Part shown: one piece after another, positions 1-64,000 of the stretch
Numbering within the stretch: position 1 is the first letter of the stretch
How the letters are laid out: each line of letters starts with the position of its first letter
Source of the DNA: Lactobacillus johnsonii
GTDB lineage: Bacteria > Bacillota > Bacilli > Lactobacillales > Lactobacillaceae
Direction: 5' to 3'
Length of the DNA: 64,000 bases
Assembly (NCBI RefSeq): GCF_013487865.1
Contig: NZ_CP047409.1
Span: forward strand, 248,001-312,000
Program-made: the position numbers and the translations under genes
The notes under the pieces: model-generated
Databases searched by the model: none
Told to the model about the DNA's origin: nothing
Seen by the model: the letters and a program-made list of their open reading frames with translations, nothing else

Positions 1-375
1 CCAAAGGCAAATGTTGCTGAAGTTATGAACATTATTGGTGATGTAAAAGGCAAGCGTGCCATTATTATTGATGATATGATCGATACTGCTGGTACTATTA
101 CTTTAGCATCTCAAGCTTTAATGGATGCTGGTGCAACTGAAGTTTATGCTTCCGCTACTCATGCTGTTTTATCAGGTCCTGCAATTGAACGCTTGAATAA
201 TTCACCAATTAAGAAATTGATCTTAACTGATTCAATTAACCAACCTGAAGAAAAAGATTTATCTAAGGCTGAAATTGTTTCTGTTGGACCATTAATGGGT
301 GAAGCAATTAAATTGATCCAAGAACATAAACCGGTTAGTCCACTATTTAATACTCGTTTCCAATCCCATAATTAA
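1..375 (+). CDS. prs: Ribose-phosphate pyrophosphokinase, C-terminal part (cut by window start)
   Basis: The reading frame is open from base 1, so the gene begins outside the window and only about 124 C-terminal residues are seen. The stretch [17 protein letters not shown] is the PRPP-binding loop of PRPP synthase. The enzyme makes 5-phosphoribosyl-1-pyrophosphate from ribose-5-phosphate and ATP for purine, pyrimidine and amino acid synthesis in the cytosol. The ending PLFNTRF resembles the usual Prs C terminus. A strong hairpin terminator follows 12 bases after the stop. Confidence 0.93.
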
Positions 376-386
376 GTAATAAAAAC

Positions 387-416
387 CAATATCTATGTAC
401 TTAGGTATTGTTTTTT
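387..416 (+). terminator. Rho-independent terminator after prs
   Basis: Nine-base-pair stem (CAATATCTA with TAGGTATTG, one G-U pair), six-base loop, then six T. Confidence 0.85.
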
Positions 417-450
417 AAAAATAAAAGCTATACTTTTATTTTTAAAAATG

Positions 451-489
451 AAAAAAGCGTTTACATATTTCCGATAATTAAGGTAGTAT
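451..489 (+). promoter_or_regulatory. malR promoter with overlapping cre-like site
   Basis: A -35 TTTACA (460-465) and a -10 TAGTAT (484-489) are 18 bases apart. The -35 lies inside AAAAAAGCGTTTACAT (451-466), which matches the CcpA cre consensus WTGNAANCGNWNNCAW at all but two fixed positions. This suggests carbon catabolite control of the regulator gene. The cre call is by eye. Confidence 0.5.
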
Positions 490-526
490 ATAAACTATAC
501 AGTTTTAAAGAGGGAACTATGGGAAT

Positions 527-1471
527 ATGACTACTTTATCTGATGTAGCAAAAAAAGCTAGTGTATCTAAGATGACAGTATCACGGGTTATTAATCATCC
601 GCAACAGGTGACGCCCGAATTAAGAAAAATTGTGGAAAAAGCAATGGAGCAATTGAATTATCATCCCAATTCAATTGCGAGTGCTTTAGCTCATAATCGG
701 ACGAATGTGGTTAAATTGGTAATTTTAGAAGATATTGATACAACCGAGCCGTACTATATGAATCTACTTTTTGGAATTGCTAAGGGACTAAGCAAAAAAC
801 ACTACGCGATTCAATTAGCCACAGATAGGGATGTTGGCGGAGGAGACGGCTACATTATAACTGGTGGGCGAGCAACGGATGCAGAATGGTTAGATCAATT
901 AGATAAACCTTTTGTTTTATTTGGAGAAAATCGCTACGGTTATGATTTTATTGATACAGATAACAAGTTAGGTGAACAGCTGGCTACACAGTATGCACTT
1001 AATAAAAATTATCAATCAATTGTTTTCATTGGAATTGATGAAAAAGAGCCGTTTGAATACTCAAGAGAAGCTGGCTATATCAACACACTTCAGAAACATA
1101 ATATGATTCCAAAAATTTTTCGAATCCAAAACCATAGTAGTCTGGCTGAAAAGTTAATTATTAGCAATTGGAGAAAGTTTGCGCCAAATACATGCTTTAT
1201 TTGTGCTAGTGATCGAATCGCAGTGGGCGTAGTACGAGCTATACAAAGAAAGAATGGAAATATTCCTCGGGATTTTGGTGTGATTGGTTTTGACGGGGTC
1301 TTGTTAGATCAAGTTTCTAATCCTAAATTGACTACAGTTAAGCAAAATCTATTTAAGCTTGGTGAACTATTAGCTGGGATGATTCTACAAAAAATAAAAC
1401 AAGATGGAGCTCAACAAGGTGAGGTTTTGATTGAACCAGAATTAATACAAAGTGAATCTACAAGAAATTAG
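527..1471 (+). CDS. malR: LacI-family maltose operon regulator
   Basis: 314-residue LacI/GalR-family protein. The N-terminal helix-turn-helix and hinge are clear (LSDVAKKASVSKMTVSRVIN, then a hinge near YHPNSIASALA), followed by a periplasmic-binding-like sensor domain to residue 314. It is somewhat short for the family (usually 330-340). It stands alone between two terminators, immediately upstream of the maltodextrin genes, so control of that locus by a maltodextrin-derived ligand is inferred. Its likely operators are the palindromes at 1499-1512 and 5029-5042. The ATG at 527 follows AGAGGG at 12 bases spacing, slightly long. Confidence 0.85.
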   Translation: MTTLSDVAKKASVSKMTVSRVINHPQQVTPELRKIVEKAMEQLNYHPNSIASALAHNRTNVVKLVILEDIDTTEPYYMNLLFGIAKGLSKKHYAIQLATDRDVGGGDGYIITGGRATDAEWLDQLDKPFVLFGENRYGYDFIDTDNKLGEQLATQYALNKNYQSIVFIGIDEKEPFEYSREAGYINTLQKHNMIPKIFRIQNHSSLAEKLIISNWRKFAPNTCFICASDRIAVGVVRAIQRKNGNIPRDFGVIGFDGVLLDQVSNPKLTTVKQNLFKLGELLAGMILQKIKQDGAQQGEVLIEPELIQSESTRN

Positions 1472-1499
1472 GAAGCTGTTTAGTCAGCTTCCTTTTTTT
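1470..1499 (+). terminator. Terminator after malR
   Basis: AGGAAGCTG pairs perfectly with CAGCTTCCT across a six-base loop, followed by a run of T. Confidence 0.92.
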
Positions 1500-1512
1500 G
1501 ATACCGGTAACA
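1499..1512 (+). promoter_or_regulatory. Candidate MalR operator, copy 1
   Basis: TGATACCGGTAACA is a 14-bp palindrome with one mismatched pair and the central CG typical of LacI-family operators. The same 14 bases recur at 5029-5042, again directly after a terminator and before a cre-containing promoter. MalR as the binder is an inference from position and symmetry. Confidence 0.6.
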
Positions 1513-1523
1513 TATAAAATATA

Positions 1524-1553
1524 TTGTAAGCGCTTAAAATGATTGCTTAAAAT
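1524..1553 (+). promoter_or_regulatory. Promoter of the first maltodextrin unit with embedded cre
   Basis: -35 TTGTAA (1524-1529) and -10 TAAAAT (1548-1553), 18-base spacing. The cre-like TGTAAGCGCTTAAA (1525-1538) covers the -35, so CcpA would block RNA polymerase when a preferred sugar is present. Confidence 0.6.
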
Positions 1554-1576
1554 AAAAGCTATGGAGGAAGTTTATT

Positions 1577-3232
1577 ATGAGACATTGGTATGATCAAGCA
1601 ATTATTTATCAAATTTATCCGAAGTCTTTCCAAGATTCTAATAGTGACGGTATTGGTGACTTAAATGGAATAAGAAAGAGAATACCGTATTTAAAGGAAT
1701 TAGGAATCAATGCTGTTTGGCTAAATCCAATTTTTGTTTCTCCACAAGTGGATAATGGTTATGATGTATCAAATTATTTTGCTATTGATCCAAAGATGGG
1801 AACAATGGAGGATATGGATAACTTAATTAAAGAGATGCATGAGGCTGGTATTCATGTGATTATGGATTTTGTATTAAACCATACGTCTGACCAGCATCCC
1901 TGGTTTCAAGATGCTATAAAAAATCTAGAAAGTATCTATCGTGACTATTATATTTTTGCTGGAGAAAACAATCAGCGTCCAAATAATTGGGGAAGTTTTT
2001 TTGGTGGGAGTGTTTGGGAAAAGGATCCTGCAGGTACCGGACAATTTTATTTTCATCTTTTTGATAAAAGAATGCCTGATTTGAATTGGAATAATCCAGA
2101 AGTTAGACATGCAATGACTGAGATTGCAAAATATTGGCTAGAAAAGGGAATTGATGGATTAAGACTAGATGCATTTATTCATATTGCAAAAGCAGATTTA
2201 AGACAGAATTTTCCGGTTAATTGTAAAGATGAAGAGCCAGTGATTGCAGAACCATTTTTTGCTAATTTACCACAAGTTCAAAAATGGATGCGACCGTTTT
2301 GTGAGGAAATAAAGCAAGATTATCCTGATGCATTACTTTTAGGAGAAGCAGCAAGTGCAAATGTGAATTTAGCTGTGGATTATACAAATAAGGATAATCA
2401 TTTAATGGATAGCGTAATTACTTTTAGATATTTTACTGAAGATCAGAGCAAAATTGATCCTAGTTTTTTGAGTAATTATCAACCTAAACCATTAGATTGG
2501 ATTAAATTTAAACAAAATCAAACTATTTGGCAACAAACCTTAAGTGGAATTTCTAAGCCTACTCTTTATTGGAATAATCATGATATGGCAAGGCTTGCAA
2601 CCAGGATTGCTAAAAATGATACTCAAGCAAGAAGTTTGGCTATGTTGATGTACTTACAATGCGGTATTCCAATCATTTATTATGGTGAAGAGTTAGGAAT
2701 GAGAAATTTACAGTTTGAAAATGTCAATGATTTTCAAGATGATACTGTAAAAGAGTTTGTAAAGAGTGCAGAAAAAGCAGGCGTACCTTCAAAAGAAGCA
2801 TTGTTAATGGTAAGTAAAATCCATAAACTTCCTGCTCGAGGTCCAATGCCATGGGATAACGAAAGAAATAATGGCTTTACAGATAAAGAACCTTGGCTTA
2901 AAGGTAAAAAGCTTGATGAGACAAATGCAGCTGATGAAATAGCAGATGATAGTAGTATGTTTAACTTTTACAAAAAGCTTATTAGCTTGAAAAAAGAACA
3001 ACTATTTCAAGATGGCAATTATTATTTATGGTCAACGTCAGATGGAAGCTACGTCTATGAGCGTAATTTAAAAGACAAAAAAGCTCTTGTTGCTGTTTCT
3101 TTGAGTCAAGAACCGATTGAAATTGAAGTAGGAAAAGAATTTAGTAGTGAAAGATTATCAGCTGGTCAATATGATTTAACGGCAGGAAAATTACACCTAG
3201 AGCCATATGCCGGAGTAGTATTAGAAAATTAA
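1577..3232 (+). CDS. GH13_31 alpha-glucosidase (alpha-1,4-type signature)
   Basis: 551-residue member of GH13 subfamily 31, which hydrolyses terminal alpha-glucosidic bonds of short malto- or isomalto-oligosaccharides in the cytosol. A (beta/alpha)8 barrel begins at WYDQAIIYQIYPKSF. Catalytic residues are nucleophile D198 (GLRLDAF), acid/base E257 (LLGEAAS) and D336 (NNHDMAR). The residue after the nucleophile is Ala; in this family Ala or Thr there goes with alpha-1,4 preference and Val with alpha-1,6. The paralogue at 12826 has Val. GGAGG lies 9 bases before the ATG. It is co-directional with the amylase 19 bases downstream. Exact substrate is not settled by sequence. Confidence 0.85.
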   Translation: MRHWYDQAIIYQIYPKSFQDSNSDGIGDLNGIRKRIPYLKELGINAVWLNPIFVSPQVDNGYDVSNYFAIDPKMGTMEDMDNLIKEMHEAGIHVIMDFVLNHTSDQHPWFQDAIKNLESIYRDYYIFAGENNQRPNNWGSFFGGSVWEKDPAGTGQFYFHLFDKRMPDLNWNNPEVRHAMTEIAKYWLEKGIDGLRLDAFIHIAKADLRQNFPVNCKDEEPVIAEPFFANLPQVQKWMRPFCEEIKQDYPDALLLGEAASANVNLAVDYTNKDNHLMDSVITFRYFTEDQSKIDPSFLSNYQPKPLDWIKFKQNQTIWQQTLSGISKPTLYWNNHDMARLATRIAKNDTQARSLAMLMYLQCGIPIIYYGEELGMRNLQFENVNDFQDDTVKEFVKSAEKAGVPSKEALLMVSKIHKLPARGPMPWDNERNNGFTDKEPWLKGKKLDETNAADEIADDSSMFNFYKKLISLKKEQLFQDGNYYLWSTSDGSYVYERNLKDKKALVAVSLSQEPIEIEVGKEFSSERLSAGQYDLTAGKLHLEPYAGVVLEN

Positions 3233-3251
3233 AAAGATTGAGGAATAAAAT

Positions 3252-4976
3252 ATGCAACTTGCAGCTTTAAAACACAGAACTGAAAGTGAAGATTGTTTTG
3301 TTATTGATCATTCACACGTAAAAATTAGACTTCATACAGCAAAAGATGATGTAGAAAAAGTAATTGTTCATTACACGGATAACTATCTCCCACCAAAACA
3401 AGCTAAGGAACTTGAAATGGAAAAAATAGGTAGTGGTCAAGTTAATGATTACTGGGGAGCAACTTTAACTGCGCCTTATCATCGGATTAAATATACTTTT
3501 GAAATAATTGGAAAAGATGGAAATCATTATATCTTTGGTGACCGTAGTATTGAAAACTTTAGCGATGAAAAATTAAGAGAAGATGGAATGTATTTTAAAG
3601 TTCCATACTTTCATGATATTGATCGAATCAAAACACCAAAATGGCTTAAAGATGTTGTTTGGTATCAAATTTTTCCAGAGCGTTTTGCTAATGGAGATAA
3701 AAGTAATGACCCAGCAAATGTTAAGGAGTGGAATCCGGAAGATCATCCAGGCAGAGAAGATTTTTATGGAGGAGACTTACAGGGAGTTTTAGATCATCTA
3801 GATGATCTACAGAAGTTAGGAGTTACAGGACTATATTTCTGCCCAATTTTTAAAGCGAGTTCTAATCATAAATATGACACAATAGACTATTTACAAGTAG
3901 ATCCAGCTTTCGGAGACAAGGATTTATTTGCAAAAGTAGTTAATGAAGCACATAAGCGTGGCATGAAAGTAATGCTTGATGCTGTATTTAATCACTTAGG
4001 TGACCAATCAATGCAGTGGCAAGATGTGGTTAAAAATGGCGAAAAATCACGTTTTAAAGATTGGTTCCACATTAATTCATATCCTGTTGAACCATATCGT
4101 GACCCAAGTAAAGGTGAGAAAAATCCACCGTATGAAACTTTTGCCTTTGAAAAGCATATGCCTAAGTTAAATACGGCTAATCCAGAAGTACAGGACTTCT
4201 TATTAGAAATTGCGACCTACTGGGTAAAATATTTTGATATTGATGCATGGCGTCTAGATGTTGCAAATGAAGTTGACCATCATTTCTGGAAGAGATTCCA
4301 TGATGAATTAATTAAAATAAAGCCTGATTTCTATATTGTTGGTGAAATATGGCATTCAGCTCGTCCATGGCTTCAGGGAGATCAATTTACAGGTGTCATG
4401 AATTATCCATATACTTTACAAATTGAAGATCATTTCTTCAAGCATAAAATGGATGCTAAAGACCTAAGTGAACACTTAACTGATCAGCTAATGATGTATC
4501 CTGATATGGTGGACCAGGCTATGATGAATATGCTTGATTCCCATGATACGGCTAGAATTTTAACTTTAGCAAAAGACAATCAAGATTTAGCTTTACAAGC
4601 AGTTGCGTATGAATTTGTTCAACCTGGAGTGCCATGTATTTACTATGGAACAGAGATGGGAATGAGAGGCGATAATGATCCGGATTGTCGCAAACCAATG
4701 GATTGGAGCAAGCTCGAAGGACCAGTATGGCAAAGAGTCCATGAATTAGTGAAATTCAGACTTGATCATAGCGATACTTTGAATAAAGGTACTGTTAAGT
4801 TAACGGTAACAGAAAAAGGTCTCTTAAAAGTTGAACGAACAGGCAAAGAAACAATAAAGGCCTACTATAACACAGGTAAAAAAGGTATTAAAATTGATAA
4901 AACAGCAGTACTTAGTCAGAACTATAAATCGGAAGTATTAGCACCAGATGGCTTTTTGATCGAGGTTGAAGCTTAA
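3252..4976 (+). CDS. Maltogenic amylase / neopullulanase / cyclomaltodextrinase (GH13_20)
   Basis: 574 residues. An N-terminal CBM34-like beta domain (about 1-120) precedes the GH13 barrel, the arrangement typical of subfamily 20, in which the N domain helps form the dimeric active site. Catalytic residues are D336 (WRLDVANEVDHHFW), E365 (IVGEIWHSARPW) and D432 (DSHDTARI). No signal peptide is visible, so it acts on imported maltodextrins or cyclodextrins inside the cell. It is translated from the same message as the alpha-glucosidase and ends in a strong terminator. Maltogenic amylase and neopullulanase activities overlap in this family and cannot be separated here. Confidence 0.88.
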   Translation: MQLAALKHRTESEDCFVIDHSHVKIRLHTAKDDVEKVIVHYTDNYLPPKQAKELEMEKIGSGQVNDYWGATLTAPYHRIKYTFEIIGKDGNHYIFGDRSIENFSDEKLREDGMYFKVPYFHDIDRIKTPKWLKDVVWYQIFPERFANGDKSNDPANVKEWNPEDHPGREDFYGGDLQGVLDHLDDLQKLGVTGLYFCPIFKASSNHKYDTIDYLQVDPAFGDKDLFAKVVNEAHKRGMKVMLDAVFNHLGDQSMQWQDVVKNGEKSRFKDWFHINSYPVEPYRDPSKGEKNPPYETFAFEKHMPKLNTANPEVQDFLLEIATYWVKYFDIDAWRLDVANEVDHHFWKRFHDELIKIKPDFYIVGEIWHSARPWLQGDQFTGVMNYPYTLQIEDHFFKHKMDAKDLSEHLTDQLMMYPDMVDQAMMNMLDSHDTARILTLAKDNQDLALQAVAYEFVQPGVPCIYYGTEMGMRGDNDPDCRKPMDWSKLEGPVWQRVHELVKFRLDHSDTLNKGTVKLTVTEKGLLKVERTGKETIKAYYNTGKKGIKIDKTAVLSQNYKSEVLAPDGFLIEVEA

Positions 4977-4985
4977 TGTATGAAC

Positions 4986-5016
4986 AAAAAAGCAGCAATA
5001 AGATGCTGCTTTTTTT
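4986..5016 (+). terminator. Terminator after the amylase gene
   Basis: AAAAAAGCAGCA pairs perfectly with TGCTGCTTTTTT across six bases, with more T following. It separates the first maltodextrin unit from the mapA unit. Confidence 0.92.
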
Positions 5017-5028
5017 CTTATAATTTTT

Positions 5029-5042
5029 TGATACCGGTAACA
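5029..5042 (+). promoter_or_regulatory. Candidate MalR operator, copy 2
   Basis: Exact repeat of the 14-bp palindrome TGATACCGGTAACA found at 1499-1512, in the same position relative to terminator and promoter. Confidence 0.6.
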
Positions 5043-5054
5043 TGAAAACAAATA

Positions 5055-5083
5055 TTGTTAAGCGCTTTCAATAATTAGATAAT
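5055..5083 (+). promoter_or_regulatory. mapA operon promoter with embedded cre
   Basis: -35 TTGTTA (5055-5060) and -10 GATAAT (5078-5083), 17-base spacing. TGTTAAGCGCTTTCA (5057-5070) over the -35 is a near-symmetric cre-like element, so catabolite repression by CcpA is likely. Confidence 0.65.
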
Positions 5084-5128
5084 AGATTTGTAAATAAAAA
5101 GACTTCACGAAAGTGATGGAGAATGATA

Positions 5129-7399
5129 ATGAAGAGAATTTTTGAGGTTGATCCTTGGAAAGTAACAACACATGAATTTTCCAAGGAAGATAAAAGATTA
5201 CAAGAAAGTATTACAGCAATTGGTAACGACTATATGGGAATGAGAGGAAACTTTGAGGAGGGTTACTCTGGTGACACGCTTCAAGGAACATACTTAGCAG
5301 GTGTGTGGTTCCCAGATAAGACAGTTGTTGGTTGGTGGAAGAATGGATACCCAAAGTACTTTGGTAAGACACCAAATGCTCCAAGTTTTATTGGAATCGG
5401 GATCACTGTCAACGGTGAAAAAATTGATTTAGCTAAAGTGAAATTTAGTGATTTTGAATTATCACTTGATATGCATCAAGGACTTCTTTCAAGAAGTTTT
5501 ATCTATGAAGGTAAAGATGTCAAAGTTAAATTTGAATTTGAACGTTTTCTCCATATTGTACAAAAAGAAGCTGCTTTAATTAAGGTAAAAGCTACGGTAC
5601 TTGAGGGAAAGGCTAAGATTGATTTTGATTCTACTTTAGATGGAACAGTTGTTAACGAAGATAGTAACTATGATGAATGCTTCTGGATTCCACTTGGTGA
5701 GAATAAGGATACAAAAACTATTCAGGTAAAAACTAAGCCTAATTCTTATGAAGTGCCTCAATTCACAGTTTTACTTCAAGAATCTTTACGCCACAATGGT
5801 GAGCTAATTCAAACTGAAGTTTCTACTAAAGAAGCCAAGTTAAGCGAAAAGTTTTCAGTCGAATTAAGTGAAGGACAAAGCTACGAATTTGAAAAAGACG
5901 TTATTGTTATAACAAGTAGAGATGTTGAAGAAAAAGATCAAGCAAGTGTTGCTGAAGATTTAATGAATAAGCTTCAATCAAAGAGCTTTGAAGAAAACTT
6001 AGCTGACCATACTGCTGAATGGCAAAAACGTTGGGATATGAGTGATGTTGAAATTTCTGGTGATGCAGCAGCACAACAGGGGATTAGATTTAATATTGCT
6101 CAATTGTTCATGACATACTACGGTGAAGATGAACGCTTGAACGTTGGTCCTAAAGGATTTACTGGTGAAAAATACGGTGGTGCTACTTATTGGGATACTG
6201 AGGCTTACATCGTTCCAATGTACTTAGGAATTACTAACCCAAGCGTTACTAAAGCTCTTCTTCAATATCGTCATAATCAATTACCAGGAGCATATCACAA
6301 TGCTAAAGAACAAGGCCTTCCAGGTGCATTGTTCCCAATGGTAACTTTCAATGGTATTGAATGTCATAACGAATGGGAAATTACTTTTGAAGAAATTCAC
6401 AGAAATGCTGATATTCCACATGCGATTGCTATGTATACCGAATATACGGGCGATGATAGCTATGTTAAGAATGAAGGTATGGATGTCTTAGTTGGAACTG
6501 CAAGATTCTGGGCAGCTCGAGTTCATTGGTCTAAGTGGCGTAACAAGTATGTAATGCATGGTGTTACCGGACCAAATGAATATGAAAATAATGTAAATAA
6601 TAACTGGTTTACTAATACTATGGCAAGATGGCTTCTGAAATATACACTAGAGCGTTTGCCGCTTGCAACTAAGGAAGCACAAGAACGAGTTCATGTTACT
6701 GAAGAAGAAAAAGAAAAGTGGCAAGACATTGTTGATAAGATTTATCTACCGGAAGACAAGGAATTAGGTATTTTCTTACAACAAGATGATTTTCTTGATA
6801 AAGAGATTCGTCCCGTTAGTGAAATTGAAGATCAACGTCCTATTAACCAACATTGGTCTTGGGATAAGATCTTAAGATCACCATTTATTAAACAAGCTGA
6901 TGTTTTGCAAGGTATCTATTTCTTCCCAGAAAACTATACTAAGGATCAAAAAGAAAAGAACTTTGATTTCTATGAACCTTTAACTGTTCATGAAAGTTCA
7001 CTTTCACCTTCAATTCACTCAGTTTTAGCTGCTGAATTAGGAAAGAAAGATAAGGCAGTTGAACTGTATGAAAGAACTGCAAGACTTGATTTAGATAATT
7101 ACAACAATGATACAGTTGATGGTTTGCATATTACTTCGATGAGTGGATCATGGTTAGCTATTGTTCAGGGATTTGCTGGAATGAGATACGATCATGACCA
7201 ATTGAAATTTAAGCCATTTATTCCAGATAACTGGGATCACTATAGCTTTAAGATTAACTACCGTGGTCGTTTAATTAAAGTTTATGTTGATCATCAAGAA
7301 ACCAAGATCTCTTTACTTGAAGGTAAAGATCTAGAAATTCTTGTTAATGATAAGAAGGTAATGCTTAAAGAAGGTGAAAGTGAATGCTTAAAGGACTAA
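5129..7399 (+). CDS. mapA: Maltose phosphorylase (GH65)
   Basis: 756 residues, the usual length for GH65. The enzyme phosphorolyses maltose to glucose and beta-glucose-1-phosphate. The signature TGPNEYENNVNNNW contains the general acid E484, matching the catalytic Glu of Lactobacillus brevis maltose phosphorylase. Two in-frame ATGs exist; the second (5129) is chosen because GATGGAG lies 7 bases before it, while the first (5123) is only one base from that ribosome binding site. The end overlaps pgmB by 16 bases, suggesting coupled translation. The product is passed to the next enzyme, PgmB. Confidence 0.93.
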   Translation: MKRIFEVDPWKVTTHEFSKEDKRLQESITAIGNDYMGMRGNFEEGYSGDTLQGTYLAGVWFPDKTVVGWWKNGYPKYFGKTPNAPSFIGIGITVNGEKIDLAKVKFSDFELSLDMHQGLLSRSFIYEGKDVKVKFEFERFLHIVQKEAALIKVKATVLEGKAKIDFDSTLDGTVVNEDSNYDECFWIPLGENKDTKTIQVKTKPNSYEVPQFTVLLQESLRHNGELIQTEVSTKEAKLSEKFSVELSEGQSYEFEKDVIVITSRDVEEKDQASVAEDLMNKLQSKSFEENLADHTAEWQKRWDMSDVEISGDAAAQQGIRFNIAQLFMTYYGEDERLNVGPKGFTGEKYGGATYWDTEAYIVPMYLGITNPSVTKALLQYRHNQLPGAYHNAKEQGLPGALFPMVTFNGIECHNEWEITFEEIHRNADIPHAIAMYTEYTGDDSYVKNEGMDVLVGTARFWAARVHWSKWRNKYVMHGVTGPNEYENNVNNNWFTNTMARWLLKYTLERLPLATKEAQERVHVTEEEKEKWQDIVDKIYLPEDKELGIFLQQDDFLDKEIRPVSEIEDQRPINQHWSWDKILRSPFIKQADVLQGIYFFPENYTKDQKEKNFDFYEPLTVHESSLSPSIHSVLAAELGKKDKAVELYERTARLDLDNYNNDTVDGLHITSMSGSWLAIVQGFAGMRYDHDQLKFKPFIPDNWDHYSFKINYRGRLIKVYVDHQETKISLLEGKDLEILVNDKKVMLKEGESECLKD

Positions 7400-8046
7400 T
7401 TTTTGACTTAGATGGAGTTTTAACAAATTCAGCTGTCTACCATTTAACTGCTTGGAATAATTTAGCTAAGGAATTAGGGATTAACTTAACGGATGATCAA
7501 CTTGATAGCTTAAGGGGTATTTCAAGAATGGATTCTTTAAATCTAATTTTGAAATATGGCGATCAGGAAGATAAATATTCTGAAGCAGAAAAAGAAAAGT
7601 TTGCAGCAGAAAAGAATACTAAATTTGTTGAACAAGTTGAAAAAATGACGCCAGCAGATATTTTGCCAGGTATTCCAGAACTACTTAGTGATGCAAAGAA
7701 GCAAAACTTAAAAATGGTTATTGCTTCTGCCTCAAAAAATGCACCTAAGATTTTAACAAAGTTAGGAATTATGGATGAATTTGATGGCATTGTTGATCCA
7801 GCAACACTTCATCGCGGAAAACCAGATCCAGAAATTTATGAAAAGGCACAGGAATTGGCTGGTTTGAATGCAGACGAAGTAATTAGTTTTGAAGATGCTC
7901 AAGCCGGTGTTCAATCAATTAAAAGTGCTGGTCAATTTGCAGTTGGAATTGGGAATAAAGAGGCCTTGAAAGAGGCTGATTATATTGTTCCAACTACTAA
8001 AGAATTGAAACTTTCAGAAATTGAATCAGTTTTTAATAAAAAATAA
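7384..8046 (+). CDS. pgmB: Beta-phosphoglucomutase
   Basis: 220-residue HAD-superfamily enzyme with the motif FDLDGVLTNS, giving nucleophile D8 and acid/base D10 as in the Lactococcus enzyme. It converts beta-glucose-1-phosphate, the product of MapA, to glucose-6-phosphate. The helical cap domain (about 15-90) carries DSLRGISR, and DPEIYEKAQEL plus SFEDAQAG are the other HAD motifs. It starts inside the end of mapA in another frame, a common arrangement for this pair. Confidence 0.94.
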   Translation: MLKGLIFDLDGVLTNSAVYHLTAWNNLAKELGINLTDDQLDSLRGISRMDSLNLILKYGDQEDKYSEAEKEKFAAEKNTKFVEQVEKMTPADILPGIPELLSDAKKQNLKMVIASASKNAPKILTKLGIMDEFDGIVDPATLHRGKPDPEIYEKAQELAGLNADEVISFEDAQAGVQSIKSAGQFAVGIGNKEALKEADYIVPTTKELKLSEIESVFNKK

Positions 8047-8066
8047 GAGGGAAGTAGGGAAAGAGA

Positions 8067-9170
8067 ATGGTTGAAGTAGATTTAAACCATATCTATAAAA
8101 AGTACGAAGGAAATGATAAATATTCAGTTAATGACTTTGATTTACATATCAAAGATAAGGAATTTATCGTTTTTGTTGGACCATCTGGTTGTGGTAAATC
8201 AACTACTTTGAGAATGGTTGCCGGTCTAGAAGATATTTCTAAAGGTACTTTAGAGATTGACCATAAGGTAATGAATGATGTTGCACCAAAAGATAGAGAC
8301 ATTGCCATGGTTTTCCAAAACTATGCTTTGTACCCTCATATGTCCATTTACGACAACATGGCTTTTGGATTAAAGCTTCGTCACTATAAGAAAGATGAAA
8401 TTGATAAGCGAGTTAAGCATGCAGCAGATATTTTAGGTTTATCAGAATATCTTGATAAAAAACCAGCTGAATTATCTGGTGGTCAAAGACAGCGTGTTGC
8501 CTTAGGACGGGCAATTGTCCGGGATGCTCCAATTTTCTTAATGGATGAACCTTTATCAAACTTGGATGCAAAATTACGTGTCACAATGCGTGCCGAAATT
8601 GCTAAGTTGCACCAAAATTTGGGAACTACTACGATTTACGTTACTCACGATCAAACTGAAGCCATGACTTTAGCAGATCGGGTAGTAGTTATGTCAGTGG
8701 GTAAAGTTCAACAAATTGGTACACCTCTAGAAGTTTACAATACACCAGTAAATATGTTTGTGGCTGGCTTTATTGGATCTCCTCAAATGAACTTCTTTAA
8801 TGTTCACTTTAAAGAAAATCGAATTAGCGACGGAAAAGGTCTAGATATCGAAATCCCTGAAGGTAAAGCAAAGATGCTTAAGGAAAAGGGCTATGAAGAT
8901 AAAGATTTAGTCTTTGGTATTCGTCCTGAAGATATTCATTCAGAGGAAGCTTTCCTTGAAACTTGGCCTAATTCAGTTGTTGAATCAACTGTTGTTGTTT
9001 CAGAGCTACTGGGCTCAACTATTCAGCTTTATCAAAAAGTTGATGGAACAGAATTTGTAGCCATTGTAAATGCCCGTGATTACCATACTCCAGGCGATAA
9101 AGTAAAAATGGGATTTGATGTTAATAAAGCCCACTTCTTTGATAAAGATACAACGAATGCCATTTGTTAA
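8067..9170 (+). CDS. msmK: ABC sugar importer ATPase (MsmK/MalK type)
   Basis: 367 residues. Walker [10 protein letters not shown] (38-46), Q-loop QNYALYPHM, signature LSGGQRQR, Walker [13 protein letters not shown] and switch His YVTHDQ are all present, followed by a C-terminal regulatory OB-fold (about 240-367). It energises the MalEFG maltodextrin importer encoded next and may also serve other sugar importers, as MsmK does in streptococci. AGGGAAAGAG sits directly before the ATG. It follows pgmB by 20 bases in the same operon. Confidence 0.93.
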
Positions 9171-9171
9171 C

Positions 9172-9244
9172 TTGCAGGAGAGGACGCTTCTGCAAAATAT
9201 TAATTAGGTTTACAACGAGTGTGAAACTTGGTTCACGGTTGTAA
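9172..9244 (+). other. Two hairpins between msmK and malE
   Basis: The first hairpin pairs TTGCAG (9172-9177) with CTGCAA (9190-9195), extended by two pairs. The second pairs TTACAAC (9210-9216) with GTTGTAA (9238-9244), with an inner GTGAA/TTCAC stem. Neither ends in a T run, so they are not ordinary terminators. A role in processing or stabilising the malE part of the message is an inference, based on binding-protein genes being expressed above their permease genes elsewhere. Confidence 0.55.
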
Positions 9245-9281
9245 TAATGTATTTAGCCAGTCATGGCTAGGAGGAAAAATC

Positions 9282-10499
9282 ATGAAGTTATGGAAAAAAT
9301 TGGCTTTAGGTAGTGTTGTAGCAATATCTGCTATTTCATTAACTGCTTGTAGTAACAACTCTAATTCAAACGAATCAAAGAGCTCAAATAAGCAATTAAC
9401 TCTTTGGGTAGATACTGCTCGTGTTAGTTGGTATAAGGGTGTAGTAAAAGACTTTGAAAAAGAACATCCTAATATTAAAGTTAAGGTTACTCAAAACCCT
9501 AATGGTTCAGCTAATGCAAAAACTGATGTTGCTAAAGACCCTTCAAAAGCCGCAGATGTATTTGGTGTTCCAAATGACCAATTAGGACAAATGGCAGATT
9601 CAGGTTACATTAACCCATTGTCACCATCTGATACTAAGGAAATCAAGAAGAATTCCGTTCCAGAAGCATACAAGGGTGTTGAATGGAAAGGTAAGCTTTA
9701 CGCATATCCATACTCTGAACAAGCTCAAACTGTTTACTATGACAAGTCTAAGCTTTCACCAGAAGATGTTAAATCATGGAAGACAATGACTTCTAAAGGT
9801 GTAGTTGCAACTGACTTCACTAATGCTTACGTAATGTGGCCAGTAATGTTCTCAGCAGGTACAAAGTTATTTGGTAACAGCGGAGAAGATGTAAAAGGCT
9901 CCACTATGGATTCACAAAATGGTGTAAATGCAATGAAGTGGTACGCTGAACAAAAGAACAATAAAGGCGTTATGCAAACTTCAAACGCACTTAACCAATT
10001 AAAGAAGGGTAATGCCCAAGCTATCTTAGATGGTCCATGGAACGCAGCTAATATTAAGAAGATTTTAGGTAAGAACTTAGGAGTTGCTCCATATCCAACC
10101 ATTGAAGTGGGCGGTAAGACTGCACAAATGGAAGCTTTCTTAGGTATTGAATGTTTCGCTGTTAACTCACATACTTCTAATGCTAAGAATGCAGCAATTT
10201 TGGCTAAATACTTATCTAACAAAGAAAATCAATTAATTGTTCACAAGAATGCTGGTGAAATTCCTGTAAACAAGGCAGCTCAAAATACTGCAGAGGTTAA
10301 GAACGACCCAGTTGCTAAGGCTGTAATTCAAATGGCTCAACCAGGCTACTCAGTTCTTCAACCTAAATTGCCACAAATGTCAATCTTCTGGAACGACTCA
10401 GCTCCATTAATTAGTGGTGCATACGACGGCAAGATTAAGCCATCTCAATACAAGAGTAAGCTTGCTAAATTACAAAAGAAGATTTCTAAGGAAGAATAA
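9282..10499 (+). CDS. malE: Maltose/maltodextrin-binding lipoprotein
   Basis: 405 residues, extracellular solute-binding protein of the MalE family. The lipobox ISLTAC places the lipid-anchored cysteine at residue 23, after a charged and hydrophobic signal. A serine/asparagine-rich linker follows. The body has the usual two-lobe features (LWVDTARVSWYKGVVKDFEK, AFLGIECFAVN). The ATG at 9282 is chosen because TAGGAGG precedes it and the signal peptide then begins MKLWKK; the frame is open further upstream. It delivers maltodextrins to MalF-MalG. Confidence 0.92.
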   Translation: MKLWKKLALGSVVAISAISLTACSNNSNSNESKSSNKQLTLWVDTARVSWYKGVVKDFEKEHPNIKVKVTQNPNGSANAKTDVAKDPSKAADVFGVPNDQLGQMADSGYINPLSPSDTKEIKKNSVPEAYKGVEWKGKLYAYPYSEQAQTVYYDKSKLSPEDVKSWKTMTSKGVVATDFTNAYVMWPVMFSAGTKLFGNSGEDVKGSTMDSQNGVNAMKWYAEQKNNKGVMQTSNALNQLKKGNAQAILDGPWNAANIKKILGKNLGVAPYPTIEVGGKTAQMEAFLGIECFAVNSHTSNAKNAAILAKYLSNKENQLIVHKNAGEIPVNKAAQNTAEVKNDPVAKAVIQMAQPGYSVLQPKLPQMSIFWNDSAPLISGAYDGKIKPSQYKSKLAKLQKKISKEE

Positions 10500-10535
10500 T
10501 CTTGAAAAATCACATAAGCAAAGGTTTGATTAATT

Positions 10536-11891
10536 ATGTTTAAGAAAAGACATGCTACGCCTGCAGTTACCTTAAAGGAAACATGGAAAGATGGAGATGC
10601 AGTAACAAAATTATCATTCTTCATCATGGGCTTAAATGCTATTAGACATCGGCAATGGGTAAAAGGATTTTCACTTTTATTTGCTGAAATTGTATTTTTA
10701 GTTTGGTTCTTTTTAAGTGGAATTCATTCAATTGCTGGTTTAAGTAACTTAGGTGCAATAAAGAGTAAACGCGTTGTATTTAATAAAGCTCAAGGAGTAT
10801 ATGTTACTCAGCAGCCAGATAATTCTGTTTTAATTCTATTATTTGGTATTTTAGCTTTATTCATTGTTGCTGGTTTTATATATCTATATATCATTAATTT
10901 GAAATCTAATAAGCATACTTTCTTATTAGAAAAAAGACATGAACATATTCCAACTAACCGTGAAGAAATTGCATCTTTGTTTGACCAAAGATTGCATGCA
11001 ACTTTGATGACAATTCCAATTGTTTTAATCATTTTATTTACGGTTTTGCCAACAGTCTTCATGATTTCAATGGCATTTACTAACTATGATCGTCAACACT
11101 CAGTTGGATTTTCCTGGACTGGTTTTCAAGCATTTGGAAACGTGTTGAGTGGTGATTTAGCAGGTACTTTCTTCCCAGTTTTAGGTTGGACCTTAATTTG
11201 GGCAGTTGCTGCTACAGCTACTACTTTCTTCTTTGGTGTCTTATTAGCACTTTTGATTGAATCAAAGGGAATTAAGCATAAGAATCTATGGAGAACAATT
11301 TTCGTAATTGTTTATGCTGTACCACAATTTGTTTCTCTATTAATGATGGCACAATTCCTTGACTATCAAGGACCATTGAACACCTTACTTATGAATTGGG
11401 GATGGATTAGTCACCCAATTCACTTCATTGATAACCAGGCTAGTCCCCTTGTTGCTAGAATTACAGTTATTGTGGTTAACATGTGGATTGGTATCCCAGT
11501 TTCAATGTTAACTTCAACAGCTATTATTCAAAACTTACCGCAAGATCAAATTGAAGCTGCGCGTATTGACGGTGCAAGCCCAGTACAAATTTTTAACCAC
11601 ATTACATTCCCACAAATTTTATTCGTAATGTCTCCAGCTTTGATTCAACAATTTATTGGTAACATCAACAACTTCAATGTTATCTACTTGCTGACTGGTG
11701 GTGCACCAATGAACAATAACTACAATGGTGCTGGTTCAACAGACTTGCTTGTAACTTGGCTCTATAACTTAACATTTGGTCAAGAGCAACGCTACAATGC
11801 ATCCGCTGTTTTGGGTATCTTGATCTTTATCATTAGTGCTACATTCTCACTAATTGCATATCGTCATACTAATGCGTACAAGGAGGGCTAA
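10536..11891 (+). CDS. malF: Maltodextrin ABC importer permease MalF
   Basis: 451 residues with an N-terminal pair of membrane segments and a large extracellular loop, then the MetI-like core. The EAA loop that contacts the ATPase reads EAARIDGASPVQIFNHITFP. The ribosome binding site (AAAGG, 11 bases before the ATG) is weak, which fits lower translation of permease than of binding protein. It lies between malE and malG; malG begins 3 bases after the stop. Confidence 0.92.
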   Translation: MFKKRHATPAVTLKETWKDGDAVTKLSFFIMGLNAIRHRQWVKGFSLLFAEIVFLVWFFLSGIHSIAGLSNLGAIKSKRVVFNKAQGVYVTQQPDNSVLILLFGILALFIVAGFIYLYIINLKSNKHTFLLEKRHEHIPTNREEIASLFDQRLHATLMTIPIVLIILFTVLPTVFMISMAFTNYDRQHSVGFSWTGFQAFGNVLSGDLAGTFFPVLGWTLIWAVAATATTFFFGVLLALLIESKGIKHKNLWRTIFVIVYAVPQFVSLLMMAQFLDYQGPLNTLLMNWGWISHPIHFIDNQASPLVARITVIVVNMWIGIPVSMLTSTAIIQNLPQDQIEAARIDGASPVQIFNHITFPQILFVMSPALIQQFIGNINNFNVIYLLTGGAPMNNNYNGAGSTDLLVTWLYNLTFGQEQRYNASAVLGILIFIISATFSLIAYRHTNAYKEG

Positions 11892-11893
11892 AA

Positions 11894-12751
11894 ATGAAGT
11901 CTTATCATAATCAAAGAAGAATTGCTTTAATTTTTAGATATGTTCTATTAGCTATCCTAGCCGTATTATGGATTTTCCCAATTATTTGGATCATTTTAGC
12001 AAGTTTTTCATACAACAACACAGGATTTGTATCTACAATTTGGCCAGAAAAATTTACTTGGCAAAATTATGTTGGTATTCTTACTAGTTCACAATATCCA
12101 TTTGTAAATTGGGTGTTAAATACACTATTTGTCGCTGTAGTTTCAGCAACATTATCAACGTTTGTAACTATCGGAGTTGCTTACGTATTATCAAGATTAC
12201 GTTTCCGCTTCCGTAAGCCATTCTTACAAATTGCTTTGGTATTAGGAATGTTCCCAGGTTTCATGTCTATGATTGCCTTGTACTACATTCTAAAGGCTTT
12301 AAACATGCTAAATCTTGGTGGATTAATCTTAGTTTATGTTGGTGGTGCCGGCCTTGGTTTCTACATTGCTAAAGGGTTCTTTGACACCATGCCACGAGCA
12401 ATTGATGAAGCTGCTGAAATTGATGGTGCGACTAAATGGCAAGTGTTCACTCACATTGGATTACCACTTTCAAAGCCAATGATTGTTTATACTGCACTTA
12501 CTTCGTTCATGGCTCCATGGGTAGACTTTATTTTCTCAGGTATTATCCTCTCTACCTCAGGAAATCCAAAGACCTACACTGTTGCCTATGGACTATACAA
12601 CATGGTTCACTCGGCAAAGGGTACGATGGCTCAATTCTTTACTCAGTTCATTGCCGGATGTGTAATCATTGCGATTCCAATTACAATTTTGTTCATTGTA
12701 ATGCAAAAGTTCTATGTTAATGGAATCACAGCAGGTGCTGATAAAGGTTAA
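11894..12751 (+). CDS. malG: Maltodextrin ABC importer permease MalG
   Basis: 285 residues, six predicted membrane segments, EAA loop DEAAEIDGATKWQVFTHIGL. It pairs with MalF to form the membrane channel. An AGGAGG stretch inside the end of malF serves as its ribosome binding site. It is followed by a hairpin terminator before the second GH13_31 gene. Confidence 0.92.
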   Translation: MKSYHNQRRIALIFRYVLLAILAVLWIFPIIWIILASFSYNNTGFVSTIWPEKFTWQNYVGILTSSQYPFVNWVLNTLFVAVVSATLSTFVTIGVAYVLSRLRFRFRKPFLQIALVLGMFPGFMSMIALYYILKALNMLNLGGLILVYVGGAGLGFYIAKGFFDTMPRAIDEAAEIDGATKWQVFTHIGLPLSKPMIVYTALTSFMAPWVDFIFSGIILSTSGNPKTYTVAYGLYNMVHSAKGTMAQFFTQFIAGCVIIAIPITILFIVMQKFYVNGITAGADKG

Positions 12752-12770
12752 TCAAATTAAAGTTTATGTG

Positions 12771-12804
12771 AAAAAAGTGTCCTGTCTTAACAGGGCACTT
12801 TTTT
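12771..12804 (+). terminator. Terminator or attenuator between malG and the oligo-1,6-glucosidase gene
   Basis: Fifteen-base-pair stem from AAAAAAGTGTCCTGT and ACAGGGCACTTTTTT with one wobble pair and a CTTA loop. No separate promoter is obvious before the next gene, whose ribosome binding site starts 9 bases after the stem, so partial read-through is likely. Confidence 0.85.
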
Positions 12805-12825
12805 GTTTGTTTGAAGGAGAAAAAT

Positions 12826-14442
12826 ATGACACCTTGGTGGAAAAAAGCTGTTGTTTATCAAGTTTATCCTAAGTCATTTCAAGATAGTAATGGTGATGGA
12901 ATTGGAGATATCCCCGGAATTATTTCACGATTGGGGTATCTAGAAAAACTAGGAATTGATGCTATTTGGCTGTCGCCTATTTACTTATCCCCTGGTGTAG
13001 ATAATGGCTATGATATCTCTGATTATCAAAAAATAGACCCACAATACGGAACAATGGATGATATGGATAATCTGATTAAAGAAGCTAAAAAACATCATAT
13101 ACGCATTATTATGGACCTTGTCGTTAACCATACATCTGACCAGCATCCTTGGTTCATTGAAGCAAGAAAGAGTAAGAATAATCCATACAGAGATTTCTAT
13201 ATTTGGCGTGATCCGGTAGATGGACATGAACCTAATGAGTTGAAATCTGCTTTTTCTGGTTCAGCTTGGAAGTTTGATGAAAAAACTGGTCAATATTACT
13301 TACACTTCTTCGCTGGTCAACAACCAGATCTTAATTGGAAGAACCCAAAATTAAGAAATGAAATCTATGAAATGATGAATTATTGGATTGATAAGGGAAT
13401 TGGCGGCTTTAGAATGGATGTCATTGAACTTATTGGAAAAGATCCGGATAAAAAGATACGAGAAAATGGTCCAATGCTTCATCCTTATTTAAAAGAAATG
13501 AATGAGAATACTTTTGCTGGGAAAGAATTAATGACAGTGGGTGAAACATGGAACTCTACTCCAAAAATCGCTGCAGAATATTCAGATCCAGTTCGTCATG
13601 AATTATCGATGGTATTTCAATTTGAAAATCAAGGCTTAGATCAGCAAGAAGGAAAAGAAAAATGGGATTTACGTCCGCTTGATTTAGGCGAATTGAAAAA
13701 AGTTCTAATTAAATGGCAGACAGAAATTGATTTTGATCATGCATGGAATAGTCTTTTTTGGGAAAATCATGATATTCCGCGAGTTATTTCACGATGGGGA
13801 AATGACAAAGAATATCGCGTTCAAAGCGCAAAAATGTTTGCGATTGTACTGCATTTAATGCACGGAACACCTTACATCTATAATGGTGAAGAAATTGGGA
13901 TGACCAATTGTCCTGTTAAGTCAATTGATGAAGTGGAGGATATTGAAAGTATTAATATGTACCGCGAAAGAATTGATAAAGGCTATAGTAAGGATGAACT
14001 AATTAAAGCAATTAATACTAAAGGTCGAGACAATGCAAGGCGTCCAATGCAGTGGTCAAATGAAGAAAATGCTGGCTTTACTACAGGAAAGCCATGGCTA
14101 AAATTAAATCCAAACTACACAAAAATTAACGTTGAAAAAGATTTAGAAGATACAAATTCTATTTTTTATACCTATCAAAAATTAATTAAACTGCGACATG
14201 AAAATGCTGTTGTAGTAGATGGAGATTTTGAACTTGTTGAAAATACTAGTGATAATATTTTGGCTTTTTGGAGAAAACTAGAAGATGAAAAGTGGCTAGT
14301 AGTGGCTAACTTGTCTGGTAAAAAACAAAATCTAAATTTAGATATTTCTTTTAAAAAAGTTTTGATTAGTAACTATGAAAACCGAGATAGTTTAAAAGAT
14401 ATGGCTTTAAAACCTTATGAAGCTTTTGCAGTTAAGGCATAG
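12826..14442 (+). CDS. dexB: Oligo-1,6-glucosidase / glucan 1,6-alpha-glucosidase (GH13_31)
   Basis: 538 residues, paralogue of the enzyme at 1577. Catalytic residues are D198 (GFRMDVIE), E240 (TVGETWN) and D316 (ENHDIPR). Val199 directly after the nucleophile is the alpha-1,6-type residue, so it probably removes glucose from isomalto-oligosaccharides or panose-type branches. ATG 12826 is chosen because GAAGGAG lies 6 bases before it; an upstream in-frame TTG (12811) overlaps that ribosome binding site. It is the last gene of the maltodextrin locus. The name malL would also be acceptable. Confidence 0.86.
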   Translation: MTPWWKKAVVYQVYPKSFQDSNGDGIGDIPGIISRLGYLEKLGIDAIWLSPIYLSPGVDNGYDISDYQKIDPQYGTMDDMDNLIKEAKKHHIRIIMDLVVNHTSDQHPWFIEARKSKNNPYRDFYIWRDPVDGHEPNELKSAFSGSAWKFDEKTGQYYLHFFAGQQPDLNWKNPKLRNEIYEMMNYWIDKGIGGFRMDVIELIGKDPDKKIRENGPMLHPYLKEMNENTFAGKELMTVGETWNSTPKIAAEYSDPVRHELSMVFQFENQGLDQQEGKEKWDLRPLDLGELKKVLIKWQTEIDFDHAWNSLFWENHDIPRVISRWGNDKEYRVQSAKMFAIVLHLMHGTPYIYNGEEIGMTNCPVKSIDEVEDIESINMYRERIDKGYSKDELIKAINTKGRDNARRPMQWSNEENAGFTTGKPWLKLNPNYTKINVEKDLEDTNSIFYTYQKLIKLRHENAVVVDGDFELVENTSDNILAFWRKLEDEKWLVVANLSGKKQNLNLDISFKKVLISNYENRDSLKDMALKPYEAFAVKA

Positions 14443-14446
14443 TAAA

Positions 14447-14474
14447 AGACGCATTGAATTTTATCAATGCATCT
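14447..14474. terminator. Bidirectional terminator between convergent genes
   Basis: GCATTGA (14451-14457) pairs with TCAATGC (14464-14470), with AGA/TCT extending the stem past one mismatch. A T-rich stretch follows on the plus strand. Confidence 0.65.
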
Positions 14475-14479
14475 TTAAT

Positions 14480-15844
14480 TTATTTCTTTTTATTTGGACG
14501 TCGTAAGTAACGTAAAGTATTATTTCGAATATATTTTTGAAATTCTTGATAAATTGGATCAAAAATTTGAGGCTCATCTGTTTCTTTAACCATTACTTTT
14601 GGAAAGAAGAAGCGCTCATCTCCTTGGAGAGTTCCATTTAAGGATTTAACGAGTGGGCTCAATTCAGAAAGTTCAACTAGGCTACTATCAGCTTGCATGA
14701 TTTCAATTGGACTATGAGCATTTTTTCCAGTTGGTTTATATGCGTCATATGGTTCATCAAAAGCTGAATTGGTAGCAGTGTAGTAATTAGGATCAAAGCC
14801 GGCTTGTTTAATAAGATTCTTTAGTTTTGGCAGTAAACTCTTAGTATCTTCATTGATTTTGACACTTTCCAGAGGATGACGGTATAAGTAACGATTTGAA
14901 AGATCAGATAAAATTTGATCCCCTGAGTTGGTCCAGAGTAAGAAATTAGTTTCCATCACGCCATCATCTAATTTAAGGTAATCTTCAAGAGTCCATTTTC
15001 CGTTTAAAAATGCTTCTAGTTGAGGAGTAACTTGAAGTTTACCTTCTTCATAGATAATTTGAGCTCTTTCAAGTAAGTGATGCAAGATAACTTCCATTGA
15101 ACGATTGACACGGTGGAAGTAAACTTGTTGATACATTTGGTAACGGCTAATAATGTAATCTTCTACTGAGTGAATTCCCTTATCTGTAAAGCAGATACCA
15201 TCACGGTATGGGCGAATTACTTCTAAAATTCTTGTTAAGTCAAAACTTCCATAAGTTACGCCAGTAAAGTAAGCATCCCGTAATAAGTAGTCCATCCGAT
15301 CTGCGTCCGCTTGACTTGAAATTAGTTTGACTACCTGAGGATTAGGGTAGGTTTTAGCAATAACACTAGCAACTAATTCTGGAAAATTAGGACTTACTTT
15401 TCTTAGGGCCTGATTAACTTCAGTATTTTTATCAGTAATAATTTGTTGACCCATTTTTTCATGATTAGTACCAAAAAGATGCTCAAACGTATGAGAATAA
15501 GGTCCATGGCCAATATCATGAAGTAAAGCTGCACATTCTGCTAAGAGTCTTTCGTCTGGATTCCATAATCCGTCGCCTGGCTCTTTACTTACATACTTTT
15601 CTTCAAAAATATCACAAATTCTCCGGGTCAATTCATAAACACCTAGATTATGTTCAAAGCGAGTATGAGTTGCTCCTTGAAAAACATAAGATGCCGGTCC
15701 TAATTGCTTGATTCGGCGTAAACGTTGGAATTCCTTTGAATTAATAATATCTAAAATAACTTGATCTTTAACATGAATATAGTTGTGAACTGGATCTCTT
15801 AATACTTTTTCATGATCCAGCTTTTTACTTTGAAATTTTTCCAT
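14480..15844 (-). CDS. HD-domain phosphohydrolase (YwfO/dGTPase-like)
   Basis: 454 residues. The metal-binding HD motifs are clear: RFEHNLGVYELTRRI, then CAALLHDIGHGPYSHTFEH. The remainder matches the long cytosolic HD proteins annotated as YwfO-like, related to dNTP triphosphohydrolases. The substrate is not determined by sequence. It is transcribed alone on the minus strand, convergent with the maltodextrin genes. Confidence 0.8.
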   Translation of the reverse strand: MEKFQSKKLDHEKVLRDPVHNYIHVKDQVILDIINSKEFQRLRRIKQLGPASYVFQGATHTRFEHNLGVYELTRRICDIFEEKYVSKEPGDGLWNPDERLLAECAALLHDIGHGPYSHTFEHLFGTNHEKMGQQIITDKNTEVNQALRKVSPNFPELVASVIAKTYPNPQVVKLISSQADADRMDYLLRDAYFTGVTYGSFDLTRILEVIRPYRDGICFTDKGIHSVEDYIISRYQMYQQVYFHRVNRSMEVILHHLLERAQIIYEEGKLQVTPQLEAFLNGKWTLEDYLKLDDGVMETNFLLWTNSGDQILSDLSNRYLYRHPLESVKINEDTKSLLPKLKNLIKQAGFDPNYYTATNSAFDEPYDAYKPTGKNAHSPIEIMQADSSLVELSELSPLVKSLNGTLQGDERFFFPKVMVKETDEPQIFDPIYQEFQKYIRNNTLRYLRRPNKKK

Positions 15845-15956
15845 TTTTCTTATACTATTTTCTCGGATAATAAAATAAATCTGCTAACGTATAATCAACT
15901 TGATTATAACAATAATGCTACTTTAAGGCTATCTTAGTGTGAATGAAGGTGAAAAT

Positions 15957-16376
15957 ATGACCAAGGAAGTTGAAATTAAAATTACTAGTAAAATTCATCA
16001 GGAAGATGAATCAGCTGTTTTTGAAAGAGATGGCTTAGGATCAATTGAAAAAGTTGGTGAAGATTGGCGCATAAAATATAGCGAGAAAAATAAAGAGGGC
16101 GATGTTGAGGTAAAATTATTAATTAAGCCAAATGAGCTTGTAATGCAACGAGGCGACGCTAAAGGTGATCATACGCTAATGAAATTTGAACCAGGAGAAA
16201 AAAGAAAATGCAAGGTTATAGCTTCTGGTAAGCAAATGAATTTAGAGTCTTTGACTAATAAATTGAATTTTTCTGAAATTTCTCCAGGAAAAATGCAACT
16301 AAAAGTTGAATATGATCTCTTTTCTGGTCTATACTTAGTAGGTAACTATGCAATAAAGATTGATATAATAGAATAG
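15957..16376 (+). CDS. DUF1934 (YwiB-like) calycin-type protein
   Basis: 139-residue small beta-rich protein resembling the DUF1934/YwiB family, which has a lipocalin-like fold and no assigned function. The ATG at 15957 is preferred because AAGGTG lies 5 bases upstream; an in-frame GTG at 15939 has no such site. It lies just upstream of rpoE, as is common in lactobacilli. Confidence 0.75.
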   Translation: MTKEVEIKITSKIHQEDESAVFERDGLGSIEKVGEDWRIKYSEKNKEGDVEVKLLIKPNELVMQRGDAKGDHTLMKFEPGEKRKCKVIASGKQMNLESLTNKLNFSEISPGKMQLKVEYDLFSGLYLVGNYAIKIDIIE

Positions 16377-16424
16377 ATCTTTAGCAAATTTAGATAAATT
16401 GATTACGTGAAAGGACGTGCCACT

Positions 16425-16967
16425 GTGGGGTTAGATGATTTTCAAGGCCAAAATAAGGACGAATTGTCAATGATCGAAGTTGCTCGTGCAATTTTACAAG
16501 ATAGCGGCAAGCGAATGGCCTTTGCTGATATCGTTAACGCCGTCCAGAACTTTCTGGGTAAGAGTGACGAAGAAATTCGTGAGCGTTTGCCACAATTTTA
16601 CACTGATATGAACACTGATGGTGAATTCATTTCAATGGGTGATAATGTTTGGGCATTGCGTTCTTGGTTCCCATATGAATCTGTTGATGAAGAAGTAAAC
16701 CATCCAGAAGATGAAGAAGATGTACCACGTAAGAAACACCACAAGAAAGTTAATGCTTTCATTGGTGATTCTGACGATGATGATATTATCGACTACGATT
16801 CAGATGATCCAGAAGATGAAGATTTGGATGTTGACGAAGAAGATACTAATGAAGACGACTACTCAGATGATGATCTTGATGATGCCGATGACAATGAATT
16901 AGATGATGGTATTGAAGGCCAATTATCTGAACTTCATCAAGATGATCTTGATGACGATGATGAGTAA
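16425..16967 (+). CDS. rpoE: DNA-directed RNA polymerase delta subunit
   Basis: 180 residues. The N-terminal winged-helix (HARE-HTH) domain (about 10-85) is followed by a long Asp/Glu-rich tail from about residue 90, the hallmark of the Gram-positive delta subunit. Delta stimulates RNA polymerase recycling and raises promoter selectivity. The GTG at 16425 is chosen because AAAGGA precedes it by 9 bases and the product then begins MGLDDFQGQNKDELSMIEV; an in-frame GTG at 16407 overlaps the ribosome binding site region. Confidence 0.93.
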   Translation: MGLDDFQGQNKDELSMIEVARAILQDSGKRMAFADIVNAVQNFLGKSDEEIRERLPQFYTDMNTDGEFISMGDNVWALRSWFPYESVDEEVNHPEDEEDVPRKKHHKKVNAFIGDSDDDDIIDYDSDDPEDEDLDVDEEDTNEDDYSDDDLDDADDNELDDGIEGQLSELHQDDLDDDDE

Positions 16968-17027
16968 AGTACTTGACGGAAAACAAATTTCCCTTTAGTA
17001 TTTTGTATGGGCACTCTATGTGCAATT

Positions 17028-17057
17028 AAGCTCCCATGTATTTGGGAGCTTTTTTTG
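17028..17057 (+). terminator. Terminator between rpoE and pyrG
   Basis: AAGCTCCCA pairs perfectly with TGGGAGCTT, six-base loop, then T run. In B. subtilis the leader of pyrG is controlled by reiterative transcription at a terminator; whether that applies here was not established. Confidence 0.9.
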
Positions 17058-17096
17058 ATTTTAACAGAGAATAAAAGAAAAGAGAGGAAGCACGGC

Positions 17097-18719
17097 ATGA
17101 CAAAGTATATTTTTGTGACTGGTGGAGTTGTTTCATCACTAGGTAAGGGGATTTCAGCTTCAAGTTTAGGACGTTTACTTAAAAATCGTGGCTTAAAAGT
17201 TACCATGCAAAAGTTTGATCCTTACATTAATATCGATCCAGGTACAATGAATCCATATCAACATGGGGAAGTTTATGTTACTGATGATGGTACAGAAGCT
17301 GACCTTGACTTGGGTCACTATGAAAGAATTGTTGATGTTAGAACAAGTAAATATTCTAATGTTACTACTGGTAAGATCTATCAAGAAGTGCTTGATAAAG
17401 AACGTCGCGGTGACTATCATGGTGCAACTGTGCAAGTAATTCCGCATATTACGGACATGATTAAGAAAAAAATCATGCGTGCTGCCTTAACAACTGATTC
17501 AGATGTCATTATTTCTGAAATTGGTGGTACTGTAGGTGATATCGAATCTACTCCATTTATGGAAGCAATTCGACAAATGCGTCGTGAAGTTGGTGAAGAA
17601 AATGTAATGTATATCCACTGTACATTAGTACCTTATCTTCATGCCGCTCACGAAATGAAAACTAAGCCAACACAACATTCAGTTGCTGAACTTAGAAGTA
17701 TTGGTATTCAACCAAATATGCTTGTTTTGAGAGCTGAAAAATCAATTGCTCAAGAATTAAAAAATAAGATTTCAACTTTTACTGATGTTCCAGTAGACCG
17801 TATTATTGAATCCATTGATGCTCCTTCACTTTTTGATTTACCACTTGCTTTCCAAGAACAAGGTATGGACCAAAAAGTTTGCGACTTTTTACACTTAGAA
17901 AGTCCAAAGCCAGAAGCAGATATGGAAGCTTGGAAGAAATTAGATAAACGTGCAAAGAACTTAAAGCATGAAACTACTATTACTTTAGTAGGTAAGTATG
18001 TAGAACTTGAAGATGCATATATTTCTGTCACTGATGCTCTGCAACACGCTGGTTACTTATATGACACTAAAATTAAGGTAAATAAGGTCCAAGCAGAAGA
18101 CATCACTGAAGATAACATTGCAGAAATTATGAAGGATTCAGATGGATTAATTGTACCTGGTGGTTTTGGTACACGTGGTCTTGAAGGTATGATTACTTCA
18201 ATTAAATATGCCCGTGAACACGATATCCCATTTTTAGGAATCTGCTTAGGTATGCAAATGGCTAGTGTTGAATTTGCTAGAAATGTGCTCGGCTTAAAAG
18301 ATGCTAATAGTGCAGAAGCTAATCCAGATACTAAGAATAATATTATTGACATTATGGCTGACAAGCGTGATGAAGAGAATATTGGTGGTACTCTTCGTTT
18401 AGGTCTATACCCAGCAACTTTAAAAAAGGGTACTAAGACACGTGAAGCATACGATGATCAAGATGTAATCCAAGAAAGACACCGTCACCGTTATGAATTC
18501 AATAATGAATATCGTGAAGCATTTGAAAAAGCAGGCATGGTCTTCTCCGGTGTTTCTCCAGACAATCATTTAGTAGAAATTATTGAGATTCCAAATAAAA
18601 AATTCTTTATCGCAGCTCAATATCATCCGGAATTTTTAAGTCGTCCACAAAGACCGGAAGGATTGTTTAAAGCATTTATTGGTGCAGCAAGTGGTCTTCC
18701 GGTACAACATTTTAACTAG
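17097..18719 (+). CDS. pyrG: CTP synthase
   Basis: 540 residues. The N-terminal amidoligase domain has [20 protein letters not shown]; the C-terminal glutaminase has [11 protein letters not shown] with catalytic Cys383 and a terminal QYHPEF motif. It aminates UTP to CTP using glutamine. The start at 17097 has AGAGAGGAAG upstream; the frame is open further but that extension crosses the terminator. Confidence 0.96.
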
Positions 18720-18741
18720 ACTTTAAAAATTAAATTTCGGT

Positions 18742-18781
18742 AACAAGAGAGCCATAATCCTCGGCTTCTCTTGTTTTTTTT
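18742..18781 (+). terminator. Terminator after pyrG
   Basis: AACAAGAGA/TCTCTTGTT stem continued by GCC/GGC with one bulged base, then at least eight T. Confidence 0.88.
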
Positions 18782-18850
18782 GCGTTTTTCATTTAATATA
18801 TTTTGTGATACATTTGGGTATTACAAATAGAGAAAAGGATTGTTTCCCCA

Positions 18851-20116
18851 ATGAAACAGATGATTATTCATGGTGGAAAGCCCCTGAAGGGCGACGTATG
18901 GATCGGCGGTGCTAAGAATTCCACTGTAGCATTGATCCCAGCGTCAATACTTTCGCGGACTCCTGTTACCCTAGAAGGGGTTCCGCGAATTGCTGATGTA
19001 GATAATTTGATGGATCTACTTAGTGAAATGGATGTAAAGTGTGATTTTCATGAAACTACTTTACGAATAAATCCGGATGACATTAAGCGTAGTCCCCTTC
19101 CAGCAGGAAAGATTAAGAGCTTGAGAGCTTCTTACTACTTTATGGGTGCATTATTAGGTCGCTTTGGTAAAGCTGTGGTGGGCTTCCCAGGCGGAGATGA
19201 TATTGGCCCTCGTCCTATTGATCAGCATATTAAAGGCTTTGAAGCATTAGGTGCAACTGTTGAGAATGAAAACGATCAAATTATCATTACAGCTCCTAAA
19301 ACTGGGCTTCGTGGTGCAAAAATTCATTTAAAGATGCCTTCTGTAGGCGCAACAATGAATATAATTATGGCTAGCGTAATGGCAAAGGGCCAAACTATTA
19401 TTGAAAATGCAGCTAAGGAACCTGAAATTATTGATTTAGCTACATTTTTGAATAATATGGGCGCTGTTATTCGTGGTGCAGGTACTGAAGTAATTCGAAT
19501 TGAAGGAGTAGAGGAATTAAAAGCACAAACTCCTCATACTATTATTCCTGATCGAATTGAAGCTGGAACTTATGTAGCTCTAGCTGCTTGCATCGGAAAT
19601 GGTATTAGAATTCATAATATTATCGAAGAACACCTAGATTCTTACTTGGCTAAAGTAGAAGAAATGGGTGTAGTAATTGATGCTGATGAAGATTCACTTT
19701 TTGTTTATCCAGCAGGTGACTTGAAAATGATTCAAGTTAGAACTGATGTATATCCTGGATTTGCGACTGATTTACAGCAGCCAATTACTCCACTTCTTCT
19801 AACAGCTAAGAGCGGTGAAGGCGTAGTAATTGATCAAATATATCCTAAGCGTGTTGGTCATATTCCTGAACTTCAGAAGATGGGTGCAAATATTCAAGTA
19901 GAAGATAATATTATCTTAGTTCATCCAACTCATCATTTGCATGGAGCACATGTTAGTGCTGGTGAAATTAGAGCAGGAGCTTGTTTGATGCTTGCTGGTT
20001 TAATGGCAGATGGTGAAACTATCATTTCAAATGCGGGCAATATTTTACGTGGCTATGATAGGATCGAACAAAAATTGCGTCAACTAGGTGCAGAAGTATC
20101 TGTGATTGATGTTTAA
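18851..20116 (+). CDS. murA: UDP-N-acetylglucosamine 1-carboxyvinyltransferase with Asp in place of active-site Cys
   Basis: 421 residues, full-length EPSP-synthase-like enzyme that transfers enolpyruvate to UDP-GlcNAc, the first committed step of peptidoglycan synthesis. Lys22-Asn23 (GGAKNS) fits the substrate-binding pair. The flexible catalytic loop, PGGCxIG in E. coli and Bacillus MurA, reads PGGDDIGPRPIDQH here, so the Cys115 equivalent is Asp116. Cys-to-Asp enzymes remain active and are insensitive to fosfomycin in known cases such as Mycobacterium. AAAGGA lies 11 bases before the ATG. Confidence 0.93.
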   Translation: MKQMIIHGGKPLKGDVWIGGAKNSTVALIPASILSRTPVTLEGVPRIADVDNLMDLLSEMDVKCDFHETTLRINPDDIKRSPLPAGKIKSLRASYYFMGALLGRFGKAVVGFPGGDDIGPRPIDQHIKGFEALGATVENENDQIIITAPKTGLRGAKIHLKMPSVGATMNIIMASVMAKGQTIIENAAKEPEIIDLATFLNNMGAVIRGAGTEVIRIEGVEELKAQTPHTIIPDRIEAGTYVALAACIGNGIRIHNIIEEHLDSYLAKVEEMGVVIDADEDSLFVYPAGDLKMIQVRTDVYPGFATDLQQPITPLLLTAKSGEGVVIDQIYPKRVGHIPELQKMGANIQVEDNIILVHPTHHLHGAHVSAGEIRAGACLMLAGLMADGETIISNAGNILRGYDRIEQKLRQLGAEVSVIDV

Positions 20117-20132
20117 AGTTTTTGAATAAAGT

Positions 20133-20164
20133 AAAAAGGACTTGGAAAACTCCAAGTCCTTTTT
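20133..20164. terminator. Bidirectional terminator between murA and pbuX
   Basis: AAAAAGGACTTGGA pairs perfectly with TCCAAGTCCTTTTT across an AAAC loop. The flanking A and T runs serve both converging genes. Confidence 0.92.
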
Positions 20165-20189
20165 ATGTGGTTTTAAGAAAAATTTTTAA

Positions 20190-21518
20190 TTAGTGTTGTA
20201 CCTCAATCTTTTCTGGTGCAGCAAGGATAGGCTGTTCTTCTAAACCGGATTTTCCTTTAAATAATAGGTTGAGGATAGTAGCACTTAAACTAGCTACAAC
20301 AATACCATTTCCAAGGAATAACTGAATAGTTTCGGGTAAAGCTTGGAAAACTTGTGGATAAACAGTAACTCCTAATCCAAGGCCAATTGAAATAGCAACT
20401 ATTAAAATATTGCGAGTATCTTCAAAATCAACGCGTTTAAGCATCCGCATCCCTTGAACGGCAATCATAGTAAACATTACTAACATTGCTCCGCCCAAAA
20501 CTGAGTTTGGAATAATAGTTACTAAGGCACCAAATTTTGGCAATAATCCCATTAATATTAAAAAGCCTGATGCCCAGTAAATAGGTCTTTTAGTAGTGAT
20601 ACCTGACAATTCAAGTAAACCAACATTTTGTGAAAAAGTAGTGTAGGGGAATGTGTTAAAGATTCCGCCAAGGATCTGTGCGAGCCCTTCAGCACGATAA
20701 CCTTTTTTGAGGTCATCGCTTGTGATATCTTTGTGGAGTAAATCACCAATAGCAAAGAAGACACCGGTTGATTCAACCATTGAAACTAGTGCAATGATAA
20801 TCATGGTTAGGCTAGATGACCACTCAAATTGTGGCATACCGAAATAAAATGGTTGTGGTAAGTGGAACCAAGAAGCTTGTGCAACTGGAGTAAGAGATAC
20901 CATTCCAAGTGTACTTGCAATTAATGTACCAGCAATTAAACCAACTAAAACGGCAATTGACTTAATGAAACCTTTGCCCCAAACCTGCAATGCTAAAATA
21001 ATTGCTACAGTTATAAAACCAGTTAAAAGATTTTTAGGATCACCGAAGTTTTTAGTTGTAGAATTACCTCCGCCAAGATTTTGAATAGAAACCGGAATTA
21101 AGGAAAGGCCAATTACTGTAATTAAGCTTCCAGTTACAACTGGTGGAAAGAGCTTTTTGATCTTAGAAAAATAGCCCGCTACTAAAAATACGAAAATACC
21201 TGCTACGATGATTGCACCATACATAGTACCAATTGTGAATTTTTTTCCAATCATTTGAAGAGGAGCTACAGCTTGAATAGCACACCCTAAAACAACAGGT
21301 AAGCCAATTCCGAAATAACGATTACGTAGAAGCTGGAGAGCAGTTGCTAAACCACACATGAAAATATCGATTGAAACTAGATAAGTCATTTGAGTGGAGT
21401 TGAACTTCAAGGCAGTTCCAATCAAAAGCGGGACTGCAATTGCTCCTGAATACATTGCAAGTAAATGTTGTAGACCTAGTAAAGCAGCTTTTTTGTGGTT
21501 AACTTGTGTGTGCTTCAT
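20190..21518 (-). CDS. pbuX: Xanthine/purine permease (NCS2 family)
   Basis: 442 residues with about 12 membrane segments, NCS2 nucleobase:cation symporter family. Motifs include VPLLIGTALKFNSTQMTYLV near the N terminus and FSQNVGLLELSGI in the signature region. It follows xpt directly (xpt TAA touching its ATG) and shares the purine riboswitch. Uptake of xanthine for Xpt is the expected role; uric acid or other purines cannot be excluded. Confidence 0.9.
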   Translation of the reverse strand: MKHTQVNHKKAALLGLQHLLAMYSGAIAVPLLIGTALKFNSTQMTYLVSIDIFMCGLATALQLLRNRYFGIGLPVVLGCAIQAVAPLQMIGKKFTIGTMYGAIIVAGIFVFLVAGYFSKIKKLFPPVVTGSLITVIGLSLIPVSIQNLGGGNSTTKNFGDPKNLLTGFITVAIILALQVWGKGFIKSIAVLVGLIAGTLIASTLGMVSLTPVAQASWFHLPQPFYFGMPQFEWSSSLTMIIIALVSMVESTGVFFAIGDLLHKDITSDDLKKGYRAEGLAQILGGIFNTFPYTTFSQNVGLLELSGITTKRPIYWASGFLILMGLLPKFGALVTIIPNSVLGGAMLVMFTMIAVQGMRMLKRVDFEDTRNILIVAISIGLGLGVTVYPQVFQALPETIQLFLGNGIVVASLSATILNLLFKGKSGLEEQPILAAPEKIEVQH

Positions 21519-22097
21519 TTATTCTTCTCCTACAAAATGCACTTGATTATTTTCAAAATCAGCAATCCTAGCTAAGGCTTCAAGACGGTAGCCGTGATCT
21601 TTAACCCATTCACTGCCACCTTGGAATTCTTTAGCTACAACTACGCCAACACCAGCTACAGTTGCATTTGCTTGATCTGCAATATTAAGCATCCCTTTAA
21701 CAGCTTCTCCATGTGCTAAAAAGTCATCAATAATTAATAAGTGATCGTCACTACTCAAGAATTTCTTTTCAACACAAATTTTATTGTTAACTTTTTTAGT
21801 GTAGGAAAATACATCTGCCCAATAAACAGCATCATTAAGAGTTGAAGGTTTTTTCTTTCTCGCAAAAACCATCGGCACTCCTAATTGATATGCAGCCATA
21901 ATACCAGGAGCAATTCCTGAAGCTTCACAAGTAAGAACTTTAGTAATTTTTTCGTTTTCGAATAAACGCTTAAATTCCTTACCGACTTCCATCATAAGTT
22001 GCGGATCGACTTGATGATTTAGAAAAGAGTTAATTTTTAAAACATTGCCATCTAATACTTCTCCATCTTTACGAATCCGTTCCTCAAGTAATTTCAA
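21519..22097 (-). CDS. xpt: Xanthine phosphoribosyltransferase
   Basis: 192 residues. The PRPP-binding motif reads LLIIDDFLAHGEAVKG. The N-terminal MKLLEERIRKDGEVL is typical of Xpt. It salvages xanthine to XMP, which GuaA (23274) converts to GMP. It is the first gene after the riboswitch and terminator; AGGAGG precedes its ATG. Confidence 0.93.
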   Translation of the reverse strand: MKLLEERIRKDGEVLDGNVLKINSFLNHQVDPQLMMEVGKEFKRLFENEKITKVLTCEASGIAPGIMAAYQLGVPMVFARKKKPSTLNDAVYWADVFSYTKKVNNKICVEKKFLSSDDHLLIIDDFLAHGEAVKGMLNIADQANATVAGVGVVVAKEFQGGSEWVKDHGYRLEALARIADFENNQVHFVGEE

Positions 22098-22111
22098 TTT
22101 TATCCTCCTGC

Positions 22112-22155
22112 AAAAAAAGACTTCTTCTACCCGTAAATTAGGGTAAAAGAAGTCC
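22112..22155 (-). terminator. Riboswitch-controlled terminator before xpt
   Basis: On the minus strand GACTTCTTTTACCC pairs with GGGTAGAAGAAGTC (two wobble pairs) across eight bases, followed by seven T. It lies between the aptamer and the xpt ribosome binding site and is the expression platform. Confidence 0.88.
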
Positions 22156-22182
22156 TTTGTAGTGCTACTTATGACATCGATT

Positions 22183-22248
22183 ACCTATAGTCCAGAATTA
22201 ATTGGTTCCGGGTAGAAACTGTCGACCTTATTACGACGATATATAGAT
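22183..22248 (-). promoter_or_regulatory. Guanine-class purine riboswitch aptamer
   Basis: On the minus strand the core reads GTTTCTACC between two hairpins. P1 pairs ATCTATA with TATAGGT; P2 uses GTCG/CGAC; P3 uses CCGGAA/TTCTGG. The loops carry the GG and CC needed for the loop-loop contact. The base before the P1 3' strand (GAC-TATA) is C, the position that is C in guanine and U in adenine sensors. Guanine binding should favour the downstream terminator and shut off xpt-pbuX. Confidence 0.92.
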
Positions 22249-22262
22249 ATTTTGATATTTAG

Positions 22263-22291
22263 AGTGTAGCAGAATCATTTTCCGAACACAA
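22263..22291 (-). promoter_or_regulatory. xpt-pbuX promoter
   Basis: Minus-strand -35 TTGTGT (22286-22291) and -10 TACACT (22263-22268), 17-base spacing, placing the start a few bases before the aptamer. Confidence 0.6.
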
Positions 22292-22309
22292 GGCCTCTTT
22301 TTTGATGTA

Positions 22310-23086
22310 TTATTCTGAAATTGATTTTTTCTTTTTTAAAGAAATGATTGTTTCAAGAATCCCATATGTAATTCCAGCAAGTGGCCAAATAATCCAGCTT
22401 TGACTCCAATTATTGTTAATGAAACTATAAGCAAGATAGATAAAAGAAATAGTCATCCAGTAAATAGTGGCATATTTTTCAATTATTTTTTTGTTGGTTT
22501 TTTTCTCAGTAGTATAGTCCTCTATTTGCAAAATAATATTAAAACTATCACGAACAATATTGGTTTTGACTAAGAAAAAGACACCAATTCCTACAAGAAA
22601 AAGCGTAGCAGTTGAAAGACCAGTCATTAGATCATCAATTCGACTATTTGAAAGAGACCCAATAAATAAAGATCCCGTCATAAGTGGAATGGCAGATAAA
22701 ATACAGAAAGTAATGCCAATAATCTTTAGCACTAGGTGCTGATTTTCATATTCTTTACTCAATTTGAAAATTTGCTCTTTTGTTTTGTCAGAAAGATTAC
22801 ATTCTTCATACTCGAAATTTTCGTGAACTTTTAGCCAGTGATTTCCCGCAATAAAGAGAGCTACAGCGGCTGCAACTAGAAGTATTAAAACAATTACGCC
22901 AATTCCTGTTGCAAAATTAATCGATGAAGTTAAGATATCTAATCTTATTAGGCTGATTAAGATTAATAAAGTAATGGGTGAGAAAATACATAGCATGACG
23001 CCAGTAGCAATCAAAGTAGAACTGCGTTTTCTAGCAGATAAAAAGTCTTGAATAGAAGATTGAGATACATAATTTTTTTGAGACAT
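22310..23086 (-). CDS. Multi-spanning membrane protein related to the membrane half of XRE-type regulators
   Basis: 258 residues with about six hydrophobic segments in pairs and a short cytosolic N terminus. No enzymatic motif is seen. Its opening (IQDFLSARKRSS, then VMLCIFSP) resembles the start of the membrane domain of the XRE regulator at 32538-33515 ([12 protein letters not shown], then ALAVFSP), but the helix-turn-helix is absent. The ATG at 23086 is preferred because AGAGGTG precedes it by 6 bases. It has no obvious terminator before the xpt promoter. Function unknown. Confidence 0.65.
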   Translation of the reverse strand: MSQKNYVSQSSIQDFLSARKRSSTLIATGVMLCIFSPITLLILISLIRLDILTSSINFATGIGVIVLILLVAAAVALFIAGNHWLKVHENFEYEECNLSDKTKEQIFKLSKEYENQHLVLKIIGITFCILSAIPLMTGSLFIGSLSNSRIDDLMTGLSTATLFLVGIGVFFLVKTNIVRDSFNIILQIEDYTTEKKTNKKIIEKYATIYWMTISFIYLAYSFINNNWSQSWIIWPLAGITYGILETIISLKKKKSISE

Positions 23087-23201
23087 AGGTGTCACCTCTT
23101 TTGTATATAAAAGTTAAATAATATAGTTTTACTTCAATTTTATATAACAAATTATAAGAGCGCTATTTTGATGCTTGTGAAGTTAAAAAATAAATTAATG
23201 A

Positions 23202-23230
23202 TTGACCAATTGAATTTTTCTTAGTAAAGT
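23202..23230 (+). promoter_or_regulatory. guaA promoter
   Basis: -35 TTGACC (23202-23207), 17-base spacer, -10 TAAAGT (23225-23230). Confidence 0.65.
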
Positions 23231-23273
23231 TTCTAGTAAATAGGGATAAATTATTTTTTAGAAGGAGAAAATT

Positions 23274-24827
23274 GTGGCTAAGACTAATCTAAATGATTTT
23301 GACAAGATTATTGTGCTTGATTTTGGTAGTCAATACAATCAATTGATTACTCGTCGAATTCGTGATTTTGGTATTTATTCAGAACTTTTACCACATAACT
23401 TAAGCATTGAAAAGATCAAAGAAATGGCACCTAAGGGAATCATCTTTTCTGGTGGTCCAAACAGTGTTTACGACAAGGGTGCTTTAAAAGTTGATCCTGA
23501 AATTTTCAAGCTTGGTATTCCAATTTTGGGGATTTGTTATGGGATGCAACTCATGAGCTACGATTTAGGCGGTAAGGTCGAAAAGGCTGATAATTCCGAG
23601 TATGGTCGTGCCGATATTGAGGTAACTGATCCTAATGCAGTTTTATTTGAAGGCTTGCCAAGAGAACAATACGTTTGGATGAGTCATGGTGATTTAGTAA
23701 CTAAGGCTCCAGAAGGCTTTACTGTAACTGCTAAAAGCAAGAATTGTCCAATTTCTGCAATTGCTAACGATGAGAAGAAATTCTACGGAATTCAATTCCA
23801 TGCCGAAGTTCGCAATTCTGAATATGGTTTAGATATTTTAAAAAATTTCGCATTTAAGGTTTGTGATGCCGAAGCAAACTGGACCATGGATGACTTTATT
23901 GAAATGCAAGTTGAAGAAATTCGTGAAAAAGTTGGCGATAAGAAGGTCATCTTAGGTCTTTCTGGTGGGGTTGATTCTAGTGTTACTGCTACTCTTCTTC
24001 ATAAGGCAATTGGCGATCAATTAACTGCGATTTTTGTTGATCACGGGATGCTTCGTAAAGATGAAGGCGATCAAGTAATGCAAGCTTTGAACAAGGATCT
24101 TGGCGTTAATATTATTCGCGTAAATGCACAAGAACGTTTCTTGAATAAGCTCAAGGGAGTAACTGATCCTGAACAAAAACGTAAGATCATTGGTAAAGAA
24201 TTTATTGAAGTCTTCAACGAAGAAGCTAAAAAGTTAAAAGATGTTGACTTCTTAGCTCAAGGTACTTTATATACAGATGTTATTGAGTCAGGAACTAACA
24301 CTGCTCAAACTATTAAGTCACACCACAATGTTGGTGGTCTTCCTGAGGACATGCACTTTGAATTAATTGAACCACTTCGTAAACTTTTCAAGGATGAAGT
24401 TCGTGAACTTGGTGAAAAGCTCGGTATTCCTCATGATTTGGTATGGCGTCAACCATTCCCAGGTCCAGGTCTTGGTATTCGTGTTATTGGTGAAGTTACT
24501 GAAGACAAGCTTAAGATCGTGCGTGAATCAGATGCAATTTTACGTGAAGAAATCAAGAATGCTGGTCTTCAAGAAGATATTTGGCAATACTTCACTGTTT
24601 TACCAGGTATTCGTTCAGTTGGTGTTATGGGGGATGGTCGTACTTATGACTACACCATCGGTATTCGTGCCGTAACTTCAATTGATGGTATGACTGCTGA
24701 CTTTGCCCAAATTCCATGGGATGTTTTGAGCAAGATTTCTACTAGAATTGTAGATGAATGTGATCACATTAACCGCGTAGTTTACGATATCACCAGTAAG
24801 CCACCTTCCACTATTGAATGGGAATAG
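23274..24827 (+). CDS. guaA: GMP synthase (glutamine-hydrolysing)
   Basis: 517 residues. The N-terminal class I glutaminase has GICYGMQLM with catalytic Cys88; the ATP pyrophosphatase loop reads [11 protein letters not shown]; the dimerisation domain ends KPPSTIEWE. It converts XMP to GMP. The start codon is GTG, with GAAGGAG 6 bases upstream. Its 3' end is a known integration hot spot for islands in bacteria, and the accessory region of this window begins right after it. Confidence 0.96.
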
Positions 24828-24932
24828 GATAACAATGCTAATTGGAGAGAGAATCCTAATTTAACAGCATTTAACTAAAGCAATTTCCAGACAAAATAAT
24901 AGAAAACGATTTGGTTGTCTGCCAAATTATTG

Positions 24933-24965
24933 AAGCTCTCAATATAAAATTGAGCGCTTTTTATT
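24933..24965 (+). terminator. Terminator downstream of guaA
   Basis: AAGC and CTCAAT pair with ATTGAG and GCTT around one mismatch, then five T. Upstream (24892-24920) CAGACAA and TTGTCTG form another, longer-looped inverted repeat. Confidence 0.75.
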
Positions 24966-25047
24966 TATATTGAAGAATGATATTGTGACGAAATGAAATT
25001 TAACAGATAATAGAATAGTTAAAAATAATGATAAATTAGGTGCAATT

Positions 25048-27123
25048 ATGGCAAAAAGTATTGAAGAAAAAGTAGAAGAATATTATAAAAACAAATTTGA
25101 TGAATATGGTATCAGACACTTTGGTAAAACGGAAAGTATTAATAATGATATTTCCAATGCTTTAAGTGAAGCAGAGTCAAAATCTGGTGGTAAAGGGAAT
25201 AACTACCCTGATATTAAATTGCTATTGGATGATGGACATTCACGCAGAATTCCAGTTATGATCGAAGCTAAAGGTGGAAAGAATAAGCTGGAAAAGTTAG
25301 ATAAAGAAGGCAATATTATTCTTGAAACTAAGTTTGCTTCGGATTCAAAAGAAGGTGCCAAAAATCCACATAAAAAAGGCGATATAAATTATTCTACTAT
25401 CACTACTTATGCTGTTAATGGTGCTCTGCACTATGGTAGAGCTATTTTGAAGTATTCTACTTATAAAGAGGTTCTAATCATTGGTGTGAACGGAACTAAG
25501 TTAGATGACGATGGTGTTGTATCTGATCCTGAATGTAAGGCATATTATGTTTCAGAAAATAATAATATGCTTCCTAAGCATGTAAAAGAATTAGATAAAT
25601 CTTTAGTTCTACTAAAACAGAATAATATTGGAAAATTATACGATATTTTCGATAAATTGAGCTTAACCGATGAGGAAATCGAAAAACTAAAAAAAGAAAC
25701 TGAAACTAAGTTAGAATCAAGAATCAAAGAAATTCACCAACGTATTTACGATGATAAATCTATAAAACATACGTTGGAAACTAATGAAAAGTTATATTTG
25801 TTTACTGGCTTAATTATGGCAGGCCTTAATACACAGGGCATCAAACGTCTAGAAGTATCAGATTTAAGTTCTAACAATAGTGAGATAATGAATGATGGAA
25901 CTCTTGTATTGCAGCATATTTCATCTTTTTTAACTGCTCGTAATGCTGAGAGGAATAAAATTGATTTGATTAATTCTTTATTGGGTCCTATCTTTAGAAA
26001 GAAAGGAATGTGGGAACCGATAAACGGTGAAAGTCTTATTAAAAGTCTTTACGCTCAAATAAGTACAGATGTTATTCCTTTATTAGAAGGTAATTTACAC
26101 CTAGACTTTACTGGTAAAATATTAAATTCTTTAAGTGACTGGGTATCAATTGAGAATGATGCGGCTAACGATGTTGTTTTGACACCAAGCTATGTAACTA
26201 GATTTATGGCTATGTTGGCTAGAACAAATAAAGATTCATTCGTCTGGGATATTGCTATGGGTAGTGGTGGATTCTTAGTTTCGGCTATGGATATTATGAT
26301 TAAAGATGCTAAGAATAGTATTCAAGATAGTGAAAAACTAGAGAAAAAAATAAGGAATATCAAACAACATCAGCTATTAGGTGTTGAAATTTTAGGAAAT
26401 ATCTACATACTTGCAGTTTTAAATATGATTCTTATGGGCGACGGTTCTACTAATATGCTTAATGATGATTCCCATAAGATTTACAAACAATTATCTTTTC
26501 CAGCTAATGTCTTTTTGTTAAATCCACCATATTCAGCTGATGGTAAAGGATTTAACTTTGTAGAAGAAGCTTTATCACAAATGACAAACGGATATGCTGC
26601 AATTTTAATTCAAGAAAATGCCGGTAGTGGCAATGGATTACCTTATACCAAGCGGATTCTAGAGAATAATACTTTAGTTGCTTCAATTCATATGCCGAAT
26701 GATATCTTTACTGGCAAAGCTTCAGTACAGACAGCTATTTACGTCTTTAAAGTAGCACGACCACATGAAGAAGATGACATGGTAACTTTTGTTGATATGT
26801 CTGAAGATGGATACACTAGACAAAATCGTAAGAAATCCAGTCAAGAGGTAAATCTTCGTGATACTGATCATGCTAAAGAACGCTATGAAGAAGTCGAAGC
26901 AATTATCTTAGGTAAGAAACCAAAGACCAGTTATTATACAGAAGCTAATGGTAAAGTCATTCATGATTCAATTAGTTTAGATGGGAATGATTGGACATTT
27001 AGTCAACACCAAGTTATTGATACTACTCCTACTGAAGAAGATTTTAAGAATGTAGTAGCAGAATACCTAAGTTGGAAAGTTAGTCAATTGATAAAAAAGG
27101 GGAGTGAAAATGATAGAATTTAA
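25048..27123 (+). CDS. BcgI-like fused restriction endonuclease / N6-adenine methyltransferase subunit
   Basis: 691 residues. The N-terminal part has a PD-(D/E)xK-type nuclease site (YPDIKLL with D55, then MIEAKGG with E73 and K75). The C-terminal part is a gamma-class N6-adenine methyltransferase: SAM motif DIAMGSGGF from D401 and catalytic NPPY at 492-495, followed by FNFVEEALSQM. This domain order, next to a separate two-TRD specificity gene, is that of type IIB enzymes such as BcgI, which cut on both sides of their site. It overlaps the specificity gene by 14 bases. Because that gene is interrupted, the system may be unable to recognise DNA at present. Confidence 0.85.
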   Translation: MAKSIEEKVEEYYKNKFDEYGIRHFGKTESINNDISNALSEAESKSGGKGNNYPDIKLLLDDGHSRRIPVMIEAKGGKNKLEKLDKEGNIILETKFASDSKEGAKNPHKKGDINYSTITTYAVNGALHYGRAILKYSTYKEVLIIGVNGTKLDDDGVVSDPECKAYYVSENNNMLPKHVKELDKSLVLLKQNNIGKLYDIFDKLSLTDEEIEKLKKETETKLESRIKEIHQRIYDDKSIKHTLETNEKLYLFTGLIMAGLNTQGIKRLEVSDLSSNNSEIMNDGTLVLQHISSFLTARNAERNKIDLINSLLGPIFRKKGMWEPINGESLIKSLYAQISTDVIPLLEGNLHLDFTGKILNSLSDWVSIENDAANDVVLTPSYVTRFMAMLARTNKDSFVWDIAMGSGGFLVSAMDIMIKDAKNSIQDSEKLEKKIRNIKQHQLLGVEILGNIYILAVLNMILMGDGSTNMLNDDSHKIYKQLSFPANVFLLNPPYSADGKGFNFVEEALSQMTNGYAAILIQENAGSGNGLPYTKRILENNTLVASIHMPNDIFTGKASVQTAIYVFKVARPHEEDDMVTFVDMSEDGYTRQNRKKSSQEVNLRDTDHAKERYEEVEAIILGKKPKTSYYTEANGKVIHDSISLDGNDWTFSQHQVIDTTPTEEDFKNVVAEYLSWKVSQLIKKGSENDRI

Positions 27124-27562
27124 GGATTTTACAATCTCAGAATTATTTACAAAAATGACAGTTAAAGGCTTTTCAAAAGTAACTGAAAAAATGACTTATT
27201 CGGAAGAAGGCTATCATGTCTTTGGTCAGAATATTAAATATCAATATTCTCAGAAAGTTTTATTGCCCCCAAAGTATCTATTCAAAGTAGATACGAAAAA
27301 ACCGATCTTTGCTTATGCTTCCAGCACTGGTAGCGTAGGAATGATTAGTGAGAGCTTTTATAGAAGTGGAAATAATGGAGCATTTCAGGCACTTATCCCT
27401 AAATTTAGCAATTATAATTATCACCATATGTTGTATATTTTGGCAATTTTAAGAAAGTTATTTAAAAAAAAGAACTATACTACTAATATTAATGATGTCC
27501 CCAAATGGATAATAAAGTTGCCAATTACCAAAAATAAAAAAATAGATTTTCAATATATGGAA

Positions 27563-27631
27563 GATCGAGTGAAGGCACTCGAACAAGATCGAGTGAAGGC
27601 ACTCGAACAAGATCGAGTGAAGGCACTCGAA
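27563..27631 (+). repeat. 24-bp tandem repeat (three copies, last partial) in the S-subunit spacer
   Basis: The unit GATCGAGTGAAGGCACTCGA plus ACAA occurs at 27563-27586 and 27587-27610, with 21 bases of a third copy at 27611-27631. It encodes DRVKALEQ repeats, helical and charged. Each unit holds a CGAGTG/CACTCG inverted repeat. The repeats sit exactly between the two target recognition domains. Confidence 0.95.
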
Positions 27632-27773
27632 AACTATTTACTAGTTACTGGTTTGAATAATTACAAATTAACAGATGAAGATAAGAAAGTTTTAAGTTAT
27701 AAACCTGAATTTAGAAAATATAAAATTGATGATATTTTTAAAATTAAAAAAGGAAAAAGATTAACTAAAGCAA

Positions 27774-29237
27774 TGATATGAACCCCGAAATTCGGACAAG
27801 AATTTCGAGGTTTTTATTATGTCTAAATTATCTAAGCAAGACAAAATTGACATCTACAATAATTGGAAGCATTATCATAAGTCACTATCTCAACTAGGTA
27901 GAGAATATGGAGTAAGACCTGACAATTTATATTATTTAATCCGTCTAATAGACCTTCACGGCTTAGAAATTTTGAATAAATCATATTCTTCTTATTCAGT
28001 AGAATTTAAGAAAACTGCCATTAAAAGAATATTGATTAACGATGAACCAGCGAATCAAGTTTCATTAGACTTGGGATTGCCAAGCTCAGGTATGATCTAT
28101 AATTGGCTTCGCAAATATAAAGAGGATGGGTATAATGTCATTAATCATAAGAAAGGCAGACCACATCATGAAAAGCAAAGACCAACAAATCAAAGAACTA
28201 CAAAAACAAGTAAAAGACTTAAAACAAGAGAATCTCAAGCTTACTGTCGAAAACGAATTTGTAAAAAAATTGAGCGCCTTAGTTTCCAAAAGAAAAAACC
28301 AAAAGCACCAGAAATAGCTCAGGTGGTTACTGAACTAAGGCAAGAACTTCATGTAACCGTCAGTTTCATATTAAATGTAATCAATTCTAATCCTGATTTA
28401 CCTCACTTATCTAAAAGTAATTATTACTATGTTCTAAAACAAAATGATAAAGATTCAAAAAATCATCAGATCATGAAACGTATCAAAGAAATATTTGAAG
28501 AACATAAACATCGCTACGGCTATAGAAGAATTACAGCTCAATTGCACATTGAAGGAATTAAAATCAATCATAAGAAAGTAAAGCGTCTGATGAAAAAGAT
28601 GCATTTATTTGGTATTGCCATTAGACGTAGAAAAAGATATTCAAGTTATCGAGGAACTGTAGGTGAAATCAAACCTAATTTGATCTGTCGCAATTTTTTA
28701 GCCATTTTACCAGATAGAAAGTGGTATTCAGATATAACTGAGTTTCATTTAAACGGCGAAAAATTATATTTATCACCAATTATGGATGGGTGTACCCATG
28801 AGATAATTTCTTATACATTAAGTCGCCGTCCAGTTTTAGAACAAGTAATGACCATGCTTGACCTAGCTTATAAAGCTCATCCTGCTCTAAATGGTCTTAT
28901 TTTTCACACTGATCAAGGATGGCAATATCAACATTCTACCTTTCAAAAATAGCTTACAGATCATGGTATTGAGCAATCAATGTCTAGAAAAGGTAATTCA
29001 TTAGATGATGGATTAATGGAAGGATTTTTTGGTATCTTAAAGCGAGAAATGTGGTATGGCTTTGAAAAAAATTTTAAGAATTTAGATGAACTAGAAGATG
29101 CAATCAAAGAGTATATTTATTACTATAATAATTTTAGAATTAAGAGCTCAATAAAAAACCATACTCCGATTCAATATCGAAATATGGTTTTAAATCAAAC
29201 AGTTTAATAATATGTCCTAATTTTTGGGTTCATATCA
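27774..29237 (+). mobile_element. IS3-family (IS150-like) insertion sequence, 1464 bp
   Basis: The ends are inverted repeats beginning TGATATGAACCC with further matches (AAATT, GGACA) inside, in the TG...CA form usual for IS3. A 3-bp target duplication CAA flanks it (27771-27773 and 29238-29240). A strong hairpin just inside the left end (27783-27810, followed by TTTTT) would stop transcripts entering from the host gene. Its transposase is damaged. Confidence 0.88.
27819..29207 (+). pseudogene. IS3-family transposase, inactivated
   Basis: The frame opens with an OrfA-type helix-turn-helix region and runs into an OrfB rve/DDE domain. DDE residues are seen in WYSDITEF and FHTDQGWQ, but an in-frame TAG at 28950 cuts the protein before the third catalytic residue (MEGFFGILKRE), which continues in the same frame to 29207. 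In addition, the leucine-zipper part of OrfA (IKELQKQVKDLKQEN) is readable only in the +1 frame at about 28165-28317, so a one-base change near 28165 also broke OrfA. The element can probably move only with help in trans. Confidence 0.85.
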
Positions 29238-29695
29238 CAAATCAAAAATTGGGCAATACTTTATTTATAGGTTCTACAGCTATAAATCATGGTAAAACAG
29301 CCAGAATAGGACAGGCACCTATTTTTAAACCTAATACAATTACTGTTTGTTATAACGGTTCAGTTGGAGAAACATTTTATCAAACTGAATCATATTGGGC
29401 TTCGGATGATATAAATGTTCTAACTTTACGTGATAAAGAGTTAAATCCAGAGTTGGCTGAGTATCTTTGTGCGATTTTAAAAAAAGCCGGAAAAAAATAT
29501 GGATACACATATAAGTGGAATGTTCATAGAATGAAAACAACTGATATCAGTCTGCCAATAGTGGATGATGGGAAAATAGATTTTCAATATATGGAAAATT
29601 ATATTAAAGCAATACAAAAGTTAACGATAAAAAATGTAGTTGATTATAAAGATAGAGTAATAGATAAGACAATTGAAATAATTAAATATTAAAAA

Positions 29696-30021
29696 AAGTT
29701 AAAGAATAGTGTAAAAGGCTTTGTGCTATCTTACGATAATTGTCCACTAAAAAGTCTACTTTAGGCAAATGGTTACAGCGCTATTCAAAAATTGCAGGTG
29801 TTCCAAGAATAGATGGACGAGGATTAAGGCATTCTAATGCGTCTTATTTAATTACTGAGGTAAGTCATCGGCTTGGTCATAAAAATCCAACGACAACGCT
29901 AAAATATTATGCTCATATGTTTGCTAATAATGATATTGAATTAGCTTCCAAGATAGAAGGAAGCATAAATATGAAGCCCGCAAAAAATCTAAAGTTGAAT
30001 TTAATGTCAACCAGCATGTAG
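29696..30021 (+). pseudogene. Tyrosine recombinase C-terminal remnant
   Basis: The 5' part reads KGFVLSYDNCPLK in one frame (from about 29714); a missing A near 29752 shifts the rest to KSTLGKWLQRYSKIAG and onward. RGLRHSNASYLI, SHRLGHKN and KYYAHMF carry the R, H-x-x-R and Tyr motif boxes, but about nine residues between SYLI and VSHRLGH appear deleted. Only the last third of a roughly 370-residue integrase is left and it has no start codon. It may be a relic of an island integrase or of a recombinase that shuffled specificity domains. Confidence 0.8.
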
Positions 30022-30152
30022 CAGGAGCTAAGATAAGTGGTATGCTAAAAGTCTGCCAAAACAAAAAACAGCTTAAGTATTGATATTAAAGGAACATCCC
30101 TTATTCTAAGGGAATAGATAAAAAAAGTATCTGAAAAAAATATAAATTAAAG
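30022..30152. other. Gene-free stretch with a degenerate guaA-end-like segment
   Basis: No gene is supported. TCCCTTATTCTAAGGGAATAG (30097-30117) matches the last 21 bases of guaA at 16 of 21 positions, though its own CCCTTA/TAAGGG symmetry explains part of this. GTCTGCCAAA at 30051-30060 is an exact repeat of 24917-24926 downstream of guaA. Either could be an attachment-site relic. Confidence 0.3.
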
Positions 30153-30202
30153 AAGCCTATTAAATCTTGGTATTCATGACCCTTGATTTAATAGGCTTTT
30201 TA
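30153..30202. terminator. Long-stem terminator
   Basis: AAGCCTATTAAATC pairs perfectly with GATTTAATAGGCTT across 18 bases, then TTTTAT. It ends transcription from both sides, including the minus-strand gene at 30209. Confidence 0.8.
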
Positions 30203-30208
30203 TAGTGT

Positions 30209-30601
30209 TTAATTAAATTCAAGCTTATTTGTTTCGTCTATCTTAGTTAGGAAAGATGAAACATCAGTAATAGTATCATTGGTGTATGAAACATTAATCA
30301 GATTAACCCAATTTTTTCTAAGAAAATAGTCGTCAATGTCGTATCTAACTTTAGTTAAGTATTTATAACTAATAAATAGTAGTTCAGAAAAAATCAAATT
30401 ACGTTTTTGAGGCTGCATGACGAAATCAAGCAATAAATCTTTTCCAGAACCTTTAATAAAGTGAAAAAATTCGCAATTGATATGTCTAATCGGATAAAAA
30501 GGATATAAAATTTGAGAATTTAATACTTGTTTTTCAAACTGTCTAAGTAATCTTTGATCTTTTCTACTAAGTTGATAATCATTGTTGTTTAAATTAATCA
30601 T
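30209..30601 (-). CDS. Hypothetical protein, 130 aa
   Basis: I do not recognise this protein. It is rich in Asn, Leu, Phe and Tyr and opens MINLNNNDYQLSRKDQRLLR. There is no signal peptide, membrane segment or known motif. The central part (YPFYPIRHINCEFFHFIKG, KDLLLDFVMQPQ) looks like a folded globular domain. It lies between an integrase relic and a TetR gene and is divergent from the latter across a 206-base gap. Confidence 0.5.
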   Translation of the reverse strand: MINLNNNDYQLSRKDQRLLRQFEKQVLNSQILYPFYPIRHINCEFFHFIKGSGKDLLLDFVMQPQKRNLIFSELLFISYKYLTKVRYDIDDYFLRKNWVNLINVSYTNDTITDVSSFLTKIDETNKLEFN

Positions 30602-30701
30602 CGTATATCAATTCCTATTCTTACTATTGCACCTAAAGTATATAAATTGAAAAAAGTAAAAACAATGAATTTTAACTAAGTTGAAAAAGAAAAACTTTTT
30701 A

Positions 30702-30738
30702 TATCGAAAGTAAAAAATTATTTTACTTTTGATATAAT
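30702..30738 (+). promoter_or_regulatory. tetR-type promoter overlapped by an inverted repeat
   Basis: TATCGAAAGTAAAA (30702-30715) and TTTTACTTTTGATA (30721-30734) form a 14-bp inverted repeat with one mismatch and a 5-base centre. TATAAT at 30733-30738 overlaps its right arm. Autorepression by the TetR protein encoded at 30808 is a natural inference. Confidence 0.55.
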
Positions 30739-30807
30739 ATTTTTAATAATTAAGTAAAAGAAAGTTACAGATGATAAATATCTAGGAAAGAGAAGTGAGG
30801 AACAAGT

Positions 30808-31440
30808 TTGAGTGATATTAGGGTACAGAATACAAAGAATAATTTGATTGCTGCTCTTTTAAGCTGCTTAGAAAATAAGAGTGTGCATAAGTTAAAAGTA
30901 AAAGATATTATTGATAAAGCTGGCGTAAGTACTAGAACGTTTTATCAATATTATTCAGATGTCAATGATCTACTAAGAGATACAGAAGATAGTTTTGTTG
31001 CAGAGTATCTAAAAAATGTTGAAAAAGATCGTGATTCACTAGGAGATCTTGATTTAGATACACCTTTTGAAGATCAGTTAGAAACTATTTTAAATGCAAC
31101 AAAAAATACCATTGAGTTCTGTTATGCACATAAAAAAGAAATACAAGTCTTGTTATCTGACAATGGGGATACGCGTTTCTATAATATGATTTTCCAGACT
31201 GGTTGTGAGGAAATTATGAAGCGTATGAGCCAGATGAAAAATATCGATCAGTTAAAAATGGATGAAAAAGAACAAATGAGAATGATGATTAGTGTGCAGG
31301 TATTTGTACATAGTATCATTGGTATGGTAAGAGTTTTACTTGAATACAGCGATAGGTTAGCTCCATATGACGTTCGTCAAAGTATACTTACATTTTTACG
31401 TGAGTCACCAGTAGCTTCTATGAATATAAATAAAAATTAG
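30808..31440 (+). CDS. TetR-family regulator
   Basis: 210 residues. The N-terminal TetR helix-turn-helix is clear (VKDIIDKAGVSTRTFYQYYS); the rest is the helical ligand and dimer domain, with no recognisable ligand signature. The start codon is TTG, with GTGAGG 7 bases upstream; no ATG or GTG fits. An inverted repeat overlaps its promoter. No transporter or enzyme gene is adjacent in the same direction except the PEBP-like gene at 31603. Confidence 0.8.
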   Translation: MSDIRVQNTKNNLIAALLSCLENKSVHKLKVKDIIDKAGVSTRTFYQYYSDVNDLLRDTEDSFVAEYLKNVEKDRDSLGDLDLDTPFEDQLETILNATKNTIEFCYAHKKEIQVLLSDNGDTRFYNMIFQTGCEEIMKRMSQMKNIDQLKMDEKEQMRMMISVQVFVHSIIGMVRVLLEYSDRLAPYDVRQSILTFLRESPVASMNINKN

Positions 31441-31602
31441 AGACAACAAAATAATTTATAGTATATTAGGCTGAACTCCACTATAACTGGCTAAAGTATT
31501 GAATTAAGTAGTTTTGTTGGCAATTGAGAAATAGTTGTACTTAAATATGAAGTAGCATGAGAATAATAGTAATTAAAAAACTCAGTTTTAGGGGATACGT
31601 CA

Positions 31603-32112
31603 ATGAAAATAGAAATTCCAACTATGAATGGATTCATTCCGGATTGCTACAGTAAATTTGCTAATGAAGATCAAAAAATTGAAGGGAAGCCTAGTAGATC
31701 TTTCCCAATTTTTATTACTGATGCACCTGATAAGGCAAAAACCTTAGCTGTGTATTTTAGAGATTTTGATTCAGTTCCAGTCTGTGGATTTACTTGGATT
31801 CACTGGTTAGCTGCCAATCTTCCGGTTCGAGATGTGCCAGCTAATATTAGTCATTCTAAGAATACTAGCCTTGATTTTGTTCAAGGAAATAATAGCAATA
31901 TTAGCAAGTTTTTAGGTGAAAATTCTGGCCCAGTTGAAGGCTATACAGGTCCGATGCCTCCTGATAATACGCACTATTACACTTTAACCGTGTATGCATT
32001 AGATACAAAACTTGATCTAAAAGAAAGCTACTGGTTAAACGACTTTTTGCGTGAGATGGAAGGTCATATAATTGACAGTGCGACTATTTCAGTTCCAAGT
32101 AGAGCAAAATAA
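31603..32112 (+). CDS. YbhB/YbcL family PEBP-like protein
   Basis: 169 residues of the phosphatidylethanolamine-binding-protein-like family. Ligand-pocket motifs are WIHWLAANLP near the middle and YTGPMPPDNTHYYTL, which match bacterial YbhB. No signal peptide, so cytosolic. The family's physiological role in bacteria is unknown. AGGGGA lies about 8 bases before the ATG. About 160 bases before it contain no gene. Confidence 0.85.
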   Translation: MKIEIPTMNGFIPDCYSKFANEDQKIEGKPSRSFPIFITDAPDKAKTLAVYFRDFDSVPVCGFTWIHWLAANLPVRDVPANISHSKNTSLDFVQGNNSNISKFLGENSGPVEGYTGPMPPDNTHYYTLTVYALDTKLDLKESYWLNDFLREMEGHIIDSATISVPSRAK

Positions 32113-32149
32113 AAGTCGAAGTTACTAATAAACATGCTATAATTTAGGT

Positions 32150-32276
32150 AAAGAAAAAGGAGATCTTATGATCTCCTTCGCAGCCCGCTTTAAGAGCGGT
32201 GGTTAAAAGTTATACTATTGCAACTACGTCACTCAATAAACCTACCAAAGTTATAAATTGAGCGGCGTTTTTTATT
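32150..32276 (+). ncRNA. Candidate antitoxin RNA, copy 1
   Basis: An extended -10 (TGCTATAAT, ending 32143) predicts a start near 32150. A terminator (ACGTC and CTCAAT with ATTGAG and GGCGT, then seven T) ends it near 32275. The whole RNA would be antisense to the toxin message 3' region and overlaps the toxin stop. It also holds AGCCCGCT, which can pair with AGCGGTGGCT in the toxin 5' leader. The transcript is an inference from signals and layout. Confidence 0.65.
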
Positions 32277-32364
32277 TTCTATTGTGATGATCGATATATG
32301 TTAGCAAAGCTAACACAAAAGTACCAAACAACAGCATTACTGAGATGGCCTCGTAAACACTCAT
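32272..32364 (-). CDS. Holin-like type I toxin peptide (TxpA/BsrG-like), copy 1
   Basis: 30 residues beginning MSVYEAISVMLLFG, one membrane helix, ending TYIDHHNRK. This is the layout of the putative holin-like toxin family of Firmicutes that includes B. subtilis TxpA and BsrG (M-S/T-V/T-Y-E-S/A start, one helix, charged tail). AAAGGG lies about 10 bases upstream. A minus-strand TATAAT at 32456-32461 is the likely promoter. It is too short for routine gene calling. The twin at 37073 differs at three residues. Confidence 0.82.
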   Translation of the reverse strand: MSVYEAISVMLLFGTFVLALLTYIDHHNRK

Positions 32365-32398
32365 TAGGCTGAACCCTTTCCATTCGATGTTGGACCAT
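32279..32398 (-). other. Overlapping upstream frame with strong ribosome binding site, copy 1
   Basis: GGAGGTGAGG precedes an ATG at 32398 that opens a 39-codon frame beginning MVQHRMERVQ and running through the toxin gene in another frame. CCTC and GAGG flank CCG and can hide the site in a small hairpin. Its product changes far more between the two copies than the toxin does, so it looks like a leader frame rather than a conserved protein. Confidence 0.45.
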
Positions 32399-32497
32399 AG
32401 GCCTCACCTCCGGGAGGAAAAACAGCCACCGCTCATAAAACTTTCTGCGGCTATAATTATAACGAAAATTTGTTTGCAACAGAATATGGATTAATCA

Positions 32498-32527
32498 AAA
32501 AGCTCGCGATTAATTTCGCGGGCTTTT
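32498..32527 (-). terminator. Terminator after the XRE gene
   Basis: Minus strand: AAAAGC and CGCGA pair with TCGCG and GCTTTT around one mismatch, with T following. Confidence 0.75.
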
Positions 32528-32537
32528 ACTATTAAAC

Positions 32538-33515
32538 CTATTCTGCTTTTTCCTTAATGAAAAAATATGTAAATAGACAATAGATTATAATACCTAAATA
32601 AAAAACATTTGTAGAGCTAAAAGTAGGTTCAATAAATCTGCTAACAATGTAATCTATACCTAAAATACCAAAAATATAAATCCAGCTCCCGTAAACAAAT
32701 AATTTGTGTAAATTGGACGGCAGATGCTTTCTGTATTTAACTAAAAGAGAAAGATACCGAAGTTGCGATACATAAGATATAAAGAAATATATGGCACCAC
32801 TGAAAATTGAGAAAGTTATTCCCCAGGCAATAAGGGAGACAGTCCCATTAGAGTTGCTGAGACCACTCATTACTGGTCCAATAATACCTAAGACTGCTAG
32901 GATGCAGGATAAAACAAAATATTTATCATTAGTATGGTGAAATGATTGAATAGTAGACTTCAATCTCTCTTTCTCTTTCATAATATCAAAATTTTGTTTA
33001 TTTAACTGCTTAAATTCACGCATAATAAGAAAACTATAAATTAGAAGACCAAATGAAATTGCAAGAACTACAATCGTTGCAGCAAATCCAATAAGGGAAA
33101 TGATTAATTGCATTTTATCATTGGCACCTATTAGGAACCCTGAAAGAGCACTGCAAAAACTAATACATGCTGGACTGAAGACAGCAAGAGCTATTGCCAA
33201 AGCACGTAATTGTGAACTCTTTTTGGCAGTAGACAAATATTTTTGAACTAATTCATCAGGTAAAATAGGTAATTTATCTTCTGCGGGAATATCTGCTGTT
33301 TTAATTTCAAAAGATGGAGCACCACTTTTTAGTAAATAATCTGTGGTGACGCCAAATAATTCTGATAAGTTAACGATTTTTTCAATATCTGGAATTGATT
33401 GATCGCTTTCCCATTTTGAAACGGCTTGGCGACTAACATTCATTTTTTCAGCTAAACCTTCTTGAGAAAGATTATTCTTTTTTCGTAATTCCGTGATTTT
33501 TTGACCTAATCTCAT
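32538..33515 (-). CDS. XRE-family regulator with C-terminal membrane domain
   Basis: 325 residues. The N-terminal helix-turn-helix ([21 protein letters not shown], then [13 protein letters not shown]) covers about 1-65. It is followed by a linker and about six hydrophobic segments (110-320). A DNA-binding protein tethered in the membrane could sense envelope signals. ATG 33515 is chosen because GAAAGGA precedes it; the open frame extends upstream without a start signal. The membrane part resembles the stand-alone protein at 22310. Confidence 0.8.
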
Positions 33516-33546
33516 ATGGATTGTCCTTTCGTTGTTGATTGATTTT

Positions 33547-33612
33547 AATTTATTAAAAATCACGGTTGCAGACAACCACTTTTTGATTGCATTGTAGGCA
33601 ACTAATGGTTGC
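33547..33612 (-). promoter_or_regulatory. XRE gene promoter with inverted repeats
   Basis: Minus-strand -35 TTGTCT (33570-33575) and -10 TAAATT (33547-33552), 17-base spacing. GGTTG/CAACC (33564-33577) overlaps the -35 and GCAAC/GTTGC (33598-33612) lies just upstream. These may be operators for the XRE protein itself. Confidence 0.45.
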
Positions 33613-33815
33613 GAAAGGAAAAATTATAGTGATTTATATCTCTAATTGTTTTAGAATCTTATTAACAAAATCCCACCTTCGTTAATAATTAAACGAAATT
33701 ATAAAAATGATTATTGACAAAGCCGGCATTTTGTTAATAATTAATTACAGTATTTAATAAGATAAGTAACAAAAGATCTTTTTGTTAAAGATAAACAAAG
33801 AAAGTGAGTATAAAG

Positions 33816-35099
33816 ATGGTGAAAGGATATCATTCATTATCTAAGGAAAAATATCTTCATAAGCCACAAATGGTAAGTCAGGAAGAAATAGACCAAATTT
33901 ATCAATCACGCTTGAATGGATTTAGTACAATTAAAACAAATTTATATCCACTCTTAACCGATAAGAGAGAAAACCAAACTGATAAATACCCATTATTTTT
34001 TGTTTATTTACCCGAAATTATTAAGTTGGAAAATAATTTAAGAGAAAATTCCAATCAAATTAAAGAACTTGCTAAAAAATTACCTGGAATTGCCAAACAA
34101 CAATTTTTAAATTCATTGTTAGTTTCTGAAATTACCTATACTAATAAAATAGAGGGAGTAGAAACTGATCGAGGAGAAATTAGTACAATTATTCGTGATA
34201 ATGAAAGAGATAGAAAACGTCCCTCCCATAAGCGACTCCAGTCAACCATCAAAATGTATCAAGAAACTCAGAGTGAGCATTTAATTAAAATTGAAAATCT
34301 TAAGGACTTTCGAAATATTTACGACACTCTATTAGAAGGAGAGATTGAAGAAAACAAATTGCCTAACGGAAAACTGTTTAGGGATAAATTGCCAGAGGGA
34401 GAACAACTAAGGATAGGGGATGCTCTTCATACGGTGCATGTTCCTCCGCAGACAGAAGAAGCCATAAACGAATCTTTGACTAGTTTAATAGAATTTATGA
34501 ACAATGATGATTTACCGCCAATTTATAAGAGCGTGATTACTCATTTCTTTTTTGAAAATACGCATCCGTTCTTAGATGGTAATGGAAGAATGGGAAGATA
34601 TTTATTGTCGACGTACATTTCGCATAAGTATGATCATTTTACTGGTTTTTCTGTAGCTACTGCTATTCACTCGCGTGTTCAGACATATTACAGAATATTT
34701 AAAGAAGCTGATCAAGCAGAAAATTATGCAGAGTTAACGTTTTTTATTGTTGCGATGTTGAAATTATTGGTTGCACAACAAGAAGAAATAGTGTCAACTT
34801 TAAGTGATGATAAGGAAAAATTAGTACAAATTGTAGATAATATTAAGAAAAGAGTGGCATCGCTTACTGATGATTACGATAAAAAAGCAATTTACTCTGT
34901 GCTTTTTTATTTAGCCGAATCTAAACTTTTTGCTGGAAATAAAGAATTAGGAATTAGAGATAGAGATATCATTCAATTAAATTCTAAAGAGAGTGGAATT
35001 TCCATTAGGCGAACTAAGTCTGCGATTAGTCAGCTAGAACAAATGAATTGGATTAATAAAATTTGTTCTAAACCTAAACAGCATGAATTAAGTATATAA
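33816..35099 (+). CDS. Class II Fic-domain protein (predicted AMP transferase)
   Basis: 427 residues. The Fic core HPFLDGNGRMGR begins at H250 and keeps the catalytic His and the nucleotide-binding residues. TNKIEG upstream matches the inhibitory (S/T)xxxE(G/N) motif of class II Fic proteins, here N-terminal to the core, so activity is probably self-restrained. The C terminus resembles a winged helix. ATG 33816 follows AAAGTGAG by 8 bases. Targets of modification are not predictable. It is divergent from the XRE gene. Confidence 0.87.
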   Translation: MVKGYHSLSKEKYLHKPQMVSQEEIDQIYQSRLNGFSTIKTNLYPLLTDKRENQTDKYPLFFVYLPEIIKLENNLRENSNQIKELAKKLPGIAKQQFLNSLLVSEITYTNKIEGVETDRGEISTIIRDNERDRKRPSHKRLQSTIKMYQETQSEHLIKIENLKDFRNIYDTLLEGEIEENKLPNGKLFRDKLPEGEQLRIGDALHTVHVPPQTEEAINESLTSLIEFMNNDDLPPIYKSVITHFFFENTHPFLDGNGRMGRYLLSTYISHKYDHFTGFSVATAIHSRVQTYYRIFKEADQAENYAELTFFIVAMLKLLVAQQEEIVSTLSDDKEKLVQIVDNIKKRVASLTDDYDKKAIYSVLFYLAESKLFAGNKELGIRDRDIIQLNSKESGISIRRTKSAISQLEQMNWINKICSKPKQHELSI

Positions 35100-35118
35100 A
35101 TGACATTGAGTACATTTT

Positions 35119-35148
35119 AGTCTTAGTCATAGTGACTAAGGCTTTAAT
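35119..35148. terminator. Bidirectional terminator between fic and the flavodoxin-like gene
   Basis: AGTCTTAGTCA pairs with TGACTAAGGCT (one G-U pair) across TAG, followed by TTTAATT. Confidence 0.7.
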
Positions 35149-35157
35149 TAAGAATTC

Positions 35158-35742
35158 TTATAAAAAATTATAGTGATTAATCTTAGTTAAGTAAGCTATT
35201 CTCTGGTGTTGTGTAGAATTTGTAACGCCACCAAAATGAATCCAATGTCGATCTTGCATCCCTAATTGCTTTAGAGTTTTATTAACAAAAATTCGTTTAA
35301 TACCATTTCCCAAAAAGAGTTTTACATAAAATGTTGGTGAAGTTGAAGTAGTAAGGACATAAGTATGTTTAATGTTGGTTAATTCGCCATGAATACCAGT
35401 TTTGCTTACAGTATGAGATAATCCTTTTCCTTCTTTCATCACTTTATCAATGAAACCTTTAAGCATTGCTGGGACACTATTCCACCAAAGTGGAGTAATA
35501 AAAATTATTGCGGAAGCTTCTCTTAAGTAATCTAAATATTTTGTTACTAGAGGATCATGAGTTTTACCAGTATGAAATAAACGTAATTCTTCTTTGTCAT
35601 AAATAGGATTAAATTGTTCTTGATACAAGTCAATTACTTTAAAGCTTTTATGCTTATGTGCTAAATTTGATTTTACTGATTCTAAAATTGCATGGTTAAA
35701 ACTTTTTTTATAAGGATGACAATAGATGATTAAGAAGTCCAT
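35158..35742 (-). CDS. Flavodoxin-fold NAD(P)H oxidoreductase
   Basis: 194 residues of the Flavodoxin_2/quinone-oxidoreductase family. The start MDFLIIYCHPYKKSFNHAIL is the FMN-phosphate loop of that family, and FITPLWWNSVPAMLKGFID is its second flavin motif. Substrates are probably quinones, nitro compounds or azo dyes. It is co-transcribed with and directly follows the TetR gene at 35744 (one base apart), which suggests it is the enzyme that regulator controls. Confidence 0.85.
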   Translation of the reverse strand: MDFLIIYCHPYKKSFNHAILESVKSNLAHKHKSFKVIDLYQEQFNPIYDKEELRLFHTGKTHDPLVTKYLDYLREASAIIFITPLWWNSVPAMLKGFIDKVMKEGKGLSHTVSKTGIHGELTNIKHTYVLTTSTSPTFYVKLFLGNGIKRIFVNKTLKQLGMQDRHWIHFGGVTNSTQHQRIAYLTKINHYNFL

Positions 35743-35743
35743 T

Positions 35744-36277
35744 TTAATCTTTTCCTTTCAAAAGTTGATCTAATGTGTATTCCACTAATTGTGCGTCATA
35801 GCGAGTAATTTTATTTTTAATTAGTAATGCATATCCTTGAATAAAGGACCAGATTTGAATAAATAAATCTTGATCAGAAAGAGTAGTTGATGAATTAAGA
35901 TTAGTAATTAAAGCTTTTACTTTCTGCAAAAAGGGATATTGATTAGCATTTGAATATAAATCCAGTGCTGACAATTGGTAGAATAAGAAGTCCATTTGGT
36001 TGGGATGCATAGTTATAGACTGACAAATATATTTAGCGATAATGAGTAACTGTTGCTTAGATGAATAGTCTACATTTAATGGGATCTGCTCAATAAATCG
36101 TTTAGATAATTGGATTACTGCTTTTTGAAATAGTTCATTTTTATCTTTGAAATGTCTATAAAAAGCACCTGTTGTAAGTCCAAGTTCCTTTGTAAGTTTG
36201 CGTAAACTTAAGTTTTGATATCCATTAGTGTCAATTAGATGAATGGTTTGATTTATAATTTTTTCTTCGGTTGTCAT
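35744..36277 (-). CDS. TetR-family regulator of the oxidoreductase
   Basis: 177 residues. The helix-turn-helix reads LSLRKLTKELGLTTGAFYRHF; the C-terminal half is the helical ligand domain. It is the first gene of a two-gene unit with the flavodoxin-like enzyme. Two near-identical palindromes just upstream (36294-36339) are its likely operators. Confidence 0.85.
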   Translation of the reverse strand: MTTEEKIINQTIHLIDTNGYQNLSLRKLTKELGLTTGAFYRHFKDKNELFQKAVIQLSKRFIEQIPLNVDYSSKQQLLIIAKYICQSITMHPNQMDFLFYQLSALDLYSNANQYPFLQKVKALITNLNSSTTLSDQDLFIQIWSFIQGYALLIKNKITRYDAQLVEYTLDQLLKGKD

Positions 36278-36293
36278 TTTTATCTTCTTTCTT

Positions 36294-36339
36294 GATAACA
36301 GTGTTATCTTTTTAGTTTATGATAACACTGTTATCATAA
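36294..36339 (-). promoter_or_regulatory. Twin palindromic operators before the TetR gene
   Basis: GATAACAGTGTTATC (36294-36308) and GATAACACTGTTATC (36321-36335) are near-copies. The second extends to a perfect 23-bp palindrome (36317-36339; arms TTATGATAACA and TGTTATCATAA around one C). Their centres are 27 bases apart. Confidence 0.75.
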
Positions 36340-36426
36340 ACTAACAAAAATAGAGATAAATATGCAAGAATAAATGTATATACAAACGATATAATTGTAA
36401 TTATAAGATAGTGAAAGGACAATTTT

Positions 36427-36687
36427 ATGGATCACACTGCAAATTATGATAAATATAAAATGTCTAAATTATTTACGACTGGCAATTCTGAAGCAATAAG
36501 ACTGAGAAAAAAGGATACTGAATTATTAGATCTTAATCCTAGTGATCAATTCATTAAAGAAATATCTCTAGATGGAAGGTCGATATCTTATAATAAATTT
36601 TCAAAGATTTCTCAAGAAAATAAAAAAGAAATTGCTAACATTTTAAATGAAGATTCAGACTTGATTTGGGCATTGAAAGATTTATAA
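36427..36687 (+). CDS. AbrB/MazE-like antitoxin
   Basis: 86 residues. KLFTTGNSEAIRLRKKDTEL and LNPSDQFIKEIS resemble the swapped-hairpin AbrB/SpoVT DNA-binding domain used by VapB- and MazE-type antitoxins. The C-terminal tail (about 50-86) is the part that normally wraps the toxin. A remnant of a Doc toxin follows within four bases, so this was probably the antitoxin of a Doc module, now without an intact partner. Confidence 0.7.
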   Translation: MDHTANYDKYKMSKLFTTGNSEAIRLRKKDTELLDLNPSDQFIKEISLDGRSISYNKFSKISQENKKEIANILNEDSDLIWALKDL

Positions 36688-36688
36688 A

Positions 36689-36886
36689 AAACATATTTTT
36701 ACTGATGGAAATAAACGAACTGCATATGTTGCAACTAAATTGTTTTTAAAGAAAAACGGATATAATTTGTCGCTAAATAAGTCAGAAGGTATAGCATTGA
36801 TACTAGGAGTTACCACTGCAGCTGACAGTGAGGATGAAATGATAAAAGTTGCCACTATTTTGAAGAGGCATAGTTCTAAATATTAG
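36689..36886 (+). pseudogene. Doc (death-on-curing) toxin remnant
   Basis: A start-less frame reads KHIFTDGNKRTAYVATKLFL and ends at TAG 36884-36886. HIFTDGNKR is the Fic/Doc active-site motif. Only about 64 C-terminal residues of a normal protein of about 126 remain, so the N-terminal half has been deleted. Confidence 0.8.
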
Positions 36887-36896
36887 TAGAGTGGAG

Positions 36897-36926
36897 AAGC
36901 TTGCAATTAATTTGCGGGCTTTTTTG
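36897..36926 (+). terminator. Terminator after the Doc remnant
   Basis: AAGCTTGCAA pairs with TTGCGGGCTT (two wobble pairs), followed by T run. Confidence 0.75.
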
Positions 36927-36948
36927 ATAAATATGCTATAATTTAGGT

Positions 36949-37078
36949 AAAGAAAAAGGAGATCCGAAGATCTCCCATGAAGCCCGCTTTAAGAGCGGTG
37001 GCTAAAGTTATAAAGTTGACATGCGCCTACTCAATAAACCTGCCAAAGTTATGAATTGAGCGGCGTTTTTGTTTATTT
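36949..37078 (+). ncRNA. Candidate antitoxin RNA, copy 2
   Basis: Extended -10 TGCTATAAT (ending 36942) predicts a start near 36949. GGAGATC/GATCTCC with a CGAA loop lies at its 5' end; read on the minus strand the same hairpin is followed by TTTTTCTTT and would end the toxin message. CTCAAT/ATTGAG plus GGCG and TTTTT ends this RNA near 37070. AGCCCGCT is conserved with copy 1. Confidence 0.62.
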
Positions 37079-37165
37079 TTTGTTGTGATGATCAATATAT
37101 GTCAGCAAAGCTAACACAAAGGTACCAAACAAAAGCATTAACGAGATAACCTCGTATACGCTCAT
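37073..37165 (-). CDS. Holin-like type I toxin peptide (TxpA/BsrG-like), copy 2
   Basis: 30 residues beginning MSVYEVISLMLLFG and ending TYIDHHNKK, one membrane helix. It differs from copy 1 by A-to-V, V-to-L and R-to-K only. Like copy 1 it is preceded by an overlapping frame with a strong ribosome binding site (ATG 37199, stop at 37092). Confidence 0.82.
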   Translation of the reverse strand: MSVYEVISLMLLFGTFVLALLTYIDHHNKK

Positions 37166-37298
37166 CTGGCTGAACCCTTTCCAATCGATGTCGGACCATA
37201 GGCCTCACCTCCGGGAGGAAAAACAGCCACTGCTCATAAAACTTTCTGCAGATATAATTATAGCGAAAATTTGTTTGCAAAAGAATATAGATTAGTCA

Positions 37299-37328
37299 AA
37301 AAGCTCGCGATTAATTTCGCGGGCTTTT
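37299..37328. terminator. Hairpin terminator at the outer end of cassette copy 2
   Basis: AAAAGC and CGCGA pair with TCGCG and GCTTTT around one mismatch, as in copy 1. Confidence 0.6.
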
Positions 37329-37448
37329 ATCATAATTATATTCAAAAAATAGTTCTCTTTGAAAAGTATCATCGTAAGTAGCTAATACTAAACTATAGTA
37401 AAATTATTGATATGATAGAGTCAAAAGAGAAAACTTATTTGGAGTAAG

Positions 37449-38606
37449 GTGGAGGAATTTTTGAAAGATAAAAAAATTCTAAAAAGAGTTAATTATTGGG
37501 TTGCAATTGGAATAGTTTTAATAATATGTATGGGTATCTTTATATGGTGGAATAATTCTAAAAAGAAAACTCCACATCATAAATTGAAGCCTCAACCTGC
37601 TTTAATTGACAATACTAGTACTCGTCCATCTTCGTATACAACTAAAGAATTCAAAAATTTATTATCCCAAAATTATCCAGATATTTATAAAAACTTGAAT
37701 TTTAAACAAAAACCAACTTTCTATGTAATTCCTGGTTTGATTCAGTCAGCAGCAATTAAATATACTCCTCCTGGTCAGGGACAACCAGGGATTGCGTATG
37801 ATATGGATCCGCAGGGCTTAGCGATTATTGACCATAAATATTTAATTATTTCAGCTTATAGTAAAAGCAAGACCTTTGATTCAGTTCTGTGGGTATTAGA
37901 TTTTAAGACTGGCCGCTTTGTAAAAACGGTTGCCTTAAATAATATTGATCATGTTGGGGGAATTACTTATGACGAAGATCATAAGCGTTTATGGGTAGCC
38001 ACTATTAATCAAGAGCAACGAGCACAAGTTCAATCTGTAACGCTGAAAGAAATTGAAAAATATAATTTTAAGAAACAGAAAAAGCCAATAAAATTTGAGC
38101 ATGGTACTAACTTATCGGCACCACTTCGAACCTCTTATATGACATATCATAAGAATAAACTCTATATAGGCTACTTCGATAAAATCCAAGGGGGGGGTCA
38201 GCTTTTTGCCTATAAACTTAATAAAAAAGGACTATTTAAAAAAGATAAGATGCAAGATGGTCTAGCTATTCCTAGTGAAAACTGGTCAACTTACTCTCAA
38301 ATTCAAGGAATTAGTTTTGATAGAAATGATATTTTACTATCTACTTCATATGGTGATTTAAATTCCCAGCTATTAATCTTTAAAAATAAATTGAATAAGC
38401 CAAATTACAATCTTGATCTTTCTGAAGCAGATAAAACCATTATTTTACCGCCATATATGGAACAAATTATTGGTAAAGATGGTGAAATTTATATGTTGTT
38501 TGAATCTGCTACAGCATTATACCGTCAAAATCCTAATTTACTGCATATGGATCGAGTAATTAAGTTGAAAGTTAAATTTAAGGACCGCGAAAATAGTAAG
38601 GAATAG
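37449..38606 (+). CDS. Membrane-anchored protein with predicted beta-propeller-like ectodomain
   Basis: 385 residues. A single N-terminal membrane segment (about 15-34, WVAIGIVLIICMGIFIWW) is followed by a Lys/Pro-rich linker and a large extracellular part. The latter has repeated strand-turn units (IIDHKYLIISAYSK, GGITYDEDHKRLWVAT, IQGISFDRNDILLSTSYG) like a propeller. No catalytic motif is recognised. The start may be GTG 37449 or TTG 37461; GGAGG lies 5 bases before the latter. Function unknown. Confidence 0.7.
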   Translation: MEEFLKDKKILKRVNYWVAIGIVLIICMGIFIWWNNSKKKTPHHKLKPQPALIDNTSTRPSSYTTKEFKNLLSQNYPDIYKNLNFKQKPTFYVIPGLIQSAAIKYTPPGQGQPGIAYDMDPQGLAIIDHKYLIISAYSKSKTFDSVLWVLDFKTGRFVKTVALNNIDHVGGITYDEDHKRLWVATINQEQRAQVQSVTLKEIEKYNFKKQKKPIKFEHGTNLSAPLRTSYMTYHKNKLYIGYFDKIQGGGQLFAYKLNKKGLFKKDKMQDGLAIPSENWSTYSQIQGISFDRNDILLSTSYGDLNSQLLIFKNKLNKPNYNLDLSEADKTIILPPYMEQIIGKDGEIYMLFESATALYRQNPNLLHMDRVIKLKVKFKDRENSKE

Positions 38607-38659
38607 CTATTAAGAGAAACCTTAAGCCAAAATAGAAAACATAACTGCAAGGAGAACCG

Positions 38660-39163
38660 ATGACACTAAATATTCGTACTGTAAAAATGGATGACTTAGA
38701 TGCAATTATTGAGCTTGAATCAAGTGCTTTTCATATGTCAGAAGAAATGACGCGTAAGGATATGGTCGGGCGGATTGAAAATTACTCAGATACTTTTTTA
38801 GTTGCGGAAGTTGATGGAAAAGTAGTGGGACACGTTTTTGGTCCCGTAAGTAAAGATCGCTACATTAAGGATGAACTATATTTCAAAAATTAACCCAATA
38901 ATGCCCAGTATCCTTATCAAACGATTTTGAGTTTGGCAACTAGAAAAGAATATCGTAAGCAAGGGATTGCATCAGCTTTAATTGAGGAATTGTGTAAGAT
39001 TGCTCAAGCACAGGATAGACGTGCAGTTACACTGACTTGTTTACCTAAGCTCTTCCATTTTTATGAAACGCGCGGTTTTGTCAATGAAGGCAAGACCAGT
39101 GATGATATCCCTGATCCAGAAAACGTAAGTAGCTACAATATGGTGAGAGAGCTAAAAAAGTGA
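38660..39163 (+). pseudogene. GNAT-family N-acetyltransferase with one nonsense codon
   Basis: A single frame of 167 codons is interrupted by TAA at 38891. Before it: NIRTVKMDDLDAIIELE; after it: TRKEYRKQGIASALIEELC, whose QGIA stretch is the acetyl-CoA loop (R/QxxGxA-like). The intact protein would resemble arylalkylamine-type acetyltransferases. Because the frame is otherwise clean, the lesion looks recent, or it could be a sequencing error. Confidence 0.85.
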
Positions 39164-39219
39164 ATTTTTGGAAATGAATAAAAAGAGATTTATAATGGTG
39201 ATAAAAGGAGGTCCTGACT

Positions 39220-39360
39220 ATGAGCAATGAATTTTGTCATAATGGAATGAAATGTCAACAGGGATGCCCATGTGCTGGTAAAGATGGTGTTTGTCATTGT
39301 TCCATGGTAAGTGAGAAAAAGTGCGTTTGTCAGAGTCATTGTAAAGAAAAAGAAGAGTAA
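39220..39360 (+). CDS. Small cysteine-rich, metallothionein-like protein
   Basis: 46 residues with nine Cys (6, 12, 16, 18, 25, 27, 35, 37, 41) and three His, including CPC, CHC and CVC pairs. This density is that of metal-cluster proteins such as bacterial metallothioneins, so metal binding is inferred; no named family is claimed. A consensus ribosome binding site, AAAGGAGG, lies 8 bases before the ATG, which supports real translation. It sits between the broken acetyltransferase and an IS. Confidence 0.75.
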   Translation: MSNEFCHNGMKCQQGCPCAGKDGVCHCSMVSEKKCVCQSHCKEKEE

Positions 39361-39417
39361 AATAAAAATCTCATGTTAGCTTGAAGTGCCATAGAAAAGT
39401 TAGACATTTATAAAACT

Positions 39418-40233
39418 TTAAAGATTTGATAATACACGATTTCTGTATTTTACAGGAGTCGTGTATTTTAATTTGTTTGATCTTCTAACATTGTTAAACC
39501 AATAAATATAATCTTTCAGAATTTCCTTCATCTCTTCTAAACTTCCAATCTTAAGTCGATTCAGTTTTTCTCTCTTCATTAGATTAAATATCGTTTCTCC
39601 TGGTGCATTATCATGACAATTTCCTTTTCGGGACATGCTTTGGATTATATTCATTTTCTTTAGTCGAGCCTGATAGCCTGGATTCTGATATTGAAAGCCT
39701 TGATCTGAATGAAGGATAGGAGCAGCTCCTGGTGGAAGATTATCTGCTAGTTCATCTAGCATATTATAAATAGTTTTCATTTCAGGAGAGTAACTTACTG
39801 CACAAGCTAGAATCTCCAAAGAAGCTTCATCTACTACAGGAGAAATATAAACTTTCTTGCCGTTAGTTAGTTTATATTCGGTTACATCGGTATGAAGAAC
39901 TTTATAGGGGATAGTTTCATCAAAAGTTTGATTTAGGATATTTGGTGCTTTCTTTCCTACATTACCCTTATACGAACTATATTTACCAGTATTTTTATGA
40001 TAAATTGTTGTTTTTATTCCTAAACTTCTCATTAACTTACGTACTGTTTCTAGAGAAAGTTTAAATCCTTCATCTCTTAACGCTCCCCACATAGGACGAT
40101 AACCATATGTTTCTTGTCCTTCATAGCCATAATAGATTTCTTGAATCTTCTCTTTTACTAAAGCATACTTATCAGCTTGATTAATTCTATTTTTTACATT
40201 GTCATAGTAAGTCTTTCTATTTAATTTAAGCAC
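39418..40233 (-). CDS. IS3-family transposase OrfB
   Basis: 271 residues from the first ATG. An HTH_21-like region (YGYRPMWGALRDEGFKLS) precedes the rve/DDE domain: VLHTDVTEYKL, ILHSDQGFQYQN and the Glu in NCHDNAPGETIFNLMKRE. In intact relatives OrfB is made as a fusion by -1 frameshifting from OrfA; the frame is open upstream (IRAKHHQVKLKVLFK) as expected. Since OrfA is broken, normal fusion is unlikely. Confidence 0.85.
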   Translation of the reverse strand: MLKLNRKTYYDNVKNRINQADKYALVKEKIQEIYYGYEGQETYGYRPMWGALRDEGFKLSLETVRKLMRSLGIKTTIYHKNTGKYSSYKGNVGKKAPNILNQTFDETIPYKVLHTDVTEYKLTNGKKVYISPVVDEASLEILACAVSYSPEMKTIYNMLDELADNLPPGAAPILHSDQGFQYQNPGYQARLKKMNIIQSMSRKGNCHDNAPGETIFNLMKREKLNRLKIGSLEEMKEILKDYIYWFNNVRRSNKLKYTTPVKYRNRVLSNL

Positions 40234-40286
40234 CTTAAATAAGACCTTAAGTTTAACTTGATGGTGTTTTGCCCGAATATCCTGTA

Positions 40287-40794
40287 TTAATTGTGTTTTT
40301 TGTTTGTTGGATAACGTGGATATCGGGCAGCCACTTTTTTTAAGACAAGATTTTCCACTCTAAGTCTTTCTAATTCAGCTTCCTGCTTAAGAATTTTTTC
40401 TTCATACTTTTGCTTTTCACTAAGTTCTAACTTTTTAGTTGTCTTCTTACTCTTTTTAGGCACTTTCCTAGGCCGACCTTTCTGTTAGCGTATCCTTCTT
40501 CATTGAACTTTTTAGCCCAATTGTATACTTGAGAATCACTAATATTAAACTTAGCCGCTACCTTTGAAACTCCAATAGAATGTGTTAAATAGTAGCGTAC
40601 CACATTTAGCTTAAAGTCAGAAGAATAAGTAGTACAGATAAGGCAGCTAAACCTCGACACTTAGCCTTATCAATCCATCTACGAATAAGAGTCCAATGAA
40701 TATTATATTGTTTAGCTAAACCTTTTATTGAATCTTCATGATTTAAATATTTGGAAACAATTTCAATTTTTAATTCAGTCGAATATTTGGTCAT
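40287..40794 (-). pseudogene. IS3-family OrfA, frameshifted
   Basis: The protein starts MTKYSTELKIEIVSKYL and runs to about 40640, continues in a second frame (SSDFKLNVVRYYLTH) to about 40483, then in a third (GRPRKVPKKSKKTTKKL through a leucine-zipper region) to TAA 40287. At least two one-base changes are needed to explain this. Confidence 0.82.
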
Positions 40795-40867
40795 AAAAAA
40801 TACCTCATAATTATTAGATTTTATGTCTAACAATTATGAGGCACTTCAAATTTGAACGAGAAGCTTT

Positions 40868-41383
40868 TTACTTAGTTAATTTATGTACTTTATGAGCCAA
40901 AACCATTTCTTTGTTTCGATCTTCATAAATTGCGTCTTTTACGTAGTTCCAGGGTGCCATTAGGCGACCTTTATTGTTTTTACGGAAAAGAAAGTCAGCA
41001 TGATGATTTTCAAGGTGACGTAGATATCTTTTAGCATTTTGAACCTGAGTATGATGCTTTAGATTTAAGCGAGGTTCAAAATCAATAATTTTATGATCAG
41101 CATTAAAGACAGGTCTTACTTTATGGTGCCAGTGACGAGCACTAGCAACATGACGACTAACTTTTTTGCCTGCTTCAATAATATTTTCTTTAGTGGCTAA
41201 ACTATTCCGATCTTTTAACTCTGCATGTGGATCTAGATAATAGTTTCCTAAACCATCTTGACGATAAAGACGTAACTTTTTGAATGATTTATTATTTTTA
41301 TCCGTCTTCACTTCAATAACGTCACCATTGGTATGGTTCATTAAATACATGTGATGTTTTTTAGTGTAATTTACACCCTTCAT
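40868..41383 (-). CDS. Hypothetical basic protein, 171 aa
   Basis: I do not recognise this protein. It is rich in His, Lys, Asn and Arg (HHMYLMNHTNGDVIEVKTDK, RHVASARHWHHKVRPVF). There is no signal peptide or membrane segment. The IS at 39381 inserted only a few bases beyond its stop and may have removed its terminator. Two long hairpins lie upstream. Confidence 0.55.
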   Translation of the reverse strand: MKGVNYTKKHHMYLMNHTNGDVIEVKTDKNNKSFKKLRLYRQDGLGNYYLDPHAELKDRNSLATKENIIEAGKKVSRHVASARHWHHKVRPVFNADHKIIDFEPRLNLKHHTQVQNAKRYLRHLENHHADFLFRKNNKGRLMAPWNYVKDAIYEDRNKEMVLAHKVHKLTK

Positions 41384-41464
41384 GATCAGAAATTCACCCC
41401 TTTATATATCTTATGAATCTATATTATAGACGCATTTTAAAATAAAGTATAGTGATTAAAGTAG

Positions 41465-41507
41465 GACATTAAGTAATTTGTAAGAGTACAAAAAATTACT
41501 TAATGTC
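41465..41507. other. Perfect 15-bp inverted repeat
   Basis: GACATTAAGTAATTT pairs with AAATTACTTAATGTC across 13 bases. No T run directly follows on either strand, so it may be a decayed terminator or a protein-binding site before the gene at 41383. Confidence 0.5.
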
Positions 41508-41521
41508 TATAAAAAGAAAAC

Positions 41522-41560
41522 ACTAAAGACAGTTAGAGGTTTATTCTAACTGTCTTTAGT
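41522..41560 (-). terminator. Terminator of the oxc-frc unit
   Basis: ACTAAAGACAGTTAGA pairs perfectly with TCTAACTGTCTTTAGT across seven bases; on the minus strand it is followed by GTTTTCTTTTT. Confidence 0.8.
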
Positions 41561-41577
41561 AAATATTTAAAAGTTAA

Positions 41578-42936
41578 TTAGTGTTCTTTGCCGTCGATAA
41601 TAACATGAACGCGTGGATTCTTAGGACCTTTAGCCTTAGAAATAACGCCTTTGTTAACTAAATCTTCGATTTGATCTGGGTCATAGCCTAACTTAGACAA
41701 AATTTCTTTGTTGTTCTCACCTAGGTCAGGAGCCTTATCGTAAACTGGCTTGTAGTTTGAAAGAGTAAATGGTAAACCGATGGTCTTAAAGTCGCCACGA
41801 TTACCGCCTTGATTAATAGTAACGATAGCGCCATCCTTGTTTAAGTCTGGATCGTTTTCAAGTTCATGCCAGTCAAGAACAGGACCAACAGGAACACCAG
41901 CAGCACCAAGTTCTTTAGTTAGAGTGTATTTATCGTATTGCTTCGTGTATTCTTCGATTAGTGGGTAAAGTTCTTCTTTGTGTAATTGACGGTGTTGCCA
42001 ATCAACAAATCTTGGATCAGTTTCCCATTCTGGGTGACCCATTGCTTCGCAAAGTTTATCCCAATTCTTGTTTTCGTTTTGAATAACAATGTAAACGTAA
42101 GCGTTAGGATCAGTTTCCCAACCTTTGGCCTTGTAAGTCCAGCCAATAACTTGACCACCTTCAGTGTTTTCAGCACGAGGAATTGCTTTGCTCCATTTCC
42201 AGTCAGGGTAGACTGCATAATGAGGAAGAGCACCTAAGTTATCTAACATGATTTGGTCACGTAATTTAATACGGCAAAGGTTTAATACAGCATCTTGCAT
42301 TGATTGGTAAACAAAAGTACCTTCACCAGTATGTTCACGTTGAAGTAAAGCTGCCAAAATACCGATAGCTAAGTGCATACCAGTGTTTGAATCACCTAAA
42401 GCAGCAGCTGATTGAGTAGGAACGTTGTTAGGCCCCTTGTTCCAACCAGTAGCAGAGGCAGCACCACCAGCAGATTGAGCAACTGGTTCAAAAGCTTTAA
42501 CGTTTTCAAAACGTGAACCTTGGTTGAAACCTTTTAATGAAGCATAAATTAATTTAGGATTTAATTCATGAAGCTTATCCCAGCCAAACCCATTTCTATC
42601 AGCAGAACCAGGAGCAATGTTTTCTACGAATACGTCGGCTTTCTTAATTAAGTCGTACATAATCTTCTTACCTTCTGGAGCCTTGATATCAACAGTTAAA
42701 GACTTCTTGTTTGCGTTTAATTGTAAGAAGTAAAGACTCCAAGAATCTTTAATATCAAGTAATTCGTTTCTAGTTGGGTCACCAGTGTCAGTACGTTCAA
42801 TTTTAATAACTTCAGCACCTAACCATGCTAAAAGTTGCGTACATGAAGGACCAGATTGTACTTGAGTCCAGTCGATGACTTTAATTCCTTTTAATGGAGC
42901 ATATTCATTTTGTTCGTTTTTTTCATTTTCACTCAT
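41578..42936 (-). CDS. frc: Formyl-CoA:oxalate CoA-transferase
   Basis: 452 residues, class III CoA-transferase. VQSGPSCTQ near residue 27 matches the conserved Gln loop of Oxalobacter Frc (Gln17), and ALGDSNTGMHLAIG holds the catalytic Asp182 (Asp169 there). It moves CoA from formyl-CoA to oxalate. It is encoded five bases after oxc and ends at a long hairpin. With Oxc it forms the oxalate-degrading cycle known in L. gasseri and L. acidophilus. Confidence 0.93.
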   Translation of the reverse strand: MSENEKNEQNEYAPLKGIKVIDWTQVQSGPSCTQLLAWLGAEVIKIERTDTGDPTRNELLDIKDSWSLYFLQLNANKKSLTVDIKAPEGKKIMYDLIKKADVFVENIAPGSADRNGFGWDKLHELNPKLIYASLKGFNQGSRFENVKAFEPVAQSAGGAASATGWNKGPNNVPTQSAAALGDSNTGMHLAIGILAALLQREHTGEGTFVYQSMQDAVLNLCRIKLRDQIMLDNLGALPHYAVYPDWKWSKAIPRAENTEGGQVIGWTYKAKGWETDPNAYVYIVIQNENKNWDKLCEAMGHPEWETDPRFVDWQHRQLHKEELYPLIEEYTKQYDKYTLTKELGAAGVPVGPVLDWHELENDPDLNKDGAIVTINQGGNRGDFKTIGLPFTLSNYKPVYDKAPDLGENNKEILSKLGYDPDQIEDLVNKGVISKAKGPKNPRVHVIIDGKEH

Positions 42937-42941
42937 TTTAA

Positions 42942-44678
42942 TTACTCCTTATCAATTTTTTCTTGTTCAGCTTCTTCAAGCGGCTTTAAGTTTAAGGATG
43001 GGTTCAAATTGCCAATGTGACCAGATTCTTTACCCATTGATGGATCAATTTGAACATTAATGATACTTGGACGACCAGATTCAACAGCTGTAGCAAAAGT
43101 ATCTTTCATTTCTTGATAATTAGTTACGTAGTAATTGTCACCGCCAAATGCTTTAGCAATTAAATCGTATCTAGCGGTTGGATCAAGGGTAGTTGGACCT
43201 AATTGATCAGGAACAACATTATCAACACCGTTGTAAATACCACCGTTGTTAATAACTACAACAGTAATTGGGAGGTTGTAGCGGCACATTGTTTCAACAT
43301 CCATACCGTCAAAACCAAAAGCACTATCACCATCTAAGGCAACAACATGTTTGCCAGTTTCAATAGCAGTTGCGATAGCATAACCCATGCCAACGCCCAT
43401 AACTCCCCAAGTACCAGTATCAAGTCTATGACGAGGAAGTTTCATACCGATCATGTCACGACCAATATCAAGTGTGTTAGCACCTTCACTTACCAGATAA
43501 GTATCAGGGTGTTCTTGGAAGTAGTCATTAATTGGTTCAATAGCACCGTAGTAACCGAATTCTGGGTTAGTTTCGCCAGCTTTAATTCTCTTAGCAAACT
43601 TAGCATCATTCTTTGCAGTATCTTGTGCAATTGCATCAAGCCAGTCGGAAGGGGTCTTATATCCAGTTGCAGTAAGAGCTGGAACTAATTTGTTTAAGAT
43701 AGAGGTTAAGTCACCTTGAAGTGGGGCAGAGATCTTTTGTGCAGAATCAAATTGGGTTGCATCAATATCTAATTGAATAAATTTAGCATCTGGGTTGAAT
43801 TGTGGTGCGTTTCCGTATGAAAGCATCCAGTTTAATCTAGCACCAATTAGAATAACAACGTCGGCACCCTTTAATGATAATGAACGAGCTGCAGATGCAG
43901 AGTGCTTATCGTCATCAGGCACAACACCTTTGGCCATGGACATTGGCAAAAATGGAATATCAGTCTTGTTAATCAATTCTTGAACTTGTTTTTCAGTTCT
44001 ATCATAAGCAGCACCTTTGCCAAGAATGATTAAAGGCTTCTTAGCTTGTTTGATGATATCAACGGCACGATTAATTGCGTCATCACTTGGCTCTTGTAAT
44101 GGAGCTGGGTCAACTAACTTGTAAACACCCATGTTCTTTTCACCAAGATCATCATTAAGTTGAGCGATAGTGTCAGCTGGTAAGTCAAGGTAAACACCAC
44201 CAGGTCTACCAGAAACTGCAGTACGAATTGCACGTGCAACTGCTAAACCAACATCTTGAGCTCTATCAACACGATAAGCTTTCTTACAGAAAGGTTTAGC
44301 AACGTTATATTGATCTAATCCTTCGTAATCACCTTGAGATAAGTCAATAATATGACGTTCTGAAGATCCTGAGATCATAATTAATGGAAAACAGTTTTTA
44401 GTAGCTTGAGCTAAGGCAGTTAGTCCATTCAAAAATCCTGGAGCCGATACAGTCATTGCTACACCAGGTTTTTTGGTTAAAAATCCTGCAGCTGCGGCAG
44501 CATTTACAGCCGAGTCTTCGCGACGAAAGCCATAATACTTCATTCCCCTTAATTCAGCTAATCTTGCTAAATCTGTAATTGGAATCCCCACAACCCCGTA
44601 TAGGTTATTAATACCATTTTTTTGTAAAGCGTCAATTAATAAACTGGCACCGGTTCTATTTAAAGAGTCATCTACCAT
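42942..44678 (-). CDS. oxc: Oxalyl-CoA decarboxylase
   Basis: 578 residues, thiamine-diphosphate enzyme. The ThDP/Mg motif reads GDSAFGFDGMDVETMCRYNL, ending in a conserved VVVINNGG. The N-terminal part has the catalytic-Glu region typical of the acetolactate-synthase-like fold (GVVGIPITDLARLAE). It converts oxalyl-CoA to formyl-CoA and CO2. GGAGG lies 9 bases before the ATG. First gene of the minus-strand unit oxc-frc; proton consumption by this pathway can also aid acid tolerance. Confidence 0.94.
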   Translation of the reverse strand: MVDDSLNRTGASLLIDALQKNGINNLYGVVGIPITDLARLAELRGMKYYGFRREDSAVNAAAAAGFLTKKPGVAMTVSAPGFLNGLTALAQATKNCFPLIMISGSSERHIIDLSQGDYEGLDQYNVAKPFCKKAYRVDRAQDVGLAVARAIRTAVSGRPGGVYLDLPADTIAQLNDDLGEKNMGVYKLVDPAPLQEPSDDAINRAVDIIKQAKKPLIILGKGAAYDRTEKQVQELINKTDIPFLPMSMAKGVVPDDDKHSASAARSLSLKGADVVILIGARLNWMLSYGNAPQFNPDAKFIQLDIDATQFDSAQKISAPLQGDLTSILNKLVPALTATGYKTPSDWLDAIAQDTAKNDAKFAKRIKAGETNPEFGYYGAIEPINDYFQEHPDTYLVSEGANTLDIGRDMIGMKLPRHRLDTGTWGVMGVGMGYAIATAIETGKHVVALDGDSAFGFDGMDVETMCRYNLPITVVVINNGGIYNGVDNVVPDQLGPTTLDPTARYDLIAKAFGGDNYYVTNYQEMKDTFATAVESGRPSIINVQIDPSMGKESGHIGNLNPSLNLKPLEEAEQEKIDKE

Positions 44679-45028
44679 AACGTAACCTCCATGGTAATGA
44701 TAATTTTTTATTATATAAGAACGCCGTCCCTTAATGAGAATGGGTTCAGTTAATTTATAGACTTTTTTGAATGGTTTAGCAAGAAAAAAGATAAAAAAAT
44801 TTTATATATAGGGAAAAGTGCTTTTTAAATATATATTATTTTTAATAAACTATCTATGAAATTAATTCGTAAATTGATACTTAAATAAATCGTAATTTAA
44901 ATAACTAATTTAATTGAATACGAAAATTTTTGCTTGCTAATTTTTATATTAAGTTTATATTTAAAATATGATGAAGAAGATTTCGTCAGGAATATTTACC
45001 GTGAACTGATTATAAGAGAGGTTTAGAG
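44679..45028. other. 350-base AT-rich divergent intergenic region
   Basis: It separates oxc-frc (minus) from the AEC carrier (plus) and must hold both promoters. Long A/T tracts dominate. TATATAA near 44711-44718 is a weak candidate -10 for oxc. TTGATA (44874-44879) with TTAAAT 17 bases on is a weak plus-strand candidate. No ORF, cre site or clear operator was found. Confidence 0.4.
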
Positions 45029-46210
45029 ATGATTAGTATCCTAATTAACGACATAATCCCAATTTTGGTGATTATGTTACTAGGTTATCTCTGCGGAAAG
45101 TTTTACTTTTTCGATAATGATCAGAGACAAGGACTAAACAAATTGGTTCTTGATATCGCATTACCAGCAGCTTTATTCATTTCAATTGTTAAAGCTACCA
45201 GAAAAATGTTTGCGCAAGATATCATATTAACGTTAATTTCTATTGTTGGTGTGGTAGGTCTATTTATGTTGAGCTACTACTTAGATAAATTGTTGTTCCA
45301 CAGAACTACGCAACAAGCTGCAGTTTGTGCCTTGATTGCAGGTTCTCCAACAATTGGATTCCTTGGTTTCGCTGTTTTGGACCCTATTTATGGAAATAAT
45401 GCAACGACTAACTTAGTTATTGGTATTGTATCTATTATAGTTAATGCAATTACTATTCCTTTAGGATTAGCACTAATTAATAAAGGACAGGCAGCTACTA
45501 AGAAGCAGGCAACTTCAAATCCTAATAATAAGGGAACAAAAGTAGAAGTAGAGGATATAAAAGGCAAAGGCATAAAAAAAACCAAAAAGAAGGTTATGGT
45601 AACTATTCCCGATGGAGTACCAGTTACTGATGCTGAAGCAAAAGCCTTGAAAGAAAAAGGTATAGAACGTGAGATTGATTTAGCACGTGCGGAAATTGCT
45701 GATCATGCTGATGAACCGCATAAGCAAATGAATCCAACTGTAAAATCTGTTATCAATGCCGTTAAACAGCCAGTTGCTGCAGCTCCACTACTTGCGGTTA
45801 TTTTGGTGTTAATTGGTATTAGAATTCCTACTTCTTGGGCACCAACCTTTGATTTGATTGCCAAAGCAAATGCTGGTGTTGCAGTTTTAGCAGCTGGGCT
45901 AGCTTTATCCACAGTTAAGTTTTCAATTGATAAGGAAGTTATTTGGAATACTTTCTTTAGATTATTCTTAACCCCAGCAGTAATTGTTGCAGCTGCTTAT
46001 ATTTGCGGTATGGAATCTGATCCTACTAAGATTTCAATGCTTTGTTTGGCAACTGGATTGCCACCAGCATTTTCTGGAATTATTATTTCTAGTCGTTACA
46101 ACATCTATGTTAAGGAAGGTGCTAGTTCAGTGGCTGTTTCAACAGTATTCTTTGCAGTAAGTTGTATCTTCTGGATCTGGCTATTACCAATCTTGGCACA
46201 TATGTTTTAA
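45029..46210 (+). CDS. AEC-family carrier, candidate oxalate/formate transporter
   Basis: 393 residues of the auxin efflux carrier/malate permease family, about ten membrane segments in two groups. A hydrophilic loop of roughly 90 residues (about 155-245; Lys-rich, then DADE-type helices) separates them and is longer than usual. Glycine/proline breaks in membrane helices (IAGSPTIGFLGFA, LCLATGLPPAFSG) fit the family. Divergent position to oxc-frc suggests it moves oxalate or formate, but the family also carries malate and other anions. Confidence 0.75.
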   Translation: MISILINDIIPILVIMLLGYLCGKFYFFDNDQRQGLNKLVLDIALPAALFISIVKATRKMFAQDIILTLISIVGVVGLFMLSYYLDKLLFHRTTQQAAVCALIAGSPTIGFLGFAVLDPIYGNNATTNLVIGIVSIIVNAITIPLGLALINKGQAATKKQATSNPNNKGTKVEVEDIKGKGIKKTKKKVMVTIPDGVPVTDAEAKALKEKGIEREIDLARAEIADHADEPHKQMNPTVKSVINAVKQPVAAAPLLAVILVLIGIRIPTSWAPTFDLIAKANAGVAVLAAGLALSTVKFSIDKEVIWNTFFRLFLTPAVIVAAAYICGMESDPTKISMLCLATGLPPAFSGIIISSRYNIYVKEGASSVAVSTVFFAVSCIFWIWLLPILAHMF

Positions 46211-46231
46211 ATAAAAATTATGGATATAATT

Positions 46232-46263
46232 AAGGGATAGGGCGAGCGTCCTATCTCTTTTTT
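46232..46263 (+). terminator. Terminator after the AEC carrier
   Basis: GGGATAGG pairs with CCTATCTC (one wobble), then a run of T. Confidence 0.85.
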
Positions 46264-46279
46264 GTGAAGGAATTAAGCT

Positions 46280-46540
46280 ATGATAGATAATAAAAATTTG
46301 TTGAAGCTCTTAAGAACTGAACTTCAAAAGATGAATAACGGTGATAAAACTAAATTTTTAACTTATAAGAAAGATCGAAGCATTCTTGTGGAAAAGGGCG
46401 GAGATACTTTTACAATAATTAAAAATGGATATCGCCAAATGGTGTGGGAAAATTTAACTAAAGCAGAAGTTTTAAAGAGAATGAAAAAGTTACAAAAAGT
46501 AGAATTCCCAAGAAGTAACAAATTATATTTGAGTAAGTAA
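46280..46540 (+). CDS. Hypothetical protein, 86 aa
   Basis: Not recognised. Lys-rich, with alternating charged segments and a central beta-like stretch (KDRSILVEKGGDTFTIIKNG), ending KLYLSK. No membrane segment. GAAGGAA lies close before the ATG and a hairpin follows the stop, so it looks like a genuine single-gene unit. Confidence 0.6.
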   Translation: MIDNKNLLKLLRTELQKMNNGDKTKFLTYKKDRSILVEKGGDTFTIIKNGYRQMVWENLTKAEVLKRMKKLQKVEFPRSNKLYLSK

Positions 46541-46577
46541 AAATGGCAGACTGTAAAAGTTACAATCTGTCATTTTT
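46539..46577. terminator. Bidirectional terminator
   Basis: AAATGGCAGA pairs with TCTGTCATTT (one wobble), with an inner TGT/ACA, then TT. It separates converging genes. Confidence 0.75.
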
Positions 46578-46586
46578 ACTTACATT

Positions 46587-47303
46587 CTATTTAATTTTGA
46601 TATCTCCATCTTGTGTAGAAGCTGTTAAAACATTAGCACTATTTTTATTCTGTGTAAAAGTATCGCTAGATGAATCACTTTTAACTTTGATGTCTCCATC
46701 ATCTACATTAAGGTTATAGCCACTAAAATTAGACGTAGAAATGTGAATATCTCCATTATCTGTGTTTATCTTAAATCCATTTTTACTATTTAGTTTGCTG
46801 ATAGTGATATCTCCATCGCTAGTATTAATTCTTCCGCTTGGAGATTTTAAATTGTTAATATCAATATCACCATCATCGGTATTCAAAGAAATAGGATTTG
46901 TAGTAGCTATGTTTTCAACTTCAATATCACCATCATCTGTTGAAAGATTTAAACTCTTCAATAGGTGCTTTGGTACGGTAATGGTGATAGCAGGGTCTCC
47001 GTTAATGTGGTGAACGCCAGATGCTGATTGTTTAATTGTCATATTGCCGTTTTTTCTACTAACAGTAGGCTTTAAATTCTTAGGGCCTCCATATTCAACG
47101 TTATATTTATCGCCATATTTAATAGAAATATCTGTTATAGCAGCAGAGACTTTTAGTTGATTAAATCCCTGATTACTAATAGTAGTTTTAATTGCAGGTT
47201 TATTGTTATTGTTGTTAGTGATAATAATGCTACAAGCTGAAAGAGTCAGCCCGAGAGAGAATAACATAAAAATTAAGGCGAACTTTTTACTAATATTTTT
47301 CAT
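46587..47303 (-). CDS. DUF4097-type lipoprotein built from DDGDI repeats
   Basis: 238 residues. The lipobox LTLSAC places the lipidated Cys at 24. After an Asn-rich linker, six repeats of about 20 residues each carry a turn such as TDDGDIEVEN, TDDGDIDINN, TSDGDITISK, TDNGDIHIST, VDDGDIKVKS and TQDGDIKIK, the pattern of a right-handed beta-helix in DUF4097 proteins. Surface-exposed; function unknown. Transcribed alone on the minus strand. Confidence 0.82.
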   Translation of the reverse strand: MKNISKKFALIFMLFSLGLTLSACSIIITNNNNNKPAIKTTISNQGFNQLKVSAAITDISIKYGDKYNVEYGGPKNLKPTVSRKNGNMTIKQSASGVHHINGDPAITITVPKHLLKSLNLSTDDGDIEVENIATTNPISLNTDDGDIDINNLKSPSGRINTSDGDITISKLNSKNGFKINTDNGDIHISTSNFSGYNLNVDDGDIKVKSDSSSDTFTQNKNSANVLTASTQDGDIKIK

Positions 47304-47389
47304 AGAAAACTCCTAAGATAATAGTTAGGACTAATTATCTTATATTTATTGAGTAAAGTAAATTTAAATGAAAATTGGAGGGAAAGACA

Positions 47390-47842
47390 ATGAAAAAGAT
47401 GCCACCAATTCAAAAAATTTTAGAAGCTTACACAGCAATTGTGGATAAACATGTGGAATTGAAAGATAATGAGGCTTTGGTTACTTCATCAAATGATGCA
47501 AAGACCTATACGGTAAGCTGGGATGATGATATTTACCATTCAAATGACAATGCGACTTATTGGCAAGGTTATGCAGGGTATCCGATAATTGCGGTTTTGA
47601 TGCTGCAAGGAAAAATACCCTTTGATCAAAAATTAGCTGATAATTTTGCATCAGTTAACTGGAATGAAGTGAATGCAAAATTTAAACGTAATTATGCTAA
47701 AGCAGCCTCTGAAGTTATCAAGAAAAAAGGATTAAATGAAAAAGAGGTTATGACTGAACTTGAGAAGGTCTATGAAGCTTTAAAGGATTTACCAATCACG
47801 ATTAAACGTGGCTCTCTTCGTCCACCTAAGGCTAGTAAGTAA
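47390..47842 (+). CDS. Hypothetical protein, 150 aa
   Basis: Not recognised as a named family. It reads as a globular cytosolic protein: an N-terminal helix (PPIQKILEAYTAIVDKHVEL), a beta stretch with TYTVSWDDDIYHSNDNATYW, GYAGYPIIAVLMLQGKIPFD, and a C-terminal helix with KEVMTELEKVYEALKDL. ATG 47390 follows GGAGGGAAAG; an in-frame TTG at 47375 overlaps that site. Confidence 0.65.
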   Translation: MKKMPPIQKILEAYTAIVDKHVELKDNEALVTSSNDAKTYTVSWDDDIYHSNDNATYWQGYAGYPIIAVLMLQGKIPFDQKLADNFASVNWNEVNAKFKRNYAKAASEVIKKKGLNEKEVMTELEKVYEALKDLPITIKRGSLRPPKASK

Positions 47843-47983
47843 TTAAGAATTATGAGTTGCGCCCCATTCATCCATCGCCTTAATAAGATGAAAAAACATT
47901 TTTCTTAAATCAGTCGATGAATATTCATTTTTAGATACTGTATAAACTTCCTCATTAATAATTTTTATTGCCAGTCTAAGCAA
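47843..47983 (-). other. Small frame after the nitroreductase gene (coupled gene or remnant)
   Basis: A 46-codon minus-strand frame from TTG 47983, overlapping the nitroreductase stop, encodes a sensible sequence with STDLRKMFFHLIKAMDEWGA near the end and stops at TAA 47843. It has no good ribosome binding site. It could be the tail of a lost gene or a coupled small protein; evidence is weak. Confidence 0.35.
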
Positions 47984-48723
47984 AGCTCTTGTTTATGCAG
48001 TTCTTCTGGCAATTCATCACGATCAGTTTTGTGACTATCGAGCTTAGCGCCAGTGATTTGTTTAGTAAATGAATCAATACGACGATTTGAATCACGTAAA
48101 TCATAGTAAGTAGTAACTACTTTGTCATAATCACGTAGTTCTTTTACATCGAAGTCCTTGTTATATTTTCCTTCAAAACAAGTGAACTGTAATGGTAAAC
48201 GTGGTTTTAATTGTGGCTTTTGATCAGGCACGCCAACTTGCATTCCTAATACTGGAAAAGTTAATTTAGGTAAATCAAGTGTCTTAAGCATTTCAAGTGG
48301 ATGATCATTAACTGTCCCAAGTGGTACGTAGCCTAAATCCATACTTTCTACGGCATTAGCAACATTTTGATAGGCAAGTAAGGTATCTTCCATTGCTTGG
48401 AAAAAGATATCAGTAGTATGCACACGACCATCATCCGTGCCAAGTTGTTTTCTAATTTGTTGATTACGATATAAATCAACGACAAAGATGAATAGATCAC
48501 CTTCTGCACCAACATATTTTTGATTGCATAATTCTCTAATCTTTTTCTTTTGCTCAGGATCAATAATATGTATCAAGCTAGCGTTTTGCATGAACATGCT
48601 AGTTGGGGTTTGTGCAAAAACTGAGTATAAAGTTTCCAATTGTTCTTTATTTAAAGTTGTATTTTTAAATTTTCGAATTGAACGGTGATTTAATTGTGCA
48701 TCAATAGTTTTGTTATGTATCAT
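47965..48723 (-). CDS. NADPH-dependent FMN nitroreductase (NfrA-like)
   Basis: 252 residues of the nitroreductase family. HRSIRKF near residue 14 is the FMN phosphate-binding start, TPTSMFMQNASLIHI the second motif, and GYVPLGTVNDHPLEM with PVLGMQVGVPDQKPQLKPRL fit NfrA/NADPH oxidoreductases. It reduces flavin, nitro or quinone substrates; the natural one is unknown. No partner genes are evident. Confidence 0.85.
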   Translation of the reverse strand: MIHNKTIDAQLNHRSIRKFKNTTLNKEQLETLYSVFAQTPTSMFMQNASLIHIIDPEQKKKIRELCNQKYVGAEGDLFIFVVDLYRNQQIRKQLGTDDGRVHTTDIFFQAMEDTLLAYQNVANAVESMDLGYVPLGTVNDHPLEMLKTLDLPKLTFPVLGMQVGVPDQKPQLKPRLPLQFTCFEGKYNKDFDVKELRDYDKVVTTYYDLRDSNRRIDSFTKQITGAKLDSHKTDRDELPEELHKQELCLDWQ

Positions 48724-48794
48724 TTTTATCCTTCTTGCTAATAATTAGTAAGTATATTATAGCAGATAAGCACTGTTTTTTCTTTTTAGCAATA

Positions 48795-48833
48795 AAAAAG
48801 ATGCATAGTAGATATATCTGCTATGCATCTTTG
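48795..48833 (-). terminator. Terminator of pepD
   Basis: A stem of AAAGATGCATAG with CTATGCATCTTT, continued by AGAT/ATCT; the minus strand continues with T residues. Confidence 0.85.
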
Positions 48834-48850
48834 TATGTATTTATTTTTAC

Positions 48851-50266
48851 CTAATCAAGTAAGTCATATTTTAAGGTCATTAAGCCGTGACCTTCGTTAA
48901 CCATGTTTCCTAGTAATTCAACAGTATTATTGTAAACTGTATCAGCCATTTTTTGATTTGCTTTGTTTAGCTTATCTTGGAGTTCATCGCCGGAGTAGTT
49001 TTCAATTTCTTTATCAGTTTCATGTTGAATTTTATGGCATTGAGCAAGACTCTTTTGTTCAAAGTCGGCTTCTAATTCACCATAAACACGGAAATTAGTA
49101 TCACCTAATTGAGCAGTTAGTTTATTTAACCAGAAGATCTTATTTAAATCGAATTTAGGACCAGTCTGGAAGCTTGCTGGAGTAGTGGTGATATTGGTGT
49201 AGAATGGAACCATGCTGTTAAAAGTATTTGGTCCAAATGCTAACCATTGAACACCGGCAATTTCTTCTGGAACGTCATTTCTAATTTGTAAAATATGAGT
49301 TTCAAAGTTTCTATTAATACCGATTGGACGGAAGGTCTTCTTTTGTTCAGCTGTACCTTGATCTCCATATGCATCAAAGGGAGTGTCTTGGTAATGAGAA
49401 CTTTCAGCCCATTTAATATCTTCAATACTGATTTTACGATTTGCGTGGCAAATAAATGGTTGATCTTGATCACTTGGTTCACCGCCAAAGTCAGGGTCGA
49501 AATAGTTGTGGATATACCAAGCACGTGGATTATTGTAGTGAGCATCTTTAATTGTTGAAGAGCCAAAGATGTGACGCAAGTTATAGCCCTCAAGGTCTGG
49601 ATTTAAGTGGTATTCTTCAATTAAATCTTTTAAATCTTTTGATGAAGCAAAATCATCATTATCGAAATAAAATTCATCGATATTTAGACGGTTAGGGGCA
49701 ATTACGTACGCATCATCTGGAATACGGCGAGCTGCCCAGTGGTGACCACCAATAGTTTCAAGGTACCAAATTTCATCTTTATCAGAGAAAGCCATCCCGT
49801 TCATTTCGTAAGTACCATACTTTTCAAGTAAATATCCTACGCGTTCTACACCTTCATAGGCAGAATGAATATATGGCAAAGTTAAAGTCACGAAATCTTC
49901 TTCACCTAAGCCGCCTTTTTCAAGGAGTGGATCAACACCTTGAATTCTTGAATTAGTGGTAATAGTTTCAGTTGCAGTCATAGCAATATTATCTGAATTA
50001 ATACCAGCAGCAGCCCAAATTCCATTTTCACCTGATGCGTCAGGTGCACTAGTATAGCGAAGAGGGTTAGGGAGAAGATCTTCATCGTCGATCTTTTGAT
50101 GACTAATTACACTTTCGTAGTGTTTAGGTTGATCAGCTGGCATTACGACATCAAATCGCTCAGGGATAATAGTACGGCCGCCATCTTCACTACGGGCTAT
50201 CATTGTTGAACCATCAATAGTTGCATCTTTTCCGACTAAGATAGTAGTACATTCGGTTGGTTTCAT
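48851..50266 (-). CDS. pepD: Dipeptidase of family C69
   Basis: 471 residues, C69 N-terminal-nucleophile hydrolase related to Lactobacillus helveticus PepD. Cys6 (ECTTILVGKDAT) is the expected nucleophile after removal of a short leader. DGSTMIARSEDGG, NGMAFSDKDEIWYLET and NRLNIDEF match the family. It cleaves a broad range of dipeptides in the cytosol. Single-gene unit with a strong terminator. Confidence 0.9.
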   Translation of the reverse strand: MKPTECTTILVGKDATIDGSTMIARSEDGGRTIIPERFDVVMPADQPKHYESVISHQKIDDEDLLPNPLRYTSAPDASGENGIWAAAGINSDNIAMTATETITTNSRIQGVDPLLEKGGLGEEDFVTLTLPYIHSAYEGVERVGYLLEKYGTYEMNGMAFSDKDEIWYLETIGGHHWAARRIPDDAYVIAPNRLNIDEFYFDNDDFASSKDLKDLIEEYHLNPDLEGYNLRHIFGSSTIKDAHYNNPRAWYIHNYFDPDFGGEPSDQDQPFICHANRKISIEDIKWAESSHYQDTPFDAYGDQGTAEQKKTFRPIGINRNFETHILQIRNDVPEEIAGVQWLAFGPNTFNSMVPFYTNITTTPASFQTGPKFDLNKIFWLNKLTAQLGDTNFRVYGELEADFEQKSLAQCHKIQHETDKEIENYSGDELQDKLNKANQKMADTVYNNTVELLGNMVNEGHGLMTLKYDLLD

Positions 50267-50343
50267 AAATAAAATCCTTTCTGAATTCTTTACTTACTAT
50301 TGTACGCGAAAATGTAAGGTCTTAGGAAATAATCTGGTACTAG

Positions 50344-51171
50344 TTAATGCTTTTCTCGGTAGTATTTGGGACTAAGGCCGGTATAGCGCTTAAAAGCTTT
50401 TGAAAAAGTAAAGGCATCCGTATAACCGGTAATATTTGCAATTTGCTGAATAGCGTAATTACTATTTAATAATTTTTCCTTCGCTTTTTCCATCCGCAAC
50501 TGGGTAAGAAATGCTTGCGGAGAAATATTCAGATTTTTCTTAAAAATGCTGTATAAGTAGCTTCGAGATAGGTCGAGCTCATCACATAGAGCACTAATTG
50601 TACAAGTGGAATTAGCAGAATTTTGTTCTAAATAATTAACTGCTAGACGCAATTCTTCATTAGCATTTTTAGCTTTAGAATTTAATTCAGCAGGATATTC
50701 GGTGATTAAGTGGTAAAAGAATTTATAGATTAATGACTCAATTAATACATCACTAGCAAGGGAGCTACGGTAGTGAAGTGAATCGAAAAGTTGTTTTAGG
50801 CTTTCGTAAGTTTCACTTGTTTGAAGCTGACGTAAATAATATTTTTTAGTCAACTTAGAATTGTCTAGTAATCCCTTGATTTTTACACCTGAAAAACCAA
50901 TCCAGAAGTATGACCAGGGTTCAGTGCCGTCAGCTTGATAAAAACAAGGTATGTCCTTTGGAAGAAGGAAAATATCACCGGCTTTTAAGTTCACAGCATG
51001 ATGATTAGCTACCGAAAAGGTTCCTTTACCTGATTGAATATAGTGAATGACATAATTGTTACGGACATTATTACCCTTGAAAAAGTAGTTTGGAGGACAA
51101 TTTTCTTGTCCAAAAAATAAAACCTTAGTCTCAATACTGTGATTGTTTAATGTATGATATTCACCATTCAT
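50344..51171 (-). CDS. AraC-family regulator of the raffinose/melibiose genes
   Basis: 275 residues. An N-terminal cupin sugar-sensor (about 15-150; GDIFLLPKDIPCFYQ) is followed by two helix-turn-helix motifs (TISALCDELDLSRSYLYSIF, then IQQIANITGYTDAFTFSKAF and a final GLSPKYYR). It resembles MsmR/RafR activators. ATG 51171 is chosen because AGAGGA lies 8 bases upstream; the frame is open further. It is divergent from the LacS-like gene and probably binds the repeats at 51299-51318. Confidence 0.87.
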   Translation of the reverse strand: MNGEYHTLNNHSIETKVLFFGQENCPPNYFFKGNNVRNNYVIHYIQSGKGTFSVANHHAVNLKAGDIFLLPKDIPCFYQADGTEPWSYFWIGFSGVKIKGLLDNSKLTKKYYLRQLQTSETYESLKQLFDSLHYRSSLASDVLIESLIYKFFYHLITEYPAELNSKAKNANEELRLAVNYLEQNSANSTCTISALCDELDLSRSYLYSIFKKNLNISPQAFLTQLRMEKAKEKLLNSNYAIQQIANITGYTDAFTFSKAFKRYTGLSPKYYREKH

Positions 51172-51298
51172 TGCTCTTATCCTCTTATCAAATTCCCATG
51201 TTAATGATGGATATATGTTTTTAAAAATATATTTAATACTTATAATGATACCATTTTTACGGTAAGACATGTCATTATGATTAAAAACAAATTGACAC

Positions 51299-51370
51299 AA
51301 TCTGACTTAATCTGACTATTTTGTAAAGCGGATACATCCTGCATAATAAATATTGCTGAAAGCGAATACA
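51299..51370 (+). promoter_or_regulatory. Promoter region of the permease-melA-gtfA operon
   Basis: AATCTGACT occurs twice with a 10-base period (51299-51307, 51309-51317), a plausible AraC-family site, directly before a -35 TTGTAA (51321-51326) with TAATAA at 51344-51349. TGAAAGCGAATACA (51357-51370) agrees with all fixed positions of the CcpA cre core and lies after the -10, so catabolite repression by roadblock is likely. Confidence 0.6.
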
Positions 51371-51392
51371 AAAAATTAAAAGAGGGAAGATT

Positions 51393-53354
51393 ATGAAAGA
51401 TAAAGATCAGGGAAAAATGTCACTGGGTGCTAGACTAGCATACAGTTTTGGTGCATTTGGTAATGATTCATTTTATGGATTACTATCAGGATATTTAATT
51501 ATGTTTATTACCTCGCATTTATTCAATACAGGTAATGCGGCTGAAGATGCCAGAATGATTAGTATGGTTACATTGATTATCATGGTGTTAAGAATTGTTG
51601 AATTATTTATTGATCCATTTATTGGAAATGCAATTGATAGAACCAAGACCCGTTGGGGACATTTTAGACCATGGGTTGTAGTTGGTGGTAGTGTTTCAGC
51701 TGTGATTTTATTGATATTGTTCACTAACTTAGGCGGACTTTATCAAAAGAATGCAATCTTATACATGATTGTTTTTGCAGTTCTATACATCACAATGGAT
51801 ATCTTTTATTCATTTAAAGATGTCGGCTTTTGGTCAATGCTTCCATCTTTAACAACTAATTCTAGAGAACGGGAAAAAACTGCTACTTATGCTCGTGTAG
51901 GATCCACTATTGGTGGTGGGTTAGTTGGAATTCTAGTTATGCCAGCAGTTATCTACTTCTCAGTCCGTCCAACTTCTACGGGAGATGATCGTGGTTGGTT
52001 CATTTTTGCAGCAATTATTTGCTCAATTGCATTTGTTTCTGCATGGTGTGTTGGTTTATTTACTAGAGAAGTTAACAGCGATATTCGTAAAAATAAGAAA
52101 GATACTAAGGGAATTATTGGTATTTTTAAAGCTTTATCTGGTAATGATCAATTAATGTGGGTTGCACTTGCATACCTATTCTATGGAGTTGCAATTAATA
52201 TTACTGGATCTCTTGAAGTTTACTATTTTACATATATTATGGGAATGCCAAAAGCATTTTCTATTTTTTCAACGATTAATGTATTCTTAGGAATTATTGC
52301 GACATCATTATTTCCACTTTTATCTAAAAAAATGAGTCGTAAGGCACTCTTTACCTCTTGTTTAGCTGTAATGCTTTGTGGAATGGGATTATTTGCAGTA
52401 GCTGGAAGTAATTTACCACTTGTTTTACTTGCTGCCTCAATTTTTGGCTTTCCACAACCAATGGTATTCTTAATCGTTTTGATGGTCATTACGGACTCAG
52501 TTGAATATGGCCAGTTAAAACTTGGACATCGTGACGAATCACTTGCGTTGTCTGTTCGTCCATTAATTGATAAGTTTGGCGGTGCCGTTTCAAATGGTGT
52601 TGTTGGTCAAATTGCGATTATGGCCGGGATGACTACTGGTGCTACTGCTTCGTCAATTACAGCAGCTGGTAAGCTTAATTTTAAAATAATGATGTTCGCT
52701 GTGCCTGCTGTTATGCTTGTAATTGCAATTTTAATTTTTGCAAGTAAAGTTATTTTAAGTGAAAAGAAACACGCAGAGATCGTAGCTGAACTTGAAAAGA
52801 CCTGGGGCAAGAAATTTGATAAAGATAGTGATAATGATATTGATAGTGATGTCCTCATTGCTACTCCAATTTCTGGTGAATTGATGAATTTAAGTCAGGT
52901 TAATGACAAAATATTCTCATCTGGGGCCGTTGGACAAGGCTTTGCAATTAAGCCAAGTGATGGAAAGGTTCTGGCTCCATTTGATGCGACAGTTAGACAG
53001 GTATTTACTACAAGACATGCAGTTGGGCTAGTTGGTGATAACGGGGTAGTTCTATTAATTCATATTGGACTTGGAACGGTAGCACTAAACGGAACTGGAT
53101 TTGTATCATATGTTGAACAGGGTCAAAGGGTAAAGAAGGGGCAAGAATTAATTGAATTCTGGGATCCCACTATTAAAAAGGCTGGGCTAAATGACACAGT
53201 TATTGTAATAGTAACAAATTCTGATAAGTTTTCAGATATTGACTTAATGGCGAAAACTGGTCAAGCCGTACAAGCAGAAGATAATATTTTAGAATTAAAA
53301 GTAAAGAAGGAAGAGCCAGCACTAGGAGGCGGAGAAGTTGAACCAACTAATTAA
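51393..53354 (+). CDS. GPH-family sugar symporter with C-terminal EIIA domain (LacS/RafP-like)
   Basis: 653 residues. The N-terminal 460 residues have about 12 membrane segments and glycoside-pentoside-hexuronide motifs (DPFIGNAIDRTKTRWGHFRP). The C-terminal domain is an EIIA-Glc-like module with the phosphorylatable His557 (VVLLIHIGLGTV), near His552 of Streptococcus thermophilus LacS. HPr phosphorylation would tune transport. With melA and gtfA downstream it likely imports raffinose, melibiose or stachyose; lactose is also possible. Overlaps melA by 17 bases. Confidence 0.9.
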   Translation: MKDKDQGKMSLGARLAYSFGAFGNDSFYGLLSGYLIMFITSHLFNTGNAAEDARMISMVTLIIMVLRIVELFIDPFIGNAIDRTKTRWGHFRPWVVVGGSVSAVILLILFTNLGGLYQKNAILYMIVFAVLYITMDIFYSFKDVGFWSMLPSLTTNSREREKTATYARVGSTIGGGLVGILVMPAVIYFSVRPTSTGDDRGWFIFAAIICSIAFVSAWCVGLFTREVNSDIRKNKKDTKGIIGIFKALSGNDQLMWVALAYLFYGVAINITGSLEVYYFTYIMGMPKAFSIFSTINVFLGIIATSLFPLLSKKMSRKALFTSCLAVMLCGMGLFAVAGSNLPLVLLAASIFGFPQPMVFLIVLMVITDSVEYGQLKLGHRDESLALSVRPLIDKFGGAVSNGVVGQIAIMAGMTTGATASSITAAGKLNFKIMMFAVPAVMLVIAILIFASKVILSEKKHAEIVAELEKTWGKKFDKDSDNDIDSDVLIATPISGELMNLSQVNDKIFSSGAVGQGFAIKPSDGKVLAPFDATVRQVFTTRHAVGLVGDNGVVLLIHIGLGTVALNGTGFVSYVEQGQRVKKGQELIEFWDPTIKKAGLNDTVIVIVTNSDKFSDIDLMAKTGQAVQAEDNILELKVKKEEPALGGGEVEPTN

Positions 53355-55536
53355 TTTTGATGAAAAAAATAAAGTTTTTCACTTACATAATGATCAAATT
53401 TCATACTTATTAGCAGTTGAAGATGGAAATACACTAGCTCATGTGTATTTTGGTAAAACAATTAAACAATATCATGGGCAATTACGCTATCCGCGAGTAG
53501 ACCGAGGCTTTTCTGGTAATTTACCGGGCTCACTAGATAGAACTTTTTCACGTGATTCTTTACCAAAAGAATACAGTACAGCTGGTGAAATGGATTACCA
53601 TACTCCAGCAGCAGTAGTTCGCCAAAAGGATGGATCTAACGCCTTATTTTTAACTTACCATGGTTATAAAATTGTGGCCGGAAAGCCCGATTTAGTAGGA
53701 TTACCTCATTCTTTTGTTGAAAATAGTGATGAGGCAGAAACTTTAATAGTCAATTTAACCGATGAAAAGAGCAAAATTAAATTTGAATTAGCTTATACAA
53801 TTTATCGTGATTATCCAGTAATTACCCGTTCAGTAAAAGTTGTTAATAATGGTGAAGATACAGTTAATATTGAAAAAGTTGCTTCAATGCAAATTGATTT
53901 TGTTGATCGTGACTTTGAATCAATTACTTTACCTGGTGCGCATGCACATGAAAGACGAGTAGAACGTAGCAAAATCAATCAAGGTATTCATGTTTATTCA
54001 AGCCATCGCGGCACTTCTAGTCATCAAATGAATCCATTTATGGCATTAGTTGATCCTGATACAACCGAATTTGCTGGGGATGCTTACGGATTTGTATTCG
54101 TTTACTCTGGTAATCACAAGTTTGAAGTGGAAAAAGACCAATTTGCTCAAACTCACGTCAATATTGGCATTAATAATTTTAACTTTAATTGGGAGTTGAA
54201 GCCAAAAGATAGCTTCCAAACGCCAGAAGTCTTAATGACTTATTCTAATCAAGGTCTAAATAAGATGAGCCAAGCATTTCATAGCTTGATTCATGATCGG
54301 ATTATTCGTAGTAAGTACAAAGATCAAGTTCGGCCAATTTTAGTAAATAATTGGGAAGCAACTTACTTCGACTTTGATGAAGAAAAATTAAAACCAATTG
54401 TAGATGATGCCAAAGAAATGGGTATTGAAATGTTTGTCCTTGATGATGGTTGGTTTGGTCATCGTGATGATGATAATTCTTCACTAGGAGATTGGAGTGT
54501 TTTTGAAAAGAAATTCCCGCATGGATTAGATCATTTTGCTAATTATGTCCATGACCAAGGGTTAAAATTTGGCCTTTGGTTTGAGCCAGAAATGATCTCA
54601 ATGGATTCAAACTTATATAGAGAGCATCCTGACTATTTAATGCATGTTCCAGGAAGAACTCCAAGTCCATCTCGTAATCAATATGTTCTGGATTTAGGTA
54701 GAAAAGAAGTTCGTGACAACATATTTGAGCAAATGAATAAGATTCTTGAATCAGGTAAGATTGATTACATTAAATGGGATATGAATCGTCACTTGTCAGA
54801 TATTTATGAAGCAGATTTGCCAGCTGCAAGACAGGGAGAAACTTACCATCGTTATGTCTTAGGACTTTATGATCTGCTTGAAAGGCTAGTTGATACTTAT
54901 CCAAACCTATTAATTGAAGGCTGTTCTGGTGGTGGTGGGCGCTTCGATGCTGGTATGGCATATTACAATCCACAGATTTGGGCTAGCGATGATAGTGATG
55001 CAATTGATAGATTAAGTATTCAATATGGCACTAGTTTAGCTTATCCACAATCAATGATGACTTCTCATGTTTCAGTTAGTCCAAATGAGCAAAATGGACG
55101 AATTACACCATTCAATACACGTGGAATTGTGGCAATGTGGGGTGATTTAGGTTATGAACTCGATTTAACTAAGATGAGCAAAGAAAATCGTCAAGCAGTT
55201 AAAGATCAGGTAGAAAAATATAAAAAGATTAGAGAAGTTACCCAATATGGGACTTTTTACCGCTTAAAGTCTGCTCAAACTAGTAATCAATGTGCTTGGG
55301 AAACGGTCTCAAAAGATAAAAATGAAGCTGTTTTGTCAGTAGTTAAGGTAATGGCAAGTGCTCAACCGTATTTAACTAAGACTAAAATGGTTGGACTTAA
55401 TCCAGAAAAGCACTATGAAGATCAAAAGACCCATGAAATATATGGTGGAGATGAACTGATGAACTTAGGAATTTATGATTCAGTTGAACACGGTGATTTC
55501 AAGGCTTATATTCATCACTTTAAGGCAATAGATTAG
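53338..55536 (+). CDS. melA: Alpha-galactosidase (GH36)
   Basis: 732 residues, full-length GH36 of the Lactobacillus MelA type. The nucleophile is D481 ([11 protein letters not shown]). The acid/base Asp lies in [11 protein letters not shown] (about residue 551), and [11 protein letters not shown] precedes it. [11 protein letters not shown] is the substrate-binding barrel motif. It removes terminal alpha-1,6-galactose from melibiose and raffinose in the cytosol. The start is TTG 53338, inside the end of the permease gene, with AGGAGG 8 bases upstream, so translation is likely coupled. Confidence 0.94.
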
Positions 55537-55547
55537 GATTAGTAGTA

Positions 55548-56990
55548 ATGACAATTTCAAATAAAGTAATGCTCATAACCTATCCAGATAGTTTAGGTAA
55601 AAATATTAAAGATTTAGATGACGTACTGCACACAGACTTAAAAGGTGCTGTTGGAGGAGTTCATTTGTTACCATTCTTTCCCTCAACTGGTGACCGCGGA
55701 TTTGCTCCAACAGATTATTCAATGGTTGATCCTCAATTTGGAGATTGGTCTGATGTCGAAAAGTTAGGCGAAGACTACTACCTTATGTTTGATTTTATGA
55801 TCAATCATATTTCTCGTCAGTCTAAGTACTATAAGGATTTTCAAAAGAATAAAGATCAAAGTCCTTATGCTGACCTTTTCCTCAGTTGGGATAAGTTCTG
55901 GCCTAAGAATCGACCAACGCAAAAAGATATTGACCTTATTTACAAGAGAAAAGATCGTGCTCCATATCAGGAAATTACTTTTGCGGATGGAAGTAAAGAA
56001 AAACTCTGGAATACTTTTGGTGAGGAGCAAATAGATCTTGATGTTCGAAAAGATGTAACTAAACAGTTTATTAAGCAGACTTTAAATAATTTGATTGATC
56101 ATGGCAGTGACATCATTCGACTAGATGCGTTTGCTTATGCTATTAAGAAGTTAGATACTAATGACTTTTTCGTAGAACCAGAAATTTGGGATCTATTGAA
56201 AGAAGTACAAGATGATATTTCAGCTAAAGGCGCGCTAATTTTGCCTGAAATTCATGAACACTATTCAATGCCATTTAAGATTGCAAGACATGGTTACTTT
56301 ATTTATGATTTTGCCTTACCAATGGTGGTGCTTTATTCACTATATAGCGGTAAAAGTCAGCGTCTTGCTTCATGGCTAAAAAAGAGTCCAATGAAGCAGT
56401 TTACGACATTAGATACTCATGATGGAATTGGTGTAGTAGATGCTCGTGATATCTTAACTCCGAATGAGATAGGATACACAAGCAATGAATTGTATAAGGT
56501 CGGCGCTAATGTTAAAAAGAAATACTCAAGTGCGGAATATCATAACCTCGATATTTATCAAATAAACTCTACTTTCTACTCTGCACTTGGTGATGATGAT
56601 AAAAAATACTTTATGGCTCGACTTTTACAAGTATTTGCACCTGGAATTCCCCAAGTCTATTATGTTGGAATGCTTGCTGGTAAAAATGATATTGAACTTC
56701 TTGAAAAGACAAAAGAAGGTCGAAATATTAATCGTCATTATTATAGTCGTGAAGAAATTCATGAAGAAGTTCAACGTCCTGTTGTTAGTTCTTTAATTAA
56801 CTTATTAAGATTTAGAAATAATGAAGCGGCATTTGATTTGAATGGAAGTATTGAAGTTATTACTCCTACTGAAAATGAAATTCATATTATCCGTTTGAAT
56901 CAGGACAAAACACGAAAAGCAGAATTACGTGCAAACTTAGAAACCTTAGCTTATAAAGTGTTAGTGAATGGGCGAGAGATGGCTTTTTAA
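55548..56990 (+). CDS. gtfA: Sucrose phosphorylase (GH13_18)
   Basis: 480 residues. Subfamily 18 features: nucleophile D193 ([12 protein letters not shown]), acid/base E234 (LPEIHEHY), transition-state Asp in [13 protein letters not shown]. Matches the Bifidobacterium enzyme (D192, E232). It phosphorolyses sucrose to alpha-glucose-1-phosphate and fructose. It lies 11 bases after melA, which yields sucrose from raffinose, so the three genes form one pathway. Confidence 0.93.
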
Positions 56991-57014
56991 TACAAACTAT
57001 AAATATTTTTGAAG

Positions 57015-57048
57015 AAGAATTAGGTAGAAATTGCCTAATTCTTTTTTT
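57015..57048 (+). terminator. Terminator after gtfA
   Basis: AAGAATTAGG pairs perfectly with CCTAATTCTT across nine bases, then T run. Confidence 0.9.
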
Positions 57049-57137
57049 GAAGCAGATCTAGAAACTAAGTTTATAGACAATATAAGGTATAATTTGATTA
57101 ATGAAAAAATTCTGCAAGCATGGGAGGAATCATATAG

Positions 57138-58373
57138 ATGAATTATGGAGAAAAATCACCTGCACTTTGGGATGCAATTAAAAGTGAAGAGAAAAGACAA
57201 GAAGATACAATTGAATTAATTGCATCAGAAAATATTGTTTCCGATGCTGTCCGAGAAGCACAAGGATCTGTTCTCACCAATAAATACGCAGAAGGATATC
57301 CCGGGAAAAGATACTATGGTGGATGTCAATATATTGACAAGGTAGAACAATTGGCAATTGACTATGCCAAAAAATTATTTAATGCAGAATATGCAAATGT
57401 GCAGCCTCATTCTGGTTCACAGGCAAACATGACAGTTTATAATGCTTTGCTAAAGCCAGGAGATACTATTTTAGGGATGGGTATGGATGCTGGCGGTCAT
57501 CTTACGCATGGTTCAAAGGTTAATTTTTCAGGAAAAATTTTTAATTCTATTAGTTATGACTTAAATCCTGAAACTGAAGAATTGGATTTTGATCGAATTA
57601 GACAGCTTGCTATAGAGAAGAAGCCAAAATTAATTATTGCTGGTGCTTCTGCTTATAGCAGAATTATTGATTGGCAGAAGTTTCGTGAGATTGCGGACGA
57701 AGTTGGCGCCTACCTAATGGTTGATATGGCGCATATTGCAGGTTTAGTTGCAACGGGAGCACATCCGAGCCCAGTTCCTATAGCTGACGTTGTTACAACA
57801 ACTACACATAAAACTTTGCGTGGTCCGCGTGGAGGAATGATTCTATCTAACAATAAAGAATTAGGGAAGAAAATTGATTCGGCTCTCTTTCCAGGAACGC
57901 AAGGTGGACCACTAGAGCATGTTATTGCTGCAAAGGCACAAGCTTTTTATGAAGATTTACAGCCAGAATTTACTCAATACATTGATCAAGTAATTAAGAA
58001 TTCAAAAGCCATGGCTGAAGAATTTAAAAATAGCAAAAATATTCGCGTGGTTTCAGGTGGAACTGATAATCACTTGATGATTATTGATATTACCAAGACC
58101 GGCGTAACAGGAAAAGATGCCCAAAATTTACTAGACTCTGTAAATATTACGACTAACAAAGAGTCTATTCCTGGTGATAAGCGAAGCCCATTTATTACTA
58201 GTGGATTAAGAATTGGGACACCAGCAATAACTAGCCGAGGCTTTAAGGAATCCGATGCTAAAGAAGTTGCTAAAATAATTATTGAAGTTTTGGATAATCC
58301 TGAAGATGCAGGAGTACTAGCTCAGGCAAAAGAAAGAGTTAATGATTTAGTTACTAAATACCCTATCAAATAA
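57138..58373 (+). CDS. glyA: Serine hydroxymethyltransferase
   Basis: 411 residues, PLP enzyme interconverting serine and glycine with folate one-carbon transfer. The PLP lysine is in [36 protein letters not shown] and [11 protein letters not shown] are the other signature motifs. GGGAGG lies before the ATG. Single gene; the next promoter starts within 7 bases of its stop. Confidence 0.96.
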
Positions 58374-58379
58374 AAGCTA

Positions 58380-58408
58380 TTGACAGAAAAATATAAGCCA
58401 ATTACAAT
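58380..58408 (+). promoter_or_regulatory. Near-consensus promoter for the leader peptide and ABC operon
   Basis: -35 TTGACA (58380-58385), 17-base spacer, -10 TACAAT (58403-58408). This is the best match to the vegetative consensus that I saw in the window. Confidence 0.8.
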
Positions 58409-58438
58409 ATAATTAAATTTTTTAAGGAGTAGTTAATT

Positions 58439-58489
58439 ATGAATACACAAGCTAAGTTTATGAAAAATAATCGTTGGCAAGGCCAGTAA
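58439..58489 (+). CDS. Leader peptide with a single Trp codon
   Basis: Sixteen codons, MNTQAKFMKNNRWQGQ, with AAGGAG 9 bases before the ATG and TAA at 58487-58489. The Trp codon is the 13th, four codons before the stop. A hairpin begins three bases after the stop, and two terminators follow before the next gene. This is the layout of a translation-sensing attenuator. That Trp is the signal is inferred from this codon and from the TrpXYZ-like genes downstream. Confidence 0.65.
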   Translation: MNTQAKFMKNNRWQGQ

Positions 58490-58491
58490 AT

Positions 58492-58647
58492 CAGGTTGTT
58501 AAGCAAGATGCAACCTGAAAGACTCAGATTGTATCTGTGCTGGCTGTGTATTTATTGTGGTCTGCATGGAATAACATGCAGACCTTTTTCTTTTTGTGAT
58601 AAAAAAGTAACAGGAATCTGCATGTGAAGGTAGATTCCTGTTTTTTT
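58492..58647 (+). promoter_or_regulatory. Attenuator with tandem terminators and alternative pairings
   Basis: Hairpin 1: CAGGTTG (58492-58498) with CAACCTG (58511-58517). Terminator 1: GGTCTGCATG (58559) with CATGCAGACC (58575-58584), then TTTTTCTTTTT. Terminator 2: ACAGGAATCT (58610) with AGATTCCTGT (58632-58641), then T run. Two competing pairings are possible: CATGCAGA (58575-58582) with TCTGCATG (58617-58624) would open both terminators, and ATGC plus ACC in 58508-58515 can pair with the 5' arm of terminator 1. Stems are seen; switching is inferred. Confidence 0.7.
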
Positions 58648-58658
58648 GGAGAAAAATT

Positions 58659-59651
58659 ATGAAAAGAATGTATGGATTAATTGTAATTTTAGTAGCTTTT
58701 TTAACCATAGCTTTTTTTGGAGAAAATAAACAAAAAGAAGAAAATAATAAAGTTCCCCGAGTTGGTGTATTAACCCTTATGCGTCACCCAGCTCTTGATG
58801 AGATATATCGCGGCTTTCGAGATGAGCTGAAAGAAGAGGGCTACGTAAATGGGAAAAATATCAAAATTGAATATCAAAATGCAAATAATGATCAGAGTAA
58901 TTTACGTACGATGGCAATGAAACTAACTGATGAGCAGTCAAGAGTATTAGTTGGAATTACTACTCCAGCTGCCCAAGCATTGGCGAATACAACGAATAAG
59001 ATTCCAATAGTTTTAGGTGCTGTAACAAGTCCAAAAACTAGTGGGCTAGTAAAAAATGAAAAACATCCCGAAAAAAATATTACTGGGGTATCAGATGCTG
59101 CTCCAATTAAGCAACAATTAGATTTAATTAGGGAATTTTTACCTAATTTAAAAACTTTAGGGGTAATTTATACTTCGAGTGATTCTTCTGCAGTTAGTGG
59201 CTTTCACGAGATTGAGCGTGAATGTAAAAAGAGAAAAATAAATTTAAAATCTTTCTCAATTGCAAATAGTAACGATCTTAATCAAGTTTCAGAGCAGATG
59301 TTTAGTCAAGTAGATGCCGTCATTGTACCAACTGATAACACAATTGCTGGAGCGATGGAAACACTAGTTAAAAATGGTAATGCTGCTAAAAAGCCAATTT
59401 TCCCTGCTGCAGCAACTATGGTAAAACAGGGTGGTCTTGCAACTTATAGTGTTAATCAATATGAGTTAGGAAAAATGACTGGAAAGATGACTATTGAAAT
59501 TTTAAAGGGTAAAAAAGTTAGTTCTTTACCAATCGAAAGAGTGAAAAAGGGAGAACCGATCGTTAATTTAAAAGAAGCCAGAGAATTAAATCTTCAAGTG
59601 CCTCAACGATTTTTAGAAGAATGTCAGAAAAAAGGAGTTGTATATAGATGA
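58659..59651 (+). CDS. trpX: ABC importer substrate-binding protein (TrpX-like)
   Basis: 330 residues of the ABC_sub_bind family (PF04392-like), two-lobed binding protein. VGVLTLMRHPALDEIYRGF opens the first lobe and ITGVSDAAPIKQQLDLI lies at the hinge. The N terminus (MKRMYGLIVILVAFLTIAFFG) is a hydrophobic signal or anchor without a lipobox cysteine, unusual for this family in Gram-positives. It is the first gene after the attenuator; permease and ATPase genes overlap in sequence. Tryptophan as ligand is inferred from family assignments in streptococci and the leader Trp codon. Confidence 0.75.
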   Translation: MKRMYGLIVILVAFLTIAFFGENKQKEENNKVPRVGVLTLMRHPALDEIYRGFRDELKEEGYVNGKNIKIEYQNANNDQSNLRTMAMKLTDEQSRVLVGITTPAAQALANTTNKIPIVLGAVTSPKTSGLVKNEKHPEKNITGVSDAAPIKQQLDLIREFLPNLKTLGVIYTSSDSSAVSGFHEIERECKKRKINLKSFSIANSNDLNQVSEQMFSQVDAVIVPTDNTIAGAMETLVKNGNAAKKPIFPAAATMVKQGGLATYSVNQYELGKMTGKMTIEILKGKKVSSLPIERVKKGEPIVNLKEARELNLQVPQRFLEECQKKGVVYR

Positions 59652-60547
59652 ACTTGATCGTATCTGCTATTGGCCAGGGTTTGCTATGGGCTTTGCTTGG
59701 CTTAGGATTATATTTGACATTTAGAATTTTGAATTTTGCTGATATGACCGTAGAAGGAACCTTTCCATTAGGTGCAGCTGTTGCAGTAGCTAATATTTCA
59801 CACGGAATGTCTCCATACTTAGCTACTTTCTTAGCCCTTTTAGCTGGAATGGCAGCAGGTTTAGTAACGGGATTATTGTATACAAAAGGAAAAATTCCAA
59901 TTCTACTTGCTGGTATTTTAACAATGACGGCAATTTATTCTATTAATTTAAGAATTATGGGCGGCTCTAATATTTCACTGATTGGTAAGAAGACATTACT
60001 CAATAATGAATTTTTAGAAAAATTACCTCAATATTTTAACAGTGTTGTTTTAGGTATTGTAGTTGTAATAGTAATTACAGGAATCTTAATTTTCTTTTTA
60101 AATACAGATTTTGGTCAAGCTTTTATTGCTACCGGAGATAATCCTAGTATGGCAAAATCATTAGGAATTTATACAGACTTTATGGTAATTATAGGATTGA
60201 TGCTATCAAATGGAATAGTTGCCTTATGCGGAGCATTAATTGCGCAAAATAATGGTTATGCTGATATTAATATGGGAATTGGAACTATTGTTATTGCTTT
60301 AGCTTCAATTATTATTGGTGAAGTAGCTTTTGGAGAATTGACCTTAAATCAGCGTTTAGTAGCCGTAACTTTAGGTAGTATTATCTATCGTCTGATTTTG
60401 TTAGCTGTACTTCAGCTTGGATTTTCAGCTAATGACTTAAACTTGATCTCTTCTATTGTGTTAGCCCTCTGTATGATGCTCCCACAATTAGAAAAGTTTT
60501 TACATTTGAAAAAGCCAGTAGAAAGAGGTGTGAAAAAGCATGACTAA
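59648..60547 (+). CDS. trpY: ABC importer permease (TrpY-like)
   Basis: 299 residues with about eight to nine membrane segments, branched-chain/ribose-type permease family (BPD_transp_2). NFADMTVEGTFPLGAAVA near the N terminus and ALASIIIGEVAFG are typical of this subgroup. It overlaps trpX by 4 bases (ATGA) and trpZ by 8 bases, so the three proteins are made in balance. Confidence 0.78.
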   Translation: MNLIVSAIGQGLLWALLGLGLYLTFRILNFADMTVEGTFPLGAAVAVANISHGMSPYLATFLALLAGMAAGLVTGLLYTKGKIPILLAGILTMTAIYSINLRIMGGSNISLIGKKTLLNNEFLEKLPQYFNSVVLGIVVVIVITGILIFFLNTDFGQAFIATGDNPSMAKSLGIYTDFMVIIGLMLSNGIVALCGALIAQNNGYADINMGIGTIVIALASIIIGEVAFGELTLNQRLVAVTLGSIIYRLILLAVLQLGFSANDLNLISSIVLALCMMLPQLEKFLHLKKPVERGVKKHD

Positions 60548-61304
60548 GCCAATTCTAGAATTAAAAGATGTCAAAACAACTGTTAAAACAGCTGATGGTG
60601 AAATTGTTCCAATCTTAAAAGGAATTAATTTAGAAATTAGATCTGGAGATTTTATTACTATAATTGGAACAAATGGTGCCGGTAAATCAACACTTTTTAA
60701 TACGATTGCGGGCAGTTTAAAACCTGATAGTGGCATTCTTCGGCATAATGGGCAAGATATTACGAAAATGAGTGAAGAAAAGCGGACTCAGTTTATTGGA
60801 CGAGTTTTTCAAGATCCTAAGATGGGGACTGCTCCTAGAATGACCGTGGCAGAGAATTTACTCTTAGCAACCAAGCGGGGAAAGAGAAGATTTTTAAAGA
60901 TTAGAAGACTTAAGCAGAATTTACCTCGTTTTAAAAAACTAGCTGCGGTTATGAACAATGGTTTAGAAAACTGCCTGAATACATTTGTAGAGGGCTTATC
61001 TGGAGGCCAAAGACAAGCTTTGAGCTTCTTGATGGCTACAATAGAAAAGCCTGATATTTTGCTATTAGATGAGCATACAGCAGCTTTAGATCCTCATACT
61101 AGTGAAAATCTGCTAGCAGTAACTGATAAACAAATTAAAGAAAATAAATTAACTGCCTTAATGATTACGCATCATATGGAGGATGCTTTAAAATATGGAA
61201 ATCGTCTTTTGGTATTAAAGGATGGTCAAGTTAAAGCGGATATTAGTGAAGAAGAAAAAAAGAGTTTAAAAGTAAGTGATCTTTATAGCTATTTTGAAGA
61301 TTGA
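60540..61304 (+). CDS. trpZ: ABC importer ATPase (TrpZ-like)
   Basis: 254 residues. Walker A GTNGAGKST, Q-loop VFQDPKMGTA, signature LSGGQRQ, Walker B ILLLDEHTAALDP and switch His MITHHM are complete. The Walker B region reads DEHTAALD rather than the usual DEPTxxLD, a feature shared by this subgroup. It powers the TrpX/TrpY importer and ends the operon at a terminator. Confidence 0.82.
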   Translation: MTKPILELKDVKTTVKTADGEIVPILKGINLEIRSGDFITIIGTNGAGKSTLFNTIAGSLKPDSGILRHNGQDITKMSEEKRTQFIGRVFQDPKMGTAPRMTVAENLLLATKRGKRRFLKIRRLKQNLPRFKKLAAVMNNGLENCLNTFVEGLSGGQRQALSFLMATIEKPDILLLDEHTAALDPHTSENLLAVTDKQIKENKLTALMITHHMEDALKYGNRLLVLKDGQVKADISEEEKKSLKVSDLYSYFED

Positions 61305-61307
61305 TCT

Positions 61308-61343
61308 AAAACCTAGGGCTGGTTGTCGGTTCTAGGTTTTTTA
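61308..61343 (+). terminator. Terminator of the ABC operon
   Basis: AAAACCTAG pairs with CTAGGTTTT across 15 bases, with further T following. Confidence 0.85.
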
Positions 61344-61408
61344 GTTAAAATAATTTTTAATTGTTTTAAGTATAGATTTAATTTTTATAAAGAAGGGATG
61401 TAAGAGAT

Positions 61409-63007
61409 GTGAATAAGGGACACAAAATAAGTTTATTTTCAGCAATAATGCTAGCCCTTAATTCGTTGATTGGATCAGGATGGCTTTTTGGATCATGTTC
61501 AGCAGCAAAAATTGCCGGCCCAGCGGCTATCTTATCTTGGATAATCGGTGCAGTTATTATTATTGCAATTGCCTTAACCTATGTTGAACTAGGAACTATG
61601 TTTCCTGAAAGTGGGGGAATGAGTAAATATGCTCAATATAGCCATGGGCACATGCTTGGTTTTATCGCTGCTTGGGCAAATTGGATTTCGCTGGTAACCT
61701 TGGTGCCAATGGAGGCAGTTGCGGCTGTTCAATACATGAGTTCTTGGCCATGGAAGTGGGCAAACTGGACACATCACTTTATGCAAGACGGAAATATAAC
61801 TACACCGGGGCTATTATTGGTATTTGTGTTCATGATTATTTTTACTTTAATTAATTTCTGGTCAATTAAAATCATGACCCACTTTACTAATTTGATCTCT
61901 GTTTTTAAAGTACTCTTGCCTACGATAACAATCATTATGCTGTTTGCATCTAGTTTTCATCCCGCTAACTTTGGTCACGATGTAAAAACATTTATGCCTT
62001 ATGGAAGTAGAGCAATTTTTGAAGCAGCTTCTGGTGCTGGTATCATCATGTCTTATGACGCATTTCAGACAGTAATTAATATTGGTGGTGAATTAAAGAA
62101 TCCGCGAAAGAATATTATTCGTGGAGTTTTAATTTCCATGTTTGTGACGGCTGCAATTTATATTTTGCTTCAAGTAACCTTTATTGGAGCGGTTGATCCA
62201 GCAATGCTTGCTAAGAAATCCTGGCATGGAATTAATTTTGCGTCCCCATTTGCAGATATTGCAATCCTTTTAGGAATTAATTGGCTTGTGATTTTACTTT
62301 ATATGGATGCTTTTGTTTCACCTTTTGGTACTGGAGTAGCTTTTGTCGCAACTGCATCAAGAGCTCTGGCTGCAATGACGTACACAAAACACTTACCAGC
62401 TTGGTTAGGGAGACTTAATAGACGCTATCTCGTGCCTCGTTTTGCGATGATTGCGGATTTGATTTTAGCGATGATTTTAGTAAGTGTCTTTAGAAACTGG
62501 AATTTACTTGCAACAGTAATTACTTGTGCAACTTTGATTGCTTATTTAACTGGTCCAGTTACTACTATTACTTTAAGAAAAATAGCACCGGATTTAGATA
62601 GACCATATAAACCTACATATATGCGTTGGTTTGCTCCTTTAACTTTTGTATTAACTAGCTTAGCTATTTATTGGACGATGTGGCCAACAACAATTCAAGT
62701 TATTTTGGTTATTCTTGTGGGAATCCCAATTTATTTCTATTACGAAGTTAAATATCAAAAGAAAGATTTTAAATCGCAGTTTAAGCATGCTGCTTGGCTT
62801 TTAGGGTATTTAGTATTTATTTCTATCATGTCTTATTGTGGTAGCGACGGCTTTGGTGGACAAAACTGGATTCAATATCCTTGGGATTTTTTATTGATTG
62901 CAATTGTTTCATTGCTGTTTTATAAAGTTGCAATTGATACAGGACTAGAAAAAGTTGATCCAGTGGCAATAAAAGTAAACGAAAAAATTAAGCTTAAGAA
63001 GGACTAG
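61409..63007 (+). CDS. APC-family amino acid permease
   Basis: 532 residues with about 12-14 membrane segments. SLIGSGWLFGSCSAAKIAGPAA is the substrate-binding start of helix 1 in APC permeases, and FESYDAF-like text appears as IIMSYDAFQTVINIGGELKNP in helix 6. Substrate is not determined. The start is GTG 61409; the overlapping ATG at 61407 runs directly into TGA. GAAGGGAT lies about 10 bases upstream. Confidence 0.85.
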   Translation: MNKGHKISLFSAIMLALNSLIGSGWLFGSCSAAKIAGPAAILSWIIGAVIIIAIALTYVELGTMFPESGGMSKYAQYSHGHMLGFIAAWANWISLVTLVPMEAVAAVQYMSSWPWKWANWTHHFMQDGNITTPGLLLVFVFMIIFTLINFWSIKIMTHFTNLISVFKVLLPTITIIMLFASSFHPANFGHDVKTFMPYGSRAIFEAASGAGIIMSYDAFQTVINIGGELKNPRKNIIRGVLISMFVTAAIYILLQVTFIGAVDPAMLAKKSWHGINFASPFADIAILLGINWLVILLYMDAFVSPFGTGVAFVATASRALAAMTYTKHLPAWLGRLNRRYLVPRFAMIADLILAMILVSVFRNWNLLATVITCATLIAYLTGPVTTITLRKIAPDLDRPYKPTYMRWFAPLTFVLTSLAIYWTMWPTTIQVILVILVGIPIYFYYEVKYQKKDFKSQFKHAAWLLGYLVFISIMSYCGSDGFGGQNWIQYPWDFLLIAIVSLLFYKVAIDTGLEKVDPVAIKVNEKIKLKKD

Positions 63008-63033
63008 AATTAAGTACACTAGTATAAATTAGC

Positions 63034-63062
63034 TTGAATTATAGTCAGAAAGGTGCTATCCT
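63034..63062 (+). promoter_or_regulatory. rpmE2 promoter
   Basis: -35 TTGAAT (63034-63039), 17-base spacer, extended -10 TGCTATCCT ending 63062. Confidence 0.5.
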
Positions 63063-63123
63063 TAACTAGTCGTAAAATAATCTATGATCTGAAATATTGA
63101 TCATGGCAAAGGAGTATTAAACA

Positions 63124-63375
63124 ATGAGAAAAGGGATTCATCCAGATTACCAAGAAGTTGTTTTCATGGACTCAGCAACTGGTGCTAAGTTCGTAGCTGG
63201 TTCTACTTTAAAACCAGAAGAAACAGTTGAATTCGAAGGTAAGACTTACCCATTAGTTCGTGTTGAAATTTCTTCAGATTCTCACCCATTCTACACTGGC
63301 AAGCAAAAGTTTGCACAAGCAGATGGTCGTATCGAAAAATTCAACAAGAAGTACGGTATGTCTTCAAAGAATTAA
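63124..63375 (+). CDS. rpmE2: 50S ribosomal protein L31 type B
   Basis: 83 residues, beginning [20 protein letters not shown] and ending [20 protein letters not shown] and a short tail. It lacks the CxxC zinc ligands of type A L31 and has the longer loop of type B, so it is the zinc-independent form. AAAGGAG lies before the ATG. Confidence 0.95.
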
Positions 63376-63393
63376 TAATTCTTGGTTTTTACC

Positions 63394-63427
63394 AAAAGAG
63401 CAGCCCACTTTGGACTGCTCTTTTTTT
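63394..63427 (+). terminator. Terminator after rpmE2
   Basis: AAAAGAGCAG pairs with CTGCTCTTTT across 11 bases, T run follows. Confidence 0.9.
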
Positions 63428-63537
63428 ATGCTTAACGTGGTATAATTCTTATTGATATGCATGGAGCCTTTTTCTTACTGAAATAAGTCAGTATAATAGG
63501 AGTACATGCAATTTTAGGTAGGAGTAATTTATTTATT

Positions 63538-64000
63538 ATGAAAATGCAACTTGCTGAGATCGCTAAAGCATTAAATAGTTCAGTTAATATGGGAGAAGAT
63601 AAGGTCATTACATCTGTTGTTTTTGACTCAAGAAAAGTAACTCCCAACTCTTTGTTTATTCCCTTAGATGGTGCAAGGGATGGACATGATTTTGTATCTA
63701 ATGCAATGGCAAACGGAGCAGAAGCAACTCTTTGGAAAAAAGGCCATGAGGGTATGCCTACTGATGTGCCAGTTATTGAAGTGGAAGATCCGCTAACTGC
63801 ACTTCAAAATTTAGCTAAATATTACTTAGGTAAAGTTAATCCAACTGTTGTTGGGATTACTGGATCTAATGGTAAAACTACAACTAAGGATATGGTTGCA
63901 GCTGTTTTATCAAAAAGATTTAACGTGCATAAGACACAGGCTAACTTTAATAACGAAATTGGGGTACCTGTAACTATTTTAGAGATGAAACCATCTACTG
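63538..64000 (+). CDS. murF: UDP-N-acetylmuramoyl-tripeptide:D-alanyl-D-alanine ligase, N-terminal part (cut by window end)
   Basis: At least 154 residues, open to the window end. The N-terminal domain (DSRKVTPNSLFIPLDGARDGH) and the ATP-binding loop VGITGSNGKTTTKDM are those of MurF, which adds D-Ala-D-Ala to the UDP-MurNAc-tripeptide. HKTQANFNNEIGVP is the following motif. GGAG is 13 bases before ATG 63538, a little far; a second ATG at 63544 is also possible. Confidence 0.92.
   Translation, partial: MKMQLAEIAKALNSSVNMGEDKVITSVVFDSRKVTPNSLFIPLDGARDGHDFVSNAMANGAEATLWKKGHEGMPTDVPVIEVEDPLTALQNLAKYYLGKVNPTVVGITGSNGKTTTKDMVAAVLSKRFNVHKTQANFNNEIGVPVTILEMKPST

Follow-up and report, generated by a model that had tools for sequence, protein, structure and literature searches.

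A predicted ribosome-read attenuator with two linked terminators upstream of the tryptophan importer operon trpXYZ of Lactobacillus johnsonii

Comparison of the leader of the trpXYZ operon in Lactobacillus johnsonii with its relatives indicates that it is very probably a ribosome-mediated transcription attenuator, read through the codons of a short leader peptide. Such an attenuator would be known in principle and unusual in design. Across 59 clusters of related leaders, covariation points to helices that exclude one another along a chain (1:2, 2:3, 3:4, 4:5, 5:6 and 6:7), in which 4:5 is a first terminator (T1) and 6:7 a second (T2), together with two locks, S0 and S1, on the leader's own start and end. 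We further consider it likely that a single old, codon-programmable seven-strand attenuator, its parity set by the ribosome, is spread across the Lactobacillales and sparsely beyond, that it has been re-addressed by exchange of leader codons, and that it unites two catalogued RNAs, the trpB motif (RF04312) and sRNA_2410 (RF02863).

The leader region and its operon

The window (the whole 64-kb stretch of DNA that was analysed) belongs to a genome consisting of a single contig of 1,995,616 bases. The leader lies on the forward strand between a serine hydroxymethyltransferase gene, which ends at 58373, upstream of the leader promoter, and trpX, which begins at 58659. The sigma-70-type promoter (TTGACA-17-TACAAT; 58380-58408, +), called near-consensus in the first-pass annotation, does match 11 of 12 consensus positions, and is followed by a Shine-Dalgarno sequence (AAGGAG; 58424-58429, +) and an open reading frame of 16 codons, MNTQAKFMKNNRWQGQ-stop (58439-58489, +; ATG at 58439, TAA at 58487-58489), whose sole Trp codon (TGG; 58475-58477, +) is the proposed regulatory codon. 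The 16-codon frame with one Trp codon near its stop, the hairpin after it and the two terminators listed by that annotation are all present. T1 (58559-58593 including its U tract, +) is a 10-bp hairpin (58559-58584) followed by TTTTTCTTTT, T2 (58609-58647 including its U tract, +) is a 13-bp hairpin (58609-58642) followed by TTTTT, and both are predicted intrinsic terminators that precede the structural gene trpX. A terminator scan of the region gave three terminator-like sites, one of them on the opposite strand, versus 0.7 +/- 0.9 in shuffled sequences, and the leader RNA folds with -85.2 kcal/mol versus -53.3 +/- 4.2 for shuffles (z -7.7; none of 200 equally good). By covariance-model search the element occurs once in the L. 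johnsonii genome.

The downstream gene trpX (58659-59651, +) encodes a tryptophan ABC importer substrate-binding protein (NF041285, 470 bits, cut-off 390), which bears out the earlier description of a TrpXYZ-like importer; the trpX of L. johnsonii, that of L. taiwanensis and those of two uncultured relatives are 95-96% identical to it, in a comparison from which records of the host genome itself may have been excluded. The trpY-like permease (59648-60547, +) is named from its place in the operon and from weak permease matches, all below cut-off, and the trpZ-like ATPase (60540-61304, +) from ABC ATPase matches, of which the 25 listed all lie below their cut-offs. A search for trpB gave no match in the host genome and was positive in 14/14 control genomes, which is consistent with reliance on Trp uptake.

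Scanning the whole 64-kb window against Rfam at the gathering threshold called no family at the leader element. Elsewhere the window holds a purine riboswitch (RF00167; 22168-22266, -; 56.8 bits) and, about 4.8 kb from each other, two matches to RF01492 (32293-32471, -, and 37094-37272, -), the family of rli28, which is known as a Listeria sRNA. In Streptococcus suis this operon is controlled by a Trp T-box that should likewise switch it on under Trp shortage, but there the RNA binds tRNA and no leader peptide takes part (PMC9382623). A T-box here would bind uncharged tRNA-Trp directly. Neither the window as a whole at the gathering threshold nor the relatives scanned (14, 20 and 6 sources) gave a T-box match, in agreement with the first reading, and the distance from promoter to trpX is about 245 nt versus the 461-nt T-box of S. 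suis (PMC9382623). Contradicted by the covariance-model scan, the T-box was rejected, and we put its chance close to nil.

Conservation and covariation of the leader element

The genus sample comprised 51 places in 75 genomes at which trpX lies above the curated cut-off, and every upstream region was read. A finder for an ATG with a Shine-Dalgarno sequence, a TGG and a stop at most six codons further on detected a leader in 50/51 regions (1.0/51 in shuffles, 0/51 on the reverse complement), and the remaining one, L027, also has a leader. In the family sample trpX is present in 301 of 330 genomes; the upstream regions read were those of 50 places (30 best hits and 20 picked by genus), of which 46 have the leader and two are without it, and in the other two the slice contains just the element's 3' part. 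Together with six named loci, a Trp leader was found at 103 of 107 trpX upstream regions in the Lactobacillaceae, the misses being L083 and L119 (3' part only in the slice) and L110 and L117 (no element), a count that is partly by construction because the finder demanded TGG (that used for the final set permitted a later stop and also demanded that C or TGG follow the Trp codon; at L111 the start was set manually). These 103 leaders, 100 of them distinct, form 59 clusters at 85% identity. T2 was found by script in 57/59 relatives; in the remaining two it can be recognised by eye in the sequence. Behind the T1 hairpin, fewer than five of the first eight bases are T in 16/57 relatives (5-of-8 rule), so that T2 is the only clear terminator in these relatives; T1 may be a relay whose U tract was acquired by some lineages or, alternatively, lost by others. 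At L079, L083 and L119 several hundred bases with more hairpin-like sequence separate T2 from trpX (some g15/g16 genomes, by eye).

The helices were assessed by a swap test, in which binding between the strand partners of one sequence was compared with binding between partners exchanged among sequences (59 representatives, 2000 permutations). S0, S1, 1:2, 2:3, 3:4 and 4:5 all bind their own partners better, with z from -9.1 to -16.6 and 0/2000 permutations in each case. Lock S0 joins the leader start region (58439-58449, +) to 58545-58555 (+), which flanks strand 3, as example pairings also illustrate, with -12.3 kcal/mol for own versus -6.9 for swapped partners (z -15.7, 0/2000, 59 sequences), and lock S1 joins the codons after Trp (58482-58486, +) to 58540-58544 (+; -12.1 versus -9.2 kcal/mol, z -10.1, 0/2000; both sides changed at 4/5 pairs). 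Strand 2 (58506-58518, +) can pair with strand 1 (58491-58499, +; -14.3 versus -8.1 kcal/mol, z -16.6, 0/2000; both sides changed at 7/8 counted pairs) or with strand 3 (58529-58544, +; -14.0 versus -9.4 kcal/mol, z -12.4, 0/2000; both sides changed at 7/10 pairs). Strand 3, the partner of strand 2 or of the leader end through S1, can also pair with strand 4, the 5' arm of T1 (58559-58570, +; -15.0 versus -11.7 kcal/mol, z -9.4, 0/2000; both sides changed at 3/7 pairs, with 90.5% of cells paired in the six-pair part). T1 itself is helix 4:5, formed with its 3' arm, strand 5 (58574-58584, +), and has both sides changed at 10/10 pairs (-15.2 versus -9.6 kcal/mol, z -13.0, 0/2000).

The first-pass annotation had noted that CATGCAGA of T1 is complementary to 58617-58624 in T2, and had proposed that one pairing couples the two terminators. 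Both statements hold: 58574-58582 of strand 5 pairs with 58617-58625 within strand 6, the 5' arm and loop of T2 (58609-58626, +), and this helix 5:6 is conserved (-8.5 versus -6.2 kcal/mol, z -9.3, 0/2000, 57 sequences). For 6:7, in which strand 7 (+) is the 3' arm of T2 and ends at 58642, the signal is stronger still (-20.3 versus -8.6 kcal/mol, z -23.2, 57 sequences), as expected because T2 had been picked as a hairpin. Conservation is lacking for another pairing that had been suggested, between 58508-58515 in strand 2 and strand 4, the T1 5' arm: exchanged partners bind at least as well as the original ones (z +1.2). The terminators sit at the even positions of the chain (4:5 and 6:7), and the odd positions oppose them.

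Kinship of the sequences inflates swap tests, which makes null controls important. In the six-helix set 10/12 controls were null (z -1.1 or weaker); the others were Lseg:s5 (z -3.7) and S05:s3 (z -8.0), the segments of which overlap the S0 partner. For the 5:6 and 6:7 test 4/6 controls were null; the other two, s4:s6 (z -1.7) and s4:s7 (z -2.8), tend in the direction of the real helices, as would be expected from complementarity along the chain. Pairs were also counted in alignment A1 (58 sequences, L115 excluded). The terminating structure (S1, 2:3 and 4:5) has 84.9% of cells paired and 21/25 pairs changed on both sides (n=58), and all five measures were reached in 0/500 shuffles. The read-through structure (1:2 and 3:4) has 86.0% of cells paired and 10/15 pairs changed on both sides (n=58), with three measures at 0/500 shuffles and the pair and type counts at 12/500 and 15/500. 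Control structures slid along the alignment had 20-48% of cells paired. Two exclusive structures that are both conserved are the hallmark of a switch. It is from such comparison that we take the helices, their exclusivity, the leader, its geometry and the match between leader codon and downstream gene.

Ribosome position and the leader codons

A ribosome with TGG in its A site protects the RNA to about +12. Counted from the first base of the Trp codon, the strand 1 helix starts at a median of W+14 (range 10-19; n=58, searched from W+8), and the leader stop lies at W+12 or W+15 in 52/58 elements (24 nt after Trp in L124, L125 and L127); with this footprint, stalling at Trp would leave strand 1 approximately free, and termination at the stop would bury it under the ribosome. 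Strand 1 begins approximately where the Trp-stalled ribosome ends, so starvation should give 1:2, 3:4, 5:6 and read-through, and because strand 1 would be covered once the ribosome stands at the stop, Trp sufficiency should give 2:3, T1 and T2.

In the mechanism that we propose, the first ribosome would translate the leader just behind RNA polymerase and, when charged tRNA-Trp is scarce, would stall with TGG in the A site, covering the 5' side of S1 and leaving strand 1 free. Helix 1:2 would then form, and the free strand 3 would pair with strand 4 as the latter emerges; 3:4 would block T1, the 3' arm of T1 would be available to strand 6, T2 would be blocked too, and the operon would be read. 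When Trp is sufficient the ribosome would cover strand 1 from the stop, 2:3 would form, and 4:5 and 6:7 would terminate. Once the ribosome has left, or if the leader is not translated at all, S1 and S0 would hold strand 3 and the leader start, making off the default. We infer the stalling, the folding order, the Trp dependence and the role of S0, and likewise that the read-through state, left undecided in the first-pass annotation, is the ribosome stalled at Trp. That the seven-strand chain is right in every detail, notably its kinetics and the role of S0, seems to us moderately likely.

Folding with the ribosome-covered bases blocked was carried out on 58 elements, a helix being counted if its value passed 0.5. 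Before strand 3 exists, 1:2 exceeds this value in 52/58 elements with the ribosome at Trp versus 17/58 with the ribosome at the stop. When all bases to W+12 are covered and the RNA is folded to strand 4, 1:2 forms in 46/58 and 3:4 in 50/58 (0.94 each in the window); with the ribosome at the stop and folding to strand 4, 2:3 forms in 58/58 (57 with everything upstream masked) and 1:2 in none. Without a ribosome 3:4 forms in 4/58. A single ribosome at Trp that leaves S0 free gives 3:4 above 0.5 in 16/58 and a value of about zero in the window, because S0 competes, and under single-ribosome masks a move from the stop to Trp raises 3:4 in 46/58 elements and fails to do so in 12. Under the stop mask with everything upstream covered, some 3:4 contact exceeds 0.5 in 41/58 (0.12 in the window) versus 50 at Trp; with the upstream region covered, 3:4 contact separates the ribosome states poorly. 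Making strands 1 and 2 unavailable gives 3:4 in 58/58, which is close to assuming the answer. Since single-ribosome folding falls short, a following ribosome would have to cover the start region, or the order of folding would decide; S1 is probably needed to complete the lock.

The trp attenuator of Escherichia coli has a leader with two adjacent Trp codons and a chain of four strands with the antiterminator at 2:3. The L. johnsonii element resembles it in the Trp-codon leader, in the choice of an exclusive hairpin by ribosome position and in the terminator before the genes, but has seven strands with the antiterminator at 3:4, couples two terminators, carries in most cases a single Trp codon and, unlike E. 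coli trp, has locks on the leader's own start and end. Leaders with one Trp codon number 54/59 and those with two 5/59, and a single codon is weak for classical stalling. The codon after Trp is CAA in 54/59 leaders, which the proposed mechanism does not account for. At the second codon after Trp seven amino acids occur, yet the third base is C in 59/59, which places the constraint on the RNA and not on the peptide. N-terminal residues vary freely, and the residue preceding W takes ten values among the 59 representatives, so that of the two features to be looked for in relatives the covarying stems were found and a conserved N-R-W peptide was not.

These patterns bear on a nascent-peptide sensor, for which TnaC-type sensing is the model: free Trp would hold the ribosome carrying the WQ-peptide at the stop, strand 1 would be covered and the terminators would form. 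Such a sensor would work in the same direction, off at high Trp, would need no more than one Trp codon and would fit the Q that follows W in 55/59 leaders, but the other residues are not conserved, W+2 included, and a Trp-specific arrest peptide does not predict that like RNA in relatives carries Tyr/Phe, His or Phe codons. We consider it unlikely. Peptide-mediated sensing, as put forward in the initial interpretation, is not supported, given the free N-terminal residues, the RNA-level constraint at W+2 and the relatives' codons, which follow the downstream gene; what survives of that interpretation is the leader-peptide attenuator with linked terminators.

The wider distribution of the element was followed with R1, a covariance model built from 58 elements and including the Trp codon. 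In the family it matched 150/181 genomes (32/38 genera), in the order 167/295 genomes (58/72 genera) and in the class 8/200 genomes: that of the host, six further genomes from the order and one match lacking a leader; L253, the R1 match outside the order, has no leader by script and was not used. At all 20 order-level R1 loci read the leader contains W, often as WQNWRR or WQSW, a count that, like those from RF02863 below, is partly by construction because both models include part of the leader, and a trpX-like gene follows at 19/20 (by eye). Among 20 further loci, L181 and L188 have W leaders before peptide-binding proteins (PF00496). The downstream-gene script gave no gene at L176, L179, L180, L190, L194 and L197; at L179, a second element copy in G118, group II intron-like sequence follows and not a transporter gene (by eye).

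At 19 trpX-paralogue loci of Lactobacillus there are 17 with Tyr/Phe leaders, none with W leaders and two with neither. Five loci (L059, L060, L063, L071 and L077) have two Tyr/Phe leaders each before tandem trpX-paralogue genes, the first YYYSYYR or YYLSYYR and the second YYFSYFR or FYFSYFR, suggesting from the codons twin importers under Tyr and Tyr/Phe control, respectively. In six copies within one genus (L182-L185, L189 and L192) CTGCGA replaces TGGCAA, giving RLRSR in five and RLRSQ in L192; these precede binding proteins of family 5 at L182 and family 3 at L183 (Pfam), and the other four resemble L183 (by eye). A translation-coupled attenuator in which any slowing of the ribosome in the leader leads to read-through, whatever the amino acid, would satisfy an RNA logic that needs just a ribosome paused upstream of strand 1, and would suit a single Trp codon as a weak sensor. 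Leader codons nevertheless fit the pathway in the groups identified, bar the RLRSR/RLRSQ copies, and we hold this loss of specificity to be very improbable.

The trpB motif, sRNA_2410 and a proposed wider family

The 3' half of the leader element is the trpB motif (RF04312). The window matches the full length of that model with 46.7 bits, below the gathering cut-off of 59, which was passed by 11/20 of the order-level and extra-copy loci scanned. The hairpin and terminator of the motif, with the antiterminator in the 3' side of the hairpin, are found here as 2:3, T1 and 3:4, so that the two hairpins of RF04312/SRC-39-1 are helix 2:3 and T1. As presented in the available part of its description, the motif has more than 900 representatives in Firmicutes and Fusobacteria, most often precedes an amino-acid-type ABC transporter, and comes without the leader ORF, strand 1, S0, S1, 5:6 and T2 (PMC11109978). 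It was called a strong riboswitch candidate in 2024, a classic attenuator being 'not ruled out' (PMC11109978).

The RF04312 model starts 3' of the leader, and its loci therefore give a less biased view of leaders. A search of 299 genomes of the class and 348 of the phylum gave 19 distinct loci at E 0.001, and a codon-free leader search found a leader at 16/19, with W at 13/19. This offsets the partly circular leader counts, and our estimate of the probability of codon-read attenuation is unchanged. The remaining leaders carry HHHH at L207, FYFSYF at L211 and FF..F at L215, loci that score 54.5, 38.2 and 52.1 bits against RF04312, all below cut-off. L207 precedes a hisZ-like gene (TIGR00443, 218 bits, cut-off 272; PF13393), L211 a trpX paralogue (NF041285, 269 bits, cut-off 390) and L215 a sodium symporter (PF00209). 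Matches at L212 (no leader) and at L216 and L217 (none convincing) were taken as chance. The HHHH locus resembles the His leader-peptide attenuators of Firmicutes, in which runs of His codons precede his genes (PMC2965389, 2010; PMC9413887, 2022); in the parts accessible, those papers make no link to the trpB motif, trpXYZ or Tyr/Phe leaders.

A riboswitch, with direct binding of Trp or of a related ligand by the RNA and no role for the ORF, has in its favour the published assignment of the trpB motif (PMC11109978) and several well conserved nucleotides. Many of these nucleotides, however, fall in overlapping pairings, and the leader ORF recovered at RF04312 loci by the codon-free search has codons that shift with the downstream pathway. 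Comparison thus favours a leader that is translated, and we regard a riboswitch as quite unlikely.

RF02863 (sRNA_2410) was matched at E 0.001 in 74/128 genomes of the order, 33 of them above cut-off. Tyr/Phe leaders are present at all 30 loci read (29 by script, L229 by eye), the model including the last leader codons. Gene models identify a trpX paralogue after L218 (345 bits, below 390), aroE after L224 and a DAHP synthase gene after L240, and the genes after the remaining loci were judged by eye. In 35 clusters 1:2, 2:3, 5:6 and 6:7 covary (each 0/2000), S1 and 3:4 covary weakly (1 and 2 of 2000), and 4:5, whose strands hardly vary, gives no covariation signal (269/2000); swap controls ranged from z +2.1 to -2.0. 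RF02863 thus has a like chain behind a leader ending YYFSYFR-stop or similar, and differs from the trpXYZ element in being filed as a small RNA, in having Tyr/Phe and not Trp codons, and in a T1 that often has no U tract (by eye). The RNA is known as a small RNA of Enterococcus faecium with two transcripts (PMC5593968), and premature termination at two places could explain them.

No paper linking the trpB motif, sRNA_2410 and a trpXYZ attenuator was found within the open-licence literature, and the design, together with the uniting of both RNAs with the attenuator, appears new within the literature searched. Two terminators yoked by parity and locks on the leader start would depart from the textbook arrangement. 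If leader codons have been exchanged as we propose, the same device would read Trp codons ahead of trpXYZ and of peptide importers, Tyr/Phe codons ahead of importers of the trpX-paralogue type, of aroE and of DAHP synthase, His codons ahead of a his gene, Phe codons ahead of a symporter and perhaps Arg or Leu codons elsewhere, and the codons would predict substrates of uncharacterised importers, such as Tyr for the YYYSYYR paralogues. The catalogued 'small RNA' sRNA_2410 would be reassigned, and a testable answer would be offered for an RNA class of more than 900 members left as a riboswitch candidate in 2024 (PMC11109978). Ribosome-read attenuation has long been reported mainly from Proteobacteria and Actinobacteria (PMC2965389), and our comparison suggests that it serves aromatic amino-acid supply in a large Gram-positive group.
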